Shown here in pieces: positions 1 through 60,107 of a stretch of DNA of 60,107 bases. The notes under the pieces were generated by a model. That model made no database searches. It was not told where the DNA came from and worked only from the letters and a program-made list of their open reading frames with translations. The stretch is from Candidatus Zixiibacteriota bacterium (GTDB lineage: Bacteria > Zixibacteria > MSB-5A5 > GN15 > FEB-12): positions 1 to 60,107 of the forward strand of contig JBFMGC010000015.1 in the NCBI GenBank assembly GCA_040752815.1. The letters run 5' to 3'. The position numbers were made by a program, and so were the translations under genes. The first letter of the stretch is position 1; the number at the start of each line of letters is the position of its first letter.

Positions 1-1
1 G

Positions 2-568
2 ATAAGGCATCTACTCGACGATCTCCCGGTCACTATCCTCACCGCCGACGACTTTCTCGAATTCCCCGATCCCGAAGAAACCGGCGCGACACTCGAAGCG
101 AACTCGATGCTCAAAGCAAAGGCGATCTCGGAGTTTTGCGATCTGCCGGCGCTGGCCGACGATTCCGGGCTGGAGGTCGATGCCCTCGGCGGCGCGCCGG
201 GAGTATTTTCATCGCGATACGCAGGCGATAACGTCACCTACCGCGACAACAACGAGAAGCTCCTGCGCGAATTGAAAGGCGTTCCGCAAGACAAGCGCTC
301 CGCCCGGTTCCGGTGCGTCATTGCGATAGCCTGGGACAAGGACCATATCGAAACAGCCGAGGGCGTGGCTGAGGGGTATATCGCCGAGGACATTGTCGGC
401 GACAAGGGGTTCGGATACGACCCGGTCTTCTTCTATCCGCCGAAGGGAAAACGCTTCTCCGAGATGACGCTTGAAGAGAAGAACCTGATCTCGCATCGCG
501 GCCTCGCGTTACAGGAGGCGCGGAAGCTGATCATTAAACATCTGAGTCGGAAGATCGAGTCAAGGTAG
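2..568 (+). CDS. rdgB: XTP/dITP diphosphatase (RdgB/HAM1 family), 5' truncated by the window edge
   Basis: House-cleaning pyrophosphatase that hydrolyses non-canonical purine triphosphates (dITP, XTP) to monophosphates in the cytoplasm. The reading frame is open from base 2, so the true start lies outside the window; an ATG at 107 is internal, because the codons before it encode the family's LEFPDPEETGATLEANS stretch. Visible family motifs are ADDSGLEVDALGGAPG (catalytic Asp and substrate loop), SRYAG, and GFGYDPVF near the C-terminus. About 188 codons are present of a usual ~200. The gene is followed at 569-591 by a 7-bp inverted repeat that may act as a terminator, then by a dispersed repeat. 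Family assignment is secure; substrate range is from family knowledge. Confidence 0.93.
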   Translation: MRHLLDDLPVTILTADDFLEFPDPEETGATLEANSMLKAKAISEFCDLPALADDSGLEVDALGGAPGVFSSRYAGDNVTYRDNNEKLLRELKGVPQDKRSARFRCVIAIAWDKDHIETAEGVAEGYIAEDIVGDKGFGYDPVFFYPPKGKRFSEMTLEEKNLISHRGLALQEARKLIIKHLSRKIESR

Positions 569-591
569 GGCGGGTCCGCTTCGAACCCGCC
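569..591. repeat. GC-rich hairpin after rdgB
   Basis: A perfect 7-bp inverted repeat, GGCGGGT at 569-575 and ACCCGCC at 585-591, with a 9-nt loop. It lies one base past the rdgB stop codon. No T-run follows, so it is a weak terminator candidate or a dispersed palindromic repeat. Confidence 0.45.
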
Positions 592-628
592 ATTACTCCG
601 CACCGGTACACGCGCCCGTGGTGCGACA

Positions 629-720
629 TTCCGTGCGCGGCCCGCCGACGGCGGGTCCTCGTCTACCCGTGTATCGAAGATGGACCTGGAAGGGGCAGAC
701 CGGGAGATCTGCCGTCCACG
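629..720 (+). repeat. Dispersed 92-bp structured repeat, copy 1
   Basis: This 92-bp block matches the block at 32740-32831 with about 8 mismatches by eye, and the one at 54863-54951 more loosely. Internal structure includes a CCCGCC/GGCGGG hairpin and near-complementary termini (CGTGCGCGGC versus GCCGTCCACG). In this copy the GGCAGACC/GGTCTGCC stem of copy 2 has one changed base (GATCTGCC). It lies in the gap between convergent rdgB and the dehydrogenase gene. No protein is proposed; ORFs crossing it are repeat translations. Confidence 0.8.
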
Positions 721-734
721 GATGTACGTTTCAT

Positions 735-759
735 GGTCGAAACCACAGGGGTCCCGACC
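735..759. repeat. GGTCG...CGACC hairpin module
   Basis: An imperfect palindrome (GGTCGAAACC, loop, GGTCCCGACC) 14 bp beyond repeat copy 1. It resembles the reverse complement of the better-formed module at 20756-20779. It abuts the 3' end of the dehydrogenase gene, so it could act as that gene's terminator structure, though no T-run is seen. Confidence 0.5.
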
Positions 760-766
760 TACAATG

Positions 767-1885
767 CTATAGTCTCGCTGCCACCGCCTCGGCGACTTCG
801 AGAGTCGTGTTCTTGCCGCCCATGTCATAAGTGCGGACCTTGCCCTCATTCACCACGGCTGCAATGGCATCCTCCAGCGCTTTTGCCTTCGCTCCCTCGT
901 TCAGCCAGTCGAGCATCAGCTTGACAGACAGCAGCATCGCCATCGGATTGACCTTGTACTGTCCGGCGTACTTGGGCGCAGAGCCGTGGGTCGGTTCGAA
1001 CACGGCCAGCTTGTCGCCGATATTGCCCGACGCCGCGAAGCCCAGCCCGCCGACCAACTGCGCACACAAATCCGACACGATATCGCCGAACATATTCGAC
1101 GTAACAATGACGCTGTAATCAAGTGGATTCTTGATCAGCCACATGCACATGGCATCGATATTCGTCTCCCAGAACTGAATACCGGGATAGTTCTTCGCCA
1201 CTTCGCGGGCGGTGCGCACCATCAGGCCCGACGTTTCTCGGATGACATTTGGCTTCTCCACGATCGTGACGCTCTTGTACCCATGTTTCTTCGCGTACTC
1301 GAAGGCATCGGTCACGATATTGCGGCAGGCCTGGCGCGTGTTGATGCGCAAGGAAATCGCCATGTCCTTGCCGTCGACATCGTCAAATCGCGCCATCTTC
1401 TTATGATGTTTCTTGATGGTTGCGCGCAGTTCGTCCGGCACGGGGTGGAACTCGATCCCGACATATAAGTCCTCGGTGTTTTCGCGGAAAACCACGAGAT
1501 CGATTCCCTCTTTGAAGTTCAGCGGATTGCCCGGGTAGGCTTTGCAGGGGCGAAGATTGGTGCGAAGGTTGAATTCCTGACGCATGCGCACGATCGGCGA
1601 ATTGTAGACCAGACCCTTGCCGCGAAACTGGGGCGCCAGCTCGCGTTCCGCCTCTTCTTTGGGCAGCGACGTAATCGCGCCGAACAAGGCGCAGTCGCTG
1701 TTCTTGAGCAATTCAATCGTGCGATCCGGCAGCGGGTTGGCCTCGCTTTTCCAGAACTCCCAGCCGATGTCGCCGTGGGTGTACTCCGCATCGAGCCTGA
1801 CCTTGTCGAGAACGATTCGAGCCGCTTCCATCACATCGTTGCCGACTCCGTCGCCCGGTAGCCAGGCAATCTTATGCTTCGCCAT
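767..1885 (-). CDS. Isocitrate/isopropylmalate dehydrogenase family protein
   Basis: A 372-residue member of the beta-decarboxylating dehydrogenase family, which oxidatively decarboxylates 2-hydroxy acids with NAD(P)+ and a divalent metal. It starts PGDGVGNDVMEAA, carries the arginine cluster SPIVRMRQEFNLRTNLRP and VFRENTEDLYVGIE, and ends with the family signature NMFGDIVSDL...GGLGFAASGNIG followed by EPTHGSAPKYAG. An AGGAG lies upstream of the ATG at 1885. The IDH-like VFRENTEDLYVG segment favours isocitrate as substrate, but isopropylmalate or homoisocitrate cannot be excluded from sequence alone. No leu or citrate-cycle genes are adjacent. It is the last gene of an operon otherwise made of secreted and outer-membrane proteins, 20 bp after the PorV-like gene, which is an odd context. 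Confidence 0.85.
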   Translation of the reverse strand: MAKHKIAWLPGDGVGNDVMEAARIVLDKVRLDAEYTHGDIGWEFWKSEANPLPDRTIELLKNSDCALFGAITSLPKEEAERELAPQFRGKGLVYNSPIVRMRQEFNLRTNLRPCKAYPGNPLNFKEGIDLVVFRENTEDLYVGIEFHPVPDELRATIKKHHKKMARFDDVDGKDMAISLRINTRQACRNIVTDAFEYAKKHGYKSVTIVEKPNVIRETSGLMVRTAREVAKNYPGIQFWETNIDAMCMWLIKNPLDYSVIVTSNMFGDIVSDLCAQLVGGLGFAASGNIGDKLAVFEPTHGSAPKYAGQYKVNPMAMLLSVKLMLDWLNEGAKAKALEDAIAAVVNEGKVRTYDMGGKNTTLEVAEAVAARL

Positions 1886-1905
1886 TGAAGGAAAACTCCT
1901 GTCTA

Positions 1906-2805
1906 TTAGAGGGTAAATGTCAGATTGATCATGTGCGAGGTGCCGAGCTCGCCGGAGTGCGGTACGAACGCGTAATCCACGGTGACGTTTCGCCGCCTGA
2001 AGGATGCCCCGGCGGTGAAATCCTTCGTGTCATAGTTGACCATGTATCCGGCGCGCACAGCGAACATCTCGTGCAGCTCGGCCCGAGCGCCGAGAACCAG
2101 GTGCGTCTCGTCATCGGCATAAACTACGTCCAGGGCCCCCAGGTACCGGTCGAACCGGTATGAGCCGCCGACACGGTAGGTTGTCGGCAGCGTGATATCA
2201 TCGGTGCCATGCTGTCCCGAGGCGGTCAGCGCAAGGGCGGAACCGAGGTTGGTCACCGATGCGCCGACGTACAACTGATCGCTCGCCCGGTAGAGACCAC
2301 CGAGATCAATATTGAACGCCGAGCCGCGGTAGATATCGATCTTCTCGATAAACCAGCCCAGCGCTGCACCGAGTGCGAGACGATCATCGATTTCGTAGCT
2401 CAGGCCGCCCTTGAATGAGATATCGTAGGCCGAGAAGATGGCGTCGGGTTCGCTCGACGGAATCAGGCGGCTCTCGATATCGTCCACCGCCGCATACCGG
2501 ATGCCTCCGTGCACGGCAGTGCGTTTGGTCAAGTTGGCCATGAAGTAGCCGGTTTCGAGGCGGATGTTTTCCCAGTAGGTATTGTGCCCGAACGAGAACG
2601 TGAACTTCTCCGTTCCCACCGCAGCGGCCGGATTGTAGAAAGTGGCATTTGGTTCGCCGGGGACAGAGACGGCGGCTCCGCCCATACCGGCCTGGCGCGC
2701 GCCGCTTTCCACTTTCATCAGGGCCAGACCGTCCTGTGCAAAAGAACCGGATGAAAGCGCAGTCACCAAACACATATAGGCAGTTACGATTCGACAAACA
2801 GTCAT
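1906..2805 (-). CDS. PorV/PorQ-like outer-membrane beta-barrel protein
   Basis: A 299-residue secreted protein with an N-terminal signal peptide ending near SGSFAQ. The conserved block SGARQAGMGGAAVSV...NATFYNPAA is the hallmark of the PorV/PorQ (UPF0164) barrel family. The rest alternates amphipathic strands and ends in an aromatic/hydrophobic strand (NLTFTL), as expected for a barrel in the outer membrane. PorV proteins are linked to type IX secretion in Bacteroidetes; here only family membership is seen. It lies 9 bp downstream of a second PorV-like gene and 20 bp upstream of the dehydrogenase, in one minus-strand operon. Confidence 0.82.
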   Translation of the reverse strand: MTVCRIVTAYMCLVTALSSGSFAQDGLALMKVESGARQAGMGGAAVSVPGEPNATFYNPAAAVGTEKFTFSFGHNTYWENIRLETGYFMANLTKRTAVHGGIRYAAVDDIESRLIPSSEPDAIFSAYDISFKGGLSYEIDDRLALGAALGWFIEKIDIYRGSAFNIDLGGLYRASDQLYVGASVTNLGSALALTASGQHGTDDITLPTTYRVGGSYRFDRYLGALDVVYADDETHLVLGARAELHEMFAVRAGYMVNYDTKDFTAGASFRRRNVTVDYAFVPHSGELGTSHMINLTFTL

Positions 2806-2814
2806 TATTTCCTC

Positions 2815-3795
2815 TTAGAACAGCAGATCGAACGAGAAGATGTGCTCGGAGCCTTCATCTACTTTGTCTGTCGAGAAGGCGTAATCGACCGAGAGCGCTT
2901 TCTTGCCCAAATGAAACAGATAACCGGTGCCGGCGGTCAGCCGCTTGTCCGAGTATCCCCCCCGCAGCATGAACTCGGGGGTAACGAAGTACTCTGCCCC
3001 GGCGTGGAATTCGGCGTTCTGTTTTTCGTTCTTGCGAAAATCTGACGCCACCAGCAGGTGGCGGTCGAGCAGCCGACCCGAAACGCCGATGCCCACTTCG
3101 ACAGGCACTTTGTCTTCCTGCTGCGTGCCGACATCGCTGGTAGTATATTTCAGATTATATTCATCGCTGACAAAACGGAACTGCTTGGAGATGTTCTTGG
3201 CGGTGATCCCCACCTGCAGATCACGAATAGGGAGAGCGTCGCGCTTCTCCCGATCAAAAAAGTGCTCGATGTAGAGCATTGCTCCAAAATCGAACCCGAC
3301 CGAGTTGGCGTCGATATCAGGCATATCCACGAGAATATAGTTCAAGTTAGCTCCTGCCGCGAGATACGGCGTCAACAGCTTGGCAAACACGACGTCGACA
3401 TGGTGCGCATTCATGGAAAGGTCGTGCCCGGTCAGGTAACCATCCGAATCGCGCGCTTCCACCGAGCCTGACCCCGCATACAGCCAGTGAACACCCAGAG
3501 TAGACTGACCGCGGACCGGAAACACTGCCGTAACATAACCGAGCTTGCGATCGAGTTTCATCGCCCGATACGATGACGCGAGCATGGGCCGCTTCCGCCG
3601 GGCCAGGCCGGCCGGGTTGAACAGGGGCGCGGCGCCGTCATCGGACACCGCCAGGTACGCGCCGCCCATCGCGGTGGGCCTTGCGCCCGCCGGCACCTGG
3701 AGCCACGGGGCGGCGTAGCCGCCGTCACCGTCGCCGGCCACAACTCCACTCGCGAGAGACAATGCCAGGACAAAACAACCGAGAGCTCGTAACAT
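2815..3795 (-). CDS. PorV/PorQ-like outer-membrane beta-barrel protein
   Basis: A 326-residue protein with a signal peptide (MLRALGCFVLALSLASGVVAG) and the family block PAGARPTAMGGAYLAVSDDG...LFNPAGLA. The remainder has repeated barrel-like strands and ends VDYAF...HIFSFDLLF, similar in outline to the paralogue just downstream. It is 11 bp after the large secreted protein gene at 3807, so secreted cargo-like and barrel genes are co-transcribed. Whether the barrel helps export or attach that protein is inference. The exact transported or bound partner is unknown. Confidence 0.82.
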   Translation of the reverse strand: MLRALGCFVLALSLASGVVAGDGDGGYAAPWLQVPAGARPTAMGGAYLAVSDDGAAPLFNPAGLARRKRPMLASSYRAMKLDRKLGYVTAVFPVRGQSTLGVHWLYAGSGSVEARDSDGYLTGHDLSMNAHHVDVVFAKLLTPYLAAGANLNYILVDMPDIDANSVGFDFGAMLYIEHFFDREKRDALPIRDLQVGITAKNISKQFRFVSDEYNLKYTTSDVGTQQEDKVPVEVGIGVSGRLLDRHLLVASDFRKNEKQNAEFHAGAEYFVTPEFMLRGGYSDKRLTAGTGYLFHLGKKALSVDYAFSTDKVDEGSEHIFSFDLLF

Positions 3796-3806
3796 TTGCG
3801 GTTCCT

Positions 3807-6410
3807 TTACGGTATGACGGCCAGTTTTCCCCAGCGCGGCTCGCCGGAGTCTATTTCGACCTTGAAGTAGTAAATGCCGACCGCAACCAGGTCGCCTTTG
3901 TCGTTGCGGCCGTCCCAGGTGACCCCCTGCGCTCCCTGAGCAGGGTAGATCCCGGCCGCATAGGCGACATTATCGATCGGCGTGGCCACCAGGTTCATGG
4001 CAAAGTCATAGACTTCCAGGGTGACATTCCCGGCCGTTTCAACCGTGAAGTGAAAATCGACCACCTGCCCCTGCCCCGGCCGGAACGGCACCGGGAAGGC
4101 GTAGACTTCGCCCGCGGCGGCGGCAGAATCGACGCGCTGGAAGAGCTCTTGCTTGCCGAGGTCGCTTCGGTTGAGCCTGACTATTCCGTCATCGGTTCCA
4201 ACCCAGAGAGTCGAATCAACCAGTCCGACGCTATAAACTGGCGTGCCCGGCGCCACAAGAACCTGACCGGAAGAAACATCGGTGAAATCCACGGTCCCCC
4301 ACACGGTGTTGAGGCTATCCAAAGGTCCCTCGTTGAGCAAGAGGCCGCGATTTGATGCCGATAGAATCGTGTCGCCGACGAACTCGAAATTCCAGGCGAA
4401 GTCGGCATCGTAAACCGTCTCCCAACGCAGCACCCCGCCCGGGTAGTAATCGCCGACCGATATCCCCTGCCCGCCGAAACCGGCCGGTCTGGCTCCGGCC
4501 CAGATACGCGCCACCGAATCCGCCTCACGATATTGAACCGCCAGAGCGGGAATAAAATCACCGGCCAGCCCACCGAACGAATTGAGATATGAGTGATTGA
4601 CCACGAAATCGGCGGAAAGCGTATCGGTGTTGGCGCGATAGATCTTGAAAGTCCGGCCCCGGTTGTGCGAGATGGCGATACCATCGGAGGTACCGAATAT
4701 CACCGTGTCCTGGCGCACCTCCATGACCGTGACAGAATCCTGATCGAGATTGTCGATAACGGTGCTGTCGGGATCATCGTTCACATACTGCCGGGCGGAG
4801 AAGAAATTGGTCATCTCCTGGCCGCGCGGGCTGAACCAGATAGCGGTCGCGCCCACCGCAAACACAGTATCGCTAAAGAAGCTGACATCGTAAACGTCTA
4901 TGCCACGCCGCAGGTAAGTCCACCCGCCGGAGGCGTTTCGTCGACCCACCATTGGACGGCCGCTTACTGTGCGGGGGCGGTTGACAGTCCACACTATGGT
5001 TGAGTCATAGGTCCCCGGCACAGTGGCATTCTCGAACCGCTGCACTTTCACACGGACAATCCGGGTCGACGTGGAGTCGGTGTCCGGAAAATCATCATGA
5101 GTCGCCGACAAAATGTTTCCATCGCCGTCCAGGGCCAAGGTGATCAGACCCGAGTCCGTGCCAACAAGGAGCGTATCTTCGAAGACGGTTAGGGCGTTGG
5201 CAGTGCGCAGGGCAGGCTCGGAGAAATACAGATCGAGCGCAACCCCTGACCAGAATTGCCCCGTATCGGCCGACACAAACAGTCCCGCCACCTGCACGGC
5301 GGCGTAAATCCGTCCGTTCATCTGGGCAAAGTCGGATACTACTCGCCCAACCCCGGTCGCCCAGGGACCGATCCTCTGAGCGAAGCTCTCGCCTCGGTCA
5401 TCGGATACATACAGGCCTGTGGACCCGCCGGTGTTAGGATTCACCGTACCGACAAACAGACGATCCCCGACACTGAGTATCGAGGCCGCCCGCGGACCTG
5501 AGACCGGAAGTCCGTCCACGGCGAATCGCGACACGATCGGCCCGCCGGCAGCAGAACCGAGGCTTACACCGGTTTCCCCGGCGATATACAAGCGCGATCC
5601 ACCACCCGTAGAGCACGTATCACATAAGGCGATATCATGAATCCAGTGTGAATACAGCTTGTTCCGCGGAGGCGCAAAAACATATTGGAATACTCCTGAC
5701 GCTGTGCCGGCCCACAGAAATATCGAGTCACCATGCGAGGTATCCGCCACGCACGAGAAGTACCGGTTGCGCAGCGACGGCGGCTCGTTGGGAAGATAGT
5801 ACTGGATGGAATCGACCCGGGACGCGAAAATCCGTCGCCAGTGAATTCCGCCGTCCTGCGAGGCCAGAAGGCCGCCTGCGAACGCGGCGGCAAACAGCCA
5901 GTCGGTCGTGTCATCGACGCGGTTGTTCAAAAAGCCGGGATCATAGTGGCCGGTGATGTCGAAAATGGTGCGGTCTCCGCCGATCACGTACGGGATATTG
6001 AGGCCGTTCGGCCCGAAATCGAGTGTCGTCCAGGTCAGACCGTCATCGTCGGAATAACTGAGGCCGTCGGACAGGGTCATTAGCTGCCCCTGAATGTAGT
6101 CGTTGTGATTGCTGGCTATCCAGACGCGCCGTCCGATGGAAAAGATGGCTGAGAGGTTGTCCGAGGGAAGTCCGCTGGCCGAGTTATTGACGGACCAATG
6201 GGCGCCGTTATCGAAACTGTAATTGACCCCTCTGCCGGTCGCCAGCCATACGCCAAGGGAGTCGGTGCCATGCGCGATAACGTCGACAGCCACTTTGGAT
6301 GCCACGCCGGCGAGACGACCGGCCTCGACATCAAAGGTCTCGGCAACTTCAGCGAGAAGCGGCACGGCGGACACCACAAGTATCACGAATAAATTGTAGA
6401 TCAGTTTCAC
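3807..6410 (-). CDS. Large secreted propeller-like protein with FlgD-like C-terminal domain
   Basis: A GTG at 6410 is the chosen start (867 aa): GAGG lies 6 nt upstream and a signal peptide (VKLIYNLFVILVVSAVPLLAE) follows at once. The longer frame reaching 6500 only adds an unlikely Arg/His-rich leader. Most of the protein consists of repeated short blades such as RVWIASN, LFVGTVNP, LLVGTDSGLITL and LWVGTDDGIVRL, typical of BNR/sialidase- or two-component-regulator-like beta-propellers. The last ~90 residues (AFPVPFRPGQG, then TWDGRNDKGDLVAVGIYYFKVEI) form a FlgD Ig-like tail of the kind used for export and surface attachment in FCB bacteria. It heads the operon with two PorV-like barrels. 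Specific function is unknown. Confidence 0.8.
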   Translation of the reverse strand: MKLIYNLFVILVVSAVPLLAEVAETFDVEAGRLAGVASKVAVDVIAHGTDSLGVWLATGRGVNYSFDNGAHWSVNNSASGLPSDNLSAIFSIGRRVWIASNHNDYIQGQLMTLSDGLSYSDDDGLTWTTLDFGPNGLNIPYVIGGDRTIFDITGHYDPGFLNNRVDDTTDWLFAAAFAGGLLASQDGGIHWRRIFASRVDSIQYYLPNEPPSLRNRYFSCVADTSHGDSIFLWAGTASGVFQYVFAPPRNKLYSHWIHDIALCDTCSTGGGSRLYIAGETGVSLGSAAGGPIVSRFAVDGLPVSGPRAASILSVGDRLFVGTVNPNTGGSTGLYVSDDRGESFAQRIGPWATGVGRVVSDFAQMNGRIYAAVQVAGLFVSADTGQFWSGVALDLYFSEPALRTANALTVFEDTLLVGTDSGLITLALDGDGNILSATHDDFPDTDSTSTRIVRVKVQRFENATVPGTYDSTIVWTVNRPRTVSGRPMVGRRNASGGWTYLRRGIDVYDVSFFSDTVFAVGATAIWFSPRGQEMTNFFSARQYVNDDPDSTVIDNLDQDSVTVMEVRQDTVIFGTSDGIAISHNRGRTFKIYRANTDTLSADFVVNHSYLNSFGGLAGDFIPALAVQYREADSVARIWAGARPAGFGGQGISVGDYYPGGVLRWETVYDADFAWNFEFVGDTILSASNRGLLLNEGPLDSLNTVWGTVDFTDVSSGQVLVAPGTPVYSVGLVDSTLWVGTDDGIVRLNRSDLGKQELFQRVDSAAAAGEVYAFPVPFRPGQGQVVDFHFTVETAGNVTLEVYDFAMNLVATPIDNVAYAAGIYPAQGAQGVTWDGRNDKGDLVAVGIYYFKVEIDSGEPRWGKLAVIP

Positions 6411-6665
6411 CTGGAACCTCGGTATGTGTCGGCCGCAATGCCCACCACATCGATGACCGGGCGGCGCGGCCGTTACGTCGAGACCGGACACCGGAAACAC
6501 CCAGAACCCAATCCCGCTTCAAACTTCAGGAACCGAACATAACGAAATGCCCCGAGCGAGGCAACTTCTACTTCCCGCATGACCTTATATCGTTTCGACC
6601 GTCGCAAAGTTCTACCCTCGCAACGGGCTGTACGGGGAACCACGGGGACAATCGCCGTTTATAAT

Positions 6666-6694
6666 TTGACACCGGTGTCCGCGTCGGGTATATA
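6666..6694 (+). promoter_or_regulatory. Sigma70-type promoter for the PKD lipoprotein
   Basis: A perfect -35 TTGACA (6666-6671) is separated by 17 bp from -10 TATATA (6689-6694). It predicts transcription from about 6702, giving a ~33-nt leader to the ATG at 6735. The divergent gap 6411-6734 otherwise shows no gene. Confidence 0.75.
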
Positions 6695-6734
6695 CCCTTC
6701 TGCGACAGCGTTTCAGATACCCGAAAAGGCCGAA

Positions 6735-8156
6735 ATGCCCAGAATATACCTGCTTATCCTCCTGCTTGCCGCCGCCATCGTAGTGTTTTCACCTGGCTGC
6801 GATGAACTGGTCACGGAAACGATCGAGGTCACAATCGCCGGACATCCGACTGCAGAATTCACTCCCAACCCGGATTCCGGATGTGTTCCCCTGATGGTAA
6901 ATTTCGATGATGCCTCCACCGGTCCGGTGCGAACCTGGATCTGGAATTTCGGCGATGGAACACTGGATACGCTGAGGGCGTCCAGCGGCGATATCGGCGA
7001 CGTTTCCCATACGTACCAGACTAGCGGTGTCTTTAACGTGACTTTGTCGGTCTTCGATAGCGCCGACGGCAGCGACGCCGAGACCAAGAAGCGGGCTGTG
7101 ATTGTGGGCCACAACGTGGATAGTGTCAAGCTGTCGGACACGGTCGGCTGCCCGGGCGAGGAATTCACCTTCCAAGCGTTCAATCCGTACGGGGTGTCCA
7201 CCTGGTTGTGGAATTTTGGCGACAATGATTCAACATCCGACACTTCCGTCATCCAGACCCACACCTATGCCGAGCCCGGCACCTACGAATTCAAGCTGCG
7301 GGTCACGGGCGCCTGCGGGCAGAAAGTCATGGTCGACACCGTGCGTATCATGATATGCGCCGAGCCGTATTTCACGGTGGATCCCGATGAGACCTGTCTT
7401 GGTTCGCCGCTATATTTCGTGGACGCCACGCCGCCGGCGATTGATACCATGGGTGGTGTTGAGGATACGGCTGTGGTGGTCAAATGGCACTGGAATTTCG
7501 GCAACGGCATCACGCAAGAGTACACAGTCGCCACAGACACGGTTGAGTACACGTATCCAGCCGCGGGCACCTTCCCGGTCACGCTCACCCTGACCACGGA
7601 TGAGGGCGGCGTGACATCTTTTGTCGATACGGTGACGGTAGTCGCGGCCACCGACGCAGTATTTACCGCGGCGCCGTCGCAGGCCTGCCAGCTCGCCGGG
7701 CGCCAGTTTGTGACCCGGTTTACCGACAATTCCACCGGGGCGACATCGTGGCTGTGGGATTTCGGCGATGGGTATACATCGACCGACCAGCACCCGGCGC
7801 ATGCGTACCTCGACCCCGGGGTGTACACGGTCAGACTCGATGTAACCGGTCCGTGCGGAGTCGACAGCTCCCTGCGGGCAGACCTAATCGAGTACTCCGA
7901 TCAGCTTGATCCCACGATCGATTTTGTGCTTGACGACACCGTGGTTACCGTGAACATACCTATTACCGCTACCGATACCTCTCCGGCCGCGGCGGTCGTA
8001 CACCGCATCTGGAACTATGGCGATGGCAGCACGCCGTCGACCTCCGAAACAGGGTTCCATGCCTACGAGGCCGCAGGCACTTATTGGTTCAAGCTTACAC
8101 GGTATAACGTCTGCGACACGCTTTCAGACAGCATCCAGGTGACTGTGGAGCCCTAA
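6735..8156 (+). CDS. Lipoprotein with five PKD domains
   Basis: A 473-residue surface or periplasmic lipoprotein. The ATG at 6735 is preferred because it opens directly into a lipoprotein signal (MPRIYLLILLLAAAIVVF, lipobox SPGC), while the upstream in-frame ATG at 6579 adds 52 residues of no visible kind and lies upstream of the promoter. Five consecutive PKD units follow, each with a WxxNFGD/WxWDFGDG-like core and a xHxYxxxGxYxVxL strand, the fourth being the most canonical (WLWDFGDGYTS...HPAHAYLDPGVYTV). Three others vary: FGNG in unit 3, NYGDG in unit 5. PKD domains bind proteins or polysaccharides; no catalytic domain is visible. It is monocistronic and divergent from the propeller operon. 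Confidence 0.85.
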   Translation: MPRIYLLILLLAAAIVVFSPGCDELVTETIEVTIAGHPTAEFTPNPDSGCVPLMVNFDDASTGPVRTWIWNFGDGTLDTLRASSGDIGDVSHTYQTSGVFNVTLSVFDSADGSDAETKKRAVIVGHNVDSVKLSDTVGCPGEEFTFQAFNPYGVSTWLWNFGDNDSTSDTSVIQTHTYAEPGTYEFKLRVTGACGQKVMVDTVRIMICAEPYFTVDPDETCLGSPLYFVDATPPAIDTMGGVEDTAVVVKWHWNFGNGITQEYTVATDTVEYTYPAAGTFPVTLTLTTDEGGVTSFVDTVTVVAATDAVFTAAPSQACQLAGRQFVTRFTDNSTGATSWLWDFGDGYTSTDQHPAHAYLDPGVYTVRLDVTGPCGVDSSLRADLIEYSDQLDPTIDFVLDDTVVTVNIPITATDTSPAAAVVHRIWNYGDGSTPSTSETGFHAYEAAGTYWFKLTRYNVCDTLSDSIQVTVEP

Positions 8157-8451
8157 TTAGATCGGAAAACGCAGGGTGGGTTGGCTACAAACCTGGCCCA
8201 GGAGATCAGATTTTACGATACCAAAGTGTACGGACACTGAGGTCACCCTGAGCTTGTCGCAGGGTGACCCTGTGAGTTTCTGCATCGCTCTTCTCTCAAC
8301 CCCATCCGCAATCAAGTGGGCCACCTAACCGAAATCAATGGCGGGCTTCGGCCTCAGCGGTCAGACGAAGCAGACCTACCCTCCCAGCCTTGTACCATCG
8401 ACGGTCCGCGGTAGACGTCGCCGTCCACCACGATCATCCTCGCCGCGGCGA
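8157..8451. other. Intergenic stretch without a gene
   Basis: This 295-bp gap between the PKD lipoprotein (+) and etfA (-), which converge, contains one strong palindrome at 8241-8269 and no credible ORF or RNA gene. No T-rich terminator was recognised for either gene. Confidence 0.6.
8241..8269. repeat. GAGCTTGTCG palindromic element
   Basis: A perfect 10-bp inverted repeat (GGTCACCCTG at 8241-8250, CAGGGTGACC at 8260-8269) closed by a 9-nt loop. The core matches the widespread CCCTGAGCTTGTCGAAGGG class of bacterial intergenic palindromes, and a degenerate relative lies at 54773-54798. It may also serve as a bidirectional terminator for the two convergent genes. Confidence 0.7.
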
Positions 8452-9414
8452 CTACCCCAGCTCCGCTCGAAACTTCTTCGTCAGCGCCGGAACAATCTCG
8501 AACAGGTCCCCCACGATGCCGTAGTTGGCCACGTTGAAAATCGGCGCGTCCTTGTCCTTATTGATGGCGACTATCTGCTGTGACGAGCGCATGCCCACCA
8601 GGTGCTGAATCGCGCCGGAAATGCCGACTGCCACATACAACTTCGGGTTGACCGTACGACCAGTCTGCCCCACCTGGGTCGGATACTCGGTCCAGCCGGC
8701 GTCGACCACCGCGCGCGACGCGCCGAAAGCAGCCCCGAGAGCGTCGGCGAGCTCTCTTACCATCGGGATATTCTCGGGGCCCCGAACTCCGCGACCGGCG
8801 GAAACAATCCGATCGGCCTCGGCCAGATTTCGTGTCCCGCTGGATTCGGATTTCACTTCCTTGACCGTAGTCCCGGAATCGAAACAGGCAGCGGCCACGT
8901 TCTCAGCCACGACGTTGCCCGCCCCGTTTGAGGACTCAGCAAAAATCTTGGGTCTAACAGTGACGAAAAACGGCTTGGCGCCCTCTTTGGCCGAGTGCGT
9001 CGCGATTACCGAGCCCCCATAGCAGGGGCGAGAGACAGTCACCCGACCACCTTCGACAGTTATTCCAGTGATATCAGAGATCATCGTGCCGCCGACCATG
9101 GCGGCCAGTCTGGCAAACAAGGCCTTGCCGTAGGAGTTGGCCGGCCCGAGCACTAAGTGGGGCGTATGGCGGCCGACAAGCTCGGTCAGCGCTTTCGCAT
9201 AAACCTCATCGTTAAAGTGCTGCAGCGCCGGATTGGAAACCGCCAACACCTTGCCACCACCTTTGGCGGCCAAGTGGGCGGCCAGAGCCGGGGCATCGGC
9301 GGCTAGGATCGCGGTCGCGATGTCACCGCCCAGTTGTTGGGCGGCATTCAAAAGCTCGAACGAAACCGGCATCAGTTGGGAGTTCTTGTGGAGGGCTACT
9401 ACAAGTATGTTCAT
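8452..9414 (-). CDS. etfA: Electron transfer flavoprotein alpha subunit
   Basis: A 320-residue EtfA, the FAD-binding subunit of the heterodimer that passes electrons from acyl-CoA and other dehydrogenases to the quinone pool. The start MNILVVALHK at 9414 is chosen over the ORF limit at 9504 because it matches the family N-terminus. The C-terminal FAD domain is complete: VSAGRGVRGPEN, then YPTQVGQTGRTVNPKLYVAVGISGAIQHLVGM, then INKDKDAPIFNVANYGIVGD. EtfB, usually adjacent, is not in this window: the gene downstream is convergent and the gene upstream is divergent. It is therefore monocistronic here. Confidence 0.92.
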   Translation of the reverse strand: MNILVVALHKNSQLMPVSFELLNAAQQLGGDIATAILAADAPALAAHLAAKGGGKVLAVSNPALQHFNDEVYAKALTELVGRHTPHLVLGPANSYGKALFARLAAMVGGTMISDITGITVEGGRVTVSRPCYGGSVIATHSAKEGAKPFFVTVRPKIFAESSNGAGNVVAENVAAACFDSGTTVKEVKSESSGTRNLAEADRIVSAGRGVRGPENIPMVRELADALGAAFGASRAVVDAGWTEYPTQVGQTGRTVNPKLYVAVGISGAIQHLVGMRSSQQIVAINKDKDAPIFNVANYGIVGDLFEIVPALTKKFRAELG

Positions 9415-9648
9415 CGACTCACCTCGAAATGGGCAACATTTTGGCCGCCAATATATTGGCCGTGCGGCCAGGCGGCAACCGGAAACTGTGGCGGGCCCGG
9501 CCACGGTTCAGAAAAAAAGCGCGGTTGCCGACAATCATAGTCAGATCAGAGCCTTACCACCGTTATACAAGATAAGGCTGGTCCTTAAATTGTCTGCCGG
9601 CTGAAGGCTTAAGAGCAGCATTCTGTAAATAACCGAAAGGGCTCGGGT

Positions 9649-10344
9649 ATGGCCGAAATCATAGTAAAGTTCGACGACAAGGTGATTGAACGGGTGGTTA
9701 CCGAAAAGAAGCGGATTTCGATCGGACGCACCAATGATAACGACATCGTCCTTGAAAACCGGGGCGTCTCCCGCAAACATGCCACGATCGAGTTCAACAA
9801 CAACGCTGCCGTTATCATGGACAACGAATCGCTCAACGGCACATTCGTGAACAACCGCAAGATCAGCGAGGAAGTCCTCCGGGACGAGGACACGATCACG
9901 ATCGGCAAATACACCCTGGTCTATCACACCGAATCCAAGGCGTCCGACGACAAGATGACCGCGATGGACGGAACCATGGTGCTCAACACCAAGAAACAGA
10001 AAGACCTGATCGAACAGGATCGAGTGGAACGGCAGATTGTGGCCAAGTTCGGCGGCTCCGTTCTGATCGGCGAGGAAAACGCCGATTTCGCCGAGTACAA
10101 ACTCGACCGTGAGGTCACCACGATCGGCAAAGCCAAGTTCGTCCATGTGCGGGCGAAAGGCTTCACCCTAGCCGGAATCCAAGCCAAGATTGTCAAAGAG
10201 GCCGACGGCTTTTATCTGGCCAATCTCGGCAAGTCGGGTAAAGTGAGCGTCAACGGTGAGCCGACCGACCGGGCCGTGCTGAAAAACGGTGACCTGATCC
10301 AGGTGGGCAAATCCATATTCAAGTTTGTCGAGGGTAAGGACTGA
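9649..10344 (+). CDS. Double FHA-domain protein
   Basis: A 231-residue cytoplasmic protein with no signal peptide or membrane segment. The first FHA domain spans residues ~3-95, with the phosphothreonine-binding signature IGRTNDNDIVL...VSRKHATIEF...NGTFVNNRKI. The second, more divergent, spans ~140-230 (TTIGKAKF...GKVSVNGEPTDRAVLKNGDLIQVG) and lacks the canonical R and SxxH, so it may be structural. It overlaps the metallophosphoesterase gene by 1 nt and shares a plus-strand operon with a Ser/Thr kinase at 11085, making it a likely phospho-reader in that kinase's pathway (inference). Confidence 0.88.
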   Translation: MAEIIVKFDDKVIERVVTEKKRISIGRTNDNDIVLENRGVSRKHATIEFNNNAAVIMDNESLNGTFVNNRKISEEVLRDEDTITIGKYTLVYHTESKASDDKMTAMDGTMVLNTKKQKDLIEQDRVERQIVAKFGGSVLIGEENADFAEYKLDREVTTIGKAKFVHVRAKGFTLAGIQAKIVKEADGFYLANLGKSGKVSVNGEPTDRAVLKNGDLIQVGKSIFKFVEGKD

Positions 10345-11072
10345 TGCGCCTGGCCCTGATATCGGATATCCATGGCAACCTGGAGGCGCTTGAGGCGGTG
10401 CTCCGTGATGTCGCGGGCCAGAAGGCCGATCAGGTTCACTGCCTTGGCGATGTTGTCGGCTACGGCTGCGACCCGGTCGCCTGTCTGCACCTGGTAGGAG
10501 ACAGTTGCGATATCAAGCTGATGGGAAACCACGAGTATGCCGCAATCGGCGTGCTTCCCACCGGGGCCATGAATCCCACGGCCCGGCAGTCCATGATATG
10601 GACAATGGCCCAGTTGACCGACCGCGAAATCTCTCTGATTTCCGGGTTTGAGATGACCGCCGAAAGAGAAAACTGCCTGCTCGTGCACGCGTCGCCGTTC
10701 GATCCGGACGAGTGGCACTATATTTTGTCACCGCAGGACGCTGTCGAGGCGTTCGCACATTCCGAACACCGGCTGATATTCCACGGCCATACCCATCTGC
10801 CGGTGATCTACTGCCGGCCTCCGGTCGGAAAAGTGCGGACCATCACGGCGCATGATTTTGACCCCGATGAAAACTCGCGGTACTTGGTCAACATCGGTTC
10901 GGTCGGCCAGCCCCGTGACAATGACCCCCGCGCCTGCTATGTCATCTATGATTCCAGCGAGGACACGGTCTATTTCCGCCGTGTCGAATACGATATCCAG
11001 GCGGCTCAGGCCAAGATGTGCCGGGCCGACATGCCCCAGATGCTCATCGATCGTCTCCAAGTGGGTAGATAG
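10344..11072 (+). CDS. Metallophosphoesterase family protein
   Basis: A 242-residue calcineurin-like phosphoesterase. Metal-ligand motifs appear in order: SDIHGNLEALEAVL (residues ~7-20), GDVVGYGCDP (~36), GNHEYA (~60), then HASPFDP and HGHTHLP (~150). These define a dinuclear-metal YfcE/MJ0936-like phosphodiesterase or phosphatase; the substrate cannot be told. It begins at the stop of the FHA gene (TGATG overlap) and is followed 12 bp later by the CHASE2 kinase. Position between an FHA reader and a Ser/Thr kinase hints at a role in the same phospho-signalling, but calcineurin-like phosphodiesterases are diverse, so this is inference only. Confidence 0.87.
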   Translation: MRLALISDIHGNLEALEAVLRDVAGQKADQVHCLGDVVGYGCDPVACLHLVGDSCDIKLMGNHEYAAIGVLPTGAMNPTARQSMIWTMAQLTDREISLISGFEMTAERENCLLVHASPFDPDEWHYILSPQDAVEAFAHSEHRLIFHGHTHLPVIYCRPPVGKVRTITAHDFDPDENSRYLVNIGSVGQPRDNDPRACYVIYDSSEDTVYFRRVEYDIQAAQAKMCRADMPQMLIDRLQVGR

Positions 11073-11084
11073 AGTGATGTTGAT

Positions 11085-13529
11085 ATGAACAAATACTCGC
11101 CTTACATTCTGTACCTGGTGATCGCCCTTTTGATGGTAGTCCTGGCGGTCAGCGACTTCGGCCCGGTGCAAAGTCTCCAGCGGTCGCTGGACGATTTCCT
11201 GTGCCGAATAACGGCGCCCGGCGGGCCCCGTCCCAACGTGACGCTGGTCGATATCGACCAATCGTCGCTCGATACCTACGGCCACTGGCCCTGGGATCAT
11301 GACCTGATCGCCGATCTGACCGCCGCGGTAGCCGCCGGAGAACCCAAAGCGATCCTGATCAATCTTGATCTGTACGAAGACGCCGCCCAGGAAGCGGCCG
11401 GGCGCACCGATGTCCTTGCCGGACAGCTCGCCTGGATAAAACAAGCGGTTCTGCCCTACGATATCGCCGAGGCCTCGTTCCGAAGCAACAAGACCAGCAG
11501 CCCGGATTTTCTTTTCAACAATTCGGTGGCAATAGACAACCCGTTGGGCGTGATGGACGAGCAATCCAGCCTGCCGGTGCGGAAGGTCTTCCTGCCGGCC
11601 CAGAAACTGCTGCAGCATCACCCGCTTCTGGGATTCGATTACTTCCGCCCGGATGATGACCGCCTGGTGAGACACCAGCCGCTCATCATGAACTACGACG
11701 GGTATTACTATCCGTCCAACAGCCTGCTCGCAGCAGCCACCTATCTTGGGGTGGCGCCGGGCGAGATCAAAGTGGTGGAGGACGAGCGGATCCAGCTCGG
11801 GCCGGGTCGTTCTATACCGATCAATGAGCGGGGCGAATTCTACGTACGCTTTTCCGAGAACGTCCCTTTCGCCCGATACACCGCCGCGCAGATTCTCTCT
11901 GATGACTTCAAGCGTGACGTTCTGAAAAACAAGGCGGTGGTGATCGGACAACTGAGCGGCAGTGAGACGGAATACTTCAATACTCCCGTGCAGGAACGTG
12001 TCGCCGATGTGCTTATAAATGCTGCGGTAATCGAAAACATCATCAATGGCAGCATCCTCGCGCCGCGGACCGATCTCGTCAACATCTTCCTGATGATTCT
12101 GGTGGGGCTGGGCGTGGTGTGCGCCCTGGTTCTGCCCCGCGTCACCCTGATGTACCGGATGATCATTCTCGTCGGCGCCCTGTTTGTCCTGGCCAATGTT
12201 TCGTACCTCATGTTTTCGTCGTACGGAATGATGCTTCCCATCGCGTTTGTGGCGATCGAACTGGTGCTGTTCATGATCGCGTCGCCGTTCCTCGATACGG
12301 CGCTGCTTTCCGCCGGGCGAAGCGAGGAAAAGAAACCGTCGGCCAGGGCAGAAACGACCAAAGTTTCCCGGAAGACTCAGCAGGAGACACCTGTTCGCGA
12401 GATCCGGGCGACCGCTCATGACCCCGAGAATGTCGCGACCACCGCTTTGACTACCGACAGCGGCCGAACGGCATCGGCAGCGGCGATTGATCATCAGACC
12501 GTCAGCCTCGAAGAATCCTCGGATCGCCCGGTGTCGCGCCGGATCGAGCGCTCCGATTCGCCCGCGCCTGAACAAACCGCGCAACTTTCCGACAGCGATG
12601 CGGCCGCGCTCAAACGCGCACGCGAAAAGGATACGGAATACGATCCGGACAGGCAGTCCGATTCCGGCGACAGTTCGGGCGCCATGCTGACCGCGACCGA
12701 CCTCAAGAGTCTCGGCCGGTACCAGATTCACGGAATACTCGGCAAGGGGGCCATGGGCACGGTATATCGGGGAGTCGACCCGGCGATCAATCGACCCGTC
12801 GCGCTCAAGACAATTCGTTTAGACTTTGTCAGCGATCCCGAGGAGCTCGCCGAACTGAAAGAGAGGCTGCACCGCGAGGCCCAGGCGGCCGGGAAACTCT
12901 CACATCCCAATATCGTGACGATCTATGATGTCGGCTCCGAGGGCAGCCTGCAGTATATCGCCATGGAGTACCTCGAAGGTCAGACCCTCGAGACGATGAT
13001 CAAGAAGAAGACCCGCTTCAATTACCGGATTATCGCCCAGATGATCACGCAGATCTGCTCGGCGCTCCAGTACGCCCACGATCAGGGAATCGTCCATCGC
13101 GACATCAAGCCAGCCAATATCATGGTCCTGGGCGACTACCGAGTGAAGGTCATGGATTTTGGAATCGCGCGTGTTGATTCGAACTCGATGACCAAAACCG
13201 GTATCGCCATGGGTACGCCCAATTACATTTCGCCTGAACAGCTCCGTGGCCGGGAAATTGACCGCCGCGCAGATCTATTTTCGCTCGGCGTGATGATGTA
13301 CGAGATGCTCCTGGGCAAACGGCCGTTCAAGGGCGAAAACCTGACCTCGCTGATGTACGCCATCCTCAACCACGAGCCGGAGAAGCCATCGAGCGTCAAA
13401 CCGCAGATCCCGCTGCTGTTCGACCATATTATCGCCAAGGCGCTGAAGAAAGAGCCGGCCGAGCGGTATCAGAAGGCGTCAGAGATAATTGTCGATCTTC
13501 ATGATTTCGTAGAATCGTTCGTTCACTGA
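11085..13529 (+). CDS. CHASE2-domain transmembrane Ser/Thr protein kinase
   Basis: An 814-residue Hanks-type kinase. An N-terminal membrane anchor is followed by a CHASE2 sensor (residues ~30-330, with NVTLVDIDQSSLDTYGHWPWDHD), then about three membrane helices (~335-410), then a low-complexity charged linker (~410-540). The C-terminal kinase domain (~545-810) has GILGKGAMGTVYRG (P-loop), VALKTI (Lys), HRDIKPANIMV (catalytic loop), VMDFGIAR (DFG) and GTPNYISPEQLRG. All catalytic residues are present, so it should be active. The sensor would face the periplasm and the kinase the cytoplasm. It closes an operon with FHA and phosphoesterase genes and is followed by a strong terminator. Confidence 0.93.
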   Translation: MNKYSPYILYLVIALLMVVLAVSDFGPVQSLQRSLDDFLCRITAPGGPRPNVTLVDIDQSSLDTYGHWPWDHDLIADLTAAVAAGEPKAILINLDLYEDAAQEAAGRTDVLAGQLAWIKQAVLPYDIAEASFRSNKTSSPDFLFNNSVAIDNPLGVMDEQSSLPVRKVFLPAQKLLQHHPLLGFDYFRPDDDRLVRHQPLIMNYDGYYYPSNSLLAAATYLGVAPGEIKVVEDERIQLGPGRSIPINERGEFYVRFSENVPFARYTAAQILSDDFKRDVLKNKAVVIGQLSGSETEYFNTPVQERVADVLINAAVIENIINGSILAPRTDLVNIFLMILVGLGVVCALVLPRVTLMYRMIILVGALFVLANVSYLMFSSYGMMLPIAFVAIELVLFMIASPFLDTALLSAGRSEEKKPSARAETTKVSRKTQQETPVREIRATAHDPENVATTALTTDSGRTASAAAIDHQTVSLEESSDRPVSRRIERSDSPAPEQTAQLSDSDAAALKRAREKDTEYDPDRQSDSGDSSGAMLTATDLKSLGRYQIHGILGKGAMGTVYRGVDPAINRPVALKTIRLDFVSDPEELAELKERLHREAQAAGKLSHPNIVTIYDVGSEGSLQYIAMEYLEGQTLETMIKKKTRFNYRIIAQMITQICSALQYAHDQGIVHRDIKPANIMVLGDYRVKVMDFGIARVDSNSMTKTGIAMGTPNYISPEQLRGREIDRRADLFSLGVMMYEMLLGKRPFKGENLTSLMYAILNHEPEKPSSVKPQIPLLFDHIIAKALKKEPAERYQKASEIIVDLHDFVESFVH

Positions 13530-13540
13530 GGGGAGAATGC

Positions 13541-13576
13541 AAAGCCGCCGTGCTTTCGGGCGCGGCGGCTTTTTTT
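13541..13576 (+). terminator. Rho-independent terminator of the kinase operon
   Basis: A 9- to 10-bp stem (AAGCCGCCG at 13542-13550, CGGCGGCTT at 13563-13571) followed by a run of seven T on the plus strand. It lies 12 bp past the kinase stop codon. Confidence 0.9.
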
Positions 13577-13608
13577 GGTTACTCGTCCGAAGAAGCAACC
13601 GTCAAAAG

Positions 13609-13688
13609 CGTAGGGCAGAACCCAAGTAAAATCGTAGGGCAGAACCCGAGCGGAGCGAGCGTTAGCGAGCGACAGCTGTGGTTCTGCC
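13609..13688. repeat. Tandem CGTAGGGCAGAACCC repeats with inverted partner
   Basis: The 15-mer CGTAGGGCAGAACCC occurs at 13609-13623 and again at 13633-13647. The reverse complement of its core, GGTTCTGCC, lies at 13680-13688, so either copy could pair with it. A GCTCGC/GCGAGC-rich palindromic stretch (GCGAGCGTTAGCGAGCG) sits between. There is no ORF; it looks like a dispersed structured repeat. Confidence 0.7.
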
Positions 13689-13768
13689 ACTCGCCCGCTT
13701 CACCGCACAAGGAGAAAACACCATCGGGCAGGGTCGCCCAACGGAGCGAGCTCCCTTTTTACTTTCTC

Positions 13769-14227
13769 TTATTTCTCCGCGTCGCCCTTATCGCCGCCGA
13801 GCACGTCCTCGGCCAGCGACATAGCCACCCCCGAAAGCATCACTTCGACACCCAGGGTTGTAAAGTCAGAGGAGATTAATTCCCGATTGATGGCGGCGTA
13901 GAGCGAGCACGAAGCCCCTTTTTCGACCACCAGCCCGGAAAGCTTGTTGGCGGTTTCGGCGACAAAAGTAACTTCACCGAGCTCTTCGGAGACCACATAT
14001 CCGGAGCAATTGTGAAGCTGCAAGTGGGAGTTGCCGGTATAGACTACGACGAGCATGCCGCGCGTTTTACCCAGATCAACTTCCGGATATACCTCGAGAA
14101 TGAGAATCCGCTTCTCTTCCTGATTGGCAACCTTGAGGCGGAAATGGTCTTTCTCGTCGGTAGCTTTCTCAGCCCCAAGCAGTCTGCTGATCCGATCCAG
14201 ATCGTCGCGAGTGAATACAGCGCCCAT
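13769..14227 (-). CDS. Hypothetical protein at the end of the purine/Tat operon
   Basis: A 152-residue protein not recognised. It has no signal peptide or membrane helix. The N-terminal half is charged (FTRDDLDRISRLLGAEKATDEKDHFRLKV), the middle resembles an alternating-strand sandwich (LILEVYP, MLVVVYTG, LQLHNCSGYVV, VTFVAE), and the C-terminus is Asp/Gly/Glu-rich. It follows tatA by 16 bp on the same strand, so it is the last gene of the long operon. Its coding reality is supported by operon position and codon style. Function is unknown. Confidence 0.65.
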   Translation of the reverse strand: MGAVFTRDDLDRISRLLGAEKATDEKDHFRLKVANQEEKRILILEVYPEVDLGKTRGMLVVVYTGNSHLQLHNCSGYVVSEELGEVTFVAETANKLSGLVVEKGASCSLYAAINRELISSDFTTLGVEVMLSGVAMSLAEDVLGGDKGDAEK

Positions 14228-14243
14228 ATCCGGTCCGCTTTTG

Positions 14244-14471
14244 TCAATGCTTGTCGTTAGGTTTGTGAGGCAATTGCGACGAGTCCTCCGGCGGCTTGTT
14301 CTGCATATCGATCGGGCTTTTGATCTCGTCGCCGGTGTCTTTCATCGCTCTCTTGAATTCCCTGATACCCTTGCCCAATCCCTGCGCCAGCTCCGGCAGG
14401 CGCTTGGCGCCGAACAGGAGCAGAATCGCAAGGAATATCAGCAACAGTTCCCATGGTCCTAATCCGAACAT
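14244..14471 (-). CDS. tatA: Twin-arginine translocase subunit TatA/TatE
   Basis: A 75-residue classic TatA: a single N-terminal membrane helix starting [20 protein letters not shown], the hinge [24 protein letters not shown] forming the amphipathic helix, and a charged cytoplasmic tail. TatA oligomers form the translocation pore for folded twin-arginine substrates. TatB and TatC are not in the window. It lies 28 bp after the DUF4321 gene and 16 bp before the hypothetical gene. With a single tatA-like gene visible, it may serve as a combined TatA/B, as in minimal Tat systems (inference). Confidence 0.93.
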
Positions 14472-14499
14472 ATCTCAGACCTCCGTAGGCATATCTCGC

Positions 14500-14769
14500 C
14501 TACAAGTACCACCATCTAAAGTAAATGATCACTAATAAAATTATCAGCAGAGACATAAAGTTAACCTTGAAGTGGAAGCCCAGCGTAAACGAAATCGTAT
14601 AAAAGTGGAACTCGCTGGGACCGATGCCGAGCTGGATCGACTTGGCGAAAACCGTTTTGGCGGCACCTTCGGGTAAAAATGTCCCGATAATGTCGCCCAG
14701 CAGTCCGCCAAGGACCGCCCCTAGAATCAGTGCCGTGGTCAGAAACACGACCTCACGTCGCTTCATCAT
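14500..14769 (-). CDS. DUF4321-like small membrane protein
   Basis: An 89-residue protein with two membrane segments: an N-terminal helix ([27 protein letters not shown]) and a C-terminal one ([23 protein letters not shown]). The layout and the [10 protein letters not shown] segment before the last helix fit the DUF4321 family. The start at 14769 gives a 4-nt ATGA overlap with the purQ stop and suggests translational coupling; the upstream in-frame extension to 14799 lies inside purQ. Function is unknown; the family is often found near housekeeping envelope genes. Confidence 0.75.
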
Positions 14770-15479
14770 ATCGTTTGCCCCAGACTTGCGGTTCGGCACC
14801 GGCTTCGCAGTGATCGAAACACTTTGAGACCGTCTACCGAGCCGAGTATCTCTTCGACCGCCCGTTCGGGATGCGGCATCATACCGAGCACGTTGCCTTC
14901 GGCGTTGCGGATGCCGGCGATATTATTGAGCGAGCCGTTTGGATTGGCCGTCCCGGTTACTCGGCCGCTCGAGTCGACATAGCGAAACACTACCTGGCCG
15001 GCGTCTTCCAGTCTCCGGATATCTTCATCTAAATGACAGTAGCTACCTTCACCGTGGGCGATAGGAACCTTCAACACTTCTCCCTTGCGGCACTCACAGG
15101 TGAACGGCGTACTGTCATCCTCTACTCGGATGCAGACAAACTTCCCGCTGAAGCGAAGGTGGGCGTTGCGAATGAGCGCTCCGGGCAGAAGGCCGGCCTC
15201 GGTCAAAACCTGGAATCCGTTACAGATGCCCGCTACGATTCCGCCCGAGTTGGCAAACCGGACGACCTCCTGCATGATCGGCGAGAAGCGGGCTATAGCT
15301 CCGGCCCTTAGATAATCACCGTAGGAGAATCCCCCGGGGAGGATGATCACATCGCAGCCGAGTAAGTCCGATGATCTGTGCCAGAGAAACTCGACCTCTT
15401 CGCCGAGCACGTGCCTGACGGCGGCGTACGCGTCGTAGTCGCAGTTCGATCCCGGAAACGTGACGATGCCGAATTTCAT
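14766..15479 (-). CDS. purQ: Phosphoribosylformylglycinamidine synthase subunit PurQ
   Basis: A 237-residue class-I glutaminase subunit that feeds ammonia to PurL to convert FGAR to FGAM in purine synthesis. Catalytic elements are visible: [15 protein letters not shown] (oxyanion region), GICNGFQ with the nucleophilic Cys (~residue 89), and [10 protein letters not shown] with the His/Glu pair near the C-terminus. Its start overlaps purS by 4 nt. The synthetase subunit PurL is not next to it and is not in the window. The ~15-residue tail after the PHPERA block is Arg/Ser-rich and probably not conserved. Confidence 0.95.
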
Positions 15480-15727
15480 GAAATGTGCTCGATCTCGAAT
15501 TTCTCAATCACCGGGTTAGCCAGAAGCTTGGAGCAGACTTCCTGTATTTGCCGGTCGACACCGTCGGCTCCGGGCTGGATTTCCAGCTCGAAAAACTTCC
15601 CGGAGCGCACCGACACGAAATCGTGGTACCCCATCTGATTCAGGGCCTTTTGAATCGTAACGCCCTGGGGGTCGAGAACACCGTCTTTCAGTTTCACATA
15701 AACAATGGCGCGTTTATTCTGACTCAT
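15476..15727 (-). CDS. purS: Phosphoribosylformylglycinamidine synthase subunit PurS
   Basis: An 83-residue PurS, the small subunit that bridges PurL and PurQ in the Gram-positive-type FGAM synthetase. It shows the family pattern [35 protein letters not shown] and a C-terminal [12 protein letters not shown]. The ATG at 15727 is chosen over the ORF limit at 15760 because [14 protein letters not shown] matches the family start. It overlaps the pssA end by 14 nt and purQ by 4 nt. The presence of PurS implies a small PurL elsewhere in the genome. Confidence 0.93.
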
Positions 15728-16478
15728 CAATGATCTTTCTATCGGTTTTGCGTCGCCCATACGGCCGCCCGGTCACTTTGCCGACACCGACATAAAAAAG
15801 CCGGTAGGCCTCGCGAGCCAACCCGAACAATATATATGCGGCCACCATCGGAAACAACAGCAGTCTTGGCCGGATCACCAGTCCAATTACCGCCACAACC
15901 AGGGCAAGAGCTTTGATGCGTTCCCAGCGCGTGGAGAAGGTCTCCGGCCAGGTGTCGTATTGTATCTGCGAAACCATCACAAACGAGAACACCGCAATCA
16001 TGGTCACCAGTACGTCTTCGTAGCGAAGCTCACCCCAAAGGTTGTAGCTGAAGATGATATAGGAGACAAGTCCGAAAGCGGCCAGCGGAACCGGCATGCC
16101 CACAAAATCACGCTTCTCCTCGCTATCGGCCATGATATTGTACCGGGCGAGGCGGTATGCGGCGGCCATTATGTACATGATGGAAATGATCAGTCCCAGC
16201 TTTCCGAGCGCATTGAGACGAACCGAGTACACCAGCACCGCCGGAGCGGCGCCGAACGACAGAAAATCGGCTAACGAATCAAGTTCGACACCGAACTGCG
16301 AGGTCGCTCCGGCGATACGCGCCGCCTTGCCGTCGAGCACATCGGCCACTCCAGCCAGCACCACAAACCAGCAAGCCGCAGTGACATGACCTTCGAGCGC
16401 AGACAGAATAGACAGAAAGCCACAGACCACATTCCCCATCGTGAAAACACCGGGGAATATGCCTTTATAATTGTGCAC
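15714..16478 (-). CDS. pssA: CDP-diacylglycerol--serine O-phosphatidyltransferase
   Basis: A 254-residue membrane enzyme of the CDP-alcohol phosphatidyltransferase family, making phosphatidylserine from CDP-DAG and serine. The catalytic signature DG(x2)AR(x8)G(x3)D(x3)D is complete: DGKAARIAGATSQFGVELD continuing SLAD (residues ~48-72). About seven hydrophobic segments follow. It directly follows psd, whose product decarboxylates phosphatidylserine to phosphatidylethanolamine, with a 14-nt overlap, so the pair forms the complete PE branch. The tail after ~residue 225 is basic (VTGRPYGRRKTDRK). Confidence 0.94.
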   Translation of the reverse strand: MHNYKGIFPGVFTMGNVVCGFLSILSALEGHVTAACWFVVLAGVADVLDGKAARIAGATSQFGVELDSLADFLSFGAAPAVLVYSVRLNALGKLGLIISIMYIMAAAYRLARYNIMADSEEKRDFVGMPVPLAAFGLVSYIIFSYNLWGELRYEDVLVTMIAVFSFVMVSQIQYDTWPETFSTRWERIKALALVVAVIGLVIRPRLLLFPMVAAYILFGLAREAYRLFYVGVGKVTGRPYGRRKTDRKIIDESE

Positions 16479-17169
16479 GATCCCTCCCGGGGGGTTCCGG
16501 AGAAGCCGACGCTGGGGTGGCTGTGCCGAGGCAGCCCATTATGGTCGTACCGCCTTGTACATGGTCGCCGACCTTAACCGTGACTTTTGTGTCCGCGGGC
16601 AGAAGCAGATCGGCGCGCGAGCCGAACTTGATCATTCCGAACCGGTCGCCGCTGCTGACCAGAGTCCCCTCTGATAATCGGCAGACAATGCGCCGGGCAA
16701 TAACGCCGGCAATCTGCTTGAAGGCGATACGCCTGCCCGTCTGGGTCAACATCCCAATCTCAGTCTGCTCGTTTTCTTCGGAGGCTTTGTCCTTGAAGGC
16801 CGCGATAAACTTACCGGGATTCCGCTTTACATATTCGATCCTGCCCGAACAGGGAACTCGATTGACATGAACATCGAAAACCGACAGAAAGATCGATACC
16901 TGTATTGTCCGCTCACCGACAAATTGATGATTCGCCAGCGTATCGATCTTTACCACACGGCCGTCCGCGGGCGCAACCAGCAGGTTCGACCCGGACGGAA
17001 TAGCGCGTTCCGGATCGCGAAAGAAATATACCGTGAACAGTGTTGCGATGGCCAGAACCACGCTCGCGGCAAAAAGGCCGCGGCTGTCCCATCGCGTGGC
17101 CGCCCAGAGCGCGACAATCGTGAGCAGGAACCCAACCAGGATGAGCGTCCAGCCATCGCGGGCGATCAT
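16465..17169 (-). CDS. psd: Phosphatidylserine decarboxylase (PSD-A type)
   Basis: A 234-residue short-form proenzyme that converts phosphatidylserine to phosphatidylethanolamine. Two N-terminal membrane helices (WTLILVGFLLTIVALWAA, GLFAASVVLAIATLFTVYF) anchor it. The soluble part holds FRDPERAIP, VSIFLSVFDVHVNRVP, and the processing site FGSRADLLLP (~residue 190), where cleavage between Gly and Ser creates the pyruvoyl cofactor. The length matches the PSD-A/archaeal-like class rather than the ~300-residue class. It overlaps purB by 4 nt and pssA by 14 nt. The C-terminal residues after the TIMG strand are low complexity. Confidence 0.94.
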   Translation of the reverse strand: MIARDGWTLILVGFLLTIVALWAATRWDSRGLFAASVVLAIATLFTVYFFRDPERAIPSGSNLLVAPADGRVVKIDTLANHQFVGERTIQVSIFLSVFDVHVNRVPCSGRIEYVKRNPGKFIAAFKDKASEENEQTEIGMLTQTGRRIAFKQIAGVIARRIVCRLSEGTLVSSGDRFGMIKFGSRADLLLPADTKVTVKVGDHVQGGTTIMGCLGTATPASASPEPPGRDRAQL

Positions 17170-18461
17170 CGGCCGAACACCCTTCTGAAAATCTGCTCGA
17201 CATGCCGAGTGTAATACTTAAGGTCAAAACATTCATCGATGTCCGGCTGGTTCAGGTACGACATCACCTCGGCGTCTTTCAAGAGCAGATCACGGAACAG
17301 CCCGTGGCCGCTTTGCGCGGCCATGGCGTTGCGCTGGACCATACGATATGCCTTCTCGCGCGAGCCCACCGGCCCGGTCAGTTTCAACAACACTCGCTGT
17401 GAGAACACCAATCCGCCGCGATAGTAGATATTCTCCAGCATCCGTTTCTCGTCCACTACCAGACCTTTAAGTACATCGGAGAATTTCTGAAGTCCGTAGT
17501 CAAGGATGATCGTCGCGTCGGGGATTATCACACGTTCGACCGACGAATGCGCAATGTCTCTCTCGTGCCACAGCGGTACGTTTTCCATCGCCGGCACCGC
17601 GTACCCGCGCAGAAGACGCGCAATCCCGCAAATCCGCTCAGCAGTGATCGGATTCCGTTTGTGCGGCATGGCCGAGGAGCCTTTTTGGCCCCTGGCAAAA
17701 CCCTCGGAGAGTTCACCGATTTCAGTTCGCTGCAGATTGCGGATCTCCGTGGCGAATTTCTCCAGCGATGATCCAATCAGAGCCAGCGAACATATGTATT
17801 CCGCATGGCGGTCGCGCTGGATCACCTGCGTGGACACCGGGGCCGGTTTCAGGCCGAGCCGCTTGCAGACATCCTGTTCGACTTTGGGATCAAGATTCGC
17901 ATAATTGCCCACCGCGCCTGAAATGGCGCCTACCGATATGGTTTCAACAGCTTTGAGGAAGTGTTCGCGTCGACGCTGCAATTCGGCGTACCAGACGGCG
18001 AACTTCAGGCCAAGCGTAGTCGGCTCTGCCAGTACCCCGTGAGTTCTGCCGATACAGGATGTGTATTCGTATCGCCTCGCGAGTCGTTTGATTTGCCGAA
18101 GCACGGCCACAAGTTTCTTATCGATCAGCGCCGAGGCCCGCTTCAACTGCAGAGAGAGAGCGGTGTCGAGCACGTCGGACGATGTCATCCCGAAATGAAG
18201 ATACTTGGCCGGTTCGCCGACGAATTCCGAGACGGAAGTGAGGAACGCGATCACGTCGTGGTTGACTTCGGCCTCGATCTCATTTATTCGCTTTACATCG
18301 AACTTCGCTTTCGCGGCGATGGTCTTAGCCGCTGCGGCAGGAATAATCTTGTAACGTGCCATCGCGCGGGCCGCGGCCACCTCCACATCAAGCCAGGTCT
18401 GAAACTTGGACTGCTCGGCCCAGACCGCCCCCATTTCCGGTAGTGTGTATCGCTCTATCAT
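17166..18461 (-). CDS. purB: Adenylosuccinate lyase
   Basis: A 431-residue fumarase-superfamily lyase acting twice in purine synthesis (SAICAR to AICAR, adenylosuccinate to AMP). The start [14 protein letters not shown] at 18461 is the family N-terminus; the 35 upstream residues of the longer ORF lie within the transaldolase gene. Signature loop [12 protein letters not shown] (~residue 260) carries the catalytic Ser, and [12 protein letters not shown] and [14 protein letters not shown] (catalytic His) are present. It overlaps the transaldolase gene and psd by 4 nt each. Confidence 0.95.
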
Positions 18462-19108
18462 CTTGCTTTGGGCGCTTTCTTGAAATCGTCCAAAAACTTT
18501 TGAAGTCCGATATCGGTCAGCGGATGCTGGATGAGCTGTCTGATCACACCAAGAGGCATGGTGCACACGTCGGCGCCGATACGGGCCGCCTCGACCACGT
18601 GCATCGGATTCCGCACCGAGGCTACCAGCACTTCGGTCTGAAAGACGTAGTTGGAATATATCTGCACGATGTCGGCGATAAGCGCCATGCCGTCCGATGA
18701 AACGTCATCGAGACGCCCCACGAACGGCGAAACATACGACGCGCCGGCCTTGGCGACAAGCAGGGCCTGCGACGGAGAAAACACAAGGGTGGCGTTGGTC
18801 TTTATGCCCCGATCATGAAGCGTCTTGATTGCCGTCAGGCCGTCCAGAATAGTTGGAATCTTGACAACGATGTTATCCGCGATCCTGACCAGCTCTTCGG
18901 CCTCACGGATCATTCCGGCGGCGTCAGTGGCGATGACCTCGGCAGAGACGGGGCCGTCGACGATCCTGCAGATCTCCGAGAGCAGCTCGCGGTACGGCCG
19001 CGTTTCTTTGGCGGCCAGCGACGGATTCGTGGTCACGCCGTCGAGAATGCCCATGGCGGCGGCTTCTCTGATTTCGTCGAGGTTGGCAGTGTCAATGAAG
19101 AATTTCAA
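18458..19108 (-). CDS. Transaldolase / fructose-6-phosphate aldolase (short FSA/TalC type)
   Basis: A 216-residue TIM-barrel aldolase of the small transaldolase family. It shows [16 protein letters not shown] at the N-terminus, [11 protein letters not shown], and [15 protein letters not shown] with the Schiff-base lysine (~residue 83), then [32 protein letters not shown]. The transaldolase versus fructose-6-phosphate aldolase choice depends on a few active-site residues and is left open, though most bacterial members of this length act as transaldolases in the pentose phosphate pathway. It lies 14 bp after truA and overlaps purB by 4 nt. Confidence 0.93.
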
Positions 19109-19122
19109 AGCGTCTCCTTCGC

Positions 19123-19881
19123 TCAGTAGATCACCCTTACCAAGTACAGCCCGCAGGCCGGAGCGGTAAAGGCCACTCGTCGTCCGTTCGGAGTGGACAA
19201 CATATCCGAAAACGTCTCGGGTGTCAAGTTGAGCTCGTTGTCGTCGGGATCAAGCGTCGTCTGGTTGAGCATCGCGCCGACCAGCGAACGGACCATGCCG
19301 TGCAGAAACCGATTCGCCCTGATTTCATACACCATGAGCGGACCATATCGATACCAGCGGGAATGCTCCACCCGGCAGACATTGTTTTCCTTGCGCGACG
19401 CTACCACACAAAAGGGCGAGAAATCGCGCTCTCCGAGCACTTTCGCCGCCGCATCCTGAAGACGCCCGAAGTCAACATGCTGCCGAAACTGGTACCGAAG
19501 ATTCCGGTACAGGGCGGAAACTTCGTGCGACACGAGATAGCGATACTGTCTCGATTTGGCGCTGAAACGGGCATGAAAACCTTCCGGGACTTCGGCGGAT
19601 GAAAGCACGCGTATATCGCCACGCAGGTAGTAATTCAGCGCGGGCGCATAGCGCTCCGGCTCGAGACGATGATCAATCAGGAAATTAGCAACTTGTCCCA
19701 GCGCGTGCACGCCGGCGTCGGTGCGCCCGGCTCCAATCAGGTTGACCCGTTGACCGGTGGTCCTGAAGATCGCGTCGGTGAGACGTCCCTGTATCGTGTC
19801 GCCGTTATCCTGAATTTGCCACCCGGAATACGCCGTGCCCTCGTACTCGATCAGGAGGCGGATGTTTTTGAGATCGCTCAC
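19123..19881 (-). CDS. truA: tRNA pseudouridine(38-40) synthase
   Basis: A 252-residue TruA that isomerises uridines 38-40 in the tRNA anticodon arm. The catalytic Asp is in [18 protein letters not shown] (~residue 57). Other family elements are [21 protein letters not shown] at the N-terminus, [21 protein letters not shown], and [14 protein letters not shown] near the C-terminus. Its start forms a 4-nt ATGA overlap with ecfT, so it should be translationally coupled to that gene. The gene order truA after ecfT is common in many bacteria. Confidence 0.95.
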
Positions 19882-20684
19882 GCGCGGGTTGCCCCAAAAA
19901 GGATCAGCAAAGCTACGGTGGTGCCCAGCGCAAAGAGGGCTGAACTCAGATCAAACCGGGTGCGCGTGAAGAACGTGCGCGGTTCGCCGCTCCGATAGCC
20001 GCGAGCTTCCATCGCCAGCGCCAGTTCATCGGCTCGGCTGATCGCGGCCACTAAAACCGGGATGATAATTGACGTCGTTTTTCGGGCGCGGGCGAGGAGG
20101 TTACCGCTGAAATCGACGCCTCGTATAATCTGCGCGTTGCGGATTGTGAGAAACTCCTGGTGCAGTATCGGTATGAAGCGAATCGCAATGAAAAGCACCA
20201 GGCCGATATCGTCCGCGGGCACGCGGAGTTTTTTCAAAGGCCGAAGTAGTTTCGCGACCGCCTCGGCCAGGTCCGACGGCGAACTGGTCAGCGTAACGAG
20301 AAACACCACACTGACAAATAACAGCAGGCGGAGCGAAAAGAAGGCCGCTCTGGAGAGCGCCTCCTCCCGCACTGTCCAGCCGAATAGCTCGAAAACGGGA
20401 CGGCTGTCGTGTCCGGAAAAGATCAGATGATATACAAAAGTAATTGCCACGAGAATGAGCACGGGCCGGAAGTTTCGACCAATTACGCCGGGAGCAATTC
20501 CTGAGGCCATCAACCCGGCCAGCAAGGCAGACAACACCACAAGATAGAACAGGATCGAGTCGGTGAGCAGACCGAGAATCATGACTGCGACCACCGGCGC
20601 CAGCTTGGCGCGGGCATCGAGGCGGTGCAAGTACGAATCGAGCGGCCGGTAATGGCCGAGGAGCATGGGTGTGGCGCTAATCAT
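19878..20684 (-). CDS. ecfT: Energy-coupling-factor transporter transmembrane protein EcfT
   Basis: A 268-residue membrane scaffold of ECF vitamin transporters, with about five or six helices and the conserved N-terminal YLHRLDARAKL. The coupling-helix motifs that contact the ATPases are visible: ARKTTSIIIPVL and then MEARGYRSG(E/A), the canonical A-R-G motif, at residues ~205-235. Neither EcfA ATPases nor an S component is adjacent: upstream is a noncoding stretch and the Feo operon. It is the first gene of the long minus-strand operon. An ATG at 20666 is an alternative start; no clear ribosome site favours either. Confidence 0.88.
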   Translation of the reverse strand: MISATPMLLGHYRPLDSYLHRLDARAKLAPVVAVMILGLLTDSILFYLVVLSALLAGLMASGIAPGVIGRNFRPVLILVAITFVYHLIFSGHDSRPVFELFGWTVREEALSRAAFFSLRLLLFVSVVFLVTLTSSPSDLAEAVAKLLRPLKKLRVPADDIGLVLFIAIRFIPILHQEFLTIRNAQIIRGVDFSGNLLARARKTTSIIIPVLVAAISRADELALAMEARGYRSGEPRTFFTRTRFDLSSALFALGTTVALLILFGATRA

Positions 20685-20700
20685 GACTGGTGTCTAATGA

Positions 20701-20732
20701 CGGTGCGCGGCAGACCTCCCGAGGCTGCCCGG
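20701..20732 (-). repeat. Fragment of the 92-bp dispersed repeat (reverse)
   Basis: The reverse complement closely matches the last ~30 bp of repeat copy 2, sharing CGGGAGGTCTGCCGC, with the outer bases also similar. The other two thirds of the repeat are absent. A different hairpin module at 20756-20779 lies where they would be, so this is a hybrid. Confidence 0.6.
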
Positions 20733-20755
20733 TTGTATGAGACGGCGAAGAAGCT

Positions 20756-20779
20756 GGTCGGGACCCTTGTGGTCCCGAC
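20756..20779. repeat. GTCGGGACC hairpin module
   Basis: A perfect 9-bp inverted repeat, GTCGGGACC and GGTCCCGAC, around a 5-nt loop, followed by AAGAAGTCGTCGAGACC. A diverged relative is at 735-759, again next to a copy of the 92-bp repeat. Confidence 0.65.
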
Positions 20780-20976
20780 AAGAAGTCGTCGAGACCCCGG
20801 CGTTGCAACGCACCGTATCGACCCACGTTGCTCCCCGCAACGGTGAAAAGGCGCCAGGGACGGAACCCTGCCGGTCAGAGTTTGAGACGGAGTCACGACG
20901 GCCAGCAATCGGGCCTGATCCCGGGCGATCAGGGTCATTTCCATGCTGCGAATATAGCGGAGATTCAATTACGAAG

Positions 20977-21153
20977 TCAATTCGAGGACTGACTCGATCC
21001 GGACCCTTGGTCCCTAGGCGGCACCGCCTGCACCAGGCGGCACTCGGAACAGGCACGACGCCTCCTGTGCCAGGTGACAAAGCGGTGCCCCAGGTAGACC
21101 ACAGCCCCTGCCAGCAAGGCCATCACCATAATGTTCTGCCAGAAATCTGCCAT
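20977..21153 (-). CDS. FeoB-associated Cys-rich membrane protein
   Basis: A 58-residue protein with one membrane helix (FWQNIMVMALLAGAVVYLGH), a basic stop-transfer (RFVTWHRRRR) and a CSEC pair, then a low-complexity tail. This matches the small FeoB-associated Cys-rich proteins that replace FeoC in many bacteria. Translation from 21153 overlaps the feoB stop by an ATGA; the longer ORF to 21249 lies within feoB. It is the last gene of the fur-feoA-feoB operon. A role in assembling or regulating the FeoB channel is from context. Note only one Cys pair is present. Confidence 0.8.
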   Translation of the reverse strand: MADFWQNIMVMALLAGAVVYLGHRFVTWHRRRRACSECRLVQAVPPRDQGSGSSQSSN

Positions 21154-23387
21154 CACAGCCCCGCTCTGCTGAAAAGCTGATAGGTTGCCATCGCCGCCAG
21201 ATACGCCAGCCCGGTCATATAAACAAACGCAATGACCGGGTACCTCCATCGTCCTGTCTCATGGCGGATAGTCACGAGCGTCGCGCCGCACTGTGCGCAC
21301 AGCGCGAAGAAGACCATGACCGACAGCGCCACAGCCGGGCCAAACACCGGCATGCCCTCGCGCGGGCCTGATTCCCACCGCGCCTGACGCATCTTCTCGG
21401 TCAGCGGCGACGAAGTCTCGTCTTGCTCGGTCCCCAGATTGTAAATCGTGCCGAGCGTAGCAATAATCACCTCTCTGGCAGGAAACGACGCCAGCGTGGC
21501 CATGGTGATCTTCCAGTCCCAGCCCAGCGGCTCAAAAGCCGGCGCGACCAGTCTGCCCGCCCGGCCAAAGTATGAATTCCGGATGTAAGCTCCGGCCTGT
21601 TCGTCTTTCAGGGCAGCCAGTTCAGCCTGCTCGGCGGCGCTGCCCGCCTGACCCTGCGTGGCATAGACCTGTCGGACGGTCTCCGCGCGAGCCTCAAATG
21701 CCGGCGTGAGAGCTTCGGAACGCGGGTAATAGCTCAAAGCCCAGATGACAATTGTGATTGCCAGGATTACCGTCCCGGCCCGCTCCAGGAACGACTTCAC
21801 GCGATTCGTGATGCGAATGAGTATCGAGCGCGGAGTGGGAATCGTGTACGACGGCATCGCCATCATAAAGGTTGCACGCTCCTGGTGATAAATCACCCGA
21901 TTGAGAATAAACGCGACTATGATGGCTGTTACCATACCCAGGGCATACAACCCTGTCAGTACCAGGCCACGGGAATTAAATATGCCGAGGTAGGCTTCGT
22001 GCGGGATGAATGCCGCTATCATAATAGCGTACACCGGCAAGCGCGCGGAGCAACTCATGAGCGGCGCGACCAGGATCGTCATGATGCGCAGCTTGCGGTT
22101 TTCGATAGTGCGGGTGGCCATGATTCCCGGCACCGCGCAGGCAAATGATGAAAGGAGCGGCACGAACGACTTCCCGGACAGTCCGCACCATCCGAACAGA
22201 CGGTCGACCAGAAATGCTGCCCGGGGCATGTAACCGGAATCTTCGAGAATGGCGATAAACAGAAAGAGAATGATTATCTGAGGAAGGAAGACCAGCACCG
22301 AACCGACTCCGCCAATTACGCCATCGACCAGCAGCGAGCGAATCGGCCCATCAGCCATCAACCCGCTCACATAGGCGCCGAGAGCGCCAAACTGAGAGTC
22401 GATCAGATTCATCGCCGGTTCGGCCCAACTAAAGACCGACTGAAACATGAACACCATGACCGCGAGCAGAATCAGCGGACCCAACAGGGGGTGCAGAAGG
22501 AACCGGTCCACCCGCTCCGATCGAGTAAGTCGCACAACCGCCGCTTCGCTTATTACCTCATGGGCAATCTGCGAGGCCCGCTCTGTCAGGGGGCGGGTCT
22601 CTCCCACCGACAGCGCACCAAACCGGGCGGTGACTTCGCTCCGGTATCCTTCAAGCACAGAGCGCTTGCCATCTCCCTCCGCGCTCAAAAACGACTTCTC
22701 AGCCGGGCCGCCGCGATCAAACAGTACCCGTATCCACTGGGCCTCCGTGCGATTGCCGTCGGTTGCAACCTCGCGGAGGCGGCTTGCCACGCGGAGAACT
22801 ACTTCGTCGTAGGCATTCAGAGGGAGAGGTGTCTGTTCGGGGATGATCGACGCGATGACTGCCTTTAGTCGATCAATCCCCTGCTCTCTGCTGGCCACTA
22901 CCGGCACAATCGGGATGCCGGGGAGCAACTGGCCCAGGCGAGTAGTATCAATCCGGGTGCCGTGGCGCTCGGCCAGGTCCATCATGTTCAGCGCCACCAC
23001 CACCGGACGGCCGACTTTGACAACTTGAAACAACAAGTACAGGCCGCGTTCCAGATTGGTGGCGTCAATTACGCACAGGATAATATCCGGGCGGGCATCG
23101 CCTTCGATGTCGCCACTCAATACTCGGGTGGCGATATACTCGTCGGGTGAGAAAGCGGAAAGTGAGTAGCTGCCGGGTGTATCAACCAGGTTGAAGCGGC
23201 GGACGATCTGCCCCGGCACTTCAAACGCGCCGATTGTGCGTTCGACCGTTACACCCGGATAATTGCCGACCCGTTGGCTGAGGCCGGTCAGAGCGTTAAA
23301 AAGCGTAGTCTTGCCGCAATTGGGATTGCCGCAAATGGCAACCGTCGTCTCCCGGGACATGATATCTGGGGAAAGCCGGTGGCTCAT
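21153..23387 (-). CDS. feoB: Ferrous iron transport protein B
   Basis: A 744-residue Fe(II) transporter. The N-terminal G domain has P-loop GNPNCGKTTLFNALTG (~residues 16-31), GVTVERT (switch I), DTPGSYSL (switch II), NMMDLAERHG (G4) and VPVVASREQGID (G5). The GDI-like helical region follows, then the membrane part from ~residue 300 with Gate motifs CAVPGIMATRTIENRK and, near the end, SFPAREVIIATLGTIY. The length is typical. It lies 24 bp after feoA and overlaps the small Cys-rich gene. The Fur-box-like palindrome upstream of fur should control it. Confidence 0.96.
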   Translation of the reverse strand: MSHRLSPDIMSRETTVAICGNPNCGKTTLFNALTGLSQRVGNYPGVTVERTIGAFEVPGQIVRRFNLVDTPGSYSLSAFSPDEYIATRVLSGDIEGDARPDIILCVIDATNLERGLYLLFQVVKVGRPVVVALNMMDLAERHGTRIDTTRLGQLLPGIPIVPVVASREQGIDRLKAVIASIIPEQTPLPLNAYDEVVLRVASRLREVATDGNRTEAQWIRVLFDRGGPAEKSFLSAEGDGKRSVLEGYRSEVTARFGALSVGETRPLTERASQIAHEVISEAAVVRLTRSERVDRFLLHPLLGPLILLAVMVFMFQSVFSWAEPAMNLIDSQFGALGAYVSGLMADGPIRSLLVDGVIGGVGSVLVFLPQIIILFLFIAILEDSGYMPRAAFLVDRLFGWCGLSGKSFVPLLSSFACAVPGIMATRTIENRKLRIMTILVAPLMSCSARLPVYAIMIAAFIPHEAYLGIFNSRGLVLTGLYALGMVTAIIVAFILNRVIYHQERATFMMAMPSYTIPTPRSILIRITNRVKSFLERAGTVILAITIVIWALSYYPRSEALTPAFEARAETVRQVYATQGQAGSAAEQAELAALKDEQAGAYIRNSYFGRAGRLVAPAFEPLGWDWKITMATLASFPAREVIIATLGTIYNLGTEQDETSSPLTEKMRQARWESGPREGMPVFGPAVALSVMVFFALCAQCGATLVTIRHETGRWRYPVIAFVYMTGLAYLAAMATYQLFSRAGL

Positions 23388-23411
23388 GGCCGAAACGGCA
23401 GCGCCGGAGCG

Positions 23412-23645
23412 CTACTTCTCATCCAGTTCGACCATCACGAGCGCCGCCTGCTCGTGGCGAAGCGAAAGACTGCCCCGGCCGATCTGAATCTGGAGCGGGT
23501 CTTTGAGCGGGGCATCGCGCAGGTACTTAATCTCACGACCGGGGGTCAGACCGAGTTCCGCGAGGCGACGGCACACCGGGCCATCGGTAACATAGCCGAT
23601 CACACGGGCGCTCTGGCCGGGGGCGAGTTTGTCAAGATATGTCAT
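23412..23645 (-). CDS. feoA: Ferrous iron transport protein A
   Basis: A 77-residue SH3-like FeoA: it has LAPGQSARVIGYVTDGPVCRRLAELGLTPGREIKYLRDAPLKDPLQIQIGRGSLSLRHEQAALV as consecutive family motifs (quoted loosely in order). FeoA binds the FeoB cytosolic domain and supports Fe(II) uptake. Its start overlaps the fur stop by 4 nt, so regulator and transporter are translationally coupled. Confidence 0.93.
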   Translation of the reverse strand: MTYLDKLAPGQSARVIGYVTDGPVCRRLAELGLTPGREIKYLRDAPLKDPLQIQIGRGSLSLRHEQAALVMVELDEK

Positions 23646-24124
23646 AGCTGTCCACTCTTTTCTACCGATGATCTCTTTCCAGCACGTACAGGAGCGCCGA
23701 GTTCATTCCTTCGGCGCTGCGTATCGCGGCACGCGGCACAATACCCCTGAATTTCGATCTTAAACCCCTCGGCAACAAAACTATGATTGCTGGCGGTTGT
23801 GGACAGGAAGTCGAGCACCTGGGCAGCATCGAACTCCACGAGACTTCGGCAGCCGAGGCAGTACAGATGGCCGTGTGGGGCGTCGCTGACCCGATCATAG
23901 CGGGTGACCCCGTCGCCGACATTCACCTCCGATGCCAGCCCCACCTGGCAGATCAACTTCATGTTGCGCCAGACTGTGCTGTAGCCGACCGACGCATCTT
24001 TCTTCCGCACCCTGTCATACAGCTCGTCAACCGAGACATGTTTGTCCATCTCGAAAAACGAGCGGAAGATGAGCTCTCTCTGGGAAGTCATCTTGTAGCC
24101 TTTGGTTCGGAGAAACTCTCGCAT
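23642..24124 (-). CDS. fur: Fur-family transcriptional regulator
   Basis: A 160-residue metalloregulator. The winged helix spans ~1-85 (TSQRELIFRSFFEMDKHVSVDELY, with recognition helix VGYSTVWRNMKLI). The dimerisation domain has the metal site HGHLYCLGC (~residues 89-97) and the second structural Cys pair CAAC (~130), so a structural Zn is likely. The C-terminal ~25 residues are a basic, low-complexity extension longer than usual. It heads an operon with feoA, feoB and a Cys-rich gene, behind a promoter with a Fur-box palindrome. It is therefore most likely Fe-responsive and autoregulated; Zur or PerR cannot be fully excluded from sequence. Confidence 0.9.
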   Translation of the reverse strand: MREFLRTKGYKMTSQRELIFRSFFEMDKHVSVDELYDRVRKKDASVGYSTVWRNMKLICQVGLASEVNVGDGVTRYDRVSDAPHGHLYCLGCRSLVEFDAAQVLDFLSTTASNHSFVAEGFKIEIQGYCAACRDTQRRRNELGAPVRAGKRSSVEKSGQL

Positions 24125-24175
24125 CTAACTCGGTCCGTCGCTAGTTGAATTCCGATTTCATCTCTTCTACCTAAA

Positions 24176-24196
24176 TGAAAACGAAATTCATTTTCA
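24176..24196. promoter_or_regulatory. Fur-box-like operator
   Basis: A 21-bp palindrome with halves TGAAAACGAA and TTCATTTTCA around one central base; 9 of 10 positions are complementary. Size, AT-rich character and 10-1-10 symmetry fit a Fur box. It begins 9 bp downstream of the fur promoter -10 and so covers the predicted start site and early transcript, a position suited to iron-dependent repression of fur-feoAB. Confidence 0.75.
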
Positions 24197-24204
24197 CTTA
24201 GCTC

Positions 24205-24232
24205 AAGATATATGGATCGGCGGGTTTGTCAA
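24205..24232 (-). promoter_or_regulatory. Sigma70-type promoter of the fur-feo operon
   Basis: On the minus strand, -35 TTGACA (24227-24232) and -10 TATCTT (24205-24210) are 16 bp apart. Transcription should begin near 24198, at the edge of the Fur-box-like palindrome, giving a leader of ~75 nt to the fur ATG. Confidence 0.75.
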
Positions 24233-24298
24233 GACCTTGAGGGGAGATTTTATCCGGAGTTTTGCTAGGGAGATAAGAAAATGCTGCTCAATAGATTA

Positions 24299-24329
24299 CG
24301 GCCGGCCAACTATCGGTTGACCGGCCGCT
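24299..24329. terminator. Possible hairpin terminator after the M6 protease gene
   Basis: Inverted repeat CGGCCGG...CCGGCCG with an inner CAAC/GTTG stem, lying ~25 bp past the protease stop codon on the minus strand. No U-run follows, so termination by it is uncertain. Confidence 0.4.
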
Positions 24330-24353
24330 GTGAATACGTAGACCGGAAGGTAA

Positions 24354-27179
24354 TTATTTCACAAGCATCATCTTCTTTGTCTGCGAATCCGCGCCGTAGG
24401 TAAGCCGGTAAAAGTAGACCCCCGACGCCACTTGCGAGCCACGGTCGTCTCTCCCCCGCCACTCGACTCGATACTGGCCCGGCCCCTGAACCTGATCCAG
24501 CAGCGTGGCAACACGCTGTCCGAGCACGTTGTAAACAGTAAGCGTCGTACTCCCCACTTCACTCAGTTGGTAACTGATAGTTGTGCTCGGGTTGAACGGA
24601 TTCGGATAATTCTGATCAAGGGTGAACCCGGACGGCAGGAGGTTGTCGGTGGGCTGGTCGTCGACCGCGGTCGCCGCACCGCGCACGAAAAAGCGCACAA
24701 CCCGGTTGATCAGCGAATCCGGCGGGGCCCATCCAGAGGCCATCAGGGCGCTGTCGAGATACTCGACCGCGAACGACAGAAACACGCTGCGATAACTGCC
24801 GTCGTAGATGATGCCGCAGTTGCCGAAGTTACCCGTACCGGTCTGCCCGATAAGCGTGAACACGGCCTGGCCGCCGTTCATCGGCTGCATTATCGGCGTG
24901 GTTTCATCCCATATGATTCCGTTGCGCGTGGTATATTTCAGGCCCCCGCCAACGATATTATTCACCGCACCGAGGAAAGTACGGGTGGTCACCGAACCGG
25001 CCGAGCCGGTCACATTTGCATGCAGGTAGTCGGCCATGAACGCCGAATCAAGCGTGCGGAGCTGCACCGGCGCCGCGGGACTGGCCATTAGAAGATTGCC
25101 GCCGTTGTCCAGCAGAGCTTTCAAATAAGTGACATCGGCGCTTGTCAGCGTCCCACCGTAGCTTTGCCCCGGCCAATACGATCCGGTCATCCAAAAGACT
25201 ACCGGATACTGAGTCAGACTCGCATACACCGGTGAGCCCTGTACCTTTTTGTCCCACCGATCATACAACAAACCCATACGATCCAGCGCATCACGATAGG
25301 AACGGTCGATTCCATCACCGTTGTCATCATCCACCAAGAGCACCTGGGCGCCGGCGCCAATCCGGATTTCAAACTCAAATGTATTCCTAAATGTGTTGTC
25401 GTTGGTGCTCAGCGTGCTGTCCGAAATCACCGTTAACGTGAACGTGACCAACGATGAGATAAACTCATCGGGAATGCGCACCCGAATCGGCTCGAAGTTG
25501 CGGTTCGTTACGGTTGCCGGATTCAGTGCGACACCCATGTTCTTGTCGTTCGTCAGAATCTCCAGATCGGGATTGCTCACATCCAGATGAAGTGTTGGCC
25601 AGTAAGTCTCCTTCATGATGTTCCGGACTTCGAGATAGATGTCAAGCGTCTCGCCCTGACCGTAGATCCCGTCGCCGTTGCCGCCGGGGGAGTCGAATAC
25701 GTCGAGCGAGTCACCGTCCAGAAGCAGCCAGGGTATGGCGTGATAAATATTGAGATCGGCGCGCATGTTCGGGCCGGAGTCGGAGATGTTCAGCACGCTG
25801 ACCTGGGTGGCGCCGCTGTCGTTCGTTTTCGAATTCGGGGTTGTGTAATTGTGGAAATTCCGATTGTTGGTCGGAAACCCCGGAAACGGATCGCTTGCCT
25901 GGCCGCCGCTGCCGCCAAACGCCAGATCGCGGCGTCCATCGGCTTCCTCCACCGCCAGACGATACCGGTCCGGTGTCGACTGGCTGCCGTCGACATCGTA
26001 ATGATAAATCAACAGTCCGCCCCCTGGCAGGAACGAGTCAAATCCGACCCGCTGGCGGTTTTCGACAATCCAGAATTGAGGATTTGGCCCGCTCGGGTTC
26101 ATCTTGAGCATGAACACAGTCGGGGAGGTTTCCACCTGCGGGATCTCCGCCTGCCGGATGTTTTGAAGAAGTACCTGCAAGTTGGCAAAGCCGAAATCCT
26201 GAGTTCTCACCCAGCCGTTGGGGTGAGCCGGCCGGCGCCCGCCGTTGTTCCAGCTTCCGCCGGCCATAAGACACCAACTGCCGAGACCTTCGGAGCCGAG
26301 GTTGTAAGCCGGGTCGTAGTAATCCGCCGCCCCCAGCACGTGTCCCCATTCGTGGCAAAACACGCCCACACTGGAGATTTCGTCGCTGCCGACTGTTTCC
26401 TCCGGCTGCATGGCGTAACGGCTCAGACTTACGCCGTCGACTGACACGCCGGGGCTCATGCTCGAACTGTGCGACCAGATACCATAAGCGCGCTGCTCAG
26501 CTCCCGGTCCGGCATGGATGATTATTAGGCCACGAACGCTCGACCCACCGTTGCCGTAGGGCTGAAAGTTGACACCGGCATCGTCGGCTGCGATGACGGC
26601 ATCGTGGGCCAGACGCGCGCCGCCACCACCGAGACCGCTACCGGAGCCGACATATGAGGCATACGTATCCGGCGCTTCTACCCACGGCTGCACGTCGCCC
26701 ACGATGTAGTAGTTGCCGTAGGAGATTTCCAGATAGTATTCGGTCATGGAGCCGGTAGGGTTGAAGACTGAGTCCGTGGCCTGCTCCGAAAACAATAGAG
26801 AGTCAAAACGAAACGGAGTGCCGACGGTGTAGCAGGGTTGCGATCCACCGCCGGGGATGAAGTATTGGGCATCATCGTGTTTGAAATCGGGAAACTCGAC
26901 CAGCAGCACGCAAACGCGAAAAGTTACCGGGTTGTCCGGACTGGCGACCGCGTTGGCGCGGAACATTTCTTTATGCGCGGCTGAACCGGATTCGTACCAA
27001 TCCGGTGGGATTGACGTCTGAAAGGCACGCAGGATGGCCGCTTTCTCCTCCCAAGTACCTTCCGCAATGAACTTAGCTTTGGCCTCGGGTGACGGCGGCA
27101 CGACCCCTTTGGCGGGGGCAGCCAGAATTGCAGCCATAGCTGCTAAACCGACGATGTGAATCCTGGACGACATAGTCAA
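24354..27179 (-). CDS. Secreted M6-family metalloprotease with FlgD-like sorting tail
   Basis: A 941-residue exported protein starting with a signal peptide (SRIHIVGLAAMAAILAAPAKG). The M6/immune-inhibitor-A-like catalytic domain (~60-420) has the zinc motif HEWGH (~residue 276) in VFCHEWGHVLGAADYYDP, and further signatures SLMAGG-like CLMAGGSWNN and FWIVENRQ. A middle region (~500-800) has Ig-like strands and a VLLVDDDNGDG module resembling a gingipain/ThuA-type fold. The last ~85 residues (NYPNPFNPSTTISYQL...YNVLGQRVATL...GVYFYRLT) are the FlgD-like tail used for export and surface retention in FCB bacteria. AAGGA precedes the ATG. It is probably transcribed alone, 96 bp from the subtilisin gene. 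Confidence 0.9.
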   Translation of the reverse strand: MTMSSRIHIVGLAAMAAILAAPAKGVVPPSPEAKAKFIAEGTWEEKAAILRAFQTSIPPDWYESGSAAHKEMFRANAVASPDNPVTFRVCVLLVEFPDFKHDDAQYFIPGGGSQPCYTVGTPFRFDSLLFSEQATDSVFNPTGSMTEYYLEISYGNYYIVGDVQPWVEAPDTYASYVGSGSGLGGGGARLAHDAVIAADDAGVNFQPYGNGGSSVRGLIIIHAGPGAEQRAYGIWSHSSSMSPGVSVDGVSLSRYAMQPEETVGSDEISSVGVFCHEWGHVLGAADYYDPAYNLGSEGLGSWCLMAGGSWNNGGRRPAHPNGWVRTQDFGFANLQVLLQNIRQAEIPQVETSPTVFMLKMNPSGPNPQFWIVENRQRVGFDSFLPGGGLLIYHYDVDGSQSTPDRYRLAVEEADGRRDLAFGGSGGQASDPFPGFPTNNRNFHNYTTPNSKTNDSGATQVSVLNISDSGPNMRADLNIYHAIPWLLLDGDSLDVFDSPGGNGDGIYGQGETLDIYLEVRNIMKETYWPTLHLDVSNPDLEILTNDKNMGVALNPATVTNRNFEPIRVRIPDEFISSLVTFTLTVISDSTLSTNDNTFRNTFEFEIRIGAGAQVLLVDDDNGDGIDRSYRDALDRMGLLYDRWDKKVQGSPVYASLTQYPVVFWMTGSYWPGQSYGGTLTSADVTYLKALLDNGGNLLMASPAAPVQLRTLDSAFMADYLHANVTGSAGSVTTRTFLGAVNNIVGGGLKYTTRNGIIWDETTPIMQPMNGGQAVFTLIGQTGTGNFGNCGIIYDGSYRSVFLSFAVEYLDSALMASGWAPPDSLINRVVRFFVRGAATAVDDQPTDNLLPSGFTLDQNYPNPFNPSTTISYQLSEVGSTTLTVYNVLGQRVATLLDQVQGPGQYRVEWRGRDDRGSQVASGVYFYRLTYGADSQTKKMMLVK

Positions 27180-27275
27180 TTCCTTGGTCCGGCGGTATTT
27201 CTTCTCATCTTATTAACGAGATTAGAACCGCACCGTAGCAAAAATGTTCTGACGGCAAATATACCCGAGGGGCGC

Positions 27276-30182
27276 TTAGCGCAAAAGAACCATTTTGCGG
27301 CTCTGGACGTATTGCTCGGCCACAAGGCGATAGAAATAGACTCCAGACGCCACCTCGCCTCCGTGAGCCGCTCGACCGTCCCACTCAGCGCGATGGGTTC
27401 CCGCAGCCAGCCATCCGGAATGAAGCGTCCTCACCTGCTGTCCGAGGATGTTGAAAATCTCAAGTGAAACCTGGCCGGAGAGAGGAAGATCAAAGGCGAT
27501 TGTCGTGTTCGGATTGAACGGGTTAGGATAGTTCTGGTGGAGCATAAACCCGCCGGGTAAACCATCACCGGGGTAGTCGACAATAGTCGGCGACAGATAT
27601 ATGTCGCGCGCTCGCACCGCCCGTTCGCGCAGCTCTGAGGACGACGCGGCCGCGACCAGCGCCAGCGCCACCTCGACCGAATCGCCCGGCGCCAGTCGGA
27701 ACGGGCCGCTGTTCAGTATTGTCAGCAGGTCCCCTGCCCCTGAATAGTCGGTGTTAACAGGCGCGGAGATCAAACCGTAAAGCTGAGTCCGGGTAAAGCC
27801 CAGTTTGGATTGTCCGTTGGCCATAGTCGTATAGCGAAATGAATCCGAGACACCCACCAGTCCGACAAGCGGTCCCGAACCACCCGACTGAGTCAGCAGC
27901 CTGAGGGAGGCGTCGTATACCACTGTTTCGGAGCCGCCCGCCAGATCAAAATCCGACATGAAGCCGAAATACAGGTCTGTCAGAGTTGTCAGCGATGTGT
28001 TCACGAGCCGGTACCTGATGATGATAATGCCGTCCTCACCGACCGAGGCATAATCGGCCGTGTGCTGGGTGATAGCCACCGGGATCGACACTTCGGCGTA
28101 ATCATCGACATACCGCGCCGAGCGATACAATGCGCCATCGGGGCCGGTCCACTCATCGGTGAGGGGCGTGGTCGGGGCAAAGTCGGACGGTGTGAATTCA
28201 CCGCTTTGGTTGCGGATCGAAGACGACAACTGCAGGGCGTTCCGCCCGATAATGATGCCCGCTTCGTACAGCAGATTCTCGCTGCCGTCATAACGAAAAC
28301 CCGCACGACCCAGGTTGTACACGGAGCCCGGCGCGAATCCGTATTGACCAAAGTCGGAGACCGTGAATCGCAGCGATCCGGCCTCATGAACGGCGGTCGC
28401 GCCGTGCGGAGGATAGCCTATCGGCAGGGCAAACGGCAGGTTGTCATAGATCTCACCGAATACGCCGGTGATTTGCAGCCCGAGGTGGGCGGTATCGCCG
28501 TGTATGAGCGACGGGTCAAACCTCAGCGTGAATGAGCCTGAACCTATCGACGTCGTCCCAGAAACGCCGAAGTAGAAGGTCACCGAATTGCTCAGCATGG
28601 TGACACCCGAACCGCTCGGAGCGATCACCGCTGCGTCCACGCTTTCCACCGAACCGGTCGTTCGGGTGAGGGTGAAACGAAGATCGAAAGTCTCGCCCGG
28701 CAGCCCGACCCCATCGCCGCCAATGGCATACCCGGCGAGACGGAAATGAGGGGCCACCGGATCAGTAAGATAATTGAGTATACGTGACGCGTCCGGCAGG
28801 CCGAAACCGTAGGCGTTGTCTTCACCGGCCGGTCCCAAGTCCTCGGCTGAATTGATGATGGCCCACTTGATCTCTTCCACCGTGGCATCGGGATTATACT
28901 GGCGGCAGAGCGCCACCAGCCCGGCGATAAACGGCGCGGCCATCGAGGTGCCGCTCATCAGCTTGTAACCGCCCGCTTTTGAGGCCGACCGCACGTTGAC
29001 TCCCGGCGCGACAATCTCCGGCTTGACCTCGGTTAACCCGCAGCCGCCGGGACCGCGTGACGAGAAACTGGCGATGACCTTGGAGTTGTCCACCGCACCC
29101 ACGGCGAATGCGTTCAGCGGCGATGAGGCGCGTGATGCCGGGTTACGTAGCGATGAACCCGCCGGGCCTTCGTTACCCGCCGAGAAGACACAGACGATCC
29201 CGGCCGCTTCGACGTTGTCAATCGCCGCAAAGAAAGTCTGATCGCAGGGGCTGAAGAGCGACGCCGGTACGCCCCAACTATTGAGGATGACGTCGGGGAC
29301 ATCGTCGGTAGTCGCCGGGTTGCCATCGGGATCCAGTGCCCACTGATAGGCGCTCAGAATGTCGGCGAAAGTTCCGGAGAGCGATTTCCCCTGATCGATC
29401 ACTCCCGCGGTAATCCACTCGGCGCCCGGCGCGACGCCGATAGTGTCGGTGCCTTCGATACCGACCATCGTGCCCATAGTGTGCGTGCCGTGGTCAGCTT
29501 TGTCATAAGGGGTGTCATCGGGAGATATGGTCGAAAACCAGGCCGAGGAGAGCGGCGCGTGATTGCCACGCCAGTTGCCTGATAAGGCCGGATGGTCTTT
29601 TTCGACACCCGTGTCAAACGAACATACGAGCCGCCCAAGGCCGGTGATACCGCGACCCCAAAGGTACGGAATATTCATCAGGCGAACGTGCACAGAACTG
29701 GTCATTGCGGCCGACTGGGCCGACTTTATCTCGACAGGCTCAATCAAGTCAACAGGTTGATCCGGGACAATGTTCGCCACGTCCGGCATTGCGGCCAGCG
29801 TTTTGATGTCGCCTGGACTTAGAGTGACCTGATAGGCCGGGACGATCCAGAAGCGGCGGCTTTCCCCTTGCGACTTCTGACGGACAAAGTCAACGACAGC
29901 TTGTCCCTCATGTGTAACGAACGACTTGAGCCGTTCGCTGACCGATTTGATCCTCAGATCACGAGTCATCCGGGGCGAAGACAGTTTCTGTACCTGATCC
30001 GTGAGCCCTCGGTCGTCAAGAAAGACGAGAACAGTGATAGACGACGATGATGTATACTCCGGCTCGCCCAGCCAGGCCAGGTCGGGCGCTGCATCGACGC
30101 TTGCCCCTGAGCCAAAACAGAAAACGATCGTGGCGAGAGCCGTTATCCCAAAGCTGTTGATCGGCCGGCTGAAGAGTGTCAT
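27276..30182 (-). CDS. Secreted S8 subtilisin-like serine protease with FlgD-like sorting tail
   Basis: A 968-residue exported protease. The ATG at 30182 is chosen: AAGGAG lies 5 nt upstream and MTLFSRPINSFGITALATI begins a signal peptide ending near GASVDA; the longer ORF to 30335 lacks one. An inhibitor_I9-like propeptide (~50-150) precedes the S8 domain (~170-450) with Asp in CSFDTGVEKDHP (~187), His in DHGTHTMGTMVG (~229) and Ser in SGTSMAAPFIAG (~409), all intact. A beta-rich region follows, and the C-terminal ~85 residues (NYPNPFNPNTTIAFDL...FNILGQQVRTL...GVYFYRLV) are the FlgD-like tail. With the M6 protease gene it forms a pair of secreted proteases on one strand. Confidence 0.92.
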   Translation of the reverse strand: MTLFSRPINSFGITALATIVFCFGSGASVDAAPDLAWLGEPEYTSSSSITVLVFLDDRGLTDQVQKLSSPRMTRDLRIKSVSERLKSFVTHEGQAVVDFVRQKSQGESRRFWIVPAYQVTLSPGDIKTLAAMPDVANIVPDQPVDLIEPVEIKSAQSAAMTSSVHVRLMNIPYLWGRGITGLGRLVCSFDTGVEKDHPALSGNWRGNHAPLSSAWFSTISPDDTPYDKADHGTHTMGTMVGIEGTDTIGVAPGAEWITAGVIDQGKSLSGTFADILSAYQWALDPDGNPATTDDVPDVILNSWGVPASLFSPCDQTFFAAIDNVEAAGIVCVFSAGNEGPAGSSLRNPASRASSPLNAFAVGAVDNSKVIASFSSRGPGGCGLTEVKPEIVAPGVNVRSASKAGGYKLMSGTSMAAPFIAGLVALCRQYNPDATVEEIKWAIINSAEDLGPAGEDNAYGFGLPDASRILNYLTDPVAPHFRLAGYAIGGDGVGLPGETFDLRFTLTRTTGSVESVDAAVIAPSGSGVTMLSNSVTFYFGVSGTTSIGSGSFTLRFDPSLIHGDTAHLGLQITGVFGEIYDNLPFALPIGYPPHGATAVHEAGSLRFTVSDFGQYGFAPGSVYNLGRAGFRYDGSENLLYEAGIIIGRNALQLSSSIRNQSGEFTPSDFAPTTPLTDEWTGPDGALYRSARYVDDYAEVSIPVAITQHTADYASVGEDGIIIIRYRLVNTSLTTLTDLYFGFMSDFDLAGGSETVVYDASLRLLTQSGGSGPLVGLVGVSDSFRYTTMANGQSKLGFTRTQLYGLISAPVNTDYSGAGDLLTILNSGPFRLAPGDSVEVALALVAAASSSELRERAVRARDIYLSPTIVDYPGDGLPGGFMLHQNYPNPFNPNTTIAFDLPLSGQVSLEIFNILGQQVRTLHSGWLAAGTHRAEWDGRAAHGGEVASGVYFYRLVAEQYVQSRKMVLLR

Positions 30183-30462
30183 CGGGGCTCCTTTATCTTT
30201 TCCGGCCCTCCTCAGTGCAAAGGTGGTGCCGCCGGCGGCGGCGAGACAGTGCCCGCAAAGCGCTGCGCATGATGCCCGCGGTCTGCTCATATCTCGCTGT
30301 ATGGCAACGCGATACAGCGCTGCGCGCCTCCCCATGTCTCACTACGTCCCCGTAACCGGATTGCAGCCCTATGCAAACCGCCGACTCTGGCGTCCGGCGC
30401 GCTTCACCCCTATGCTAACTTTTTGCGGATACAGACTCGGTGGAGAATCTATATTTGCAGTG

Positions 30463-32664
30463 ATGGCGAATCTTCCCGGGAAAAGCTCACGAATCGGTTA
30501 TTGGCTGGCCACCGTGCTTATACTAGCGGTGGCGCTTCGGCTCCTCTACCTCTTTCAGTATCACGAATCGCCGTACTGGGATCAGCTAACAGTCGATAAC
30601 TGGTATCATCACCATTGGGCGCAGTCACTGGCCGACCGTAACGTTGTTGGCGACACCACGTATTTTCGCGCGCCGCTCTATGTTTACGGTCTGGGATTGC
30701 TATACGCGCTGTTCGGGACATCGCTCTGGGTGGGGCGTCTCTTCGGACTGGCGATCGGGCTTGCGTCGGTAACGATGACTTACCTACTGGGGCGGCGCCT
30801 GTTCGGCGGGACGGTTGCGCTCATCGGATCTCTACTCCACTCAGTTTTGCCGATAGCCATCTACTTCGAATCGGAGCTGCTACTCGATCCACTGTTCACG
30901 TTGCTGCTGCAAGTCGCCCTGTGGCGGTTTCTTATCTGGCTCGAAACCGAGAGTCCACGAGGCCTGTTCTTCACGGGGCTGGCCTTGGGACTGGCGTCAG
31001 TCTGCCGCCCGACGGCCCTCGCTGTTGCCGCCGCGACGATCGTTTGGGTGGTTCTGAAACAGCCGTATCATCGCCAGAGGCACCGTTCCTGGTGGCGGCT
31101 CAGGCGAACGATCGTGCTTGTGTCAGGTATAGCCGTGTGTATCGCACCGGTGTTCCTGCGAAACATCGCCGTAGCCGGTGATCCGGTGCTGGTCGCGTCG
31201 CAGGGGGGGATCAACTTGTATATCGGCAACAACGAGAGCGCCGATGGCCTTTCCGCGGTGCTGCCTGAACCTCTCGGTCATAACTGGCAAATCCGGCAGA
31301 TCACACATCTGGCTGAGCAGGACCTTGGCCGCAAGTTGAAGCCGGGTGAGGTCTCGGCTTACTGGCGACAAAAAGCGGTCGACTGGATACTCGCCCATCC
31401 GAGTAGCTTCCTCTCGCTTTACGCACGCAAGCTGGTATACCTCATGGCCAATCGTGAGGTACCCAACGAACGCTCGCTTGAGGTCCACTTCGCCGCGTTT
31501 CCGCTGTTGGGCCGAAACCCGCTCGTGTTCGGCGTGATTCTTCCCCTCGCGCTGTGCGGAATCGCGCTTCGCTGGCGGCGGCAGCCCCTCGTGCGATTCG
31601 TGGCGGCGGCGATGCTTGTCTTCATGCTCGCGGTCGCGCTGTTCTTCGTCAACAGCCGCTTCCGGCTCCCATTAATGCCCCTTTACTGCATACTGGCTGC
31701 CGCCGGGCTCGTGCAAATCACAGTCTTAGCGAGAGCACGGCCGCTGGTTGCCTCAGTGCTGACAATGGGTATGGTCGGGGCGGGCTGGTTTACGTTCAAT
31801 CCACCAGTAGATTATCCAGGGCACTGGACCGCACAGAGTCTGACCTCACGCGGACTGTACCTCTATTCGAACAGCGATTACGCCGGGGCGCTTGAACACT
31901 TCCGTAAGTCTGCCGCTATTGAGCCAGAATTCCCCGACGTCAATCTGAACCTTGGCGCAGCGTATTTGCGCCTGGGTATGGCCGATTCTGCCGCCCAGAG
32001 CTTCGAGCGTGAAGCCGATCTTCACCCGACGCGCCACAAGGCGTATCAGAACCTGGCGTCTCTTCGTCTGCTTTCCGGCGATACTCGTCAGGCATTGCTT
32101 ATGGCCGATCGGTCGCTGAGCTTCGCTCCGTATGACCTGCTCTCCAATCTCGTCAAACTGCGGGCGCTTGGTTTCGACCCGCACATCGGTACCGCAACCG
32201 TGGTGAGCGAAGTCGGCCTGGCAGCAGTTCGCACGGACGATAATCTCGAAGTGCTTAACCAGGGCGCGGCGATACTGGTCAATCGCGGCGATATCGCAGG
32301 GGCGCTGGATCTGCTCTATCGCGCGGAAGTTGCGTCCCCGCCGCCGATCGAGACCGATGACGACGCATTCGGCCCGGGATTCAGGCATGGATATAAGGAA
32401 TTCGAGCGCACGCGCGCCCAGACATTCTACCTGATAGGCTTCAGCTACGCGCTCCTGAACCGTCTGAACGACGCGATCGATTATACGATTCGGGCGATAA
32501 TCGCCGACAGCCTGATGGTGGAAGCGTATCTCAATCTGCGCGCCGGTTACCTGGCTCAGGGTCGGCTGATGGAGGCGGACTCAGTGCTGCGCGAAGCCAC
32601 CAAGCGATTTCCGGATCATGAGTTGGTCCGCGCGGCGGTTTCCACCGGTCACGGCACGAAGTAA
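30463..32664 (+). CDS. GT83/PMT-like membrane glycosyltransferase with TPR tail
   Basis: A 733-residue membrane protein. The ATG at 30463 (MANLPGKSSRIGYWLATVL) is taken as start; the 154 upstream residues of the longer ORF are antisense to the protease 5' end. The N-terminal ~430 residues hold about 11 hydrophobic helices; the first loop has DQLTVDNWYHHHWAQSLADR and YFRAPLYVYGLGLLYALFG, typical of ArnT/PMT-family transferases that use polyprenyl-phosphate sugars. After the last helix (~445) are TPR units such as AGALEHFRKSAAIEPEFPDVNLNLGAAYLRLG and DAIDYTIRAII (cited in parts). Its role would be glycosylation of a lipid or secreted protein; the substrate is unknown. It is divergent from the subtilisin gene. 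Confidence 0.85.
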   Translation: MANLPGKSSRIGYWLATVLILAVALRLLYLFQYHESPYWDQLTVDNWYHHHWAQSLADRNVVGDTTYFRAPLYVYGLGLLYALFGTSLWVGRLFGLAIGLASVTMTYLLGRRLFGGTVALIGSLLHSVLPIAIYFESELLLDPLFTLLLQVALWRFLIWLETESPRGLFFTGLALGLASVCRPTALAVAAATIVWVVLKQPYHRQRHRSWWRLRRTIVLVSGIAVCIAPVFLRNIAVAGDPVLVASQGGINLYIGNNESADGLSAVLPEPLGHNWQIRQITHLAEQDLGRKLKPGEVSAYWRQKAVDWILAHPSSFLSLYARKLVYLMANREVPNERSLEVHFAAFPLLGRNPLVFGVILPLALCGIALRWRRQPLVRFVAAAMLVFMLAVALFFVNSRFRLPLMPLYCILAAAGLVQITVLARARPLVASVLTMGMVGAGWFTFNPPVDYPGHWTAQSLTSRGLYLYSNSDYAGALEHFRKSAAIEPEFPDVNLNLGAAYLRLGMADSAAQSFEREADLHPTRHKAYQNLASLRLLSGDTRQALLMADRSLSFAPYDLLSNLVKLRALGFDPHIGTATVVSEVGLAAVRTDDNLEVLNQGAAILVNRGDIAGALDLLYRAEVASPPPIETDDDAFGPGFRHGYKEFERTRAQTFYLIGFSYALLNRLNDAIDYTIRAIIADSLMVEAYLNLRAGYLAQGRLMEADSVLREATKRFPDHELVRAAVSTGHGTK

Positions 32665-32674
32665 TGGACAAAAA

Positions 32675-32700
32675 AAAGAGGCTGGTTACCCGGCCTCTTT
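32675..32700. terminator. Bidirectional terminator hairpin, first of two
   Basis: An 11-bp stem (AAAGAGGCTGG at 32675-32685, CCGGCCTCTTT at 32690-32700, one G-U pair) with a TTAC loop. An A-run before it gives a U-run on the minus strand. It therefore fits the lipoprotein gene best, and may also end the glycosyltransferase transcript. Its twin is at 32836-32861. Confidence 0.85.
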
Positions 32701-32739
32701 CGATTCAGTTCTAGTGCCCCAACAACTAATACCTGCTGA

Positions 32740-32831
32740 TTCCGTGCGCGGCCCGCCGATGGCGGGTCCTCGTCTGCCCGTGCATCGAAGAAGGATGTGG
32801 AAGGGGCAGACCGGGAGGTCTGCCGCCCACG
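32740..32831 (+). repeat. Dispersed 92-bp structured repeat, copy 2
   Basis: The best-formed copy. Complementary pairs seen are: outer termini CGTGCGCGGC with GCCGCCCACG (9 of 10), CCCGCC with GGCGGG, GTCTGCCC with GGGCAGAC, and alternatively GGCAGACC with GGTCTGCC. A folded RNA or DNA could switch between the last two. It differs from copy 1 at about 8 of 92 positions and sits between two near-identical terminator hairpins. Confidence 0.85.
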
Positions 32832-32835
32832 ATTA

Positions 32836-32861
32836 AAAGAGGCCGGTTGCCCGGCCTCTTT
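32836..32861. terminator. Bidirectional terminator hairpin, second of two
   Basis: A perfect 11-bp stem, AAAGAGGCCGG (32836-32846) and CCGGCCTCTTT (32851-32861), with a TTGC loop and the same TTTCGATTC flank as the first hairpin. It lies 24 bp past the end of the minus-strand lipoprotein gene. Confidence 0.85.
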
Positions 32862-32884
32862 CGATTCCAATTCAGAACGAGAAA

Positions 32885-35167
32885 TCAGTAGGCGTTTTCG
32901 AGAAGTTCGTAGAACTTCTCCTTGTCGCCGTCAGCTTTCCAGTAGCACTCCCAGTAACGGTTGCCCAGCTCTTCGGCGAGGGCCGCCTCCTGACCCGACT
33001 TCTTGGCCACCTCAAGATCCTTCCAACTGTCGTACAGCCAGCTCAGCACGTCATTGACCATGGGCTGCATAGTGGCGCGTTTGAGCGCAAGGGGCGTGAA
33101 GTTGAAGTGGACCGTGCGGAAGAGGCCGCGATTCAGCCTGATTCCGACAGGGCGTCCCTGGAATGAGAGCTTACGGTCGAGAGCGTGCTCATTGCCGTAA
33201 AGCGACCGGTAAAGATACATCACTTCAGAATCAAAGGAACGCACAACCCAGCCTACCTGCGGTATGGACCCCAGGTTCGCCATGTAGGGTTGGAATGGGA
33301 ACTGGGTCGGCGGGTTGAAGCAGTTTCGACCCTGCCAGCGATACCTAATTCGGAGAAGGCTCGTGTCGACCGCCAGTTCCGGCCATCGATCCTCGTCAAG
33401 AGACAATGTCCCGATGAAATCCTCAGTGCGCGGACAGCCGAAGTTGGTCGAATCGCGATAGAAAGGGCTGCTCCAGCCGGGAAAAGTGTACTGCAGCACA
33501 CCAAAGTAGAATTGGTATTGCGAATTAGCCGGCACCTCACGGTAAGGTGATCCCGTCGGAAAGTTGCCAAAAGGCACGCGAGCGGTCACCCAGACCCTCA
33601 TGCCGGTCTGCAGTGCGGTCAATACGTCTCGGTACTTCTGGCCTTGGTTGCTCCATGTTCCTGAAACTTCTGCGTCCTGGAAAACGACGATCAACTTGTA
33701 CCGCAGGAGGTCAGCGAGGAATTCCCGCGGATATGAACCGCCGTAATCGCCGTGGTTATGAAAATCCTGGCCAGTAACGAAATCCAGCGTGTCGTGCCCC
33801 GTTTGCACCTTGAAGCTGTCAACAGCCTCTTGCCAAAACGCCAATGTTGAAGTCAACCGGGCGTTGTTTTCGGCGGCTGAAGCCTGGAAGTCGACAACCA
33901 GGATATCTCGCTCATGGCGCGGATTAATCACGGTAAACCCTCTCCAGGCCGGTGTCAAGTCGGGCACGAGTGCATCATCACGGCAGCGCACTACAAATAG
34001 GAACTTCGCGGCCTGGGTAGTATCGGAAGGGTAGTTCCGATACACATCGTATATGGAGTCCCGTGTCTCCGTGGTCCAGACATTGCCGAACTCATCGTGT
34101 GAACTATCCGCCACTCTGTACAAAGGGCTGCTTATGAAGTCATTGTCATATACACGCAGCAGCGTGTCCATGTTGCCGTAGATGTTGTTCCCCTTGAGCG
34201 TATCAATAAGGATAGTATCGCAGGTTTCCACCTCCTGGCCGTTTTCATACGTAGTGTCACACACGATCAGAGCCGTTCCCAAGACGATTGTGTCAATCGA
34301 GTCAATCTGACCAGGGTTGTCCGGATTCCAGAAAGTGTCATAGTACGTCTGAGGCGGAAGGCCGAAGCGAAACACACGGGCATCTGTGGTTATAAACACC
34401 TTAGCCAGGAATGAATCCAGCAGGCCAGTGTACTCAGCGTTGCTGTACGGCCCGAAAAGCTTCCATTCGAATTCGAACGGCGGCGGATCGGTGGGGTAAT
34501 CGAGTACGTCAGTTCCCTGCCACCGAATGCGAATACCGGTGGCCTCGCCGGTCGGCAGGACTGAGTTGATAAACGGGACGCCATCAATGAAGCCGACTAT
34601 TCGCGTAGCCGGCGGGTTGTCGTTGCGCAGGAAGCGCCTGTAGACCACATCGGACCCGAGGCCTTCCTCGTCGAAAGCCTGCACGAAGACAAACTGGGGA
34701 ACATAAACCAGAACCGGATTGTCCATCTGGGCCGACATGGGAATGATGTTGCTGGTGTGTGGATCGGTGTAGTCCGCCCTCACCAGGAGCTTGGTCCAGA
34801 GCGAGTCATGCATGTTCATGAGATACCGACTCATGAATTGCTGGATTTCACCCGGCGTCAGCTCCTGCCCCGGCTCAGTGGGATCCCAATCGGACGGTTT
34901 GCCGAGCGAATCACCCATGACATCTTCGCGAACGACCATATATCGATAGAAGTCGATCTGACCGTCGCGGTCCTGTCCGTACCAGTTGACGATCGGGTTC
35001 ACCGATGAGCGGGCGTTCTCCGGCGGGACGTTTACGAACCAGACAATCGGCTTTTCGTTGGCATAGACGCTGCCTTCCATCTTCTTGGCACAACTGCCAA
35101 GCCAGAATAAAAGCGCCGCCAGACCGGCCAGGATGGAGAATACTATGCTTGCTTTAACCTGTTTCAT
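32885..35167 (-). CDS. Large lipoprotein of unknown function
   Basis: A 760-residue lipoprotein with signal MKQVKASIVFSILAGLAALLF and lipobox WLGSC, so anchored in the outer or inner membrane. It has an Ig/FN3-like start (IVWFVNVPPENARSSVNPIVNWYGQDRDGQ), a long beta-rich middle and a DUF-like C-terminal half (HERDILVVDFQAS, then ...FNFTPLALKRATMQPMVNDVLSWLYDSW) that resembles a ThuA/glutamine-amidotransferase-like fold in outline. No catalytic signature is secure. It lies 18 bp downstream of the PorV-like gene and TonB receptor, so the three are one operon. A surface partner of the receptor or barrel is a reasonable guess. Confidence 0.72.
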   Translation of the reverse strand: MKQVKASIVFSILAGLAALLFWLGSCAKKMEGSVYANEKPIVWFVNVPPENARSSVNPIVNWYGQDRDGQIDFYRYMVVREDVMGDSLGKPSDWDPTEPGQELTPGEIQQFMSRYLMNMHDSLWTKLLVRADYTDPHTSNIIPMSAQMDNPVLVYVPQFVFVQAFDEEGLGSDVVYRRFLRNDNPPATRIVGFIDGVPFINSVLPTGEATGIRIRWQGTDVLDYPTDPPPFEFEWKLFGPYSNAEYTGLLDSFLAKVFITTDARVFRFGLPPQTYYDTFWNPDNPGQIDSIDTIVLGTALIVCDTTYENGQEVETCDTILIDTLKGNNIYGNMDTLLRVYDNDFISSPLYRVADSSHDEFGNVWTTETRDSIYDVYRNYPSDTTQAAKFLFVVRCRDDALVPDLTPAWRGFTVINPRHERDILVVDFQASAAENNARLTSTLAFWQEAVDSFKVQTGHDTLDFVTGQDFHNHGDYGGSYPREFLADLLRYKLIVVFQDAEVSGTWSNQGQKYRDVLTALQTGMRVWVTARVPFGNFPTGSPYREVPANSQYQFYFGVLQYTFPGWSSPFYRDSTNFGCPRTEDFIGTLSLDEDRWPELAVDTSLLRIRYRWQGRNCFNPPTQFPFQPYMANLGSIPQVGWVVRSFDSEVMYLYRSLYGNEHALDRKLSFQGRPVGIRLNRGLFRTVHFNFTPLALKRATMQPMVNDVLSWLYDSWKDLEVAKKSGQEAALAEELGNRYWECYWKADGDKEKFYELLENAY

Positions 35168-35185
35168 GTTACCGCCTTCAGCCCG

Positions 35186-36220
35186 TCAAAAAGCAAATCC
35201 GATGGTGAACCGATGAACTTCAGTGAGAATGCCGAAATCCTGGTAGGCGTAGTCAACGCTTATCTGGCCCTCTTCACCGTACGGCAGACGCATTCCGGCG
35301 CCGGCCGTCAAACCATCGGTATCGTAATTAAACCGCCCCCCCACGCGCAGGGCGAATCTTTCCATAAAGACATATTCCGCGCCGGCATTGTACTTCTCAA
35401 GGTTGTCCGACGGGTGCGATCCTTCGGCCACCACCGTGAGTACATGATTGGCGCCATCGAGCACGTTGATCGATCCCCCGAACTTGAAGTTGATCGGCAG
35501 CGGGGCGGCTTTCTCGATAAACTTCAAGTCGGGGCCGAAATTCGAGATCGCCATCGCCAGTTTGAAGTCACGATAGCCGGTGTTGTAGCTGGTACCGACA
35601 TCCGCCGACCAACTGCTCGCCGAATAGTCGTGCACGAATTCGCCGATATAGCGGACGGTGAAGCCTATCGAGAAGCGATCGGTGAGATAACGGCCGTAGC
35701 CCACCGAGACGGCCAGGTCGTTCCAGGCGAACTTGCGCCCAGTGCCGTAGATGCCTTCGTCGGGGTAGTCCACACCGCGGGCGTAGGTACGCTCGATCAT
35801 CGACCCGGATGTCAGAGCGTAGACACCGACTCCGAGCACGCCTCCGACCGATTCGAGCGGGAAGCCGATGGCGGCAAAGCCGTATTCGACGCCCGCCGGC
35901 ATATCGATGTAGGTGGCCATGATCTCAGTGCCGAGAAGCGATGTCAAACCGGCCGGGTTGTAGTACACGGCCGAAACGTCGTTGGAAATCGCCGTAAAAG
36001 CGTCGGCCATCCCCATCGAGCGTGCCGATACTCCCAGCTCGAGGAACTGCGCCCCGGTGGTGCCGACTTTAGCCTGCGCAGCAGCCTGACCCGGCGCCAG
36101 AATGACAGTTGTCACCGCCAGGAGAAGTGACAGGACCGTTGCAATTCCCGGTCCGGAGCGATGCTGTCGGATCAACCGACTTGGATGTGTATGCATGTCT
36201 GCCTCGTATATCTTCATCAA
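35186..36220 (-). CDS. PorV/PorQ-like outer-membrane beta-barrel protein
   Basis: A 344-residue family member. A long N-terminal region (MMKIYEADMHTHPSRLIRQHRSG) precedes the signal helix IATVLSLLLAVTTVIL, so an internal Met near 36193 (MHTHPSR) could be the true start. The family block follows: LELGVSARSMGMADAFTAISNDVSAVYYNPAGLTSL, split here as SARSMGMADAFTA and SAVYYNPAGL. The C-terminus (VDYAYQDFG...HRFTIGFAF) is a typical terminal strand. It sits between the TonB receptor (14 bp upstream) and the lipoprotein. It is closest in style to canonical PorV proteins. Confidence 0.85.
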   Translation of the reverse strand: MMKIYEADMHTHPSRLIRQHRSGPGIATVLSLLLAVTTVILAPGQAAAQAKVGTTGAQFLELGVSARSMGMADAFTAISNDVSAVYYNPAGLTSLLGTEIMATYIDMPAGVEYGFAAIGFPLESVGGVLGVGVYALTSGSMIERTYARGVDYPDEGIYGTGRKFAWNDLAVSVGYGRYLTDRFSIGFTVRYIGEFVHDYSASSWSADVGTSYNTGYRDFKLAMAISNFGPDLKFIEKAAPLPINFKFGGSINVLDGANHVLTVVAEGSHPSDNLEKYNAGAEYVFMERFALRVGGRFNYDTDGLTAGAGMRLPYGEEGQISVDYAYQDFGILTEVHRFTIGFAF

Positions 36221-36234
36221 CTGACTTCCCCGTC

Positions 36235-39200
36235 TTAGATGCTCACCTCAAGCCCGAAGCGAATCTGACGGCCGTAGTCCCAGTTGTACGGGTTGTTGTC
36301 ATAGTCGGTACCACCCAGGATGACTCCGTTCTGATTCTGCCGCGTGTCGGGGCGACCGGTGGAGCTTGGATCGTCAGCCATCGAAACTACGTTGCGACGG
36401 TTGAACAGATTCTCGACCCACAGGATGAACTGCCAGTCAAGACCGACCAGGCTGTACTCTTTAGTGAACCGGATATCGAACACCGCGGTCATGGGGAACC
36501 GAAGCGAGTTGCGCTCGGGATCGGTGGTAGACCCGGCCAGACCGGGATACCTGTTTGACGGCGTGAACGGAGCCCCGCTCTGGATGATGCTCTCGATCGA
36601 AAGGCTCCAGCCATTCGGAATCGGAACACCAAACATGCGCGGTTTGACCGTCTGCGGCATTACAATACCGATGCCGGCTTTGAATGTGTGGCGGTAATCG
36701 TTGTCCAGAGGCGCCTCAGTCAGAGGCTCGCGCGACTCCAGATCACGCTCAAACTGCTCCGCCGACTTGGAGTCTTTACCGAACGCGAACGCATACGCGT
36801 AGCTGACCTGCCCGTTGACATACCCGCTGCCACGGCGCTCAAGAGTAATCTCAAACCCGCGGCTGCGACCGTAGTCCTTGTTCAGGTACTGCTGGCGAGT
36901 CAATTCGCCCTCAAAGACGTTTCCGGAATTGATCTTGTCGAATTCGTCTTTAAAGTACCCTTCGACATCAACCGTGTAGTTCTCGTTCATGGCATACTTG
37001 ATACCGAACGAATACTGAATGGTCTTCTGATAGTTTAGATTCGGGTTGCCGAGAACGTCGTTCTGGTCGGCGCTCGTGGTATTACGACGATACATGGCGT
37101 AGTACGACGGCAACTGGAAGAAGTGGCCGTAGTTGAAATACACCTTGGCCTTGTCCGAAATCGGGTACGAGAAGCCGATACGCGGAGCAAAGCGATGGCG
37201 ATCGCCGAGAATCAGACCGCCGCGGTCGTCCCCCTTAAGCACACGAGCGAGGTCCTCGGTGTCCTGGAGGAAGAAGTCCCAGCGCAGACCGAGCGATGCC
37301 ACCATCGAACCATACTCGATCTTATCACGGATATAGATCGCGCCCGAGACCGGCTCGTACTTGTAGAAATCGCGGAAGAGACCTCGGGTAGGATAAGCGT
37401 TGAGGGTATCAGCTCGGCCGTTATAAGATAGGTACGGTCTTTCAATCTCGCCGAAATACAGGTTTTCTCTTTGGAAGAAGAACCCGGCCTTGACCTCGTG
37501 ACGGTTCATCTGCCGCACCAGCTTGACCTCACCCCGGTACCGCCTAACAGTGCGTTCGTTCCACAACGCGCTCTCGTCGTGCGTCCCCGGTTCAAGGAAG
37601 GTACTGGCGCCGCCACGGTCATATTTGCCGTTGCCGTTCACGTCGGTAAATGGCTCCCCTGGATCATAGACGTTATTTGGTGGGTCGTACAGGCCGTCGC
37701 CGTCACGATCGAGAAACGGCACACCCGGCGTCCACGTCGAACCCGGCCCGTCGTAGATACCGTTGTGGTTTAGGTCCTGGTTGGATGGTCCAATCCCGAT
37801 GAAGAACACGTCGATGCCGGCATCATAGACGCCGTTTGCGTTCAGATTAACAAACGGCTCCCCCACCACCGAGTCACCGTCGACAAACGGCTCCTGACGG
37901 GGTGTCTGGACCGTGGGGATACGATCGGCATCCAGGATGCCGTTGCCGTTGCGGTCGTTCAGATAATCACCCTGATCCCAAACGCCATTGCCGTTCAAAT
38001 CGACATACGGCTCCCCTTCGAGCGAATCGATCATCCCGTTGTCATTGAAACGGAAGTTGCTGATTATGGGCACACCGCCCTGCTGGTTGGTGTGGTAATT
38101 ATATTCTCCGAAAGTGTACGCCGGTCCGTTGAATTCATTACCATAGTTGGCGGTGTCGCCGTAAAGGTTTATCAGCGGCTCGGGGGCGTCGTAGACTCCG
38201 TTACCGTTTCTGTCAGTAAAGGTCTCCCATTCGGATTCGAGGTAGGATTTGTCCGGATCGCGGGTCTTCCCAGGATTGTTCGGATCCCCCGGTTTCTCAT
38301 TGTAGTCGTAATCGTAGACCGAGAGGATAACCTCATAGTTCATGTTGCGGGAAACCGTATGAGTGGTCTCCAGGGAAATGCTGGACTCGTCGATCCCGAC
38401 AACCGGCGCCGTCAGGTTGGAATAGCGATACGCCCAGTTATCACGATTGAACAACGTTACTTTGGTGTACCACTTCTTGTAGGAGAGTACAAACTTCAGG
38501 TTCTGGCGCGGGCGAAACCGGAAATTGGATTCCAGGTGATATCGGTTAGCCAGGCGCTCCGGGACATCGAAACCGAGAATGCCGAACGACGGCCATTCGC
38601 GCGTGGTGGTCGGGGTGTTGAAATCCTGCATCTGATAGATGCCGTCGTGCTTGTCCACATCGGCATAGAGGAAGTACGTGAACTCCTGATCCTTCAGAAA
38701 GTTCAGCCCGATCGCCGGGAGCAACCGGTTGCTGATCAGCGGATCCGGCCCCGACAGGGTAAAGCGCATATAATCGTTATTGCGCGAGTATTTATTTAGA
38801 TCCTGATTGCCGAAATCGTCAGTCAAGTAATACAGGTTTGCACGGGTGTTGGTCTTGTCGCCGGTGAATGAACGGATGTTGACAATGCCGGAGAGGGCGT
38901 TGCCATACTCCGGATCGAAACCGTCCTTGATGATCTGGATTTCCTGAATTGACCCTGACACGAGCGACAGATTCGCACCCACCTGGCCGCGTCCGCTTCC
39001 GAGCGGATCGCCGATCGGCACGCCGTCCACGATGTACGCCACCTCGCCCGCACGGCCGCCGCGCACAAACACTTCGCCTTCGGCGGTCGTCTGAACTCCC
39101 GCTACCTGCGACAGGAGGTGATCGACCGACTGCACCGGCCTCTGTTTGATCGTCTCGGCGCTGATGGTAACGCGGCTGTCGACTACGAATTTGTCCAGGA

Positions 39201-39585
39201 TGTCCTGTGTGCCCACCACGGTGATGGTCTCGTCCAGATCGGTAATCTTTGGGGTCATTTTCTGGTTGGCCTCGAAAGTCTCGTCTATCTTTACGATCAC
39301 ATCAGACACTTCGACCGTAACAAATTCCAGGTGGGAAATACGCAGAGTATAGTTGCCGGGATCGACCCGGAGGATCTGGAAATACCCTTCCAGGTCGGTC
39401 ATAGCGCCCTGAGTGGTACCCACAACCAGCACGGATGCGCCGATTACCGGCTCACCGGTGTCTTTGTGGGTCACACGCCCCTTAATCTGCCCGGTGGTCG
39501 CAGCAAAAGAATGTATGGGCAGTAGGAGCAGGCCTACCGCCGCCAACAACACACATGCAAGCAGCCTTTTGCCAATCCCAGCCAT
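36235..39585 (-). CDS. TonB-dependent receptor with calcium-motif insertion
   Basis: A 1116-residue outer-membrane receptor. It has a signal peptide (KRLLACVLLAAVGLLLLP), a carboxypeptidase-regulatory-like domain (~30-115, GRVTHKDTGEPVIGASVLVV), a plug (~125-250, with EVFVRGGRAGEVAYIVDGVP) and a 22-strand-type barrel ending RQIRFGLEVSI. Between ~455 and 655 an unusual extracellular insertion carries seven DxNxNGxxD-type motifs (for example DRNGNGVYD, DLNGNGVWD, DRNGNGILD, DRDGDGLYD, DVNGNGKYD), like EF-hand/thrombospondin-type calcium loops. GGAGG precedes the ATG. It is first in an operon with a PorV-like barrel and a lipoprotein. The substrate is unknown. Confidence 0.88.
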   Translation of the reverse strand: MAGIGKRLLACVLLAAVGLLLLPIHSFAATTGQIKGRVTHKDTGEPVIGASVLVVGTTQGAMTDLEGYFQILRVDPGNYTLRISHLEFVTVEVSDVIVKIDETFEANQKMTPKITDLDETITVVGTQDILDKFVVDSRVTISAETIKQRPVQSVDHLLSQVAGVQTTAEGEVFVRGGRAGEVAYIVDGVPIGDPLGSGRGQVGANLSLVSGSIQEIQIIKDGFDPEYGNALSGIVNIRSFTGDKTNTRANLYYLTDDFGNQDLNKYSRNNDYMRFTLSGPDPLISNRLLPAIGLNFLKDQEFTYFLYADVDKHDGIYQMQDFNTPTTTREWPSFGILGFDVPERLANRYHLESNFRFRPRQNLKFVLSYKKWYTKVTLFNRDNWAYRYSNLTAPVVGIDESSISLETTHTVSRNMNYEVILSVYDYDYNEKPGDPNNPGKTRDPDKSYLESEWETFTDRNGNGVYDAPEPLINLYGDTANYGNEFNGPAYTFGEYNYHTNQQGGVPIISNFRFNDNGMIDSLEGEPYVDLNGNGVWDQGDYLNDRNGNGILDADRIPTVQTPRQEPFVDGDSVVGEPFVNLNANGVYDAGIDVFFIGIGPSNQDLNHNGIYDGPGSTWTPGVPFLDRDGDGLYDPPNNVYDPGEPFTDVNGNGKYDRGGASTFLEPGTHDESALWNERTVRRYRGEVKLVRQMNRHEVKAGFFFQRENLYFGEIERPYLSYNGRADTLNAYPTRGLFRDFYKYEPVSGAIYIRDKIEYGSMVASLGLRWDFFLQDTEDLARVLKGDDRGGLILGDRHRFAPRIGFSYPISDKAKVYFNYGHFFQLPSYYAMYRRNTTSADQNDVLGNPNLNYQKTIQYSFGIKYAMNENYTVDVEGYFKDEFDKINSGNVFEGELTRQQYLNKDYGRSRGFEITLERRGSGYVNGQVSYAYAFAFGKDSKSAEQFERDLESREPLTEAPLDNDYRHTFKAGIGIVMPQTVKPRMFGVPIPNGWSLSIESIIQSGAPFTPSNRYPGLAGSTTDPERNSLRFPMTAVFDIRFTKEYSLVGLDWQFILWVENLFNRRNVVSMADDPSSTGRPDTRQNQNGVILGGTDYDNNPYNWDYGRQIRFGLEVSI

Positions 39586-39806
39586 TATTCCTTCCTCCTA
39601 ACGCGGCTATCACTCAAGTTGCAGGGTGCTCAGAGTGCCTGCGGGCAATACCCGGTGCCACCGCAACCTGGAATTGTAACTTTCTATCCTGCGATTCGTA
39701 ACCAGTTGTATAAAGAGGGAGGCGGTGTGCTGAAACGATCCGTGAAGTCATGCCAACCTCTACATCCACATGCGGTTACGCCAAAGCATTGGGCCAACCA
39801 TCGTAT
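39586..39806 (-). promoter_or_regulatory. Long leader of the TonB receptor gene
   Basis: Roughly 220 nt between the predicted start site and the ATG. A stem-rich segment at about 39617-39668 pairs TTGC with GCAA and GGTG with CACC around a CGGG/CCCG hairpin. I could not match a known riboswitch class. The rest of the leader shows no gene. Confidence 0.4.
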
Positions 39807-39812
39807 CATTGA

Positions 39813-39842
39813 AAAATAGTTGCGCCCGAACGGCCAAGTCAA
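39813..39842 (-). promoter_or_regulatory. Candidate sigma70 promoter for the TonB receptor operon
   Basis: On the minus strand, -35 TTGACT (39837-39842) and -10 TATTTT (39813-39818) are 18 bp apart. It lies in the 300-bp gap between the lipoate-ligase-like gene and the receptor gene. The gap otherwise shows no ORF. Confidence 0.5.
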
Positions 39843-39885
39843 GCGATTTCTTGAACTAATCCCGCGTGATACGCCTTTGTCCGTC

Positions 39886-40725
39886 TCACACCAATAGACT
39901 GTCCTTCCCAGTGTGGTGTTCAATGAGATCACGCCGCATCAGAGGGGCCTCCCTGATGGACCGCCACCGGTCCGTTAGCCCGACAAAAGCCTCCAAATCG
40001 TTTGCAGCACACATTTGTCCTTCAGCTGCCACCCCGAGGACGGCTGCCACCTCTCGTGCGAACTGTTCCGCCTTCCGCTCAACGTCTGATCTATCATGCG
40101 ATTGCGGCAACCCTCCAAACGCTTTGGACATCGTGGGCAAGGCCGGGTGAAAAGCCACCCCGCGCAGTTTGATCGAACCGTGCTGAAGCACGGCTGACCC
40201 GATCTGGCGTTGTGCCGAGGCAAGTATCTTCTTCCCTTTGGCGAGCAGTTCATACCTCGCCGCCGAGACAAAACAGGGATGTTCAGCGTCCCACACTCGA
40301 CTTACCGGGGCCAGGCCGGTGCGGCGCACGATCTGCGCCGAAACACCGATCTTCTCGAGAAACGAGCGCAAGCCCTCCGCGAGCCTCAGGTACACTGTGT
40401 TTACCGAGCGTGATTGACTCGGCAACGCTACTTCGTCGAGATTCAGCGCTACACAATAAGTGAGTTCGGACTCGTCGTGATAGACTGCCCTCCCTCCGGT
40501 GATCCGTCGAATAAGGGGCGTACCTCCGAGTGCCTCGATCCTCACTGCGCGCTCCAGCGATTGATTCACGCCGATTGTAATCGCGCCCGGCTGCCAGGTA
40601 TACAGCCGAAGCAGTATCTGATCGGGCTGCCGGTTGACATGCTCAAGCATGCACTCGTCGAAGGCCATGTTGAAAAACGGATCGGCCGCGTGATGACAGA
40701 ACCAGAAAGCAGTAGGCATATGCAT
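39886..40725 (-). CDS. Lipoate--protein ligase A family protein
   Basis: A 279-residue member of the BPL/LplA/LipB superfamily that attaches lipoate (or octanoate) to acceptor lysines. Motifs are RRITGGRAVYHDESELTYCVAL (quoted in two parts: RRITGGRAVYH and ELTYCVAL) and KGKKILASAQRQIGSAVLQHGSI, where the catalytic Lys in GKKI(L)ASAQ is expected. The ATG at 40725 is used, with MPTAFWF at 40719 as an alternative; a GTG at 40773 is a third. No Shine-Dalgarno is visible because a terminator U-run abuts the ATG. Whether it is LplA or the LipM transferase cannot be decided. Confidence 0.85.
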   Translation of the reverse strand: MHMPTAFWFCHHAADPFFNMAFDECMLEHVNRQPDQILLRLYTWQPGAITIGVNQSLERAVRIEALGGTPLIRRITGGRAVYHDESELTYCVALNLDEVALPSQSRSVNTVYLRLAEGLRSFLEKIGVSAQIVRRTGLAPVSRVWDAEHPCFVSAARYELLAKGKKILASAQRQIGSAVLQHGSIKLRGVAFHPALPTMSKAFGGLPQSHDRSDVERKAEQFAREVAAVLGVAAEGQMCAANDLEAFVGLTDRWRSIREAPLMRRDLIEHHTGKDSLLV

Positions 40726-40753
40726 AAAAAAAAACGCCCCGCAGGGCGGGGCG
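40726..40753 (-). terminator. Rho-independent terminator of the sigma54 regulator gene
   Basis: An 8-bp perfect stem (CGCCCCGC / GCGGGGCG, 3-nt loop) at 40735-40753, followed on the minus strand by a run of about nine U (40726-40734). It lies 20 bp after the regulator stop codon and directly abuts the ATG of the lipoate-ligase-like gene. Confidence 0.92.
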
Positions 40754-40773
40754 CAATCGGTTTCCTGATTCAC

Positions 40774-43707
40774 TCAATGGACCGCGTCAAGCCGATCCAG
40801 ATCGATATTGTATTCTTTGATTTTCAACCGAAGGGTGGATTCAGGGATATTCAGCATCGCCGCCGCATGTTTCTTAACCCCGTGGCGTTCCCTCAGCGCC
40901 CTGACTATGAACTGCCGCTCATGGCTGGCGAGATAGTCATATAAGGAATACCCGCTGCCGAACTCCACAGGGCGTGCATACGGCATCACCTGATCCACAC
41001 CCGCCGGCAGCCTGCTGTCGGAGAGAATCTTGGTGGAGAGCAGTTCCGGCCCGATTGTATCGTTTGTCCCGGCAAGGAGAATCAGTTTCTTGATTTCATT
41101 GTCGAGCTCACGGACATTTCCCGGCCAGGCATACGCCACCAGGTGTTTCATCGTGTCTGATGAAATCCTCTTGCCCGATCCGGCGAGAAAATGCTCCACC
41201 AGCAGGGGAATATCCTCACGTCGGTCGGCCAGGGCCGGTAGCTTGAAAGTCAGCGCGGCCAGACGATAGTACAAGTCCTGGCGGAAACGCCGCTCGCTCA
41301 TCTCGGCCTTGAGGTCCTTGTTAGTCGCCGAGACAATACGCACGTCGACTTTGCGCGGAGTACTCTCGCCAAGGCGGACCAGTTCCTTCTCTTCGAGCAC
41401 CCGCAGTATCTTGGCCTGCACACTGAGCGGCATGTCGGCGATCTCGTCGAGGAAAAACGTGCCGCCGTCGGCCTCCTCGAACAAACCCGGCTTGTCTCTG
41501 TCCGCTCCAGTGAACGCGCCGCGGCGATATCCGAATAACTCGGACTCCAAAAGCGTCTCCGGCAGCGCGGCGCAGTTGACTGAGATGTAGCGCTTGTCCC
41601 GCCTCTTCGAATTGTAGTGAATTGCGCGAGCCAGCAGATCTTTGCCGCTGCCGGTCGGTCCCTGGATATTGATGGAGATGTCGGAATCGATCACCTGGCG
41701 GACCTGATCGAGAATCTGCAGCAGCTCATGATTGCGCGTGATGATGTTCGGAAATGCGGCTGATTCCATCAGTTGCGCTTTGAGACGACGGTTGTCCTCA
41801 AGCAGCTTTCGCCGCTGCAGCTCGGCCGATTTGAACGCTACCACATCGGAGAATCCGACCGCAAAATTGAGCGCTTCCTGATTGAACGGATTCAGGCGAC
41901 CGTCTTTCGAGAGCCGGTCGAGATAGACGTAGCTTACCGTGCCATCGCCCATGCGGAACGGCACCACTAATACACTGGCGATGACCTCGGCCCTGTCCGG
42001 AAACAGGTCGGCCACGTAGGGATCACGACGGCAGTCAAGCAACAGCGTGGGCTTGGTGGTAGATATCTCCTCACCGAGCAGGCGACGGAAACTGTCCACG
42101 AAGTGCGGTAATTGGCGATCGGAGAACACTACGGTGCTCATCGTGGTCGAGATATCCAGGTCCGGCGACACCAAAACCACCCGGTCAGCGCCGGTGCGCC
42201 GGCGAAGCACCTCGATTACCGTGTCCATCTGGGTCGTATCGAGATCACCCAAATCACCCTGGTTGATCAGTTTGCCAAATAGCTTGAACTCGTTGTCGTC
42301 GGAGACAGACAGCGCCACCGCTTGATCGGCGATCGTGGCGAGGAACTGGGTCACCCGCCTCACCCTGGCCGTATCGGACAACTCTGAAAACAGCTTCTCC
42401 GCCCGGCTCAACTGCTTGAACCCGTGATGCAGCTTGCCTTGCCGGCAAGCCCATACGCCGGCCTGGTAGCTGGCCTCGGCGACCCAATGATCGAGATCGA
42501 GTCGGCGGAACAGGCGGACAGCCTCGTCATAGTGCTGATCGATCACGGTAGTTTCCTCGGAGCCGGCCTGAACCATCAGGTCGGCGAGGGCGAGAATGGT
42601 TCGCGCAAGATCGACAGGATCGCCGGCATTGCGGGCCGCGCTGAGCGCTTCACGACCGTTACGAATTGCTTCAGCAAACTCGGACCTCGCCGCGAATACC
42701 AGCGCGATTACGCGGCGCGACTGGCTGATCTCGGCAGCCTCCCCTATCCTTACCGCCAGATCGAGGGCCTTCTGTGCATATTTCATTGCGGCATCGAGGT
42801 TATCGAGCGCCAGCTCGACTTCAGCCAGCCGCCGCCCTGCCTGTGTGACCAGGGCGGACTCCGGCGCCAGCCTCGACGCATCCTTATAGGCTTCATTCAG
42901 CAGAGCCTTGGCCTTGTAGTAATCGCCTTTCTCAAAGGCCAGTTCGCCGGCGAATTCGCGTTGGTGAACTTTCGACCGCTTCAGGCCCAGCCGTTCAACT
43001 ATTCCCCGCGCTTTCTCAAACGAGTTTTCGGCAAAGACGAATTCGCGCTTTCTCAGATAGAGATAACCGAGTGATATTAGAGTGCCCGCCGCAGAGGCTT
43101 CATCGCCATTCGACGTGTAGTAAGCGAGGGCGCTCTTGAGCCCCTGCTCGGCACGAGGCCATTCGCCAAGTAGCGTGCGGACGCGCCCCAGGTTTCCGGA
43201 AAGCATCGCGGCCTTGGCCGGATACCCATCCGTCAGAGTGACTGCTTCGTCGAGAAATCCGGTGGCCGCCTTAAAATCGGAGCGCATAAAGGCGATATGA
43301 GCCAGCTCGTTGAGGCTGCTTACCTGGCCGGCGGAGTCGGCGGCCCGGCGATACGAGGCGAGAGCATCGTACGATTTCTCCTCAGCCTTCTTGAGGTCCC
43401 CTTCGGCCCAGTAGGTCTTGGACAGCACGTGCAGCGTCCGGCCATACTGTCTATGATGAGGGGATCCGGCCAGCAGCTTGGCCGCTTTCTGCCCCTTTTC
43501 CAAGGCATTGACATAATCACCGTCAAGGAAGGCCACGTCAGCCGACAGGGACAGAAAGAAACCCATCTGCACGGAGTCCCCGACAAAATCTGTTTCGGTG
43601 AGGCTTTGAAGGTCCTTCTTCGCTGCTTCGTGCTTCCTCTGATGAAGCAACTCTTCAATTAGCAGCAAGCGCTGATCCAGGACATAGGTTAGTGAGGTTG
43701 TTGCCAT
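40774..43707 (-). CDS. TPR-GAF-sigma54-dependent transcriptional activator
   Basis: A 977-residue bacterial enhancer-binding protein. Residues ~1-430 are tetratricopeptide repeats (for example DAAMKYAQKALDLAVRIGEAAE, quoted in part as DAAMKYAQKALDLAV), ~470-630 a GAF-like sensor, and ~650-880 the AAA+ domain with Walker A GPTGSGKDLLARAI (~684), GAFTGA for sigma54 contact (~730), FFLDEIADM (Walker B) and the arginine-finger/sensor region. The C-terminal ~50 residues are a Fis-type HTH (GVKKHAAAMLNIPESTLRLKI). The Walker A ends KD instead of the usual KE. A response-regulator receiver domain is absent, so TPR and GAF are the likely input. It ends in a strong terminator. Confidence 0.93.
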   Translation of the reverse strand: MATTSLTYVLDQRLLLIEELLHQRKHEAAKKDLQSLTETDFVGDSVQMGFFLSLSADVAFLDGDYVNALEKGQKAAKLLAGSPHHRQYGRTLHVLSKTYWAEGDLKKAEEKSYDALASYRRAADSAGQVSSLNELAHIAFMRSDFKAATGFLDEAVTLTDGYPAKAAMLSGNLGRVRTLLGEWPRAEQGLKSALAYYTSNGDEASAAGTLISLGYLYLRKREFVFAENSFEKARGIVERLGLKRSKVHQREFAGELAFEKGDYYKAKALLNEAYKDASRLAPESALVTQAGRRLAEVELALDNLDAAMKYAQKALDLAVRIGEAAEISQSRRVIALVFAARSEFAEAIRNGREALSAARNAGDPVDLARTILALADLMVQAGSEETTVIDQHYDEAVRLFRRLDLDHWVAEASYQAGVWACRQGKLHHGFKQLSRAEKLFSELSDTARVRRVTQFLATIADQAVALSVSDDNEFKLFGKLINQGDLGDLDTTQMDTVIEVLRRRTGADRVVLVSPDLDISTTMSTVVFSDRQLPHFVDSFRRLLGEEISTTKPTLLLDCRRDPYVADLFPDRAEVIASVLVVPFRMGDGTVSYVYLDRLSKDGRLNPFNQEALNFAVGFSDVVAFKSAELQRRKLLEDNRRLKAQLMESAAFPNIITRNHELLQILDQVRQVIDSDISINIQGPTGSGKDLLARAIHYNSKRRDKRYISVNCAALPETLLESELFGYRRGAFTGADRDKPGLFEEADGGTFFLDEIADMPLSVQAKILRVLEEKELVRLGESTPRKVDVRIVSATNKDLKAEMSERRFRQDLYYRLAALTFKLPALADRREDIPLLVEHFLAGSGKRISSDTMKHLVAYAWPGNVRELDNEIKKLILLAGTNDTIGPELLSTKILSDSRLPAGVDQVMPYARPVEFGSGYSLYDYLASHERQFIVRALRERHGVKKHAAAMLNIPESTLRLKIKEYNIDLDRLDAVH

Positions 43708-43811
43708 GTCTTATGGTACCTTTAAGGTCCCTGGGTTGCAGCTATCGAACGGCTGCCGCGCGGTCAAGGGCGCGCGAGTGGGTCGCCCTCGAACCGAACT
43801 ACTGAGCCGGA

Positions 43812-44087
43812 TTAGATAGCCATCATCGCCGACCAGACGACCGTAACCACTTCGTACCAGGTCGGCACCGTGCTCGTAGGTTGGCCGGACACCAAAATCT
43901 GGGTGTTCGTATCATGTATGATCACCGTGGTGTCGCTTCCGGGAATTCCATTGCCGCCGGCTCTGCCGCCGCCGTGAGTGCGATCCGAATCCCAGGGCTG
44001 TTCACCCGAGAGAGCCGGTCCGCTGAACATCCCGATGCACACAAGAGCCAATCCTACGAAGAGTGCTGTTAGCGTTTTACTCTGCAT
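43812..44087 (-). CDS. Small secreted protein of unknown function
   Basis: A 91-residue protein. The ATG at 44087 is preferred: GGAGG lies just upstream and MQSKTLTALFVGLALVCIG is a clear signal peptide; the longer ORF to 44129 adds only 14 unlikely residues. The mature part is Gly/Arg-rich (THGGGRAGGNGIPGSD), then a beta-like segment (TTVIIHDTNTQILVSGQPTS) and a hydrophobic C-terminus (YEVVTVVWSAMMAI). It is preceded by a near-consensus promoter and lies 104 bp upstream of the TPR-sigma54 activator on the same strand. It matches no family I recognise. Confidence 0.72.
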   Translation of the reverse strand: MQSKTLTALFVGLALVCIGMFSGPALSGEQPWDSDRTHGGGRAGGNGIPGSDTTVIIHDTNTQILVSGQPTSTVPTWYEVVTVVWSAMMAI

Positions 44088-44200
44088 ACACAATCCTCCG
44101 AAAAGCCAGCACTTCACCTTGAAATCCAAACCTTACGCTATGTGCCGGTTGAAAGAGATGAAAAGTGCAAGCTATCCAAGTCGCATTTTCTGCTACCATC

Positions 44201-44229
44201 AGAATAGACAAACCGTATCGTCGTGTCAA
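44201..44229 (-). promoter_or_regulatory. Near-consensus sigma70 promoter for the small secreted protein
   Basis: On the minus strand a perfect -35 TTGACA (44224-44229) is 17 bp from -10 TATTCT (44201-44206). Transcription near 44193 would give a leader of ~105 nt before the ATG. No sigma54 -24/-12 motif was found here. Confidence 0.75.
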
Positions 44230-44243
44230 GCATTATTTTACGT

Positions 44244-44260
44244 GGCGCATAAATTGCGCC
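44244..44260. terminator. Hairpin after the corC-type gene
   Basis: A perfect 6-bp stem, GGCGCA and TGCGCC, with a 5-nt loop, about 10 bp past the stop codon of the CBS-domain protein gene. It lies just upstream of the next promoter and lacks a long U-run, so it is a weak candidate. Confidence 0.45.
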
Positions 44261-44269
44261 GGGGCAGGG

Positions 44270-45538
44270 CTATGGGGTGGGCTGGAAGGGCTTCACACGC
44301 ACCGAAAGAATCCGCTGCCCGTCAAGTCCGAGCACGCGAAGTCTCAGGCTGTGCCAGGCCACTTCCTGGTTGATAGTCGGCACCGACCCCACCAGGTCGT
44401 AAATAAGCCCACCGACGGTGGCGTTTTCGTCTTGCGGGTACTCAGTTTCGAGGAGTTCCTGAAGTTTTTCGAGCCGCAGATTGGCATCCACAACCAGGCT
44501 GCCATCGGATTGACGCCTGATATCTTCGTCTTCGGTGTCGTGTTCGTCCTGGATTTCTCCGACGATTTCCTCGAGGATATCCTCGAGCGTAACCAGACCG
44601 GAAACGCCGCCATAGTCGTCAACGACCACTGCCACGTGAAGCTTGCGGGAGCGGAATTCGCGAAGCAGGTCGCCGATGACCTTGGTTTCCGGCACGAAGT
44701 AGGGACGCCGCAGGTAATCGGTTATTACAAACTCCTCCCCCGGCCGGGGCAGATTGTTAAAGAGGTCTTTGACATACAATATGCCGATAATCTTATCGAT
44801 TGTGCCTTCATATACCGGATAGCGGGAGTGGCCGTCACGACGCACCAAATCCTGGATGTCCGCAAAGCGGGTGGACTTTTCGATGCCTACAAGATCAATG
44901 CGCGGCGACATAATCTCTTCAACGGTGGTTTGGTCAAGCCGGAATATCTGGCCGATCATCTCCTTCTCATCGGCCTCCACTATTGTCTCACCGATTCCGG
45001 CTTGTTCAGCGAGCGTTTCTATGGCACGCTCGACAATCTCTTCTTTCTCATCTTCGGTCACATGTCGTTCGACGCCGCCGCCACGAAGGCCCCTTCGGTA
45101 GGCCGTCACCACCGGATGGAGCAGCCACCGGAGCAAGCCGATAAGCCAAAGCCATCCGACTATGCCGCGTCTCACCGCGCGCCTCGAGGCCCGTCGCGGC
45201 AGGAACTCAGCCACCAGAACGAAGAGCACCCAGACCATAAGCAGGTTGAACCAGGCGACATAGCCGGAGTGGCGGCCCACTATCTCGTCAGTCAGCAGAA
45301 TAGTGCACACCACAATCGCGATTAGAGCGAAGTAGCGATAGATGGTGGCCACCTGAAGGAAAGCGCGCGGATCACTCACCAGACGCACCAGCGCTTGCCT
45401 GCGCCGCTGGGAGAGACCCGGAAACCGGCGCGAGAGCTCTTCGGGATCGATATAGATAGCCGCTGCGTACACCGAAACCACGTAGGCAGATACGTAGCAC
45501 CAGATGATTGCGGCCAGGTAGAAGAGCGACATCATCAT
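44270..45538 (-). CDS. CNNM/CorC-type membrane protein with CBS pair (HlyC/CorC family)
   Basis: A 422-residue member of the HlyC/CorC family, implicated in Mg2+/Co2+ transport or its regulation. The start MMMSLFYLAA at 45538 overlaps the ybeY stop; the ORF extension to 45652 lies in ybeY. Three or four membrane helices (~1-140) form the DUF21-like part, followed by tandem CBS domains (~205-335, e.g. RIDLVGIEKSTRFADIQDLVRRDGHSRYPVYEG in pieces IDLVGIEKSTRFADIQ and SRYPVYEG) and a C-terminal CorC_HlyC domain (VVVDDYGGVSGLVTLEDILEEIVG in pieces VVVDDYGGVSG and LEDILEEIVG). It ends the aspS-phoH-pgpH-ybeY operon. Confidence 0.9.
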   Translation of the reverse strand: MMMSLFYLAAIIWCYVSAYVVSVYAAAIYIDPEELSRRFPGLSQRRRQALVRLVSDPRAFLQVATIYRYFALIAIVVCTILLTDEIVGRHSGYVAWFNLLMVWVLFVLVAEFLPRRASRRAVRRGIVGWLWLIGLLRWLLHPVVTAYRRGLRGGGVERHVTEDEKEEIVERAIETLAEQAGIGETIVEADEKEMIGQIFRLDQTTVEEIMSPRIDLVGIEKSTRFADIQDLVRRDGHSRYPVYEGTIDKIIGILYVKDLFNNLPRPGEEFVITDYLRRPYFVPETKVIGDLLREFRSRKLHVAVVVDDYGGVSGLVTLEDILEEIVGEIQDEHDTEDEDIRRQSDGSLVVDANLRLEKLQELLETEYPQDENATVGGLIYDLVGSVPTINQEVAWHSLRLRVLGLDGQRILSVRVKPFQPTP

Positions 45539-45975
45539 CGCGGCCTCCTGCTTTCGATCGCGAGGAGATATCTCTTCTGACGAGCGAACATCGCCCGCTC
45601 TCGAGCCGGCGTGTCGTGATCGTGGCCGAACAGATGCAAAAGGCCGTGGCAAAACAGCAGCAGAAACTCATCTGCAAGCGATCGTCCCAGGCGTTCGGCC
45701 TGACGGCGGACGTATGGCATCGCGATATAGATTTCTCCGAACACGCTCTCGCTCGCGTTGATAGGGTCGAGATTGAAAGAGAGTACGTCAGTGGGCCGAT
45801 CAATCGAGCGATAGCGACGATTGAGGCTGCGCACGCGTGCGTCGGAGCAGACGATCAGGTTGACCGTAGCGTCGCGCCCCGTCCCAGTCTCGCCGCGCAC
45901 TACAATATCGAACAGGCGGCCGAGGCGAGATGACGGAAGTCGAACGGGGATTTCTTTACACACTACCAGCCTCAT
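45535..45975 (-). CDS. ybeY: Endoribonuclease YbeY (rRNA maturation factor)
   Basis: A 146-residue single-strand endoribonuclease needed for 16S rRNA 3'-end maturation and ribosome quality control. The zinc motif H(x3)H(x5)H appears as HGLLHLFGHDHDTPARE (~residues 110-126), and the conserved N-terminal half has LNRRYRSIDRPTDVLSF. The length is typical. It lies 3 bp after the pgpH-type gene and overlaps the CorC-type gene, the usual phoH-pgpH-ybeY-corC order. Confidence 0.95.
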   Translation of the reverse strand: MRLVVCKEIPVRLPSSRLGRLFDIVVRGETGTGRDATVNLIVCSDARVRSLNRRYRSIDRPTDVLSFNLDPINASESVFGEIYIAMPYVRRQAERLGRSLADEFLLLFCHGLLHLFGHDHDTPARERAMFARQKRYLLAIESRRPR

Positions 45976-45978
45976 CAG

Positions 45979-48222
45979 TCACACTTTCGGCTCAGCCGGG
46001 TACTTTACACGATGATGGAAAGCGGCAATAAGCACCTGGGCGAATGCCTTCTTGATACCGGCCAGGTCCCGCAAGGTCAGCGGGCACTCCTCAAGCTCGC
46101 CCGATTGGAAGCGAGCATTGATTATTCTCTGAATCAGAGCGTCTATACGCGCCGGCTTGGGATCGTCGAGCGTGCGGCTGGCCGCCTCGACCGCGTCCGC
46201 CAGCATGGCGATACCGGTTTCCCGGGTCTGCGGTCGCGGGCCGGGATAGCGGAACTTGTTTATGTCGACCGAGTCGCCTTCGTGCTCCTTCGCTTTATTG
46301 TAAAAGTACTCCATTACAATCGTGCCATGGTGCTCTTCGATAAAATTCAGGACATCATCGGGAATATCCGCCTCCTCGCCGAGCAACCGTCCTTTCTTGA
46401 CGTGCGATGAGAGGACAATCGCCGACATCGACGGCGTCAATCCCTCGTGCTTGGAGCGGACGCTGAACTGGTTTTCAACAAAGTACTCAGGCACTTCGAT
46501 CTTCCCGATATCGTGATAGTACGCCCCCACCCGGGCCAGCAGCGCATTGGCGCCGATAGCCTCGGCGGCCGCCTCACACAGGTTGCCCACCGAGATCGAA
46601 TGATGGTAGGTACCCGGCGCCTCAGTGGATAAGCGCTTCAGCAGAGGGTGATTCAGGTCTGAGAGCTCCAGCAAAGTGGTGTCGGTGGTGATGCCAAATA
46701 GAGATTCGAAAACGGGCAGCACGCCGGTTACAATAAGTATTGACAGGGCGCTGGTTACCAGGCCATAAAGCATCTCGATCAGGATTTCGTCGTTAGGCGT
46801 CAGCTTCAGCTTCTCCACCACCAGAATCAGCAGCACATACGAAAGCACTACCGAAAGCATGATGCGATAGAAGTGCGATCTCTTCTGCACGTGCTGTGAG
46901 GTCAGGCAGCCGACAAAGCCAACGACAGAGGTGAGCAGTGTGAGAGAGAAACTGAAGCGGTGCATCACTCCCAGCAGGAGCGCCAGTATGAATGTCGAGA
47001 GAGCTCCTATTTGGGCATCGAACAGAATCGTAACCATAACCGGCAGCACGGCTACCGGGTAGACGTAAATCGATTCGGGGCCTGTGAGATCCAGCAAGTA
47101 AACGAGAAGCATCTGAAGGCAGAAGACCAGGAACAAAGCCAGCAGCTTGGGATTGGAGCGCGCCATGTCCGGCCGAAAGAACTTGAGAAAGAGGTAAAGG
47201 GCGAGAAACGCCGCAAAAACGAGCACGAACCGGGCGAGCATCGGGAGCAGTGCAATCCACCACCCCCGGCCGGCGGCCTCGCGGCGCATGATGCGCACCA
47301 TCTCCGATAGCACCTCTTCCTGCTCAACCGTCACTTTTTGGCGAGCGGAAACGATCGCATCGCCCGCGTTAATCTCCTTCTTGACTGTGGAGACCTGTGC
47401 GAGCGCCTCGTCTACCCGACGGCTGTACTCCACCGGGTTCGGCCTGAGGCTGGGCAGGATAAACGTCTTGCCGACATTGTAGTAGAAATCGACGTCGACA
47501 GGCTCAGACACCGCCATCTGATTCAACACCGTGGTCAGGCGAGCGTTTGCCAGGCTGATGTCGCGGATGCGGCCGCGGTCCTGCAGGCTCTCCACCTCAC
47601 CGCAGCGGATCAGCACCGAGGGGTTGCCGTACCGGGGAAGTTCTTCGAGTCTGTCCAGGACACCAATCCGGTAGATCTGCTCACGATAAATGTTCGCAAG
47701 CCTCTCTTGAACCTGAGGGATATTGATGTCGCCGGTCAGGGCCTTGGCAATCGCGCCCTGGCTCAAGCCGGGAAACAGGGTCGCCAGGGAATCGATAAAG
47801 TCACCCTGACGGCGCACCTGTGCGGCCTGATCGAGGCGGCGGAATGAGCCGACCACACCCGCAAAACGGTTGAGGCGGCTTAGTGCCTCGGTTACGACAG
47901 CGGTATCGCAGTCGAGCACATACGGCGTGTACCGCCTGATTTGCTCCTGCTCCTCGAGAATCTCCTGCTCGCTTTTGAAAACAGTGATCGGGAAGGGCGC
48001 GACGATATCTTCACGCGCGATTTCGCCGTGCCGGGGCATGTCCAGGGGATCGTAGATAACCTCACCCGGGTAGAAGACGCCAATCACAACCGCGGTGACG
48101 ATTAGGATCAGCAGGCGCACCAGTCGGGCGCGTCCGGTGACCACCTGGGTCTGGCGCGACTCGCTCTGAACCTTGAGCAGCCGGCGTATCCGCCTTTTGA
48201 ACCTGAGCAGAAATCTGAACAT
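45979..48222 (-). CDS. pgpH: PgpH/YqfF-type 7TM HD phosphohydrolase
   Basis: A 747-residue membrane phosphodiesterase. After an N-terminal helix (~30-50), a large extracytoplasmic 7TMR-HDED domain (~60-305) is followed by a 7TM region (~310-500) and an HD domain (~520-710) with YHHSISVGNLCEAAAEA and AYYHDIGKIEVPEYF, the catalytic HD pair. PgpH enzymes hydrolyse cyclic di-AMP. No diadenylate cyclase is in the window, so that substrate is from family knowledge. It is 21 bp after phoH and 3 bp before ybeY. Confidence 0.92.
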   Translation of the reverse strand: MFRFLLRFKRRIRRLLKVQSESRQTQVVTGRARLVRLLILIVTAVVIGVFYPGEVIYDPLDMPRHGEIAREDIVAPFPITVFKSEQEILEEQEQIRRYTPYVLDCDTAVVTEALSRLNRFAGVVGSFRRLDQAAQVRRQGDFIDSLATLFPGLSQGAIAKALTGDINIPQVQERLANIYREQIYRIGVLDRLEELPRYGNPSVLIRCGEVESLQDRGRIRDISLANARLTTVLNQMAVSEPVDVDFYYNVGKTFILPSLRPNPVEYSRRVDEALAQVSTVKKEINAGDAIVSARQKVTVEQEEVLSEMVRIMRREAAGRGWWIALLPMLARFVLVFAAFLALYLFLKFFRPDMARSNPKLLALFLVFCLQMLLVYLLDLTGPESIYVYPVAVLPVMVTILFDAQIGALSTFILALLLGVMHRFSFSLTLLTSVVGFVGCLTSQHVQKRSHFYRIMLSVVLSYVLLILVVEKLKLTPNDEILIEMLYGLVTSALSILIVTGVLPVFESLFGITTDTTLLELSDLNHPLLKRLSTEAPGTYHHSISVGNLCEAAAEAIGANALLARVGAYYHDIGKIEVPEYFVENQFSVRSKHEGLTPSMSAIVLSSHVKKGRLLGEEADIPDDVLNFIEEHHGTIVMEYFYNKAKEHEGDSVDINKFRYPGPRPQTRETGIAMLADAVEAASRTLDDPKPARIDALIQRIINARFQSGELEECPLTLRDLAGIKKAFAQVLIAAFHHRVKYPAEPKV

Positions 48223-48243
48223 GGGGCGATCGTCCTTATCGCC

Positions 48244-49227
48244 TTAAGCCTTGCGCTTCGATTTCTCGTACCGCTCGTACGCCTTGATGATCTTCTGCAC
48301 GAGGTGATGGCGCACGACATCCTTCTCGGTCAGGTAGACATACTCAATCCCGGGGATGCCTTTCAATATGCCCTGGACTTTAACCAGACCGGAATCGCGG
48401 CGATCCGCCAGGTCGATCTGAGTAATGTCGCCGGTAATGACCGCCTTGGACTCCTCGCCGATTCGGGTCAAAAACATCTTCATCTGAGCCTGCGTGCAAT
48501 TCTGGGCTTCGTCCAGTACGACGAAGGCCTGATTCAGCGTGCGCCCCCGCATGAACGCCAGCGGCGCGATCTCGATTACGCCCATCTCCAAAAGGTTGCG
48601 AATCTTGTCCGGCTGGAGCATATCATACAGGGCGTCATAAACAGGCCGCAGATAAGGATCGACCTTGGCACGCACGTCGCCCGGCAGAAAGCCGAGCGAT
48701 TCGCCCGCCTCGACCGCCGGACGAGTGAACACCACTCGATTTACCCGTTTGGTCTTTAGGGCCGCAACTGCCATAGCACACGCCAGGTAGGTTTTGCCGG
48801 TGCCGGCCGGACCGATCGCGAAAACGATGTCATTGCGATCCACCGTATCGACATATTTCGTCTGCCCTATTGTTTTCGGCTTGATGACTTTTTTCAGGGC
48901 GCTGGTCAGGAGCGCCTCAGTAGAAATATCGCCCGCCGGGCCGCGCCCATTCTCTCGAACCATCGCTATCGCGTAGTTCAGGTACTGCTCAGTAATGAAA
49001 TCGCCCTGCTTGGTGCGGGTGAGCAAATCCTGAAACAGCCGCACCACCAGGTCGACCTCGCGAGGATCCCCCTCCACTATGACCCGGTCCCCCCGGGCGA
49101 CGATCTTGGCGACAAACCGGGTTTCTATCACCCGCAGGTAAGCGTCGTTCTGACCGAAAATCAAACGCTGGTCGACCCCGTGAAGATCGACCACGACTGA
49201 TTTCTTATCGTTTATATCCTCGTTCAT
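48244..49227 (-). CDS. PhoH-family ATPase
   Basis: A 327-residue PhoH/YbeZ-type ATPase, a partner of YbeY in RNA processing. The N-terminal ~100 residues include the KH-like region (VVDLHGVDQRLIFGQND). The ATPase core has Walker A GPAGTGKTYLACAMA (~136), Walker B FVVLDEAQN (~240) and the sensor loop VITGDITQIDLA. The distal tail is basic (RYEKSKRKA). It follows aspS by 4 bp and precedes pgpH by 21 bp. Confidence 0.94.
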   Translation of the reverse strand: MNEDINDKKSVVVDLHGVDQRLIFGQNDAYLRVIETRFVAKIVARGDRVIVEGDPREVDLVVRLFQDLLTRTKQGDFITEQYLNYAIAMVRENGRGPAGDISTEALLTSALKKVIKPKTIGQTKYVDTVDRNDIVFAIGPAGTGKTYLACAMAVAALKTKRVNRVVFTRPAVEAGESLGFLPGDVRAKVDPYLRPVYDALYDMLQPDKIRNLLEMGVIEIAPLAFMRGRTLNQAFVVLDEAQNCTQAQMKMFLTRIGEESKAVITGDITQIDLADRRDSGLVKVQGILKGIPGIEYVYLTEKDVVRHHLVQKIIKAYERYEKSKRKA

Positions 49228-49231
49228 CTAT

Positions 49232-51064
49232 CTAATGCACCGCTCCGTCATCCTTGATGATCAACCCGAGTTCCTCTAACTGCTCCGGATCGAGATACGA
49301 GGGGGCGTCGTCCATGAGCGACGAGGCGTTGGTTGTCTTGGGGAAGGCGATAACATCGCGAATGGAACTCCGCCCGCAGATCAGCGCCACCAGGCGATCG
49401 AGGCCGAGCGCAACACCGGCGTGAGGCGGCGCGCCATACTCCAACGCCCGCAGGAGAAAGCCAAACATCCGATCGGCGCGCCCGCGATCGATACCCAGAA
49501 TCTCCAGAATCTTCTCTTGCAGATCGCGACGGTTGATACGCTGGCCGCCGGAGCCGATCTCCCAGCCGTTGGTGACTAAATCGTACTGCAGCGCCCGGGC
49601 GCGGCGCCAGGGGTGGTCAGGATCGGAGCCGTGCATACTTGTGGTGAAGCCCTCGTCTATAAGATGTAGATCGCTTTCGACCGGATGAGAAACTATGTTA
49701 TGCATGGCGTTGAAGCGCCCGACAGACTCATCGAATTCGAACAGCGGAAAGTGCGTCACCCACAGCAGGCGGTACTGGTCCGGAAGCATGAGACCGTGCT
49801 GCCGCCCAAGATGCAACCGGAGCTGACCGAGGACCATCTCGGTCCTGAGTTTCTTGTCGGAAACGATGAAAAGTGCATCGCCGACTGCCGCTCCGGCTCT
49901 CTCTATCAGACGGTGTTTGACCGCGTCGCCTATGAACTTCAGAATCGGCGATTTGTCGCCATCTGGCGCGCGTAGGATATACGCCAGCCCGCCTGCGCCG
50001 TTTTCTTTGGCAAGTTCGGTTAGTTCGTCAAGCTGCTTACGGCTGTACCCGGCGCCCCCTTCAAGAACTATCCCCTTGACTACTCCGCCTGACTTGACGT
50101 TTTCGGCGAACACCTTGAATTCGCTGGTCCCGGCGATGTCAGTGAGATCGACTAATTCCATGCCGAAGCGAAGGTCGGGCTTGTCGATACCCCAGCGCGC
50201 CATCACCTCGGCGTAGTCGTAACGGGGGAACGGCCGGCTGAGCTTGACACCGAGCAGCTTGTCGTACAGCTCAACCATCAACCCCTCGATTACATCCCAA
50301 ACGTCCTCTGGGGTAACATAAGACATCTCGAGATCAAGCTGGGTGTGCTCGGGCTGGCGATCCGAGCGAAGGTCCTCGTCGCGAAGGCATCGCGCCAGTT
50401 GGAAATAGCGGTCAAAGCCGGAGATCATCAGTATCTGTTTGAGCAACTGCGGCGACTGCGGCAGGGCGTAGAACTTCCCTTTCTGAATCCGGCTCGGGAC
50501 GACATAGTCACGCGCGCCCTCGGGCGTAGAGCGAATCAGAAGCGGGGTTTCGATTTCATAGAACCCGGCCCGGTCCATGTACTCACGGATGATCATCGTT
50601 ACCCGGTGGCGCACTTTGAGCGCTTCCTGAAGCGGGCGGCGTCTCAAATCAAGATAGCGGTATTCGAGTCGCAGCAGCTCCTTGGCGCTGGTTTCGTCTT
50701 CGATCTCAAACGGTGGGGTCTTGGATTCGGAGAGAATATGAAACTGCCGGCAGAGTATTTCGATTTCGCCGGTCGGCATCTTGGGATTCACCGTACCTTC
50801 AGGCCGTAAACGTACCGTCCCGTAGACCGCAACGACGAATTCATGGCGAGCACGTTCCGCTTCGGCCAACATCGCCGGCTCAAAGTCACTCGGGTCAATC
50901 AGCACCTGGGTAAGCCCGTAGCGATCCCGCAGATCAATGAAGAGAAGGCCTCCGAGATGGCGATATCCGTTCACCCAACCATTCAAACGGACCTGCGTAC
51001 CGACATCGGCGGCCCGAAGCTGGCCGCAGGTGTGAGTACGCTTGAGTTCAGTATAAGCAGGCAC
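49232..51064 (-). CDS. aspS: Aspartyl-tRNA synthetase
   Basis: A 610-residue class IIb synthetase. The N-terminal OB-fold (~1-110) recognises the anticodon (THTCGQLRAADVGTQVRLNGWV). Class II motifs are present: motif 1 around FYEIETPLLIRSTPEGARDY, motif 2 with CLRDEDLRSDRQPEHTQLD, and motif 3 GVALGLDRLVALICG. The bacterial insertion domain (~290-430, including KGIVLEGGAGYSRKQLDEL) is also seen. Discriminating versus Asp/Asn dual specificity cannot be told from this sequence. It heads the operon with phoH, pgpH, ybeY and a CBS protein, behind its own promoter. Confidence 0.96.
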   Translation of the reverse strand: MPAYTELKRTHTCGQLRAADVGTQVRLNGWVNGYRHLGGLLFIDLRDRYGLTQVLIDPSDFEPAMLAEAERARHEFVVAVYGTVRLRPEGTVNPKMPTGEIEILCRQFHILSESKTPPFEIEDETSAKELLRLEYRYLDLRRRPLQEALKVRHRVTMIIREYMDRAGFYEIETPLLIRSTPEGARDYVVPSRIQKGKFYALPQSPQLLKQILMISGFDRYFQLARCLRDEDLRSDRQPEHTQLDLEMSYVTPEDVWDVIEGLMVELYDKLLGVKLSRPFPRYDYAEVMARWGIDKPDLRFGMELVDLTDIAGTSEFKVFAENVKSGGVVKGIVLEGGAGYSRKQLDELTELAKENGAGGLAYILRAPDGDKSPILKFIGDAVKHRLIERAGAAVGDALFIVSDKKLRTEMVLGQLRLHLGRQHGLMLPDQYRLLWVTHFPLFEFDESVGRFNAMHNIVSHPVESDLHLIDEGFTTSMHGSDPDHPWRRARALQYDLVTNGWEIGSGGQRINRRDLQEKILEILGIDRGRADRMFGFLLRALEYGAPPHAGVALGLDRLVALICGRSSIRDVIAFPKTTNASSLMDDAPSYLDPEQLEELGLIIKDDGAVH

Positions 51065-51087
51065 TATCTTGTCTTAACTTCCTGTTA

Positions 51088-51116
51088 CTTATAGGCTTAT
51101 CGGCCGAAAAAGCCAA
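51088..51116 (-). promoter_or_regulatory. Promoter of the aspS-phoH-pgpH-ybeY operon
   Basis: On the minus strand, -35 TTGGCT (51111-51116) and -10 TATAAG (51088-51093) are 17 bp apart; predicted start near 51081. An AGGAAG ribosome site lies between it and the ATG at 51064. A weak GGCT/AGCC inverted repeat overlaps the spacer. Confidence 0.65.
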
Positions 51117-51277
51117 GGGTTGAGGCCCCGAAACGTCCGCTCATCGCGATACATTGTAGAGAATAGGAGAGGGGAAGTCAATAGCCCTGACCGCCCGGCG
51201 ATGTCGACCCGGTTCGACCTTGGCACTCGCGGCCGCCCCGACTGCTCACCCGGATCGATCGGTCAGTCGTGAATCGC

Positions 51278-51739
51278 CTACTCCCGAACGGTTTTGAACG
51301 AATAGATCCGCCACTCACCGTGGACCCGGTGCAGCCCGAATGTGGTCCGATAACCGCGCGACTGCTCTTTATCGACAAAAGTCACCTCCACGGTGGCCGT
51401 CTCGCCGGCGATCTCGGCATTAGCCACAATTCTCTGGAGCGCAAACCAGGTCTTCTTGGTCTCCCCGTCGCCGGTGAGGTCCTTGAGAACGTCCTCGGGA
51501 GTCGTGAAAACGCGCGCCCGGTCGGTCTGAAGGGCGTAGTCTTCCTGTTTGGCCCTCATGAGTTCCGGTAAATCGAGAATGTGTGTCAGCGTGGCTTCGT
51601 CGTTCTTCTCCATTGCGCCGAAGAGCGCGATAACGACCTGGCGCGGCTCATCGAGCTTGGTTTCGCCGCAGCCGAATAACATGACGGCTGACAGTGCCGT
51701 TAGAGAGTAGATGATCGCAGCGAGGTTCTTCAGATACAT
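51278..51739 (-). CDS. NTF2-like (DUF4878-type) lipoprotein
   Basis: A 153-residue lipoprotein with signal and lipobox MLFGCGE (Cys ~24). The mature part begins EPRQVVIALFGAMEKNDEATLTHILDLPEL, in outline a DUF4878/NTF2-like alpha-beta domain with terminal strands TATVEVTFVDKEQS and GEWRIYSFKTV. Such domains are small ligand- or protein-binding modules; no catalytic residues are proposed. It lies 3 bp after the PorV-like gene and is transcribed with it. Between it and aspS is a 213-bp gap holding the aspS promoter. Confidence 0.72.
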   Translation of the reverse strand: MYLKNLAAIIYSLTALSAVMLFGCGETKLDEPRQVVIALFGAMEKNDEATLTHILDLPELMRAKQEDYALQTDRARVFTTPEDVLKDLTGDGETKKTWFALQRIVANAEIAGETATVEVTFVDKEQSRGYRTTFGLHRVHGEWRIYSFKTVRE

Positions 51740-51742
51740 CTC

Positions 51743-52699
51743 TCAGATACCCCCGGTTATAGTGACGCGATGCGATTCGCCCAGATCTGCCGCCGGCGAG
51801 TAGGCATAAGAAAACTGCATGGAATGATAGCCTAGGCCGACACCGAGCGAGAGACCGGCGAGTCCGTTTTCGGAATAGCCGGTGCGGAAGTTCGACCCGA
51901 AGCTATTCCATCCGATGCGCAGGAACAGGGGATCGAATCTGTAGTACTCGGCTCCCACGGCGACCTCAATATCATTATCGAAGGGGACGATAAGATCAGA
52001 GGTCAGAACCGCGTTGAGCCCTTTGGGATGAGCCGCTCCGCCGATTCGTACTAAAGTGGGCAGGCCGTCTTTCTCGCCCTCGCCCAGGCTGGAAAGTTGG
52101 GTGCCCAGGTTCTGGATCAGCAGCCCACCGGCATACCGGCTGCGATCGCTGGTGTAGCGGAGACCGAGGTCAAGCGCGAGACCGGTCGCTGCATAATCCT
52201 GGATCTTTTCATAGATGAACTTGGCGGTGGCGCCCAGAGCAAAGCGATACCCTCTTCGCACGGCGAAACTGCCGGCGACCATCAAGTCCCCGCCGCCAAA
52301 TGTGCCCTCGATATTGCCGGCGCGATCGGTCTGGATGAACTCACCGTAATTGAGATACGAGAACTGTACTCCGATTACTTCTTCTTCGGACAACGGGTGA
52401 ATGTACCCTGCGAAGCCAGACTGAAGATCGGTAAAGTAGTTATGATACTCGGCGATAAAGCGCTTCTGTTCCAGCGATGCCAGTCCGGCGGGGTTGTAGT
52501 ACAGCGCGGCTTCGTCGTCCGCTAAACCGGTAAAAGCGCCGCCCATCGCCACCGCCCGTCCGCCGACATTTATCTTGAGAAACGAAAAGGCACTCGTGCC
52601 CGCGCTGGAATTGATATCCACTGCCGAAACTGCCGGGGACAAAAAGACAATGCACAGGATTGCGATTACCGCCTGAATCGATCTTCTTTGAACCTGCAT
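51743..52699 (-). CDS. PorV/PorQ-like outer-membrane beta-barrel protein
   Basis: A 318-residue barrel. Signal peptide (AVIAILCIVFLSPAVSAV) is followed by SSAGTSAFSFLKINVGGRAVAMGGAFTG and LYYNPAGLASLEQKRF, the family hallmark block, which here is close to the PorQ-like subgroup. The end SYAYSPAADLGESHRVTITGGI is a terminal-strand pattern. It is the fourth such gene in the window and is preceded by a ~140-nt structured leader. It is followed 3 bp later by the NTF2-like lipoprotein. Confidence 0.84.
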   Translation of the reverse strand: MQVQRRSIQAVIAILCIVFLSPAVSAVDINSSAGTSAFSFLKINVGGRAVAMGGAFTGLADDEAALYYNPAGLASLEQKRFIAEYHNYFTDLQSGFAGYIHPLSEEEVIGVQFSYLNYGEFIQTDRAGNIEGTFGGGDLMVAGSFAVRRGYRFALGATAKFIYEKIQDYAATGLALDLGLRYTSDRSRYAGGLLIQNLGTQLSSLGEGEKDGLPTLVRIGGAAHPKGLNAVLTSDLIVPFDNDIEVAVGAEYYRFDPLFLRIGWNSFGSNFRTGYSENGLAGLSLGVGLGYHSMQFSYAYSPAADLGESHRVTITGGI

Positions 52700-52720
52700 G
52701 ATCTAAGTTCGCTCCTTCGG

Positions 52721-52842
52721 GTCCGGTGACTAAGTCCTTCGTACGGTTTAGTGCCGGACGATTCTGTCCGACACCTTGAAAGGCGATGCTGTCAGGCAGG
52801 ATCGCCAGGCGCTACCTTGGGGCTTCACCGCTAACCCCGGAC
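52721..52842 (-). ncRNA. Structured 5' leader of the PorV-like gene (unclassified)
   Basis: Minus-strand RNA in which GTCCGG (52837-52842) can pair with CCGGAC (52721-52726) to close a multi-branch fold. Inside are stems GGGG/CCCC, GGCGAT/ATCGCC, TGTCGGAC/GTCCGGCA (one G-U) and ACTAA/TTAGT. A -10-like TAATAT at 52847-52852 places the start at its 5' edge, with a weak -35. The closing helix ends 4 nt before the AAGGAG ribosome site. No known riboswitch motif was matched. Confidence 0.4.
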
Positions 52843-52894
52843 AAGGATATTAAGTTGTTTCAGCGATAGCAAACAGAATCAGTCAGGCCTCACC

Positions 52895-53404
52895 TTACCA
52901 GGACTTGGTGGTTTTGTTAAGGACCGCTTCGACCAGCTGCTCGCCGACGGAGCGCTGACCATCCTCTTCGACCTGAGTTTCAGCGTCGTAATATCCGTCC
53001 AGCGTCAGTTGAATTGCCCAAATATCACTGCGATCGTCAGGCTTCTTGAGAGCCACGTCGACACCCACCAGCACTTTATATCGCGACACCTGGTCGAACT
53101 CATCGAATTCGTGGGCAACCCGTTCGTAGCGGGTAAGCGTCGCGACGAGCAGAGCCTGCGCGACATCAGGTGCAACCACCTTCATCGTGCCGTCGGCAAT
53201 GAACGCATCCACCACCGACTCGGTCATCAGATCAGCCAGGCCGTATTGATTTGTTTTGTTCTCGAACGGCTCGACTGCAATCGTCGCTATCTCCGATTTC
53301 CCGCGGGGATTGAAAGTATAGACCCCGCAGCCCGACAACAAGAGCGCGATACCGCCAAACAATAATGCTGTACTGTGAATCCGGTCGCTTGACATCGCTA
53401 CCAC
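52895..53404 (-). CDS. LptE-type LPS-assembly lipoprotein
   Basis: A 169-residue lipoprotein with lipobox LLSGCGVYTF (Cys ~26) and the LptE-family start FNPRGKSEIATIAVEPFENKTNQYGLADLMTESVVDAFIADG, quoted in outline. It would sit in the outer-membrane LptD-E translocon. An internal Met (MSSDRIH) is an alternative start. LptD is not in the window, so assignment rests on family pattern alone. It lies between hutI and the PorV-like gene on the same strand. Confidence 0.78.
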   Translation of the reverse strand: MVAMSSDRIHSTALLFGGIALLLSGCGVYTFNPRGKSEIATIAVEPFENKTNQYGLADLMTESVVDAFIADGTMKVVAPDVAQALLVATLTRYERVAHEFDEFDQVSRYKVLVGVDVALKKPDDRSDIWAIQLTLDGYYDAETQVEEDGQRSVGEQLVEAVLNKTTKSW

Positions 53405-53437
53405 TTAAACCCGCCCAACAGGGACATGTTCCGAGCC

Positions 53438-54706
53438 CTAATTCTCGGCTACCACCTTGCCGCGCTTAATCACTTTAGAGACCAGGTTGACCCCATAATG
53501 ATAGGGCAATTCACGATAGTCCTGCATATTCCAAATCAAGAGGTCTCCGAGCAGCCCCGGCACGAGCCGCCCGATCTTGCCGGCCCGGTCGAGCGCCGCG
53601 GCGGCGTTGACCGTAACCGCACTGAGGGCCTCTGCGGTGGACATTTTAAGCTGAAGCACCGCGAGCGAGATGATGATCCCCAAAGATTCAGTGTAACTTG
53701 AGCCGGGATTGCAATCGGTGGCGAGGGCCACGATGACCCCGGCGTCAATCAGTTTACGGCCCGGGGCGTACCTGCGTCCCCCCAGCGAGAAAGTCGTTCC
53801 GGGCAATAAGACAGCAACCGTGCCCGACTGCGCCAGCGCCTTTACACCGGCGTCCGAGATATACACCAAATGATCCGCCGAGGTTGCCCCCATTTCGGCA
53901 GCCAGCTCCGAGCCACCACTCGAGGTAAGCTCGTCGGCGTGGAACCTGAGCTTCAGGCCGGCGTCGCGCGCCGCCCCCTGAATACGCCGTGATTCGTCGA
54001 GCGAAAAGACACCCTCTTCACAGAAAACGTCGGAGTATTCCGCCAGCTCCTGCTTCGCGACCAAAGGGATCATCTCTTCGATAACGAGGTCTATGTATGC
54101 TTCACGATCTTCTCGGAATTCGTCAGGAATTTCATGGGCCCCAAGAAATGTTGGCACCAGATCGATTGGGTGCACCGAGTTCAGATCACGGATGACCTCG
54201 AGAGACTTGGTCTCCGCTTCGAGCGACAGGCCATAGCCTGACTTGGCTTCGATTGTAGTCGTACCGTAGGCCAACATGGTGTCCAGCACCAGGCGCGTAC
54301 GTTTTTTGAGCTCTTCCCGGTCGGCGGCGCGGAGGTCTCGCACCGAGGAGCGAATGCCACCACCGCTGCGGGCAATCTCCATATACGATTTACCCTGCGC
54401 CCGTAATTCGAATTCACGCTCGCGCGTGCGAGCGAACACCGGATGAGTGTGCGGATCGATAAGCCCGGGCGTAACCACCGCGCCGCCGGCGTCTATCACC
54501 TCGCAGACTTCTGACAAGCTGGCCTTACCCTGAACTTCGGTCCACGGTCCGACCGCGAGAATCTCCTCGCCCGCAACCGCGACACCCCCGTTTTCAACCA
54601 TGCCCAGATCGTCCATGGCATCGCCGGTGCGCGGCACCGACCCGGCCATGGTGATTAGTTGGCCGATGTTTTTGATTAGCAGGGTGGCTTTTTTTTCGCG
54701 CGGCAT
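53438..54706 (-). CDS. hutI: Imidazolonepropionase
   Basis: A 422-residue amidohydrolase that opens imidazolone-5-propionate to N-formimino-L-glutamate, the third step of histidine degradation. Metal and substrate motifs are visible: VTPGLIDPHTHPVFARTREREFELRAQGKSYMEIA (in parts IDPHTHPVFA and GKSYMEIARSGGGI), LRFHADELTSSGG and LATDCNPGSS. It is 33 bp upstream of lptE and about 260 bp downstream of hutU, with a repeat in the gap. hutH and the formiminoglutamate-processing genes are not in the window. Confidence 0.95.
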   Translation of the reverse strand: MPREKKATLLIKNIGQLITMAGSVPRTGDAMDDLGMVENGGVAVAGEEILAVGPWTEVQGKASLSEVCEVIDAGGAVVTPGLIDPHTHPVFARTREREFELRAQGKSYMEIARSGGGIRSSVRDLRAADREELKKRTRLVLDTMLAYGTTTIEAKSGYGLSLEAETKSLEVIRDLNSVHPIDLVPTFLGAHEIPDEFREDREAYIDLVIEEMIPLVAKQELAEYSDVFCEEGVFSLDESRRIQGAARDAGLKLRFHADELTSSGGSELAAEMGATSADHLVYISDAGVKALAQSGTVAVLLPGTTFSLGGRRYAPGRKLIDAGVIVALATDCNPGSSYTESLGIIISLAVLQLKMSTAEALSAVTVNAAAALDRAGKIGRLVPGLLGDLLIWNMQDYRELPYHYGVNLVSKVIKRGKVVAEN

Positions 54707-54772
54707 CGCCCGAATATACCCCCGCGGAGCGAGGGGTCAATTAGAATATGTTGTTTGGAGACTCGTTAACCC

Positions 54773-54798
54773 GGCTTCGACAAGCTCGGCCTGACACC
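54773..54798 (-). repeat. Degenerate GAGCTTGTCGAAG palindromic element
   Basis: The minus strand reads GAGCTTGTCGAAG inside a partly palindromic context, the same core class as the perfect element at 8241-8269. It lies just upstream of hutI in the hutU-hutI gap. Confidence 0.55.
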
Positions 54799-54862
54799 TG
54801 CTGCGGGGCGAAGCGAAAACTCGGTGGGCGATCAGCCGACTGCGGATCGTCGCCAGTTCCAT

Positions 54863-54951
54863 TTCGTGGGCGGCCCGCCGCGGCGGGTCCTCGTCTGCCC
54901 CTTGAACCGTACTCGACGTAGACCGGGCAGACCAGGAGGTCAGCCGCGCAC
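54863..54951 (+). repeat. Dispersed 92-bp structured repeat, copy 3
   Basis: The most diverged copy. It keeps CGTGGGCGGCCCGCCGCGG, TCCTCGTCTGCCC and GGGCAGACC...GAGGTC, including a perfect GTCTGCCC/GGGCAGAC 8-bp stem, while the loop between is different in sequence but similar in length. It lies in the gap between hutU and hutI. Confidence 0.7.
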
Positions 54952-54966
54952 AACACTAGCGGAGCA

Positions 54967-56622
54967 TCATTTCCCCAACATCGGGATCTTGATCTTATGC
55001 TTTCGCGCGAAGGCTTTGGCGTCTTTGTAACCGGCATCGGCGTGGCGCGCGATTCCAATTCCCGGATCATTGGTGAGCACACGATTCAACCGTTCAGACA
55101 TCTCTTTCGTGCCGTCGGCGACTATGACCATACCGGCATGAATCGCGAGACCGATCCCCACTCCTCCACCGTGGTGAATTGACACCCAGCTCGCGCCGGA
55201 CACCGCGTTAAGCAACCCGTTCAGCAGCGGCCAGTCAGCAATAGCGTCGGACCCGTCGAGCATCGCCTCGGTCTCGCGATACGGCGACGCCACCGAGCCG
55301 CAGTCGAGATGATCGCGCCCGATCACGACAGGCGCGGATATCTTGCCCTTCTTGATATAGGTGTTCAGAATCTCGCCGAACTGCGCCCGCTCGCCATAGC
55401 CCAGCCAACACACTCGTGCCGGCAGACCCTGAAACGGAATCCGCTCACGCGCTTTGGTGATCCAGCGCACGAGCGACTTGTTCTGTTTGAACGTTGCGAG
55501 AATTATATCATCGGTGACGGCAATGTCTTTCGGATCACCGGAGAGAGCCGCCCAACGGAACGGCCCACGTCCCTCACAAAACAACGGCCGCACATATGCA
55601 GGCACAAATCCGGGATAGGAAAACGCGGTCTTGAGTCCGCCTGTCTCAGCTTGCCCGCGAAGGTTGTTGCCGTAGTCGAACACGATCGAACCGGCGCGCA
55701 GAAACTTCACCATAGCGTCGCAATGCTTAACCATCGACTCATACGATCGCTGGATATACGCCTTGGGGTCGTTCTTGCGAAGCTGGCCTGCTTCCTGCAT
55801 TGTCAGCCGTTCGGGGATGTAGCCGTTTAACTCGTCATGGGCCGATGTCTGATCGGTGACAATATCCGGCACAATGCCCCGGCGATAAACTTCCGGGAAC
55901 ACCTCCGCGCAGTTGCCGATCAGGCCAACTGAAATCGGCTCGCCCGATTTTTGGTGCTCTTTGATCAGCTTGAGCGCCTTGTCCAGCGCTTTCACTTTGA
56001 CATCGCAGTAACCGATCTTGACCCGACGATCAATCCGCGCCTCATCGATTTCGACTACCAGTATCGATGCCCCCGCCATGGTGCCGGCCAGCGGCTGCGC
56101 GCCGCCCATCCCCCCCATGCCACCGGTCAGAATCCATCGGCCGGTTAAATCGCCCTTGAAATGCTGATCACCGGTGGCCGCGAATGTTTCGTAGGTCCCC
56201 TGGATGATCCCCTGCGCGCCGATATAAATCCAGCTTCCGGCAGTCATCTGCCCAAACATGGTCAGGCCACGGTCTTCGAGATCACGGAAATTCTCCCAGG
56301 TCGCCCATTTCGGCACCAAATGGGCGTTGGCGATCAGAACGCGCGGGGCATACTCGTGAGTACGGAAAATGCCCACCGGTTTGCCCGACTGCACTAACAG
56401 GGTTTCATCGTTGCCCAGTGATTTGAGCGACTTGACAATGGCGTCATAGCACCGCCAGTTGCGGGCCGCCTTGCCGGAACCGCCGTAGATGATAAGCTCT
56501 TTGGGCTTCTCGGCGACTTCAGCGTCGAGGTTGTTGTTGAGCATGCGGAGGGCGGCTTCCTGCGCCCAGCCTTTGCAGGACAGAGTTGTACCGTGGGCGG
56601 CCTTGACAACTTTTGGGGGCAT
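54967..56622 (-). CDS. hutU: Urocanate hydratase
   Basis: A 551-residue NAD+-dependent enzyme converting urocanate to imidazolone propionate. The ATG at 56622 is chosen: AAGGAG lies just upstream and [11 protein letters not shown]...[12 protein letters not shown] is the family start; the long frame reaching 57216 is antisense to the acetyltransferase gene. Motifs include [35 protein letters not shown] (cited in parts), [14 protein letters not shown] and the active-site [14 protein letters not shown]. Its promoter and an inverted repeat lie upstream. hutI is downstream on the same strand after a repeat-bearing gap. Confidence 0.96.
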
Positions 56623-56655
56623 TAGTAACTCCTTGGTAACCTTCGTGCCGGTGGG

Positions 56656-56685
56656 AATATACGCGACACAAGCCGGAGTAGTCAA
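56656..56685 (-). promoter_or_regulatory. Promoter of hutU
   Basis: On the minus strand, -35 TTGACT (56680-56685) and -10 TATATT (56656-56661) are 18 bp apart. A TSS near 56649 gives a leader of ~27 nt ahead of the AAGGAG site and the ATG at 56622. Confidence 0.7.
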
Positions 56686-56703
56686 ACATTGGATTCCGGC
56701 TTG
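56669..56703. promoter_or_regulatory. Inverted repeat flanking the hutU -35, possible operator
   Basis: CAAGCCGGA (56669-56677) and TCCGGCTTG (56695-56703) form a perfect 9-bp inverted repeat with a 17-bp spacer that contains the -35 TTGACT. A dimeric regulator bound here would block hutU transcription. No HutC-like gene is in the window. Confidence 0.5.
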
Positions 56704-56736
56704 CGGCAAGGGCGTTTTCGGCGTATTATGGACGCC

Positions 56737-57279
56737 ATGATCGAGAAAATCGCGGGGCGGCAGATCAATCTTCGGCGGATCAGACGTGCCGATGCACCGT
56801 CGCTGGTCAAACACATCAACGACATCACGGTCGCCCGCAACACGTTCATTCCGCATCCCTACGGCCTGAAAGACGCGCATGCTTTCATTCGCACCAATCA
56901 CCTGAATTGGCGCAAGGGCGAACGGTATGGTTTCGGGATCGAAGACCCCGCGACCGGCGAGATTATCGGCGGGATTGGTTTGGAGATGATCAGCCGGAAG
57001 CATCGATGTTTCGAGCTTGGGTATTGGCTGAGTCGGAAGTATCGCGGGAGAGGGATGGCGACCGAGGCGGTACGGCTGGCGGTTGGATTTGGATTCAAGG
57101 AGCTTAAACTGGTTCGGATTCAGGCGCATGTGTTCACCGGCAACGATGTCTCGGTGCGGGTGCTGGAGAAATGCGGCTTCACCTTTGAGGGGACGGCGCG
57201 CAAGCGAATCAAACACCGGGGCCGCTGGCGGGATTTGATGATGTATTCGATATTGCGGGGGGAGTGGCGCCCACAGTGA
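56737..57279 (+). CDS. GNAT-family acetyltransferase (RimJ/RimL-like)
   Basis: A 180-residue N-acetyltransferase. The fold is complete: N-terminal strand and helix ([20 protein letters not shown]), a central [19 protein letters not shown], the acetyl-CoA loop [17 protein letters not shown] (Q/RxxGxG/A-type), and the end [22 protein letters not shown]. The ATG at 56737 is taken, with 56728 (MDAMIEK) as an alternative. It is divergent from hutU; the target (ribosomal protein N-terminus, antibiotic or small molecule) cannot be told. Confidence 0.88.
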
Positions 57280-57319
57280 AAGCGACGTGCCTTTTCAGTC
57301 AAATGCGATATCTTCCCTG

Positions 57320-57349
57320 TTGACAAGCGCTATTCCAAGCTGGCATACT
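57320..57349 (+). promoter_or_regulatory. Candidate promoter of the methyltransferase cassette
   Basis: TTGACA (57320-57325) and CATACT (57344-57349) are 18 bp apart, in the gap after the acetyltransferase gene. This would give a leader of ~90 nt before the TTG start at 57446. A weak ACCGG/CCGGT inverted repeat lies in the leader. Confidence 0.55.
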
Positions 57350-57445
57350 GAGTTGTTAGAAAATGCGGCAAGAGCGAGCGGAAAACCGGGCATTCACGCC
57401 GGTCGCACTTGCAGGGAATTGCCACGCTAAGAATTCGGGTGCACA

Positions 57446-58315
57446 TTGAAGAAACTCGGAGCGAACAACCAAGAGCTCTTCCACAGAGATACACCGATTA
57501 AGAGGAGGACTGCCAGCAACGCTTCCCGAGCCAATTCACTCGACGGTAAGACTTGGACGCGCTATTCGATCTCCGTTTGGAGCGACATACGAAAGACACG
57601 CGAAGAGACTGCTCTAGGTCATCCAGCAATGTTTCCAGCGGAATTGCCTTCGCGCCTCATTCAAATGTTGATGAGGGAGAACGACAGTGTCGTACTGGAT
57701 CCTTTTTTGGGCGTAGGCAGCACTCTACTCGCCGCTCAGCAGCAGGGCAAGCAAGGGATCGGACTTGAGATATCCTCTGACTACTGCGATATCGCCCGTG
57801 GCCGTCTAAAACAGACGGGAGTTTTCGAACGGGAAGTTGATCGGTGTGAGGTATACAAAGCCGATGCCCGTGATCTACTCACGTATGTGCAACCCAGTTC
57901 TATCGATCTTTGTGTCACATCGCCACCTTACTGGAACATTCTGCTTGAGAAACGCACCGCCGACTACAAGGAACGCCGTGACTACGGCTTGGAGGAAGCA
58001 GACCTCGGCAAAATACTAAAATACGCTGACTTCTTGGCGGCACTAGAGGAAATATTTCGAGATGTCTATGAGGTATTGCGACCCGGTGCTTTTTGTTGCG
58101 TCATAGTCATGGACCTCCGCAAGAAAAACGTGTTTTATCCGTACCACAGCGATGTGGCCATTTTCATGCAGAAGATCGGATTTATTTTTGACGACATCGT
58201 AATTTGGGACAGGCGCCACGAATACAACAACATGCGCCCTCTTGGATACCCGTACGTTTTCCGGGTCAACAAGGCACATGAGTATATCCTTCTGTTCGCA
58301 AAGCCGCGGAGTTGA
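57446..58315 (+). CDS. Site-specific DNA methyltransferase, probably N4-cytosine type
   Basis: A 289-residue DNA methyltransferase, first gene of a three-gene cassette. The AdoMet loop motif X/I is HPAMFPAELPSRLI then DPFLGVGSTLLAAQ (~residues 60-100), with the acidic GLEIS after it. The catalytic motif is TSPPYW (~residue 154), whose Ser-Pro-Pro form is usual for N4-cytosine enzymes. Motif order X-I-IV is unlike the more common IV...X-I order. The region after motif IV is only ~130 residues and no separate target-recognition domain is obvious. The TTG start is tentative. It ends 2 bp before the next gene. Confidence 0.88.
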   Translation: MKKLGANNQELFHRDTPIKRRTASNASRANSLDGKTWTRYSISVWSDIRKTREETALGHPAMFPAELPSRLIQMLMRENDSVVLDPFLGVGSTLLAAQQQGKQGIGLEISSDYCDIARGRLKQTGVFEREVDRCEVYKADARDLLTYVQPSSIDLCVTSPPYWNILLEKRTADYKERRDYGLEEADLGKILKYADFLAALEEIFRDVYEVLRPGAFCCVIVMDLRKKNVFYPYHSDVAIFMQKIGFIFDDIVIWDRRHEYNNMRPLGYPYVFRVNKAHEYILLFAKPRS

Positions 58316-58317
58316 CA

Positions 58318-59262
58318 ATGGGGGCGTTTCGCCTGGATGACTACATCGACATTGACGTAGCATATCTGGCAGGTCTAATAGTCGCTCGCGGGACACTCGA
58401 ATCGGCCCCTCAAAGGCGACTAGTCGTCCAATTCCCACATTCCAGTCTCGAGGCCGTAGGCATCTCATCTTCGTTCGACCAAGAACAGTCTATCCGCCTC
58501 GGTCTCAATGACATAAGAGAACGCATGGCTGAACTGTTGGATACGGACATCAAGATTGTGCGGCATACAAGCAGTGTCGACTTCGTGGTGACATTTATAC
58601 GCAACAGCATGATCTGGCGCAACATCCTACTGCTTACCGCCAACGCAACTAGTTTTCCGTATTTCAAAGTCCCAGCGATCTTCTTTGACCGTGAGCTCCC
58701 AACGGACTACAAAAGGGAGTTTCTGAAGGGCTACGGGGATACAGCCGGAAATGTGCGCAAGTCCAACGTCTACGCCGACGGCCGGCACCGCGTACGGCTT
58801 GATGTACTGAACTATCCCACAAACTGGGACGTACCTGTACAGCTTTGCATGTTGTTGCAGGAACATGTTGGGATTCCGGTACAGTTGATCACCTGGGGCC
58901 ATCCAAACCTCGGCCGTGAATTCCGCGAGCACCAGATAAACATATTCGCCGACGCCTACCTGAAAATCGGCTTTTCCTTTGATCATAAGCAGATCATACT
59001 TCAAGAGCTTGCAGCAGCTAACGGCCGTCATAGACCGTGCGTCGAGCCAAGGGAATGCCCCGGCCTGCGTGCACTGCGCGGTCAAAAACCCCATGACCCG
59101 GAAGAAGACGATTCTGATAGACTCGATCCTCGTCTCTTCGGTAAGCACTTTAACAGCTACTGGCAAATCTGCAAGGCCATTGGTTGCGAGCGTGTTCCCC
59201 CGGACGACGGTCAAACTCAGCTAGAATTCGTCGACGACTCTGAACCTGCCGAAGATCAATGA
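58318..59262 (+). CDS. LAGLIDADG-fold protein with degenerate catalytic motifs
   Basis: A 314-residue protein, second in the cassette. The ATG at 58318 has GGAG 6 nt upstream, inside the methyltransferase end; a TTG at 58312 is an alternative. Two motifs ~118 residues apart look like a single-chain LAGLIDADG pseudo-dimer: YLAGLIVARGTL (residues 16-27) and, after VPAIFF, FLKGYGDTAGNV (135-146). The positions of the two catalytic acids (the D/E just before the final Gly) are Arg24 and Ala143, so cleavage by this fold looks lost. The C-terminal ~90 residues hold spaced Cys pairs and an acidic stretch. It overlaps the nuclease gene by 4 nt. DNA binding is inferred. Confidence 0.7.
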   Translation: MGAFRLDDYIDIDVAYLAGLIVARGTLESAPQRRLVVQFPHSSLEAVGISSSFDQEQSIRLGLNDIRERMAELLDTDIKIVRHTSSVDFVVTFIRNSMIWRNILLLTANATSFPYFKVPAIFFDRELPTDYKREFLKGYGDTAGNVRKSNVYADGRHRVRLDVLNYPTNWDVPVQLCMLLQEHVGIPVQLITWGHPNLGREFREHQINIFADAYLKIGFSFDHKQIILQELAAANGRHRPCVEPRECPGLRALRGQKPHDPEEDDSDRLDPRLFGKHFNSYWQICKAIGCERVPPDDGQTQLEFVDDSEPAEDQ

Positions 59263-59783
59263 AATATTCGCGCGAAGATCAAATGTATCCTCACGTTTCG
59301 GGCTGGTTGGAAGCTTTTCTTAAAGACAGACACAGACATGCCGAGATCAGGGTCATCGATGCGTCCCGGAAAAGCTTATCAAGACTGATTACAGATTACG
59401 GTTTTCAGGATCGAGTTCCTGCGGAATGGGTTTCTTGGGACATTCAGGTAGATGTGGTGGGATTCGTGCTCCAGAAACAGCAGATGCTGATGGCGTTCGT
59501 CGAATGCAAAGTCGGGTTTCTTACTTTGAGAGATCTTAGCCAGTTGCTCGGCTATTCGCGTGTCGCCTTGCCACGGTACTCCTTTCTCGTGTCCCCTGAG
59601 GGCCCGTCTGATTTTCTGACTTCATTACTGAGGACATATAACCGGTCCGACGTGTTGCGATACAACTTCCCCATCGGTCAAACGCCCTGGTCAATTGCAG
59701 TTGGTCGCTGGATCGGTCAGGCGAAGAATCTTGATTGGTCATCTGTGATCTCTGATGATGTCATGTTCCTTGGGCAACTCTAG
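59259..59783 (+). CDS. Small PD-(D/E)XK-type nuclease
   Basis: A 174-residue protein, third in the cassette. Pattern: N-terminal helix with an acidic residue (YPHVSGWLEAFL), then DIQVDVVGF (Asp65), strand LMAFVECKVG giving E82-x-K84, and LRDLSQLLGYSRVALPRY, the usual helix and Gln after the catalytic strand. This is a plausible PD-(D/E)XK core, with the first motif being an isolated Asp. No DNA-recognition domain is evident, which fits a partner supplying specificity. It starts within the stop of the LAGLIDADG gene (ATGA), so the two are coupled. Confidence 0.78.
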   Translation: MKYSREDQMYPHVSGWLEAFLKDRHRHAEIRVIDASRKSLSRLITDYGFQDRVPAEWVSWDIQVDVVGFVLQKQQMLMAFVECKVGFLTLRDLSQLLGYSRVALPRYSFLVSPEGPSDFLTSLLRTYNRSDVLRYNFPIGQTPWSIAVGRWIGQAKNLDWSSVISDDVMFLGQL

Positions 59784-59889
59784 GTCGTGTCATTGAGTCC
59801 AATCCGAGGCGGTTCCCAGTCTCTTGAGTCGCAGACCTTCTCTGGACCGCAGGGGTCCTGCCCTTGTATCTTGTCTTTTGGGTAGATAT
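59784..59889. other. Noncoding gap after the nuclease gene
   Basis: About 105 bp with no credible ORF and no clear terminator. A few GC-rich inverted stretches are seen near CCGCAGGGGTCC, but nothing I can name. Confidence 0.5.
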
Positions 59890-60107
59890 ATGGCATCAAG
59901 TAAGAGTGCAAGAGATAGATTGAGGTCGCGGGCGGCAGTCGGCGACTTCGAGGTAGCGGCGAGATCGACCTGCCCTGGGGCCGGAAAGAGCCCGTTCGTA
60001 GCGCGATCCGCCGCTGCCGGAAGTGGCAAGAACCCGAACAGTCGCTGGGGCCAAGGTGATATCCGGAGCCCGTATGCGCAAGGATGGGAGAGCGCCATGA
60101 GTACCTT
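59890..60107 (+). CDS. Possible 5' part of an unknown gene, cut by the window end
   Basis: An open frame from ATG 59890 (MASSKSARDRLRSRAAV...) to the right edge without a stop. A second ATG at 60097 in the same frame has GGGAG 6 nt upstream and may be the real start. The Arg/Ser/Gly-rich sequence before it does not look like a protein. No identification is possible. Confidence 0.25.
   Translation, partial: MASSKSARDRLRSRAAVGDFEVAARSTCPGAGKSPFVARSAAAGSGKNPNSRWGQGDIRSPYAQGWESAMST

What the first reader, a model, noticed from the sequence alone, without database searches (positions are those of the whole stretch)
57446..59783. Three-gene cassette: DNA methyltransferase, LAGLIDADG-fold protein, PD-(D/E)XK nuclease
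The three genes are tightly packed (2-bp gap, then a 4-nt ATGA overlap) and behave as one transcription unit behind a single TTGACA promoter. A methyltransferase plus a nuclease is the logic of restriction-modification. What is odd is the middle gene: a LAGLIDADG fold, normally a homing endonuclease or intein domain, co-translated with a separate, small PD-(D/E)XK nuclease lacking its own recognition domain. The working idea is that the LAGLIDADG protein reads a long target site for one or both partners. I do not know a described system with this layout.
Basis: partly seen in the sequence, partly recalled or inferred. Interest (0 to 1): 0.85.

Follow-up and report, generated by a model that had tools for sequence, protein, structure and literature searches.

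The report
Restriction system guided by dead LAGLIDADG protein
A bacterial DNA-defence cassette seems to have turned a homing-endonuclease fold that has lost its cutting residues into the part that reads the target sequence, leaving the cutting to a small separate nuclease; the same layout recurs in dozens of bacteria, archaea, plasmids and phages and I found no published description of it.

Summary
The three genes are real: a DNA methyltransferase (M, 57446-58315), a two-motif LAGLIDADG protein (LAG, 58318-59262) and a small PD-(D/E)XK nuclease (NUC, 59259-59783). LAG and NUC match nothing at curated cut-offs in Pfam, NCBIfam, PADLOC or PHROGs. AlphaFold plus Foldseek put LAG in the I-DmoI/WhiA fold, and NUC shows the complete D...ExK...QxxxY signature. 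Searching with LAG alone found 87 non-redundant loci in bacteria, archaea, phages and plasmids: 84 have NUC directly downstream (72 overlapping) and all 85 that can be judged have a methyltransferase upstream. LAG has lost the catalytic acid of both LAGLIDADG motifs in every member, whereas NUC's D, E, K, Q and Y are invariant (78/78). The 52 two-methyltransferase loci always pair an adenine-type with a cytosine-type enzyme, which suggests an asymmetric target. In two related genomes the window-type methyltransferase is followed instead by a degenerate LAGLIDADG domain joined to a BfiI-like PLD nuclease (one intact gene, one split over two contigs). Best reading: a Type II-like restriction-modification family in which a catalytically dead LAGLIDADG module reads the site and a separate nuclease cuts. 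No activity has been shown; the target sequence and LAG-NUC contact are inferred. New variant of a known kind.

The parts
57446..58315 (+). M: amino-methyltransferase, 289 aa, motif order X-I-...-IV-...-VIII; TSPPYW motif suggests N4-cytosine
   Evidence: Pfam N6_N4_Mtase 7.5e-35 in two blocks in swapped order; PDB 2zie E=3.7e-27, blocks in the other order; TSPPYW in 51/51 homologues
57698..57724 (+). M motif I (DPFLGVGST, SAM binding)
57917..57934 (+). M motif IV TSPPYW (catalytic)
58318..59262 (+). LAG: two-motif LAGLIDADG-fold protein, 314 aa, predicted target-recognition subunit
   Evidence: AlphaFold2 pLDDT 88.8; Foldseek I-Tsp061I 1.5e-6, I-DmoI, WhiA; 82-row family alignment
58366..58392 (+). 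LAGLIDADG motif 1, LAGLIVARG; position 8 (catalytic acid) is R; family N47/R30/K4, never D/E
58723..58749 (+). LAGLIDADG motif 2, LKGYGDTAG; position 8 is A; family T53/A28/G1, never D/E
59259..59783 (+). NUC: small PD-(D/E)XK nuclease, 174 aa, overlaps LAG by 4 nt
   Evidence: AlphaFold2 pLDDT 93.3; Foldseek PD-(D/E)XK enzymes best, E 1.5e-3 and weaker
59451..59453 (+). NUC D65 (78/78)
59502..59510 (+). NUC E82-x-K84 (78/78)
59541..59555 (+). NUC Q95xxxY99, RecB/HsdR-like motif (78/78)
   Evidence: likeness to RecB/HsdR from own knowledge
57320..57349 (+). Promoter-like TTGACA-18-CATACT; not above chance

Best explanation
The cassette is a compact Type II-like restriction-modification system. 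The methyltransferase marks the host's copies of a target site. The restriction side is split: LAG, a single-chain two-repeat LAGLIDADG protein that has lost both catalytic acids, binds the (probably asymmetric) site and brings in NUC, a PD-(D/E)XK nuclease core with no room for a recognition domain of its own, which cuts at or near the site when it is unmodified. Shown by sequence: three intact genes, tight linkage across phyla, loss of LAG catalysis, conservation of NUC catalysis, purifying selection, MTase swapping, and the alternative joining of a LAGLIDADG domain to a PLD nuclease. Inferred: DNA binding by LAG, LAG-NUC contact, blocking by methylation, cleavage geometry, defence against phages.
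For: Linkage: 84/87 loci found with LAG alone have NUC next (72 overlapping, 81 within 100 bp); all 85 that can be judged have an MTase upstream. From the NUC side the same records return: the same 3 genomes in the phylum sample, the same 2 phages and 2 plasmids. Division of labour: position 8 of both LAG motifs never D/E, NUC D/E/K/Q/Y invariant. Distance matrices of LAG and NUC correlate r=0.95 (0 of 1000 permutations as high); dN/dS 0.02-0.15 for LAG and about 0-0.13 for NUC. MTase type is clustered on the LAG tree (7 changes vs 42 shuffled) yet has been swapped several times. 52/52 dual-MTase loci are one adenine-type plus one cytosine-type enzyme, as expected for a non-palindromic site (PMC12898733). 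Window-type MTase followed by PLD-LAGLIDADG in G120 and, split over two contigs, G076, with that LAGLIDADG part matching the LAG profile and the MTases in the window clade. Mobile and patchy: 3 of 132 phylum genomes, GC 50-51% vs 56-60%, same-genus genome G038 colinear up to the GNAT gene and without the cassette; also on phages and plasmids, near GmrSD or ATPase genes in some loci.
Against: No experiment or methylome. No model of the LAG-NUC complex could be run. The window's M is single, so an asymmetric site would need a second strand mark or tolerate hemimethylation. One MAG (L007/L036) has a disrupted M with LAG and NUC open. NUC fold hits are weak (best E 1.5e-3). The PLD-LAGLIDADG fusion is one intact gene plus one split over two contigs; its profile probability to LAG is 93%, not higher.
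Confidence: 0.78

Rival explanations
1. Shared-specificity (Type I-like M-S-R logic): LAG is the reader for both the nuclease and the small methyltransferase, which has no room for a target recognition domain. This is a stronger version of the best explanation, not its opposite.
For: Window M spends its 289 aa on motifs X-VIII, with motif IV 131 aa from the end and motif I at residue 85; in single-M loci LAG is the only candidate reader; L038 keeps M-LAG without NUC.
Against: In 31 of 52 dual-MTase loci the MTases are of EcoRI, C5 or Eco57I type only, families that carry their own recognition domains (own knowledge). M relatives at 30-34% identity occur with no LAG detected beside them (L125-L127). 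Closest PDB relative 2zie also appears short of a TRD.
Confidence: 0.3
2. LAG is itself a nicking or cleaving enzyme using non-canonical residues and NUC cuts the other strand.
For: D141 at position 6 of motif 2 is invariant.
Against: Position 8 is R/N/K and A/T/G in all members and differs between clades; WhiA is a precedent for a degenerate, DNA-binding LAGLIDADG protein (own knowledge; WhiA is among the fold hits).
Confidence: 0.05
3. LAG is a homing enzyme riding on, or mobilising, an unrelated R-M cassette.
For: Fold of homing endonucleases; patchy, mobile distribution.
Against: Not inserted in an intron or intein; catalytic acids lost; one invariant gene order with overlap to NUC; diverges in step with NUC.
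Confidence: 0.04
4. The nuclease is modification-dependent (Type IV-like): LAG-NUC attacks DNA marked by a methyltransferase, or the cassette is regulatory and not defensive.
For: Best Foldseek hit of NUC is the modification-dependent enzyme MspJI, a weak hit; L007/L036 has LAG-NUC with a broken M.
Against: M is in the same tight operon in nearly all loci and its catalytic motif is intact (51/51 TSPPYW), which would be self-destructive if the mark were the target.
Confidence: 0.06

Closest known systems
BfiI / NgoFVII (PLD-type restriction enzymes)
   Same: Nuclease domain plus separate recognition domain beside methyltransferase genes; the PLD-LAGLIDADG relative in L123 has the HxK and GSSNFT motifs of this nuclease type
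Heteromeric Type II enzymes with split subunits (BstNBI/BspD6I; Type IIS/IIT group)
   Same: [quoted passage not shown] asymmetric sites usually need two MTases (PMC12898733)
   Different: The large subunit of BspD6I is itself a nuclease (own knowledge); no LAGLIDADG reader is named in that review
Type I / Type IIB R-M with a specificity subunit (HsdS; BsaXI)
   Same: A separate specificity protein next to M and R; NUC carries HsdR-like ExK...QxxxY (own knowledge)
   Different: LAG is not HsdS-like, no ATPase or translocase gene in the cassette, NUC is only 174 aa
LlaJI-type systems (two MTases, two R genes)
   Same: Two MTases plus two restriction genes in one operon (PMC11779793)
   Different: LlaJI restriction proteins are of another, McrBC-like kind (own knowledge); no LAGLIDADG
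LAGLIDADG homing endonucleases and WhiA
   Same: Fold and two LAGLIDADG helices; WhiA also has degenerate catalytic residues (own knowledge)
   Different: No intron/intein, catalytic acids absent, coupled to a nuclease and a methyltransferase

Membership tests
Type II restriction-modification system | DNA methyltransferase and nuclease genes linked as a unit | tested here: met
   LAG-NUC in 84/87 loci, MTase upstream in all 85 that can be judged
Type II restriction-modification system | Nuclease with an intact catalytic site | tested here: met
   D65, E82, K84, Q95, Y99 invariant in 78; fold model pLDDT 93
Type II restriction-modification system | Cleaves unmodified specific sites and is blocked by cognate methylation | not testable with these tools
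   needs biochemistry or methylome
LAGLIDADG homing endonuclease | LAGLIDADG fold with two motifs | tested here: met
LAGLIDADG homing endonuclease | Catalytic Asp/Glu at position 8 of the motifs | tested here: not met
   0 of 81 and 0 of 82
LAGLIDADG homing endonuclease | Encoded in an intron or intein or as a free-standing mobile ORF | tested here: not met
   stand-alone gene in a conserved multi-gene operon
PD-(D/E)XK nuclease superfamily | alpha-beta-beta-beta-alpha-beta core with D...(D/E)xK | tested here: met
   (Foldseek support only E 1.5e-3 or weaker)
Type I R-M (M, S, R) | HsdS-like specificity subunit and ATP-dependent HsdR | tested here: not met
   no ATPase/helicase gene in the window cassette, NUC 174 aa
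Type I-like shared specificity | M depends on the recognition subunit | not testable with these tools
   M size and motif layout leave no obvious TRD
BfiI/NgoFVII PLD restriction enzymes | PLD nuclease with HxK | tested here: not met
   absent from the window cassette; met only in the PLD-LAGLIDADG relatives L123 and L124

The most novel reading that the evidence does not exclude
LAGLIDADG proteins were recruited as a general, exchangeable target-recognition module of restriction-modification, serving nucleases of at least two unrelated folds (PD-(D/E)XK in trans, PLD in cis) and in the single-methyltransferase clade also guiding the methyltransferase, so that one dead homing enzyme specifies both marking and cutting of the site.
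Probability: 0.25. Interest if true: 0.9.

Novelty: new variant of a known kind. Interest (0 to 1): 0.76.

Why it matters
Type II restriction enzymes are described as using a few catalytic folds (PD-(D/E)XK, HNH, GIY-YIG, plus PLD and others); the large 2014 review of them (PMC4081073) has no occurrence of the word LAGLIDADG. If LAGLIDADG, a fold whose long DNA interface is well studied, also serves as a natural targeting subunit for a separate nuclease, it gives a natural precedent for detached meganuclease targeting, a possible source of unusual specificities, and an evolutionary route from selfish endonuclease to host defence. It also names two protein families, absent from Pfam, NCBIfam, PADLOC and PHROGs at their cut-offs, that are annotated only as hypothetical proteins in the phage and plasmid records seen.

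Tried and rejected
Single-sequence searches of LAG and NUC against Pfam, NCBIfam, PADLOC, PHROGs and PDB sequences gave nothing usable. A PDB sequence hit of NUC to a designed 'Circular tendon repeat protein' (E 4.4e-10) has zero stretches passing on their own and was taken as spurious. Profile searches against PDB sequences gave only chance-level hits. The first genome scan with LAG alone found nothing; the alignment scan found 147 relatives, 80 kept. NUC-side sampling of about 400 genomes each from the phyla of a Butyrivibrio and a Chloroflexaceae genome found only the query genomes plus one contig-edge fragment. Search for the PLD-LAGLIDADG protein in viral contigs and phages found nothing; plasmid hits matched only its PLD part. 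The promoter claim was tested and not supported. Literature searches for LAGLIDADG with restriction-modification, defence systems, specificity subunit, REBASE, BfiI and similar found no description of this layout; GmrS was once called LAGLIDADG but a later analysis rejected that (PMC4619093). The library lacks most subscription papers and preprints.

Full report
Observation. M is a DNA amino-methyltransferase (Pfam N6_N4_Mtase, 7.5e-35). LAG and NUC match no Pfam, PADLOC or PHROG family and no NCBIfam family near its cut-off, so I tested their folds with family alignments. An AlphaFold2 model of LAG (54-sequence alignment, pLDDT 88.8, pTM 0.88) matches I-Tsp061I, I-DmoI, archaeal intein endonucleases and WhiA (E down to 1.5e-6, probability 1.00). 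The NUC model (pLDDT 93.3) has the alpha-beta-beta-beta-alpha-beta order and its best matches are mostly PD-(D/E)XK enzymes (MspJI, PaqCI, NucS, BamHI), none below E 1e-3; the assignment rests mainly on the invariant D65, E82-x-K84 and Q95xxxY99.

Recurrence. Scanning 84,980 species genomes with a LAG alignment gave 147 relatives, 80 fetched; viral contigs, phages and plasmids added more. After removing duplicates, 87 loci remain: 84 have NUC after LAG, 72 with overlapping genes and 81 within 100 bp. The three without: L013 ends with the contig; L032 carries a deletion joining LAG to a NUC remnant; L038 has M and LAG and then a convergent HNH_2 gene. All 85 loci with upstream sequence have a methyltransferase upstream. 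Searching from NUC instead returned the same genomes, phages and plasmids. Hosts named in the record titles span Chloroflexota, Poribacteria, Acidobacteriota, Armatimonadota, Zixibacteria, Bacillota, Bacteroidota, Spirochaetota, Patescibacteria and archaea; many are MAGs, so single assignments may be wrong.

Division of labour. In LAGLIDADG enzymes the catalytic acid is residue 8 of the motif (own knowledge). In this family motif 1 has N (47), R (30) or K (4) there and motif 2 has T (53), A (28) or G (1), never D or E. In NUC, D65, E82, K84, Q95 and Y99 are invariant in 78 sequences. Thus one subunit has lost catalysis and the other keeps it. LAG and NUC distances correlate at r=0.95 (0 of 1000 permutations) and dN/dS is 0.02-0.15 for LAG and about 0-0.13 for NUC. 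LAG's C-terminal sheet is more conserved (R147, N150, R158, E204-H205-Q206 invariant; mean entropies 0.7-1.3 bits) than the N-terminal strands b3 and b4 (2.2-2.6 bits; b1 and b2 are 1.2-1.4), which would fit a conserved half-site read by the C-terminal half and a variable one read by the N-terminal half, or a conserved NUC interface; I cannot tell which.

Methyltransferases. Five arrangements occur: small SPPY-type M alone (the window clade, 28), EcoRI-type + C5 (23), Eco57I-type + small M (19), C5 + Eco57I-type (8), D12 + small M (2). Motifs agree with these classes in nearly all complete members. By family knowledge every one of the 52 pairs is one adenine plus one cytosine methyltransferase, the pattern expected if the two strands of a non-palindromic site are marked separately (PMC12898733); a monomeric two-repeat LAGLIDADG protein would likewise read an asymmetric site. 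The types cluster on the LAG tree (7 changes against 42 shuffled) but have been exchanged several times. In L123 both methyltransferases have SPPY.

A second nuclease. Searching with the window's M found two genomes of its phylum sample, without a LAG or NUC hit at the thresholds used, in which a 51%-identical M is followed by a PLD nuclease domain of the BfiI/NgoFVII kind. In G120 it is one 461-aa gene whose C-terminal part matches the LAG profile (E 2e-7; hhalign of the fusion alignment 93%, 4.3e-7) with position 8 N and K. In G076 the M carries one in-frame stop, the PLD part ends at one contig end and the LAGLIDADG part (motif 2 position 8 = R) starts another contig. On the M tree these sit with the window clade (long branches, support 80-93). 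So a degenerate LAGLIDADG domain accompanies two unrelated nuclease folds beside the same methyltransferase, which is what a recognition module would do.

Local history. The cassette's GC is 50-51% against mostly 56-60% around it. The same-genus genome G038 is colinear (about 73% identity) through the urocanase and GNAT genes to about 57267 and has no cassette hit. Only 3 of 132 phylum genomes carry it. The window's contig ends 324 bp after NUC, so the right boundary is unknown.

Mechanism and doubts. I favour: LAG binds, NUC cuts, methylation protects. Whether LAG also guides the small M is open; M has no obvious room for a target domain. Nothing here shows binding, cutting or defence. Novelty rests on absence from four family libraries and from the searched open-access literature, which is incomplete.

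Noticed in passing
L123:4918-6303; L124:4503-5255 with L131:1-828: PLD nuclease joined to a LAGLIDADG domain behind window-type methyltransferases; intact in G120, split between two contigs in G076.
   Followed up: partly
L007/L036 (LAG at 6010-6936 in L036): Methyltransferase lost its middle (203 aa ORF, C-terminal end in another frame) while LAG and NUC ORFs stay open; real decay or assembly error not settled.
   Followed up: partly
L038:4633-5544 (-): M-LAG without NUC, next to a convergent HNH_2 nuclease gene: possible third nuclease partner or a lost NUC.
   Followed up: partly
L025:4613-4915 and neighbouring frame: Broken second NUC copy upstream of M, remnant of an earlier or tandem cassette.
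   Followed up: partly
L043, L056, L057, L061, L044, L008 between MTases and LAG or after NUC: Recurrent accessory genes: unnamed 115-165 aa proteins, in some loci fused to a NOV_C domain (about 357 aa).
   Followed up: partly
L005:4202-6295; L009:6391-8979; L046:7392-9530: GmrSD Type IV restriction gene or SMC/AAA ATPase genes directly after the cassette in phage and MAG loci, suggesting defence islands.
   Followed up: partly
window 54967-57216 (-): The 749-aa ORF is a urocanase (about 55000-56634) with a probably spurious N-terminal extension over the GNAT gene on the other strand.
   Followed up: partly

Follow-up and report, generated by a model that had tools for sequence, protein, structure and literature searches.

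The 60,107-nucleotide stretch of DNA analysed here (the window) carries, on its plus strand, a DNA methyltransferase gene followed by two genes that we call R1 and R2:

57446..58315, plus strand: DNA methyltransferase, 289 aa, PF01555 N6_N4_Mtase, TSPPYW motif
58318..59262, plus strand: R1, a 314 aa LAGLIDADG-fold protein without both catalytic acids (R24, A143); proposed target-reading subunit
58351..58395, plus strand: helix of LAGLIDADG motif 1 and start of strand 1, residues 12-26 (family alignment; DSSP helix 12-24)
58387-58389, plus strand: codon of R24, within motif 1
58702..58749, plus strand: helix of LAGLIDADG motif 2, residues 129-144 (family alignment; DSSP helix 129-143)
58738-58740 and 58744-58746, plus strand: codons of D141 and A143, within motif 2
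58750..58992, plus strand: R1 domain 2, residues 145-225, with an invariant polar cluster
59259..59783, plus strand: R2, a PD-(D/E)XK nuclease, 174 aa (E6, D65, E82-x-K84, Q95)

The operon is tight: the methyltransferase gene ends at 58315, upstream of R1, and the R2 start and the R1 stop codon share 4 bp (ATGA). Translated from the ATG at 58318, the R1 ORF contains R24, G25, D141, A143 and G144; an alternative start is a TTG at 58312. The G+C content of the operon (57446-59783) is 49-53%, compared with 57.4% in the window, which suggests horizontal acquisition. Nearby genes encode an amidohydrolase (53438-54706, minus strand), a urocanase (54967-56622, minus strand) and a GNAT acetyltransferase (56740-57279, plus strand), perhaps part of a histidine-degradation cluster (53438-57279). 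R1 and R2 are hypothetical proteins in the four annotated records examined.

The methyltransferase matches Pfam PF01555 (E 7.5e-35) and PADLOC MTase_II (1.5e-45), with TSPPYW at residue 158. We take SPPY to denote m4C enzymes and NPPY or DPPY to denote m6A enzymes; by its motif, the window methyltransferase is probably an N4-cytosine enzyme.

R1 belongs to a widespread family

Queried as a single protein, R1 retrieved no relatives from two collections, one of genomes and one viral. tblastn with R1 reached relatives of 26-27% identity on two plasmids and in two gut phages. Alignment-based searches found two further genomes in the window's phylum (3 of 132, counting the window's own), two viral contigs with R1 in the viral collection and, in a scan of a species-genome collection, 155 R1 relatives, so that the family is widespread. 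Its carriers comprise bacteria, archaea, phages and plasmids. Host names in the scan records include Zixibacteria, Chloroflexi, Poribacteria, Clostridia, Bacilli, Bacteroidales, Spirochaetes, Patescibacteria and several archaea, and the R1 matching two Zixibacteria records is identically present in genomes of the window's class, which makes this phylum the probable source of the window. Cultured carriers include Lactiplantibacillus plantarum P9, Anaerotignum neopropionicum DSM 3847 and Merdimmobilis hominis An559.

The best 80 of the 155 scan relatives were kept, the remaining 75 lying outside the counts below. Loci were fetched by R1, except for four viral ones obtained via R2, whose distinct members are within the final set. 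Removal of 10 loci with a duplicate R1 reduced 98 loci to 88, including the window. The alignment used for structure prediction comprised 64 sequences, again with the window included, and entropy counts exclude two truncated loci (L015 and L042).

The R1 model has a LAGLIDADG fold

The R1 model (pLDDT 89.2, pTM 0.89) follows the order helix-strand-strand-helix-strand-strand-helix twice, which corresponds to the two alpha-beta-beta-alpha-beta-beta-alpha repeats of the LAGLIDADG fold, each opened by a motif helix. Foldseek returned 58 PDB matches at E <= 0.001, and the best 50 of these 58 are all LAGLIDADG proteins. The best structural match among those listed was the TliVMA intein (Z 16.3, rmsd 3.3, 182 residues aligned), alongside PI-SceI (Z 15.8, rmsd 3.9, 190 aligned), PI-PfuI (Z 15.7, rmsd 3.0, 188 aligned), I-Tsp061I (Z 15.6, rmsd 3.2, 186 aligned), I-DmoI (Z 14.2, rmsd 3.1, 167 aligned) and WhiA (8dy7, Z 14.2, rmsd 3.5, 185 aligned; 3hyi, Z 12.6, rmsd 3.5, 170 aligned). 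The predicted structure confirms a pseudo-dimeric LAGLIDADG fold for R1, in line with the dimer-like fold named by the first-pass annotation.

By themselves, sequence profiles back this fold weakly. Pfam assigned 0 families to the window R1 (E <= 1) and, across 64 family members, gave matches to Hom_end in 8, LAGLIDADG_3 in 2 and LAGLIDADG_2 in 1, all weak. PHROGs yielded 0 families for 6 proteins, and a PDB sequence-profile search gave one chance match, to a ribosomal protein (E 0.016), with two chance matches (E 2.5) in a second search.

No helix-turn-helix (HTH) was found in R1: Pfam reports no such family and the model shows no helical bundle after residue 240. Beyond the last core helix, which ends at 238, only short helices are predicted (261-264 and 281-287). 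The LAGLIDADG sheet must therefore do the reading, if anything does.

Both catalytic acids are absent throughout the sampled family

In LAGLIDADG homing endonucleases an acid ends each motif helix. The first-pass annotation had claimed that both are replaced in R1, by Arg24 and Ala143, with the motifs ending VARG and DTAG while LAGLI and FLKG are kept. Translation confirms this (AYLAGLIVARG for motif 1, FLKGYGDTAG for motif 2), these and the Gly anchors align gap-free and in register, and the pattern extends to the 88 distinct relatives. The motif-1 acid column holds N in 48, R in 34, K in 5 and one gap at a contig end (0/87 acidic); the motif-2 column holds T in 57, A in 30 and G in 1 (0/88 acidic). 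The two states are linked: N+T occurs in 48 loci, R+A in 29, K+T in 5, R+T in 4, R+G in 1 and gap+A in 1. A basic residue fills the motif-1 position in 39 of the 87 proteins; this would keep out a metal and favour phosphate contact.

We weighed whether R1 could be an active LAGLIDADG endonuclease whose acid has shifted, with D141 as the candidate, or whose alignment is off. D141 is invariant (88/88), as this reading would expect. Across relatives motif 1 mostly ends in GNG or ARG, and the window protein has no nearby acid there, which counts against it. So does the register against I-DmoI. A profile comparison aligned VAYLAGLIVARGTL to SAYLLGLIIGDGGL, which places R24 on D21; a forced global alignment, weak in overall score, set EFLKGYGDTAG on AFIKGLYVAEG, which places A143 on E117 and D141 on V115. 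Profiles of domain 2 only did not align reliably to I-DmoI (13 columns at E 0.083 locally, 5 columns globally). The motif-2 register is therefore supported by the low-score two-domain global alignment together with the family alignment. Since D141 aligns to a non-acidic I-DmoI residue, the acids appear lost rather than shifted, and since helix residues two apart face differently, D141 is unlikely to replace the missing acid. We rejected the shifted-acid reading on this register and regard an active LAGLIDADG enzyme as highly improbable.

No acid-bearing relative was found among the 88 distinct R1 proteins, so that the loss looks ancestral to everything sampled; the 75 further relatives could differ. 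Judged from the alignment, the sampled family as a whole has lost both acids. R1 is nonetheless maintained without its acids under strong purifying selection, as indicated by a dN/dS of 0.020-0.137 in the 27 of the 40 closest pairs for which it was computable (in the other 13 the synonymous distance was not computable, presumably through saturation). It had been proposed that selection keeps the DNA-binding fold while cleavage is lost; the purifying selection and the family-wide loss of acids support this, although DNA binding by R1 and its lack of cleavage are inferred.

R1 is linked, and occasionally fused, to a PD-(D/E)XK nuclease

The operon order is conserved, with one or more DNA methyltransferases, then R1, then R2. 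R2 is present in 85 of 88 loci, always on the strand of R1, and lies within 100 bp of it or is fused to it in 83 of 88. Of the three loci without R2, L016 reaches a contig end; L035, whose R1 looks intact, and L042 have downstream sequence yet no R2. In one locus, L036, R1 and R2 are separated by a 237-aa ORF (4891-5601) that matches no Pfam family; no other insertion of this size was seen.

In the R2 family alignment, E6, D65, E82, K84 and Q95 are invariant or near-invariant, in the layout of a PD-(D/E)XK site, and all five are kept in 82 of 91 aligned R2 stretches. The nine exceptions involve L023, split fragments in L031 and L068, a decayed second copy in two pieces in L024, and the second copies in L060 and L078. 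The copy in L024 (L024:2321-2912) is decaying upstream of an otherwise complete system. Pfam gave no match for the window R2. Its model (pLDDT 94.1, pTM 0.90) gave weak Foldseek results, with nothing at E <= 0.001 (best, 2vld, a Pyrococcus repair endonuclease, 0.014; PaqCI, 0.019). Among the structural matches listed, which are mostly PD-(D/E)XK enzymes with modest but consistent scores, the best was PaqCI (Z 8.6, rmsd 3.8, 128 aligned), and the others included BsaWI (Z 8.0, rmsd 3.9, 143 aligned), FokI (Z 7.2, rmsd 3.9, 118 aligned) and the BspD6I small subunit (2p14, 186 residues; Z 7.0, rmsd 3.6, 119 aligned). R2 thus has the residues of a known nuclease active site, as found in a subunit of Type II restriction enzymes, on a PD-(D/E)XK-like model of modest scores. 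The separate nuclease invoked by the first-pass annotation is therefore present, linked to R1 across loci and with its catalytic residues kept.

In L060 (2720-4342) and L078 (4013-5635), which come from an uncultured bacterium and a Gastranaerophilales bin, a single chain of 541 aa unites R1 with an R2 whose site is intact. A second R2 gene follows each fusion with the site altered to K-D-N-S-E and presumably dead; the methyltransferases lie near the fusion on the opposite strand. The fusions, together with this second, dead-site R2, support R1-R2 contact and hint that R2 works as a pair.

We consider it likely that the operon encodes a restriction-modification system whose restriction enzyme has two subunits, a dead LAGLIDADG protein, R1, that reads and R2 that cuts. 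R1 would descend from a LAGLIDADG endonuclease that lost its acids in the distant past, with Arg, Asn or Lys now in place of the motif-1 acid and Ala or Thr in place of the motif-2 acid. Having kept the saddle-shaped pseudo-dimer, it would read the recognition sequence in a sequence-specific manner; bound there in a complex with R2, it would bring the nuclease to the site, and R2 would cut the DNA. The adjacent methyltransferase would mark the same sequence and so spare host DNA.

Conservation differs between the two domains of R1

The domain-1 sheet (26 positions) has a mean column entropy of 1.94 bits, against 1.03 bits for the domain-2 sheet (24 positions). Within domain 2, R147, N150, R158, N169, W170, H195, N197, E204, H205, Q206 and K224 are kept in 85-88 of 88 proteins; R158, N169, W170, H195, E204, H205, Q206 and K224 are, like D141, invariant in 88/88, and R147 and N150 are found in 85/88. 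A variable domain-1 sheet and a conserved domain-2 sheet are compatible with DNA-reading surfaces under selection. Most simply, domain 2 would recognise a fixed half-site or dock R2, and domain 1 would read a more variable half.

The polar residues of domain 2 seem too invariant for a mere specificity surface, which counts against R1 as a pure reader, and the cluster leaves room for another activity. R1 may thus not be dead: a non-canonical site in domain 2 (D141, R158, H195, N197, E204-H205-Q206, K224) could cut one strand and R2 the other, a division like that of BtsI or BsrDI. The conserved residues counted above all lie in domain 2, and the loss of the second R2 site in L060 and L078 leaves one R2-type site per pair. 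We know of no nuclease family with such a residue set on a LAGLIDADG fold, and the same residues could equally bind a shared half-site or dock R2. There is a precedent in the heterodimeric BtsI, which divides the strands between its subunits (PMC2909958), but BtsIB cuts with a PD-EXK site of its own, unlike the site proposed here. We regard a second cutting site in R1 as unlikely.

Methyltransferases change around a constant R1-R2 pair

A methyltransferase profile matches in 87 of 88 loci; the exception, L015, begins inside R1 at a contig end. A methyltransferase beside a nuclease, the arrangement of Type II restriction-modification, is thus present and linked, and would be cognate. EcoRI-type adenine and m5C enzymes are both matched in 30 loci, fused to each other in L002, L004 and L005. 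We surveyed methyltransferase-motif ORFs in 53 of the 88 loci, namely 28 R-type loci (the window's group), 16 of the N/K-type m4C and fusion group, and 9 with an m5C match and no EcoRI-type match. Outside the window's class, loci pair an adenine with a cytosine methyltransferase. In the N/K group, 15 of 16 have an NPPY or NPPF adenine ORF together with an SPPY ORF, while L089, which has little upstream sequence, has SPPY only; all 9 loci of the m5C group have an NPPY ORF beside the m5C match. The adenine enzyme of L006 matches the Eco57I and TaqI_C families. In the R-type group, a separate SPPY ORF occurs in 24 of 28 loci, 22 of which have no other methyltransferase-motif ORF over 180 aa; in L039-L041 DPPY and SPPY are joined in one enzyme, and L038 is truncated. 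In L010 (790-1401) the SPPY ORF is 203 aa rather than about 289, beside full-length R1 and R2, which may reflect a frameshift.

R1-R2 pairs occur with an NPPY m6A and an SPPY m4C-type enzyme in L006, L050, L054, L064, L082, L084, L087 and L093, and with EcoRI-type m6A and m5C enzymes in L002, L004, L005, L007 and L047-L049. It is as if the cytosine mark were interchangeable between pairings. When the EcoRI+m5C class (30) is set against the N/T m4C class (9), class-fixed differences occupy only 1 of 26 domain-1 and 1 of 24 domain-2 sheet positions; that R1 hardly changes when the methyltransferases do suggests a shared target. Two observations count against a shared target: within classes the sheet of domain 1 is itself variable (mean 0.74-1.34 bits), and fixed differences rise to 3/26 in domain 1 and 6/24 in domain 2 when the window's class is compared with the EcoRI+m5C class. 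We tentatively entertain, at rather less than even chances, that the R1 proteins of bacteria, archaea, plasmids and phages have kept essentially one and the same target half-site while their guarding methyltransferases were repeatedly swapped, the domain-2 cluster being a fixed reading head or an R2 dock. The swaps would then involve m4C-type or m5C enzymes on the cytosine, and EcoRI-type or TaqI/Eco57I-type enzymes on the adenine. Counting against the two-subunit reading, the single methyltransferase of the window fits poorly with the asymmetric site that a non-identical pseudo-dimer would read, except if that site is a palindrome or carries its mark on one strand.

These loci also bear on whether R1 stands outside the restriction enzyme, as a WhiA-like transcription factor or a methyltransferase specificity subunit. 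Small control proteins are common in restriction-modification operons. In WhiA, a transcription factor, the LAGLIDADG domain has lost its catalytic residues and a C-terminal HTH binds DNA specifically, as described in PMC3781837, so that a LAGLIDADG protein devoid of catalytic residues is already known to act as a regulator. The parallel with WhiA (DUF199) drawn by the first-pass annotation holds for the loss of acids in a host-kept LAGLIDADG domain; it fails at DNA binding, which WhiA achieves through the HTH that follows this domain, whereas none was detected in R1, which is linked to a nuclease instead. In L060 and L078, moreover, the fusion partner of R1 is R2 and not a methyltransferase, and the position of R1 immediately before R2 is kept even as the types of methyltransferase vary. 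A role as regulator or modification-side partner is therefore quite improbable.

Comparison with known systems

Like I-DmoI, PI-PfuI, I-Tsp061I and the TliVMA intein, R1 is predicted to be a single-chain pseudo-dimer (Z about 13-16), and its motif 1 closely resembles the I-DmoI motif apart from the acid. In contrast to these enzymes, R1 is without both acids and lies in a methyltransferase-nuclease operon, not in an intron or intein; we rejected a homing endonuclease or mobile-intron identity since R1 is a free-standing gene in a conserved operon.

In organisation the operon resembles BtsI, BsrDI and BspD6I, of Type IIT, which similarly combine a large recognition subunit with a small, low-specificity PD-(D/E)XK subunit and methyltransferases. 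Heterodimers are listed as Type IIT in a 2014 review of Type II enzymes (PMC4081073). BtsI consists of a recognition subunit with its own PD-EXK site (P57, D58 and E72 in BtsIB) and a small helper subunit (PMC2909958). In R1 the LAGLIDADG fold spans residues 5-249, leaving no room for a PD-(D/E)XK domain, and a BtsIB-like large subunit was rejected for this reason. As to the two methyltransferases of Type IIT systems, which serve one strand each of an asymmetric site, the window has one, and the other classes have an adenine and cytosine pair. BslI was set aside by description: the zinc motifs given for it in PMC4081073 have no evident parallel in the window R1. Homing-endonuclease folds also serve restriction in the GIY-YIG and HNH enzymes Eco29kI and KpnI (PMC4081073); there the shared domain is an active nuclease, whereas in R1 the acids are gone and cutting appears outsourced.

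The catalytic groups in the available text of the 2014 review are PD-D/EXK, HNH, GIY-YIG, PLD and half-pipe, with 0 occurrences of LAGLIDADG (PMC4081073). LAGLIDADG motifs were once suggested for GmrSD and a reanalysis did not confirm them (PMC4619093). In the accessible parts of two further papers, LAGLIDADG is mentioned only as homing enzymes (on BsaXI; PMC11997821), and homing-endonuclease folds are said to occur in phage restriction with no LAGLIDADG case named (PMC3943268). No LAGLIDADG-fold restriction enzyme or system of this kind was found in the literature searched, which had REBASE and most subscription papers outside it. We conclude that the operon most likely encodes a Type II-like restriction-modification system with a dead LAGLIDADG reader, of a kind not found in that literature.

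A LAGLIDADG scaffold that serves restriction only as a reader, with cutting left to a partner, would fill a gap among the Type II groups, and the R1 family would represent a second route of LAGLIDADG domestication beside WhiA. Engineered meganucleases use the LAGLIDADG scaffold, so a natural separation of reading from cutting would be directly useful, and testable.
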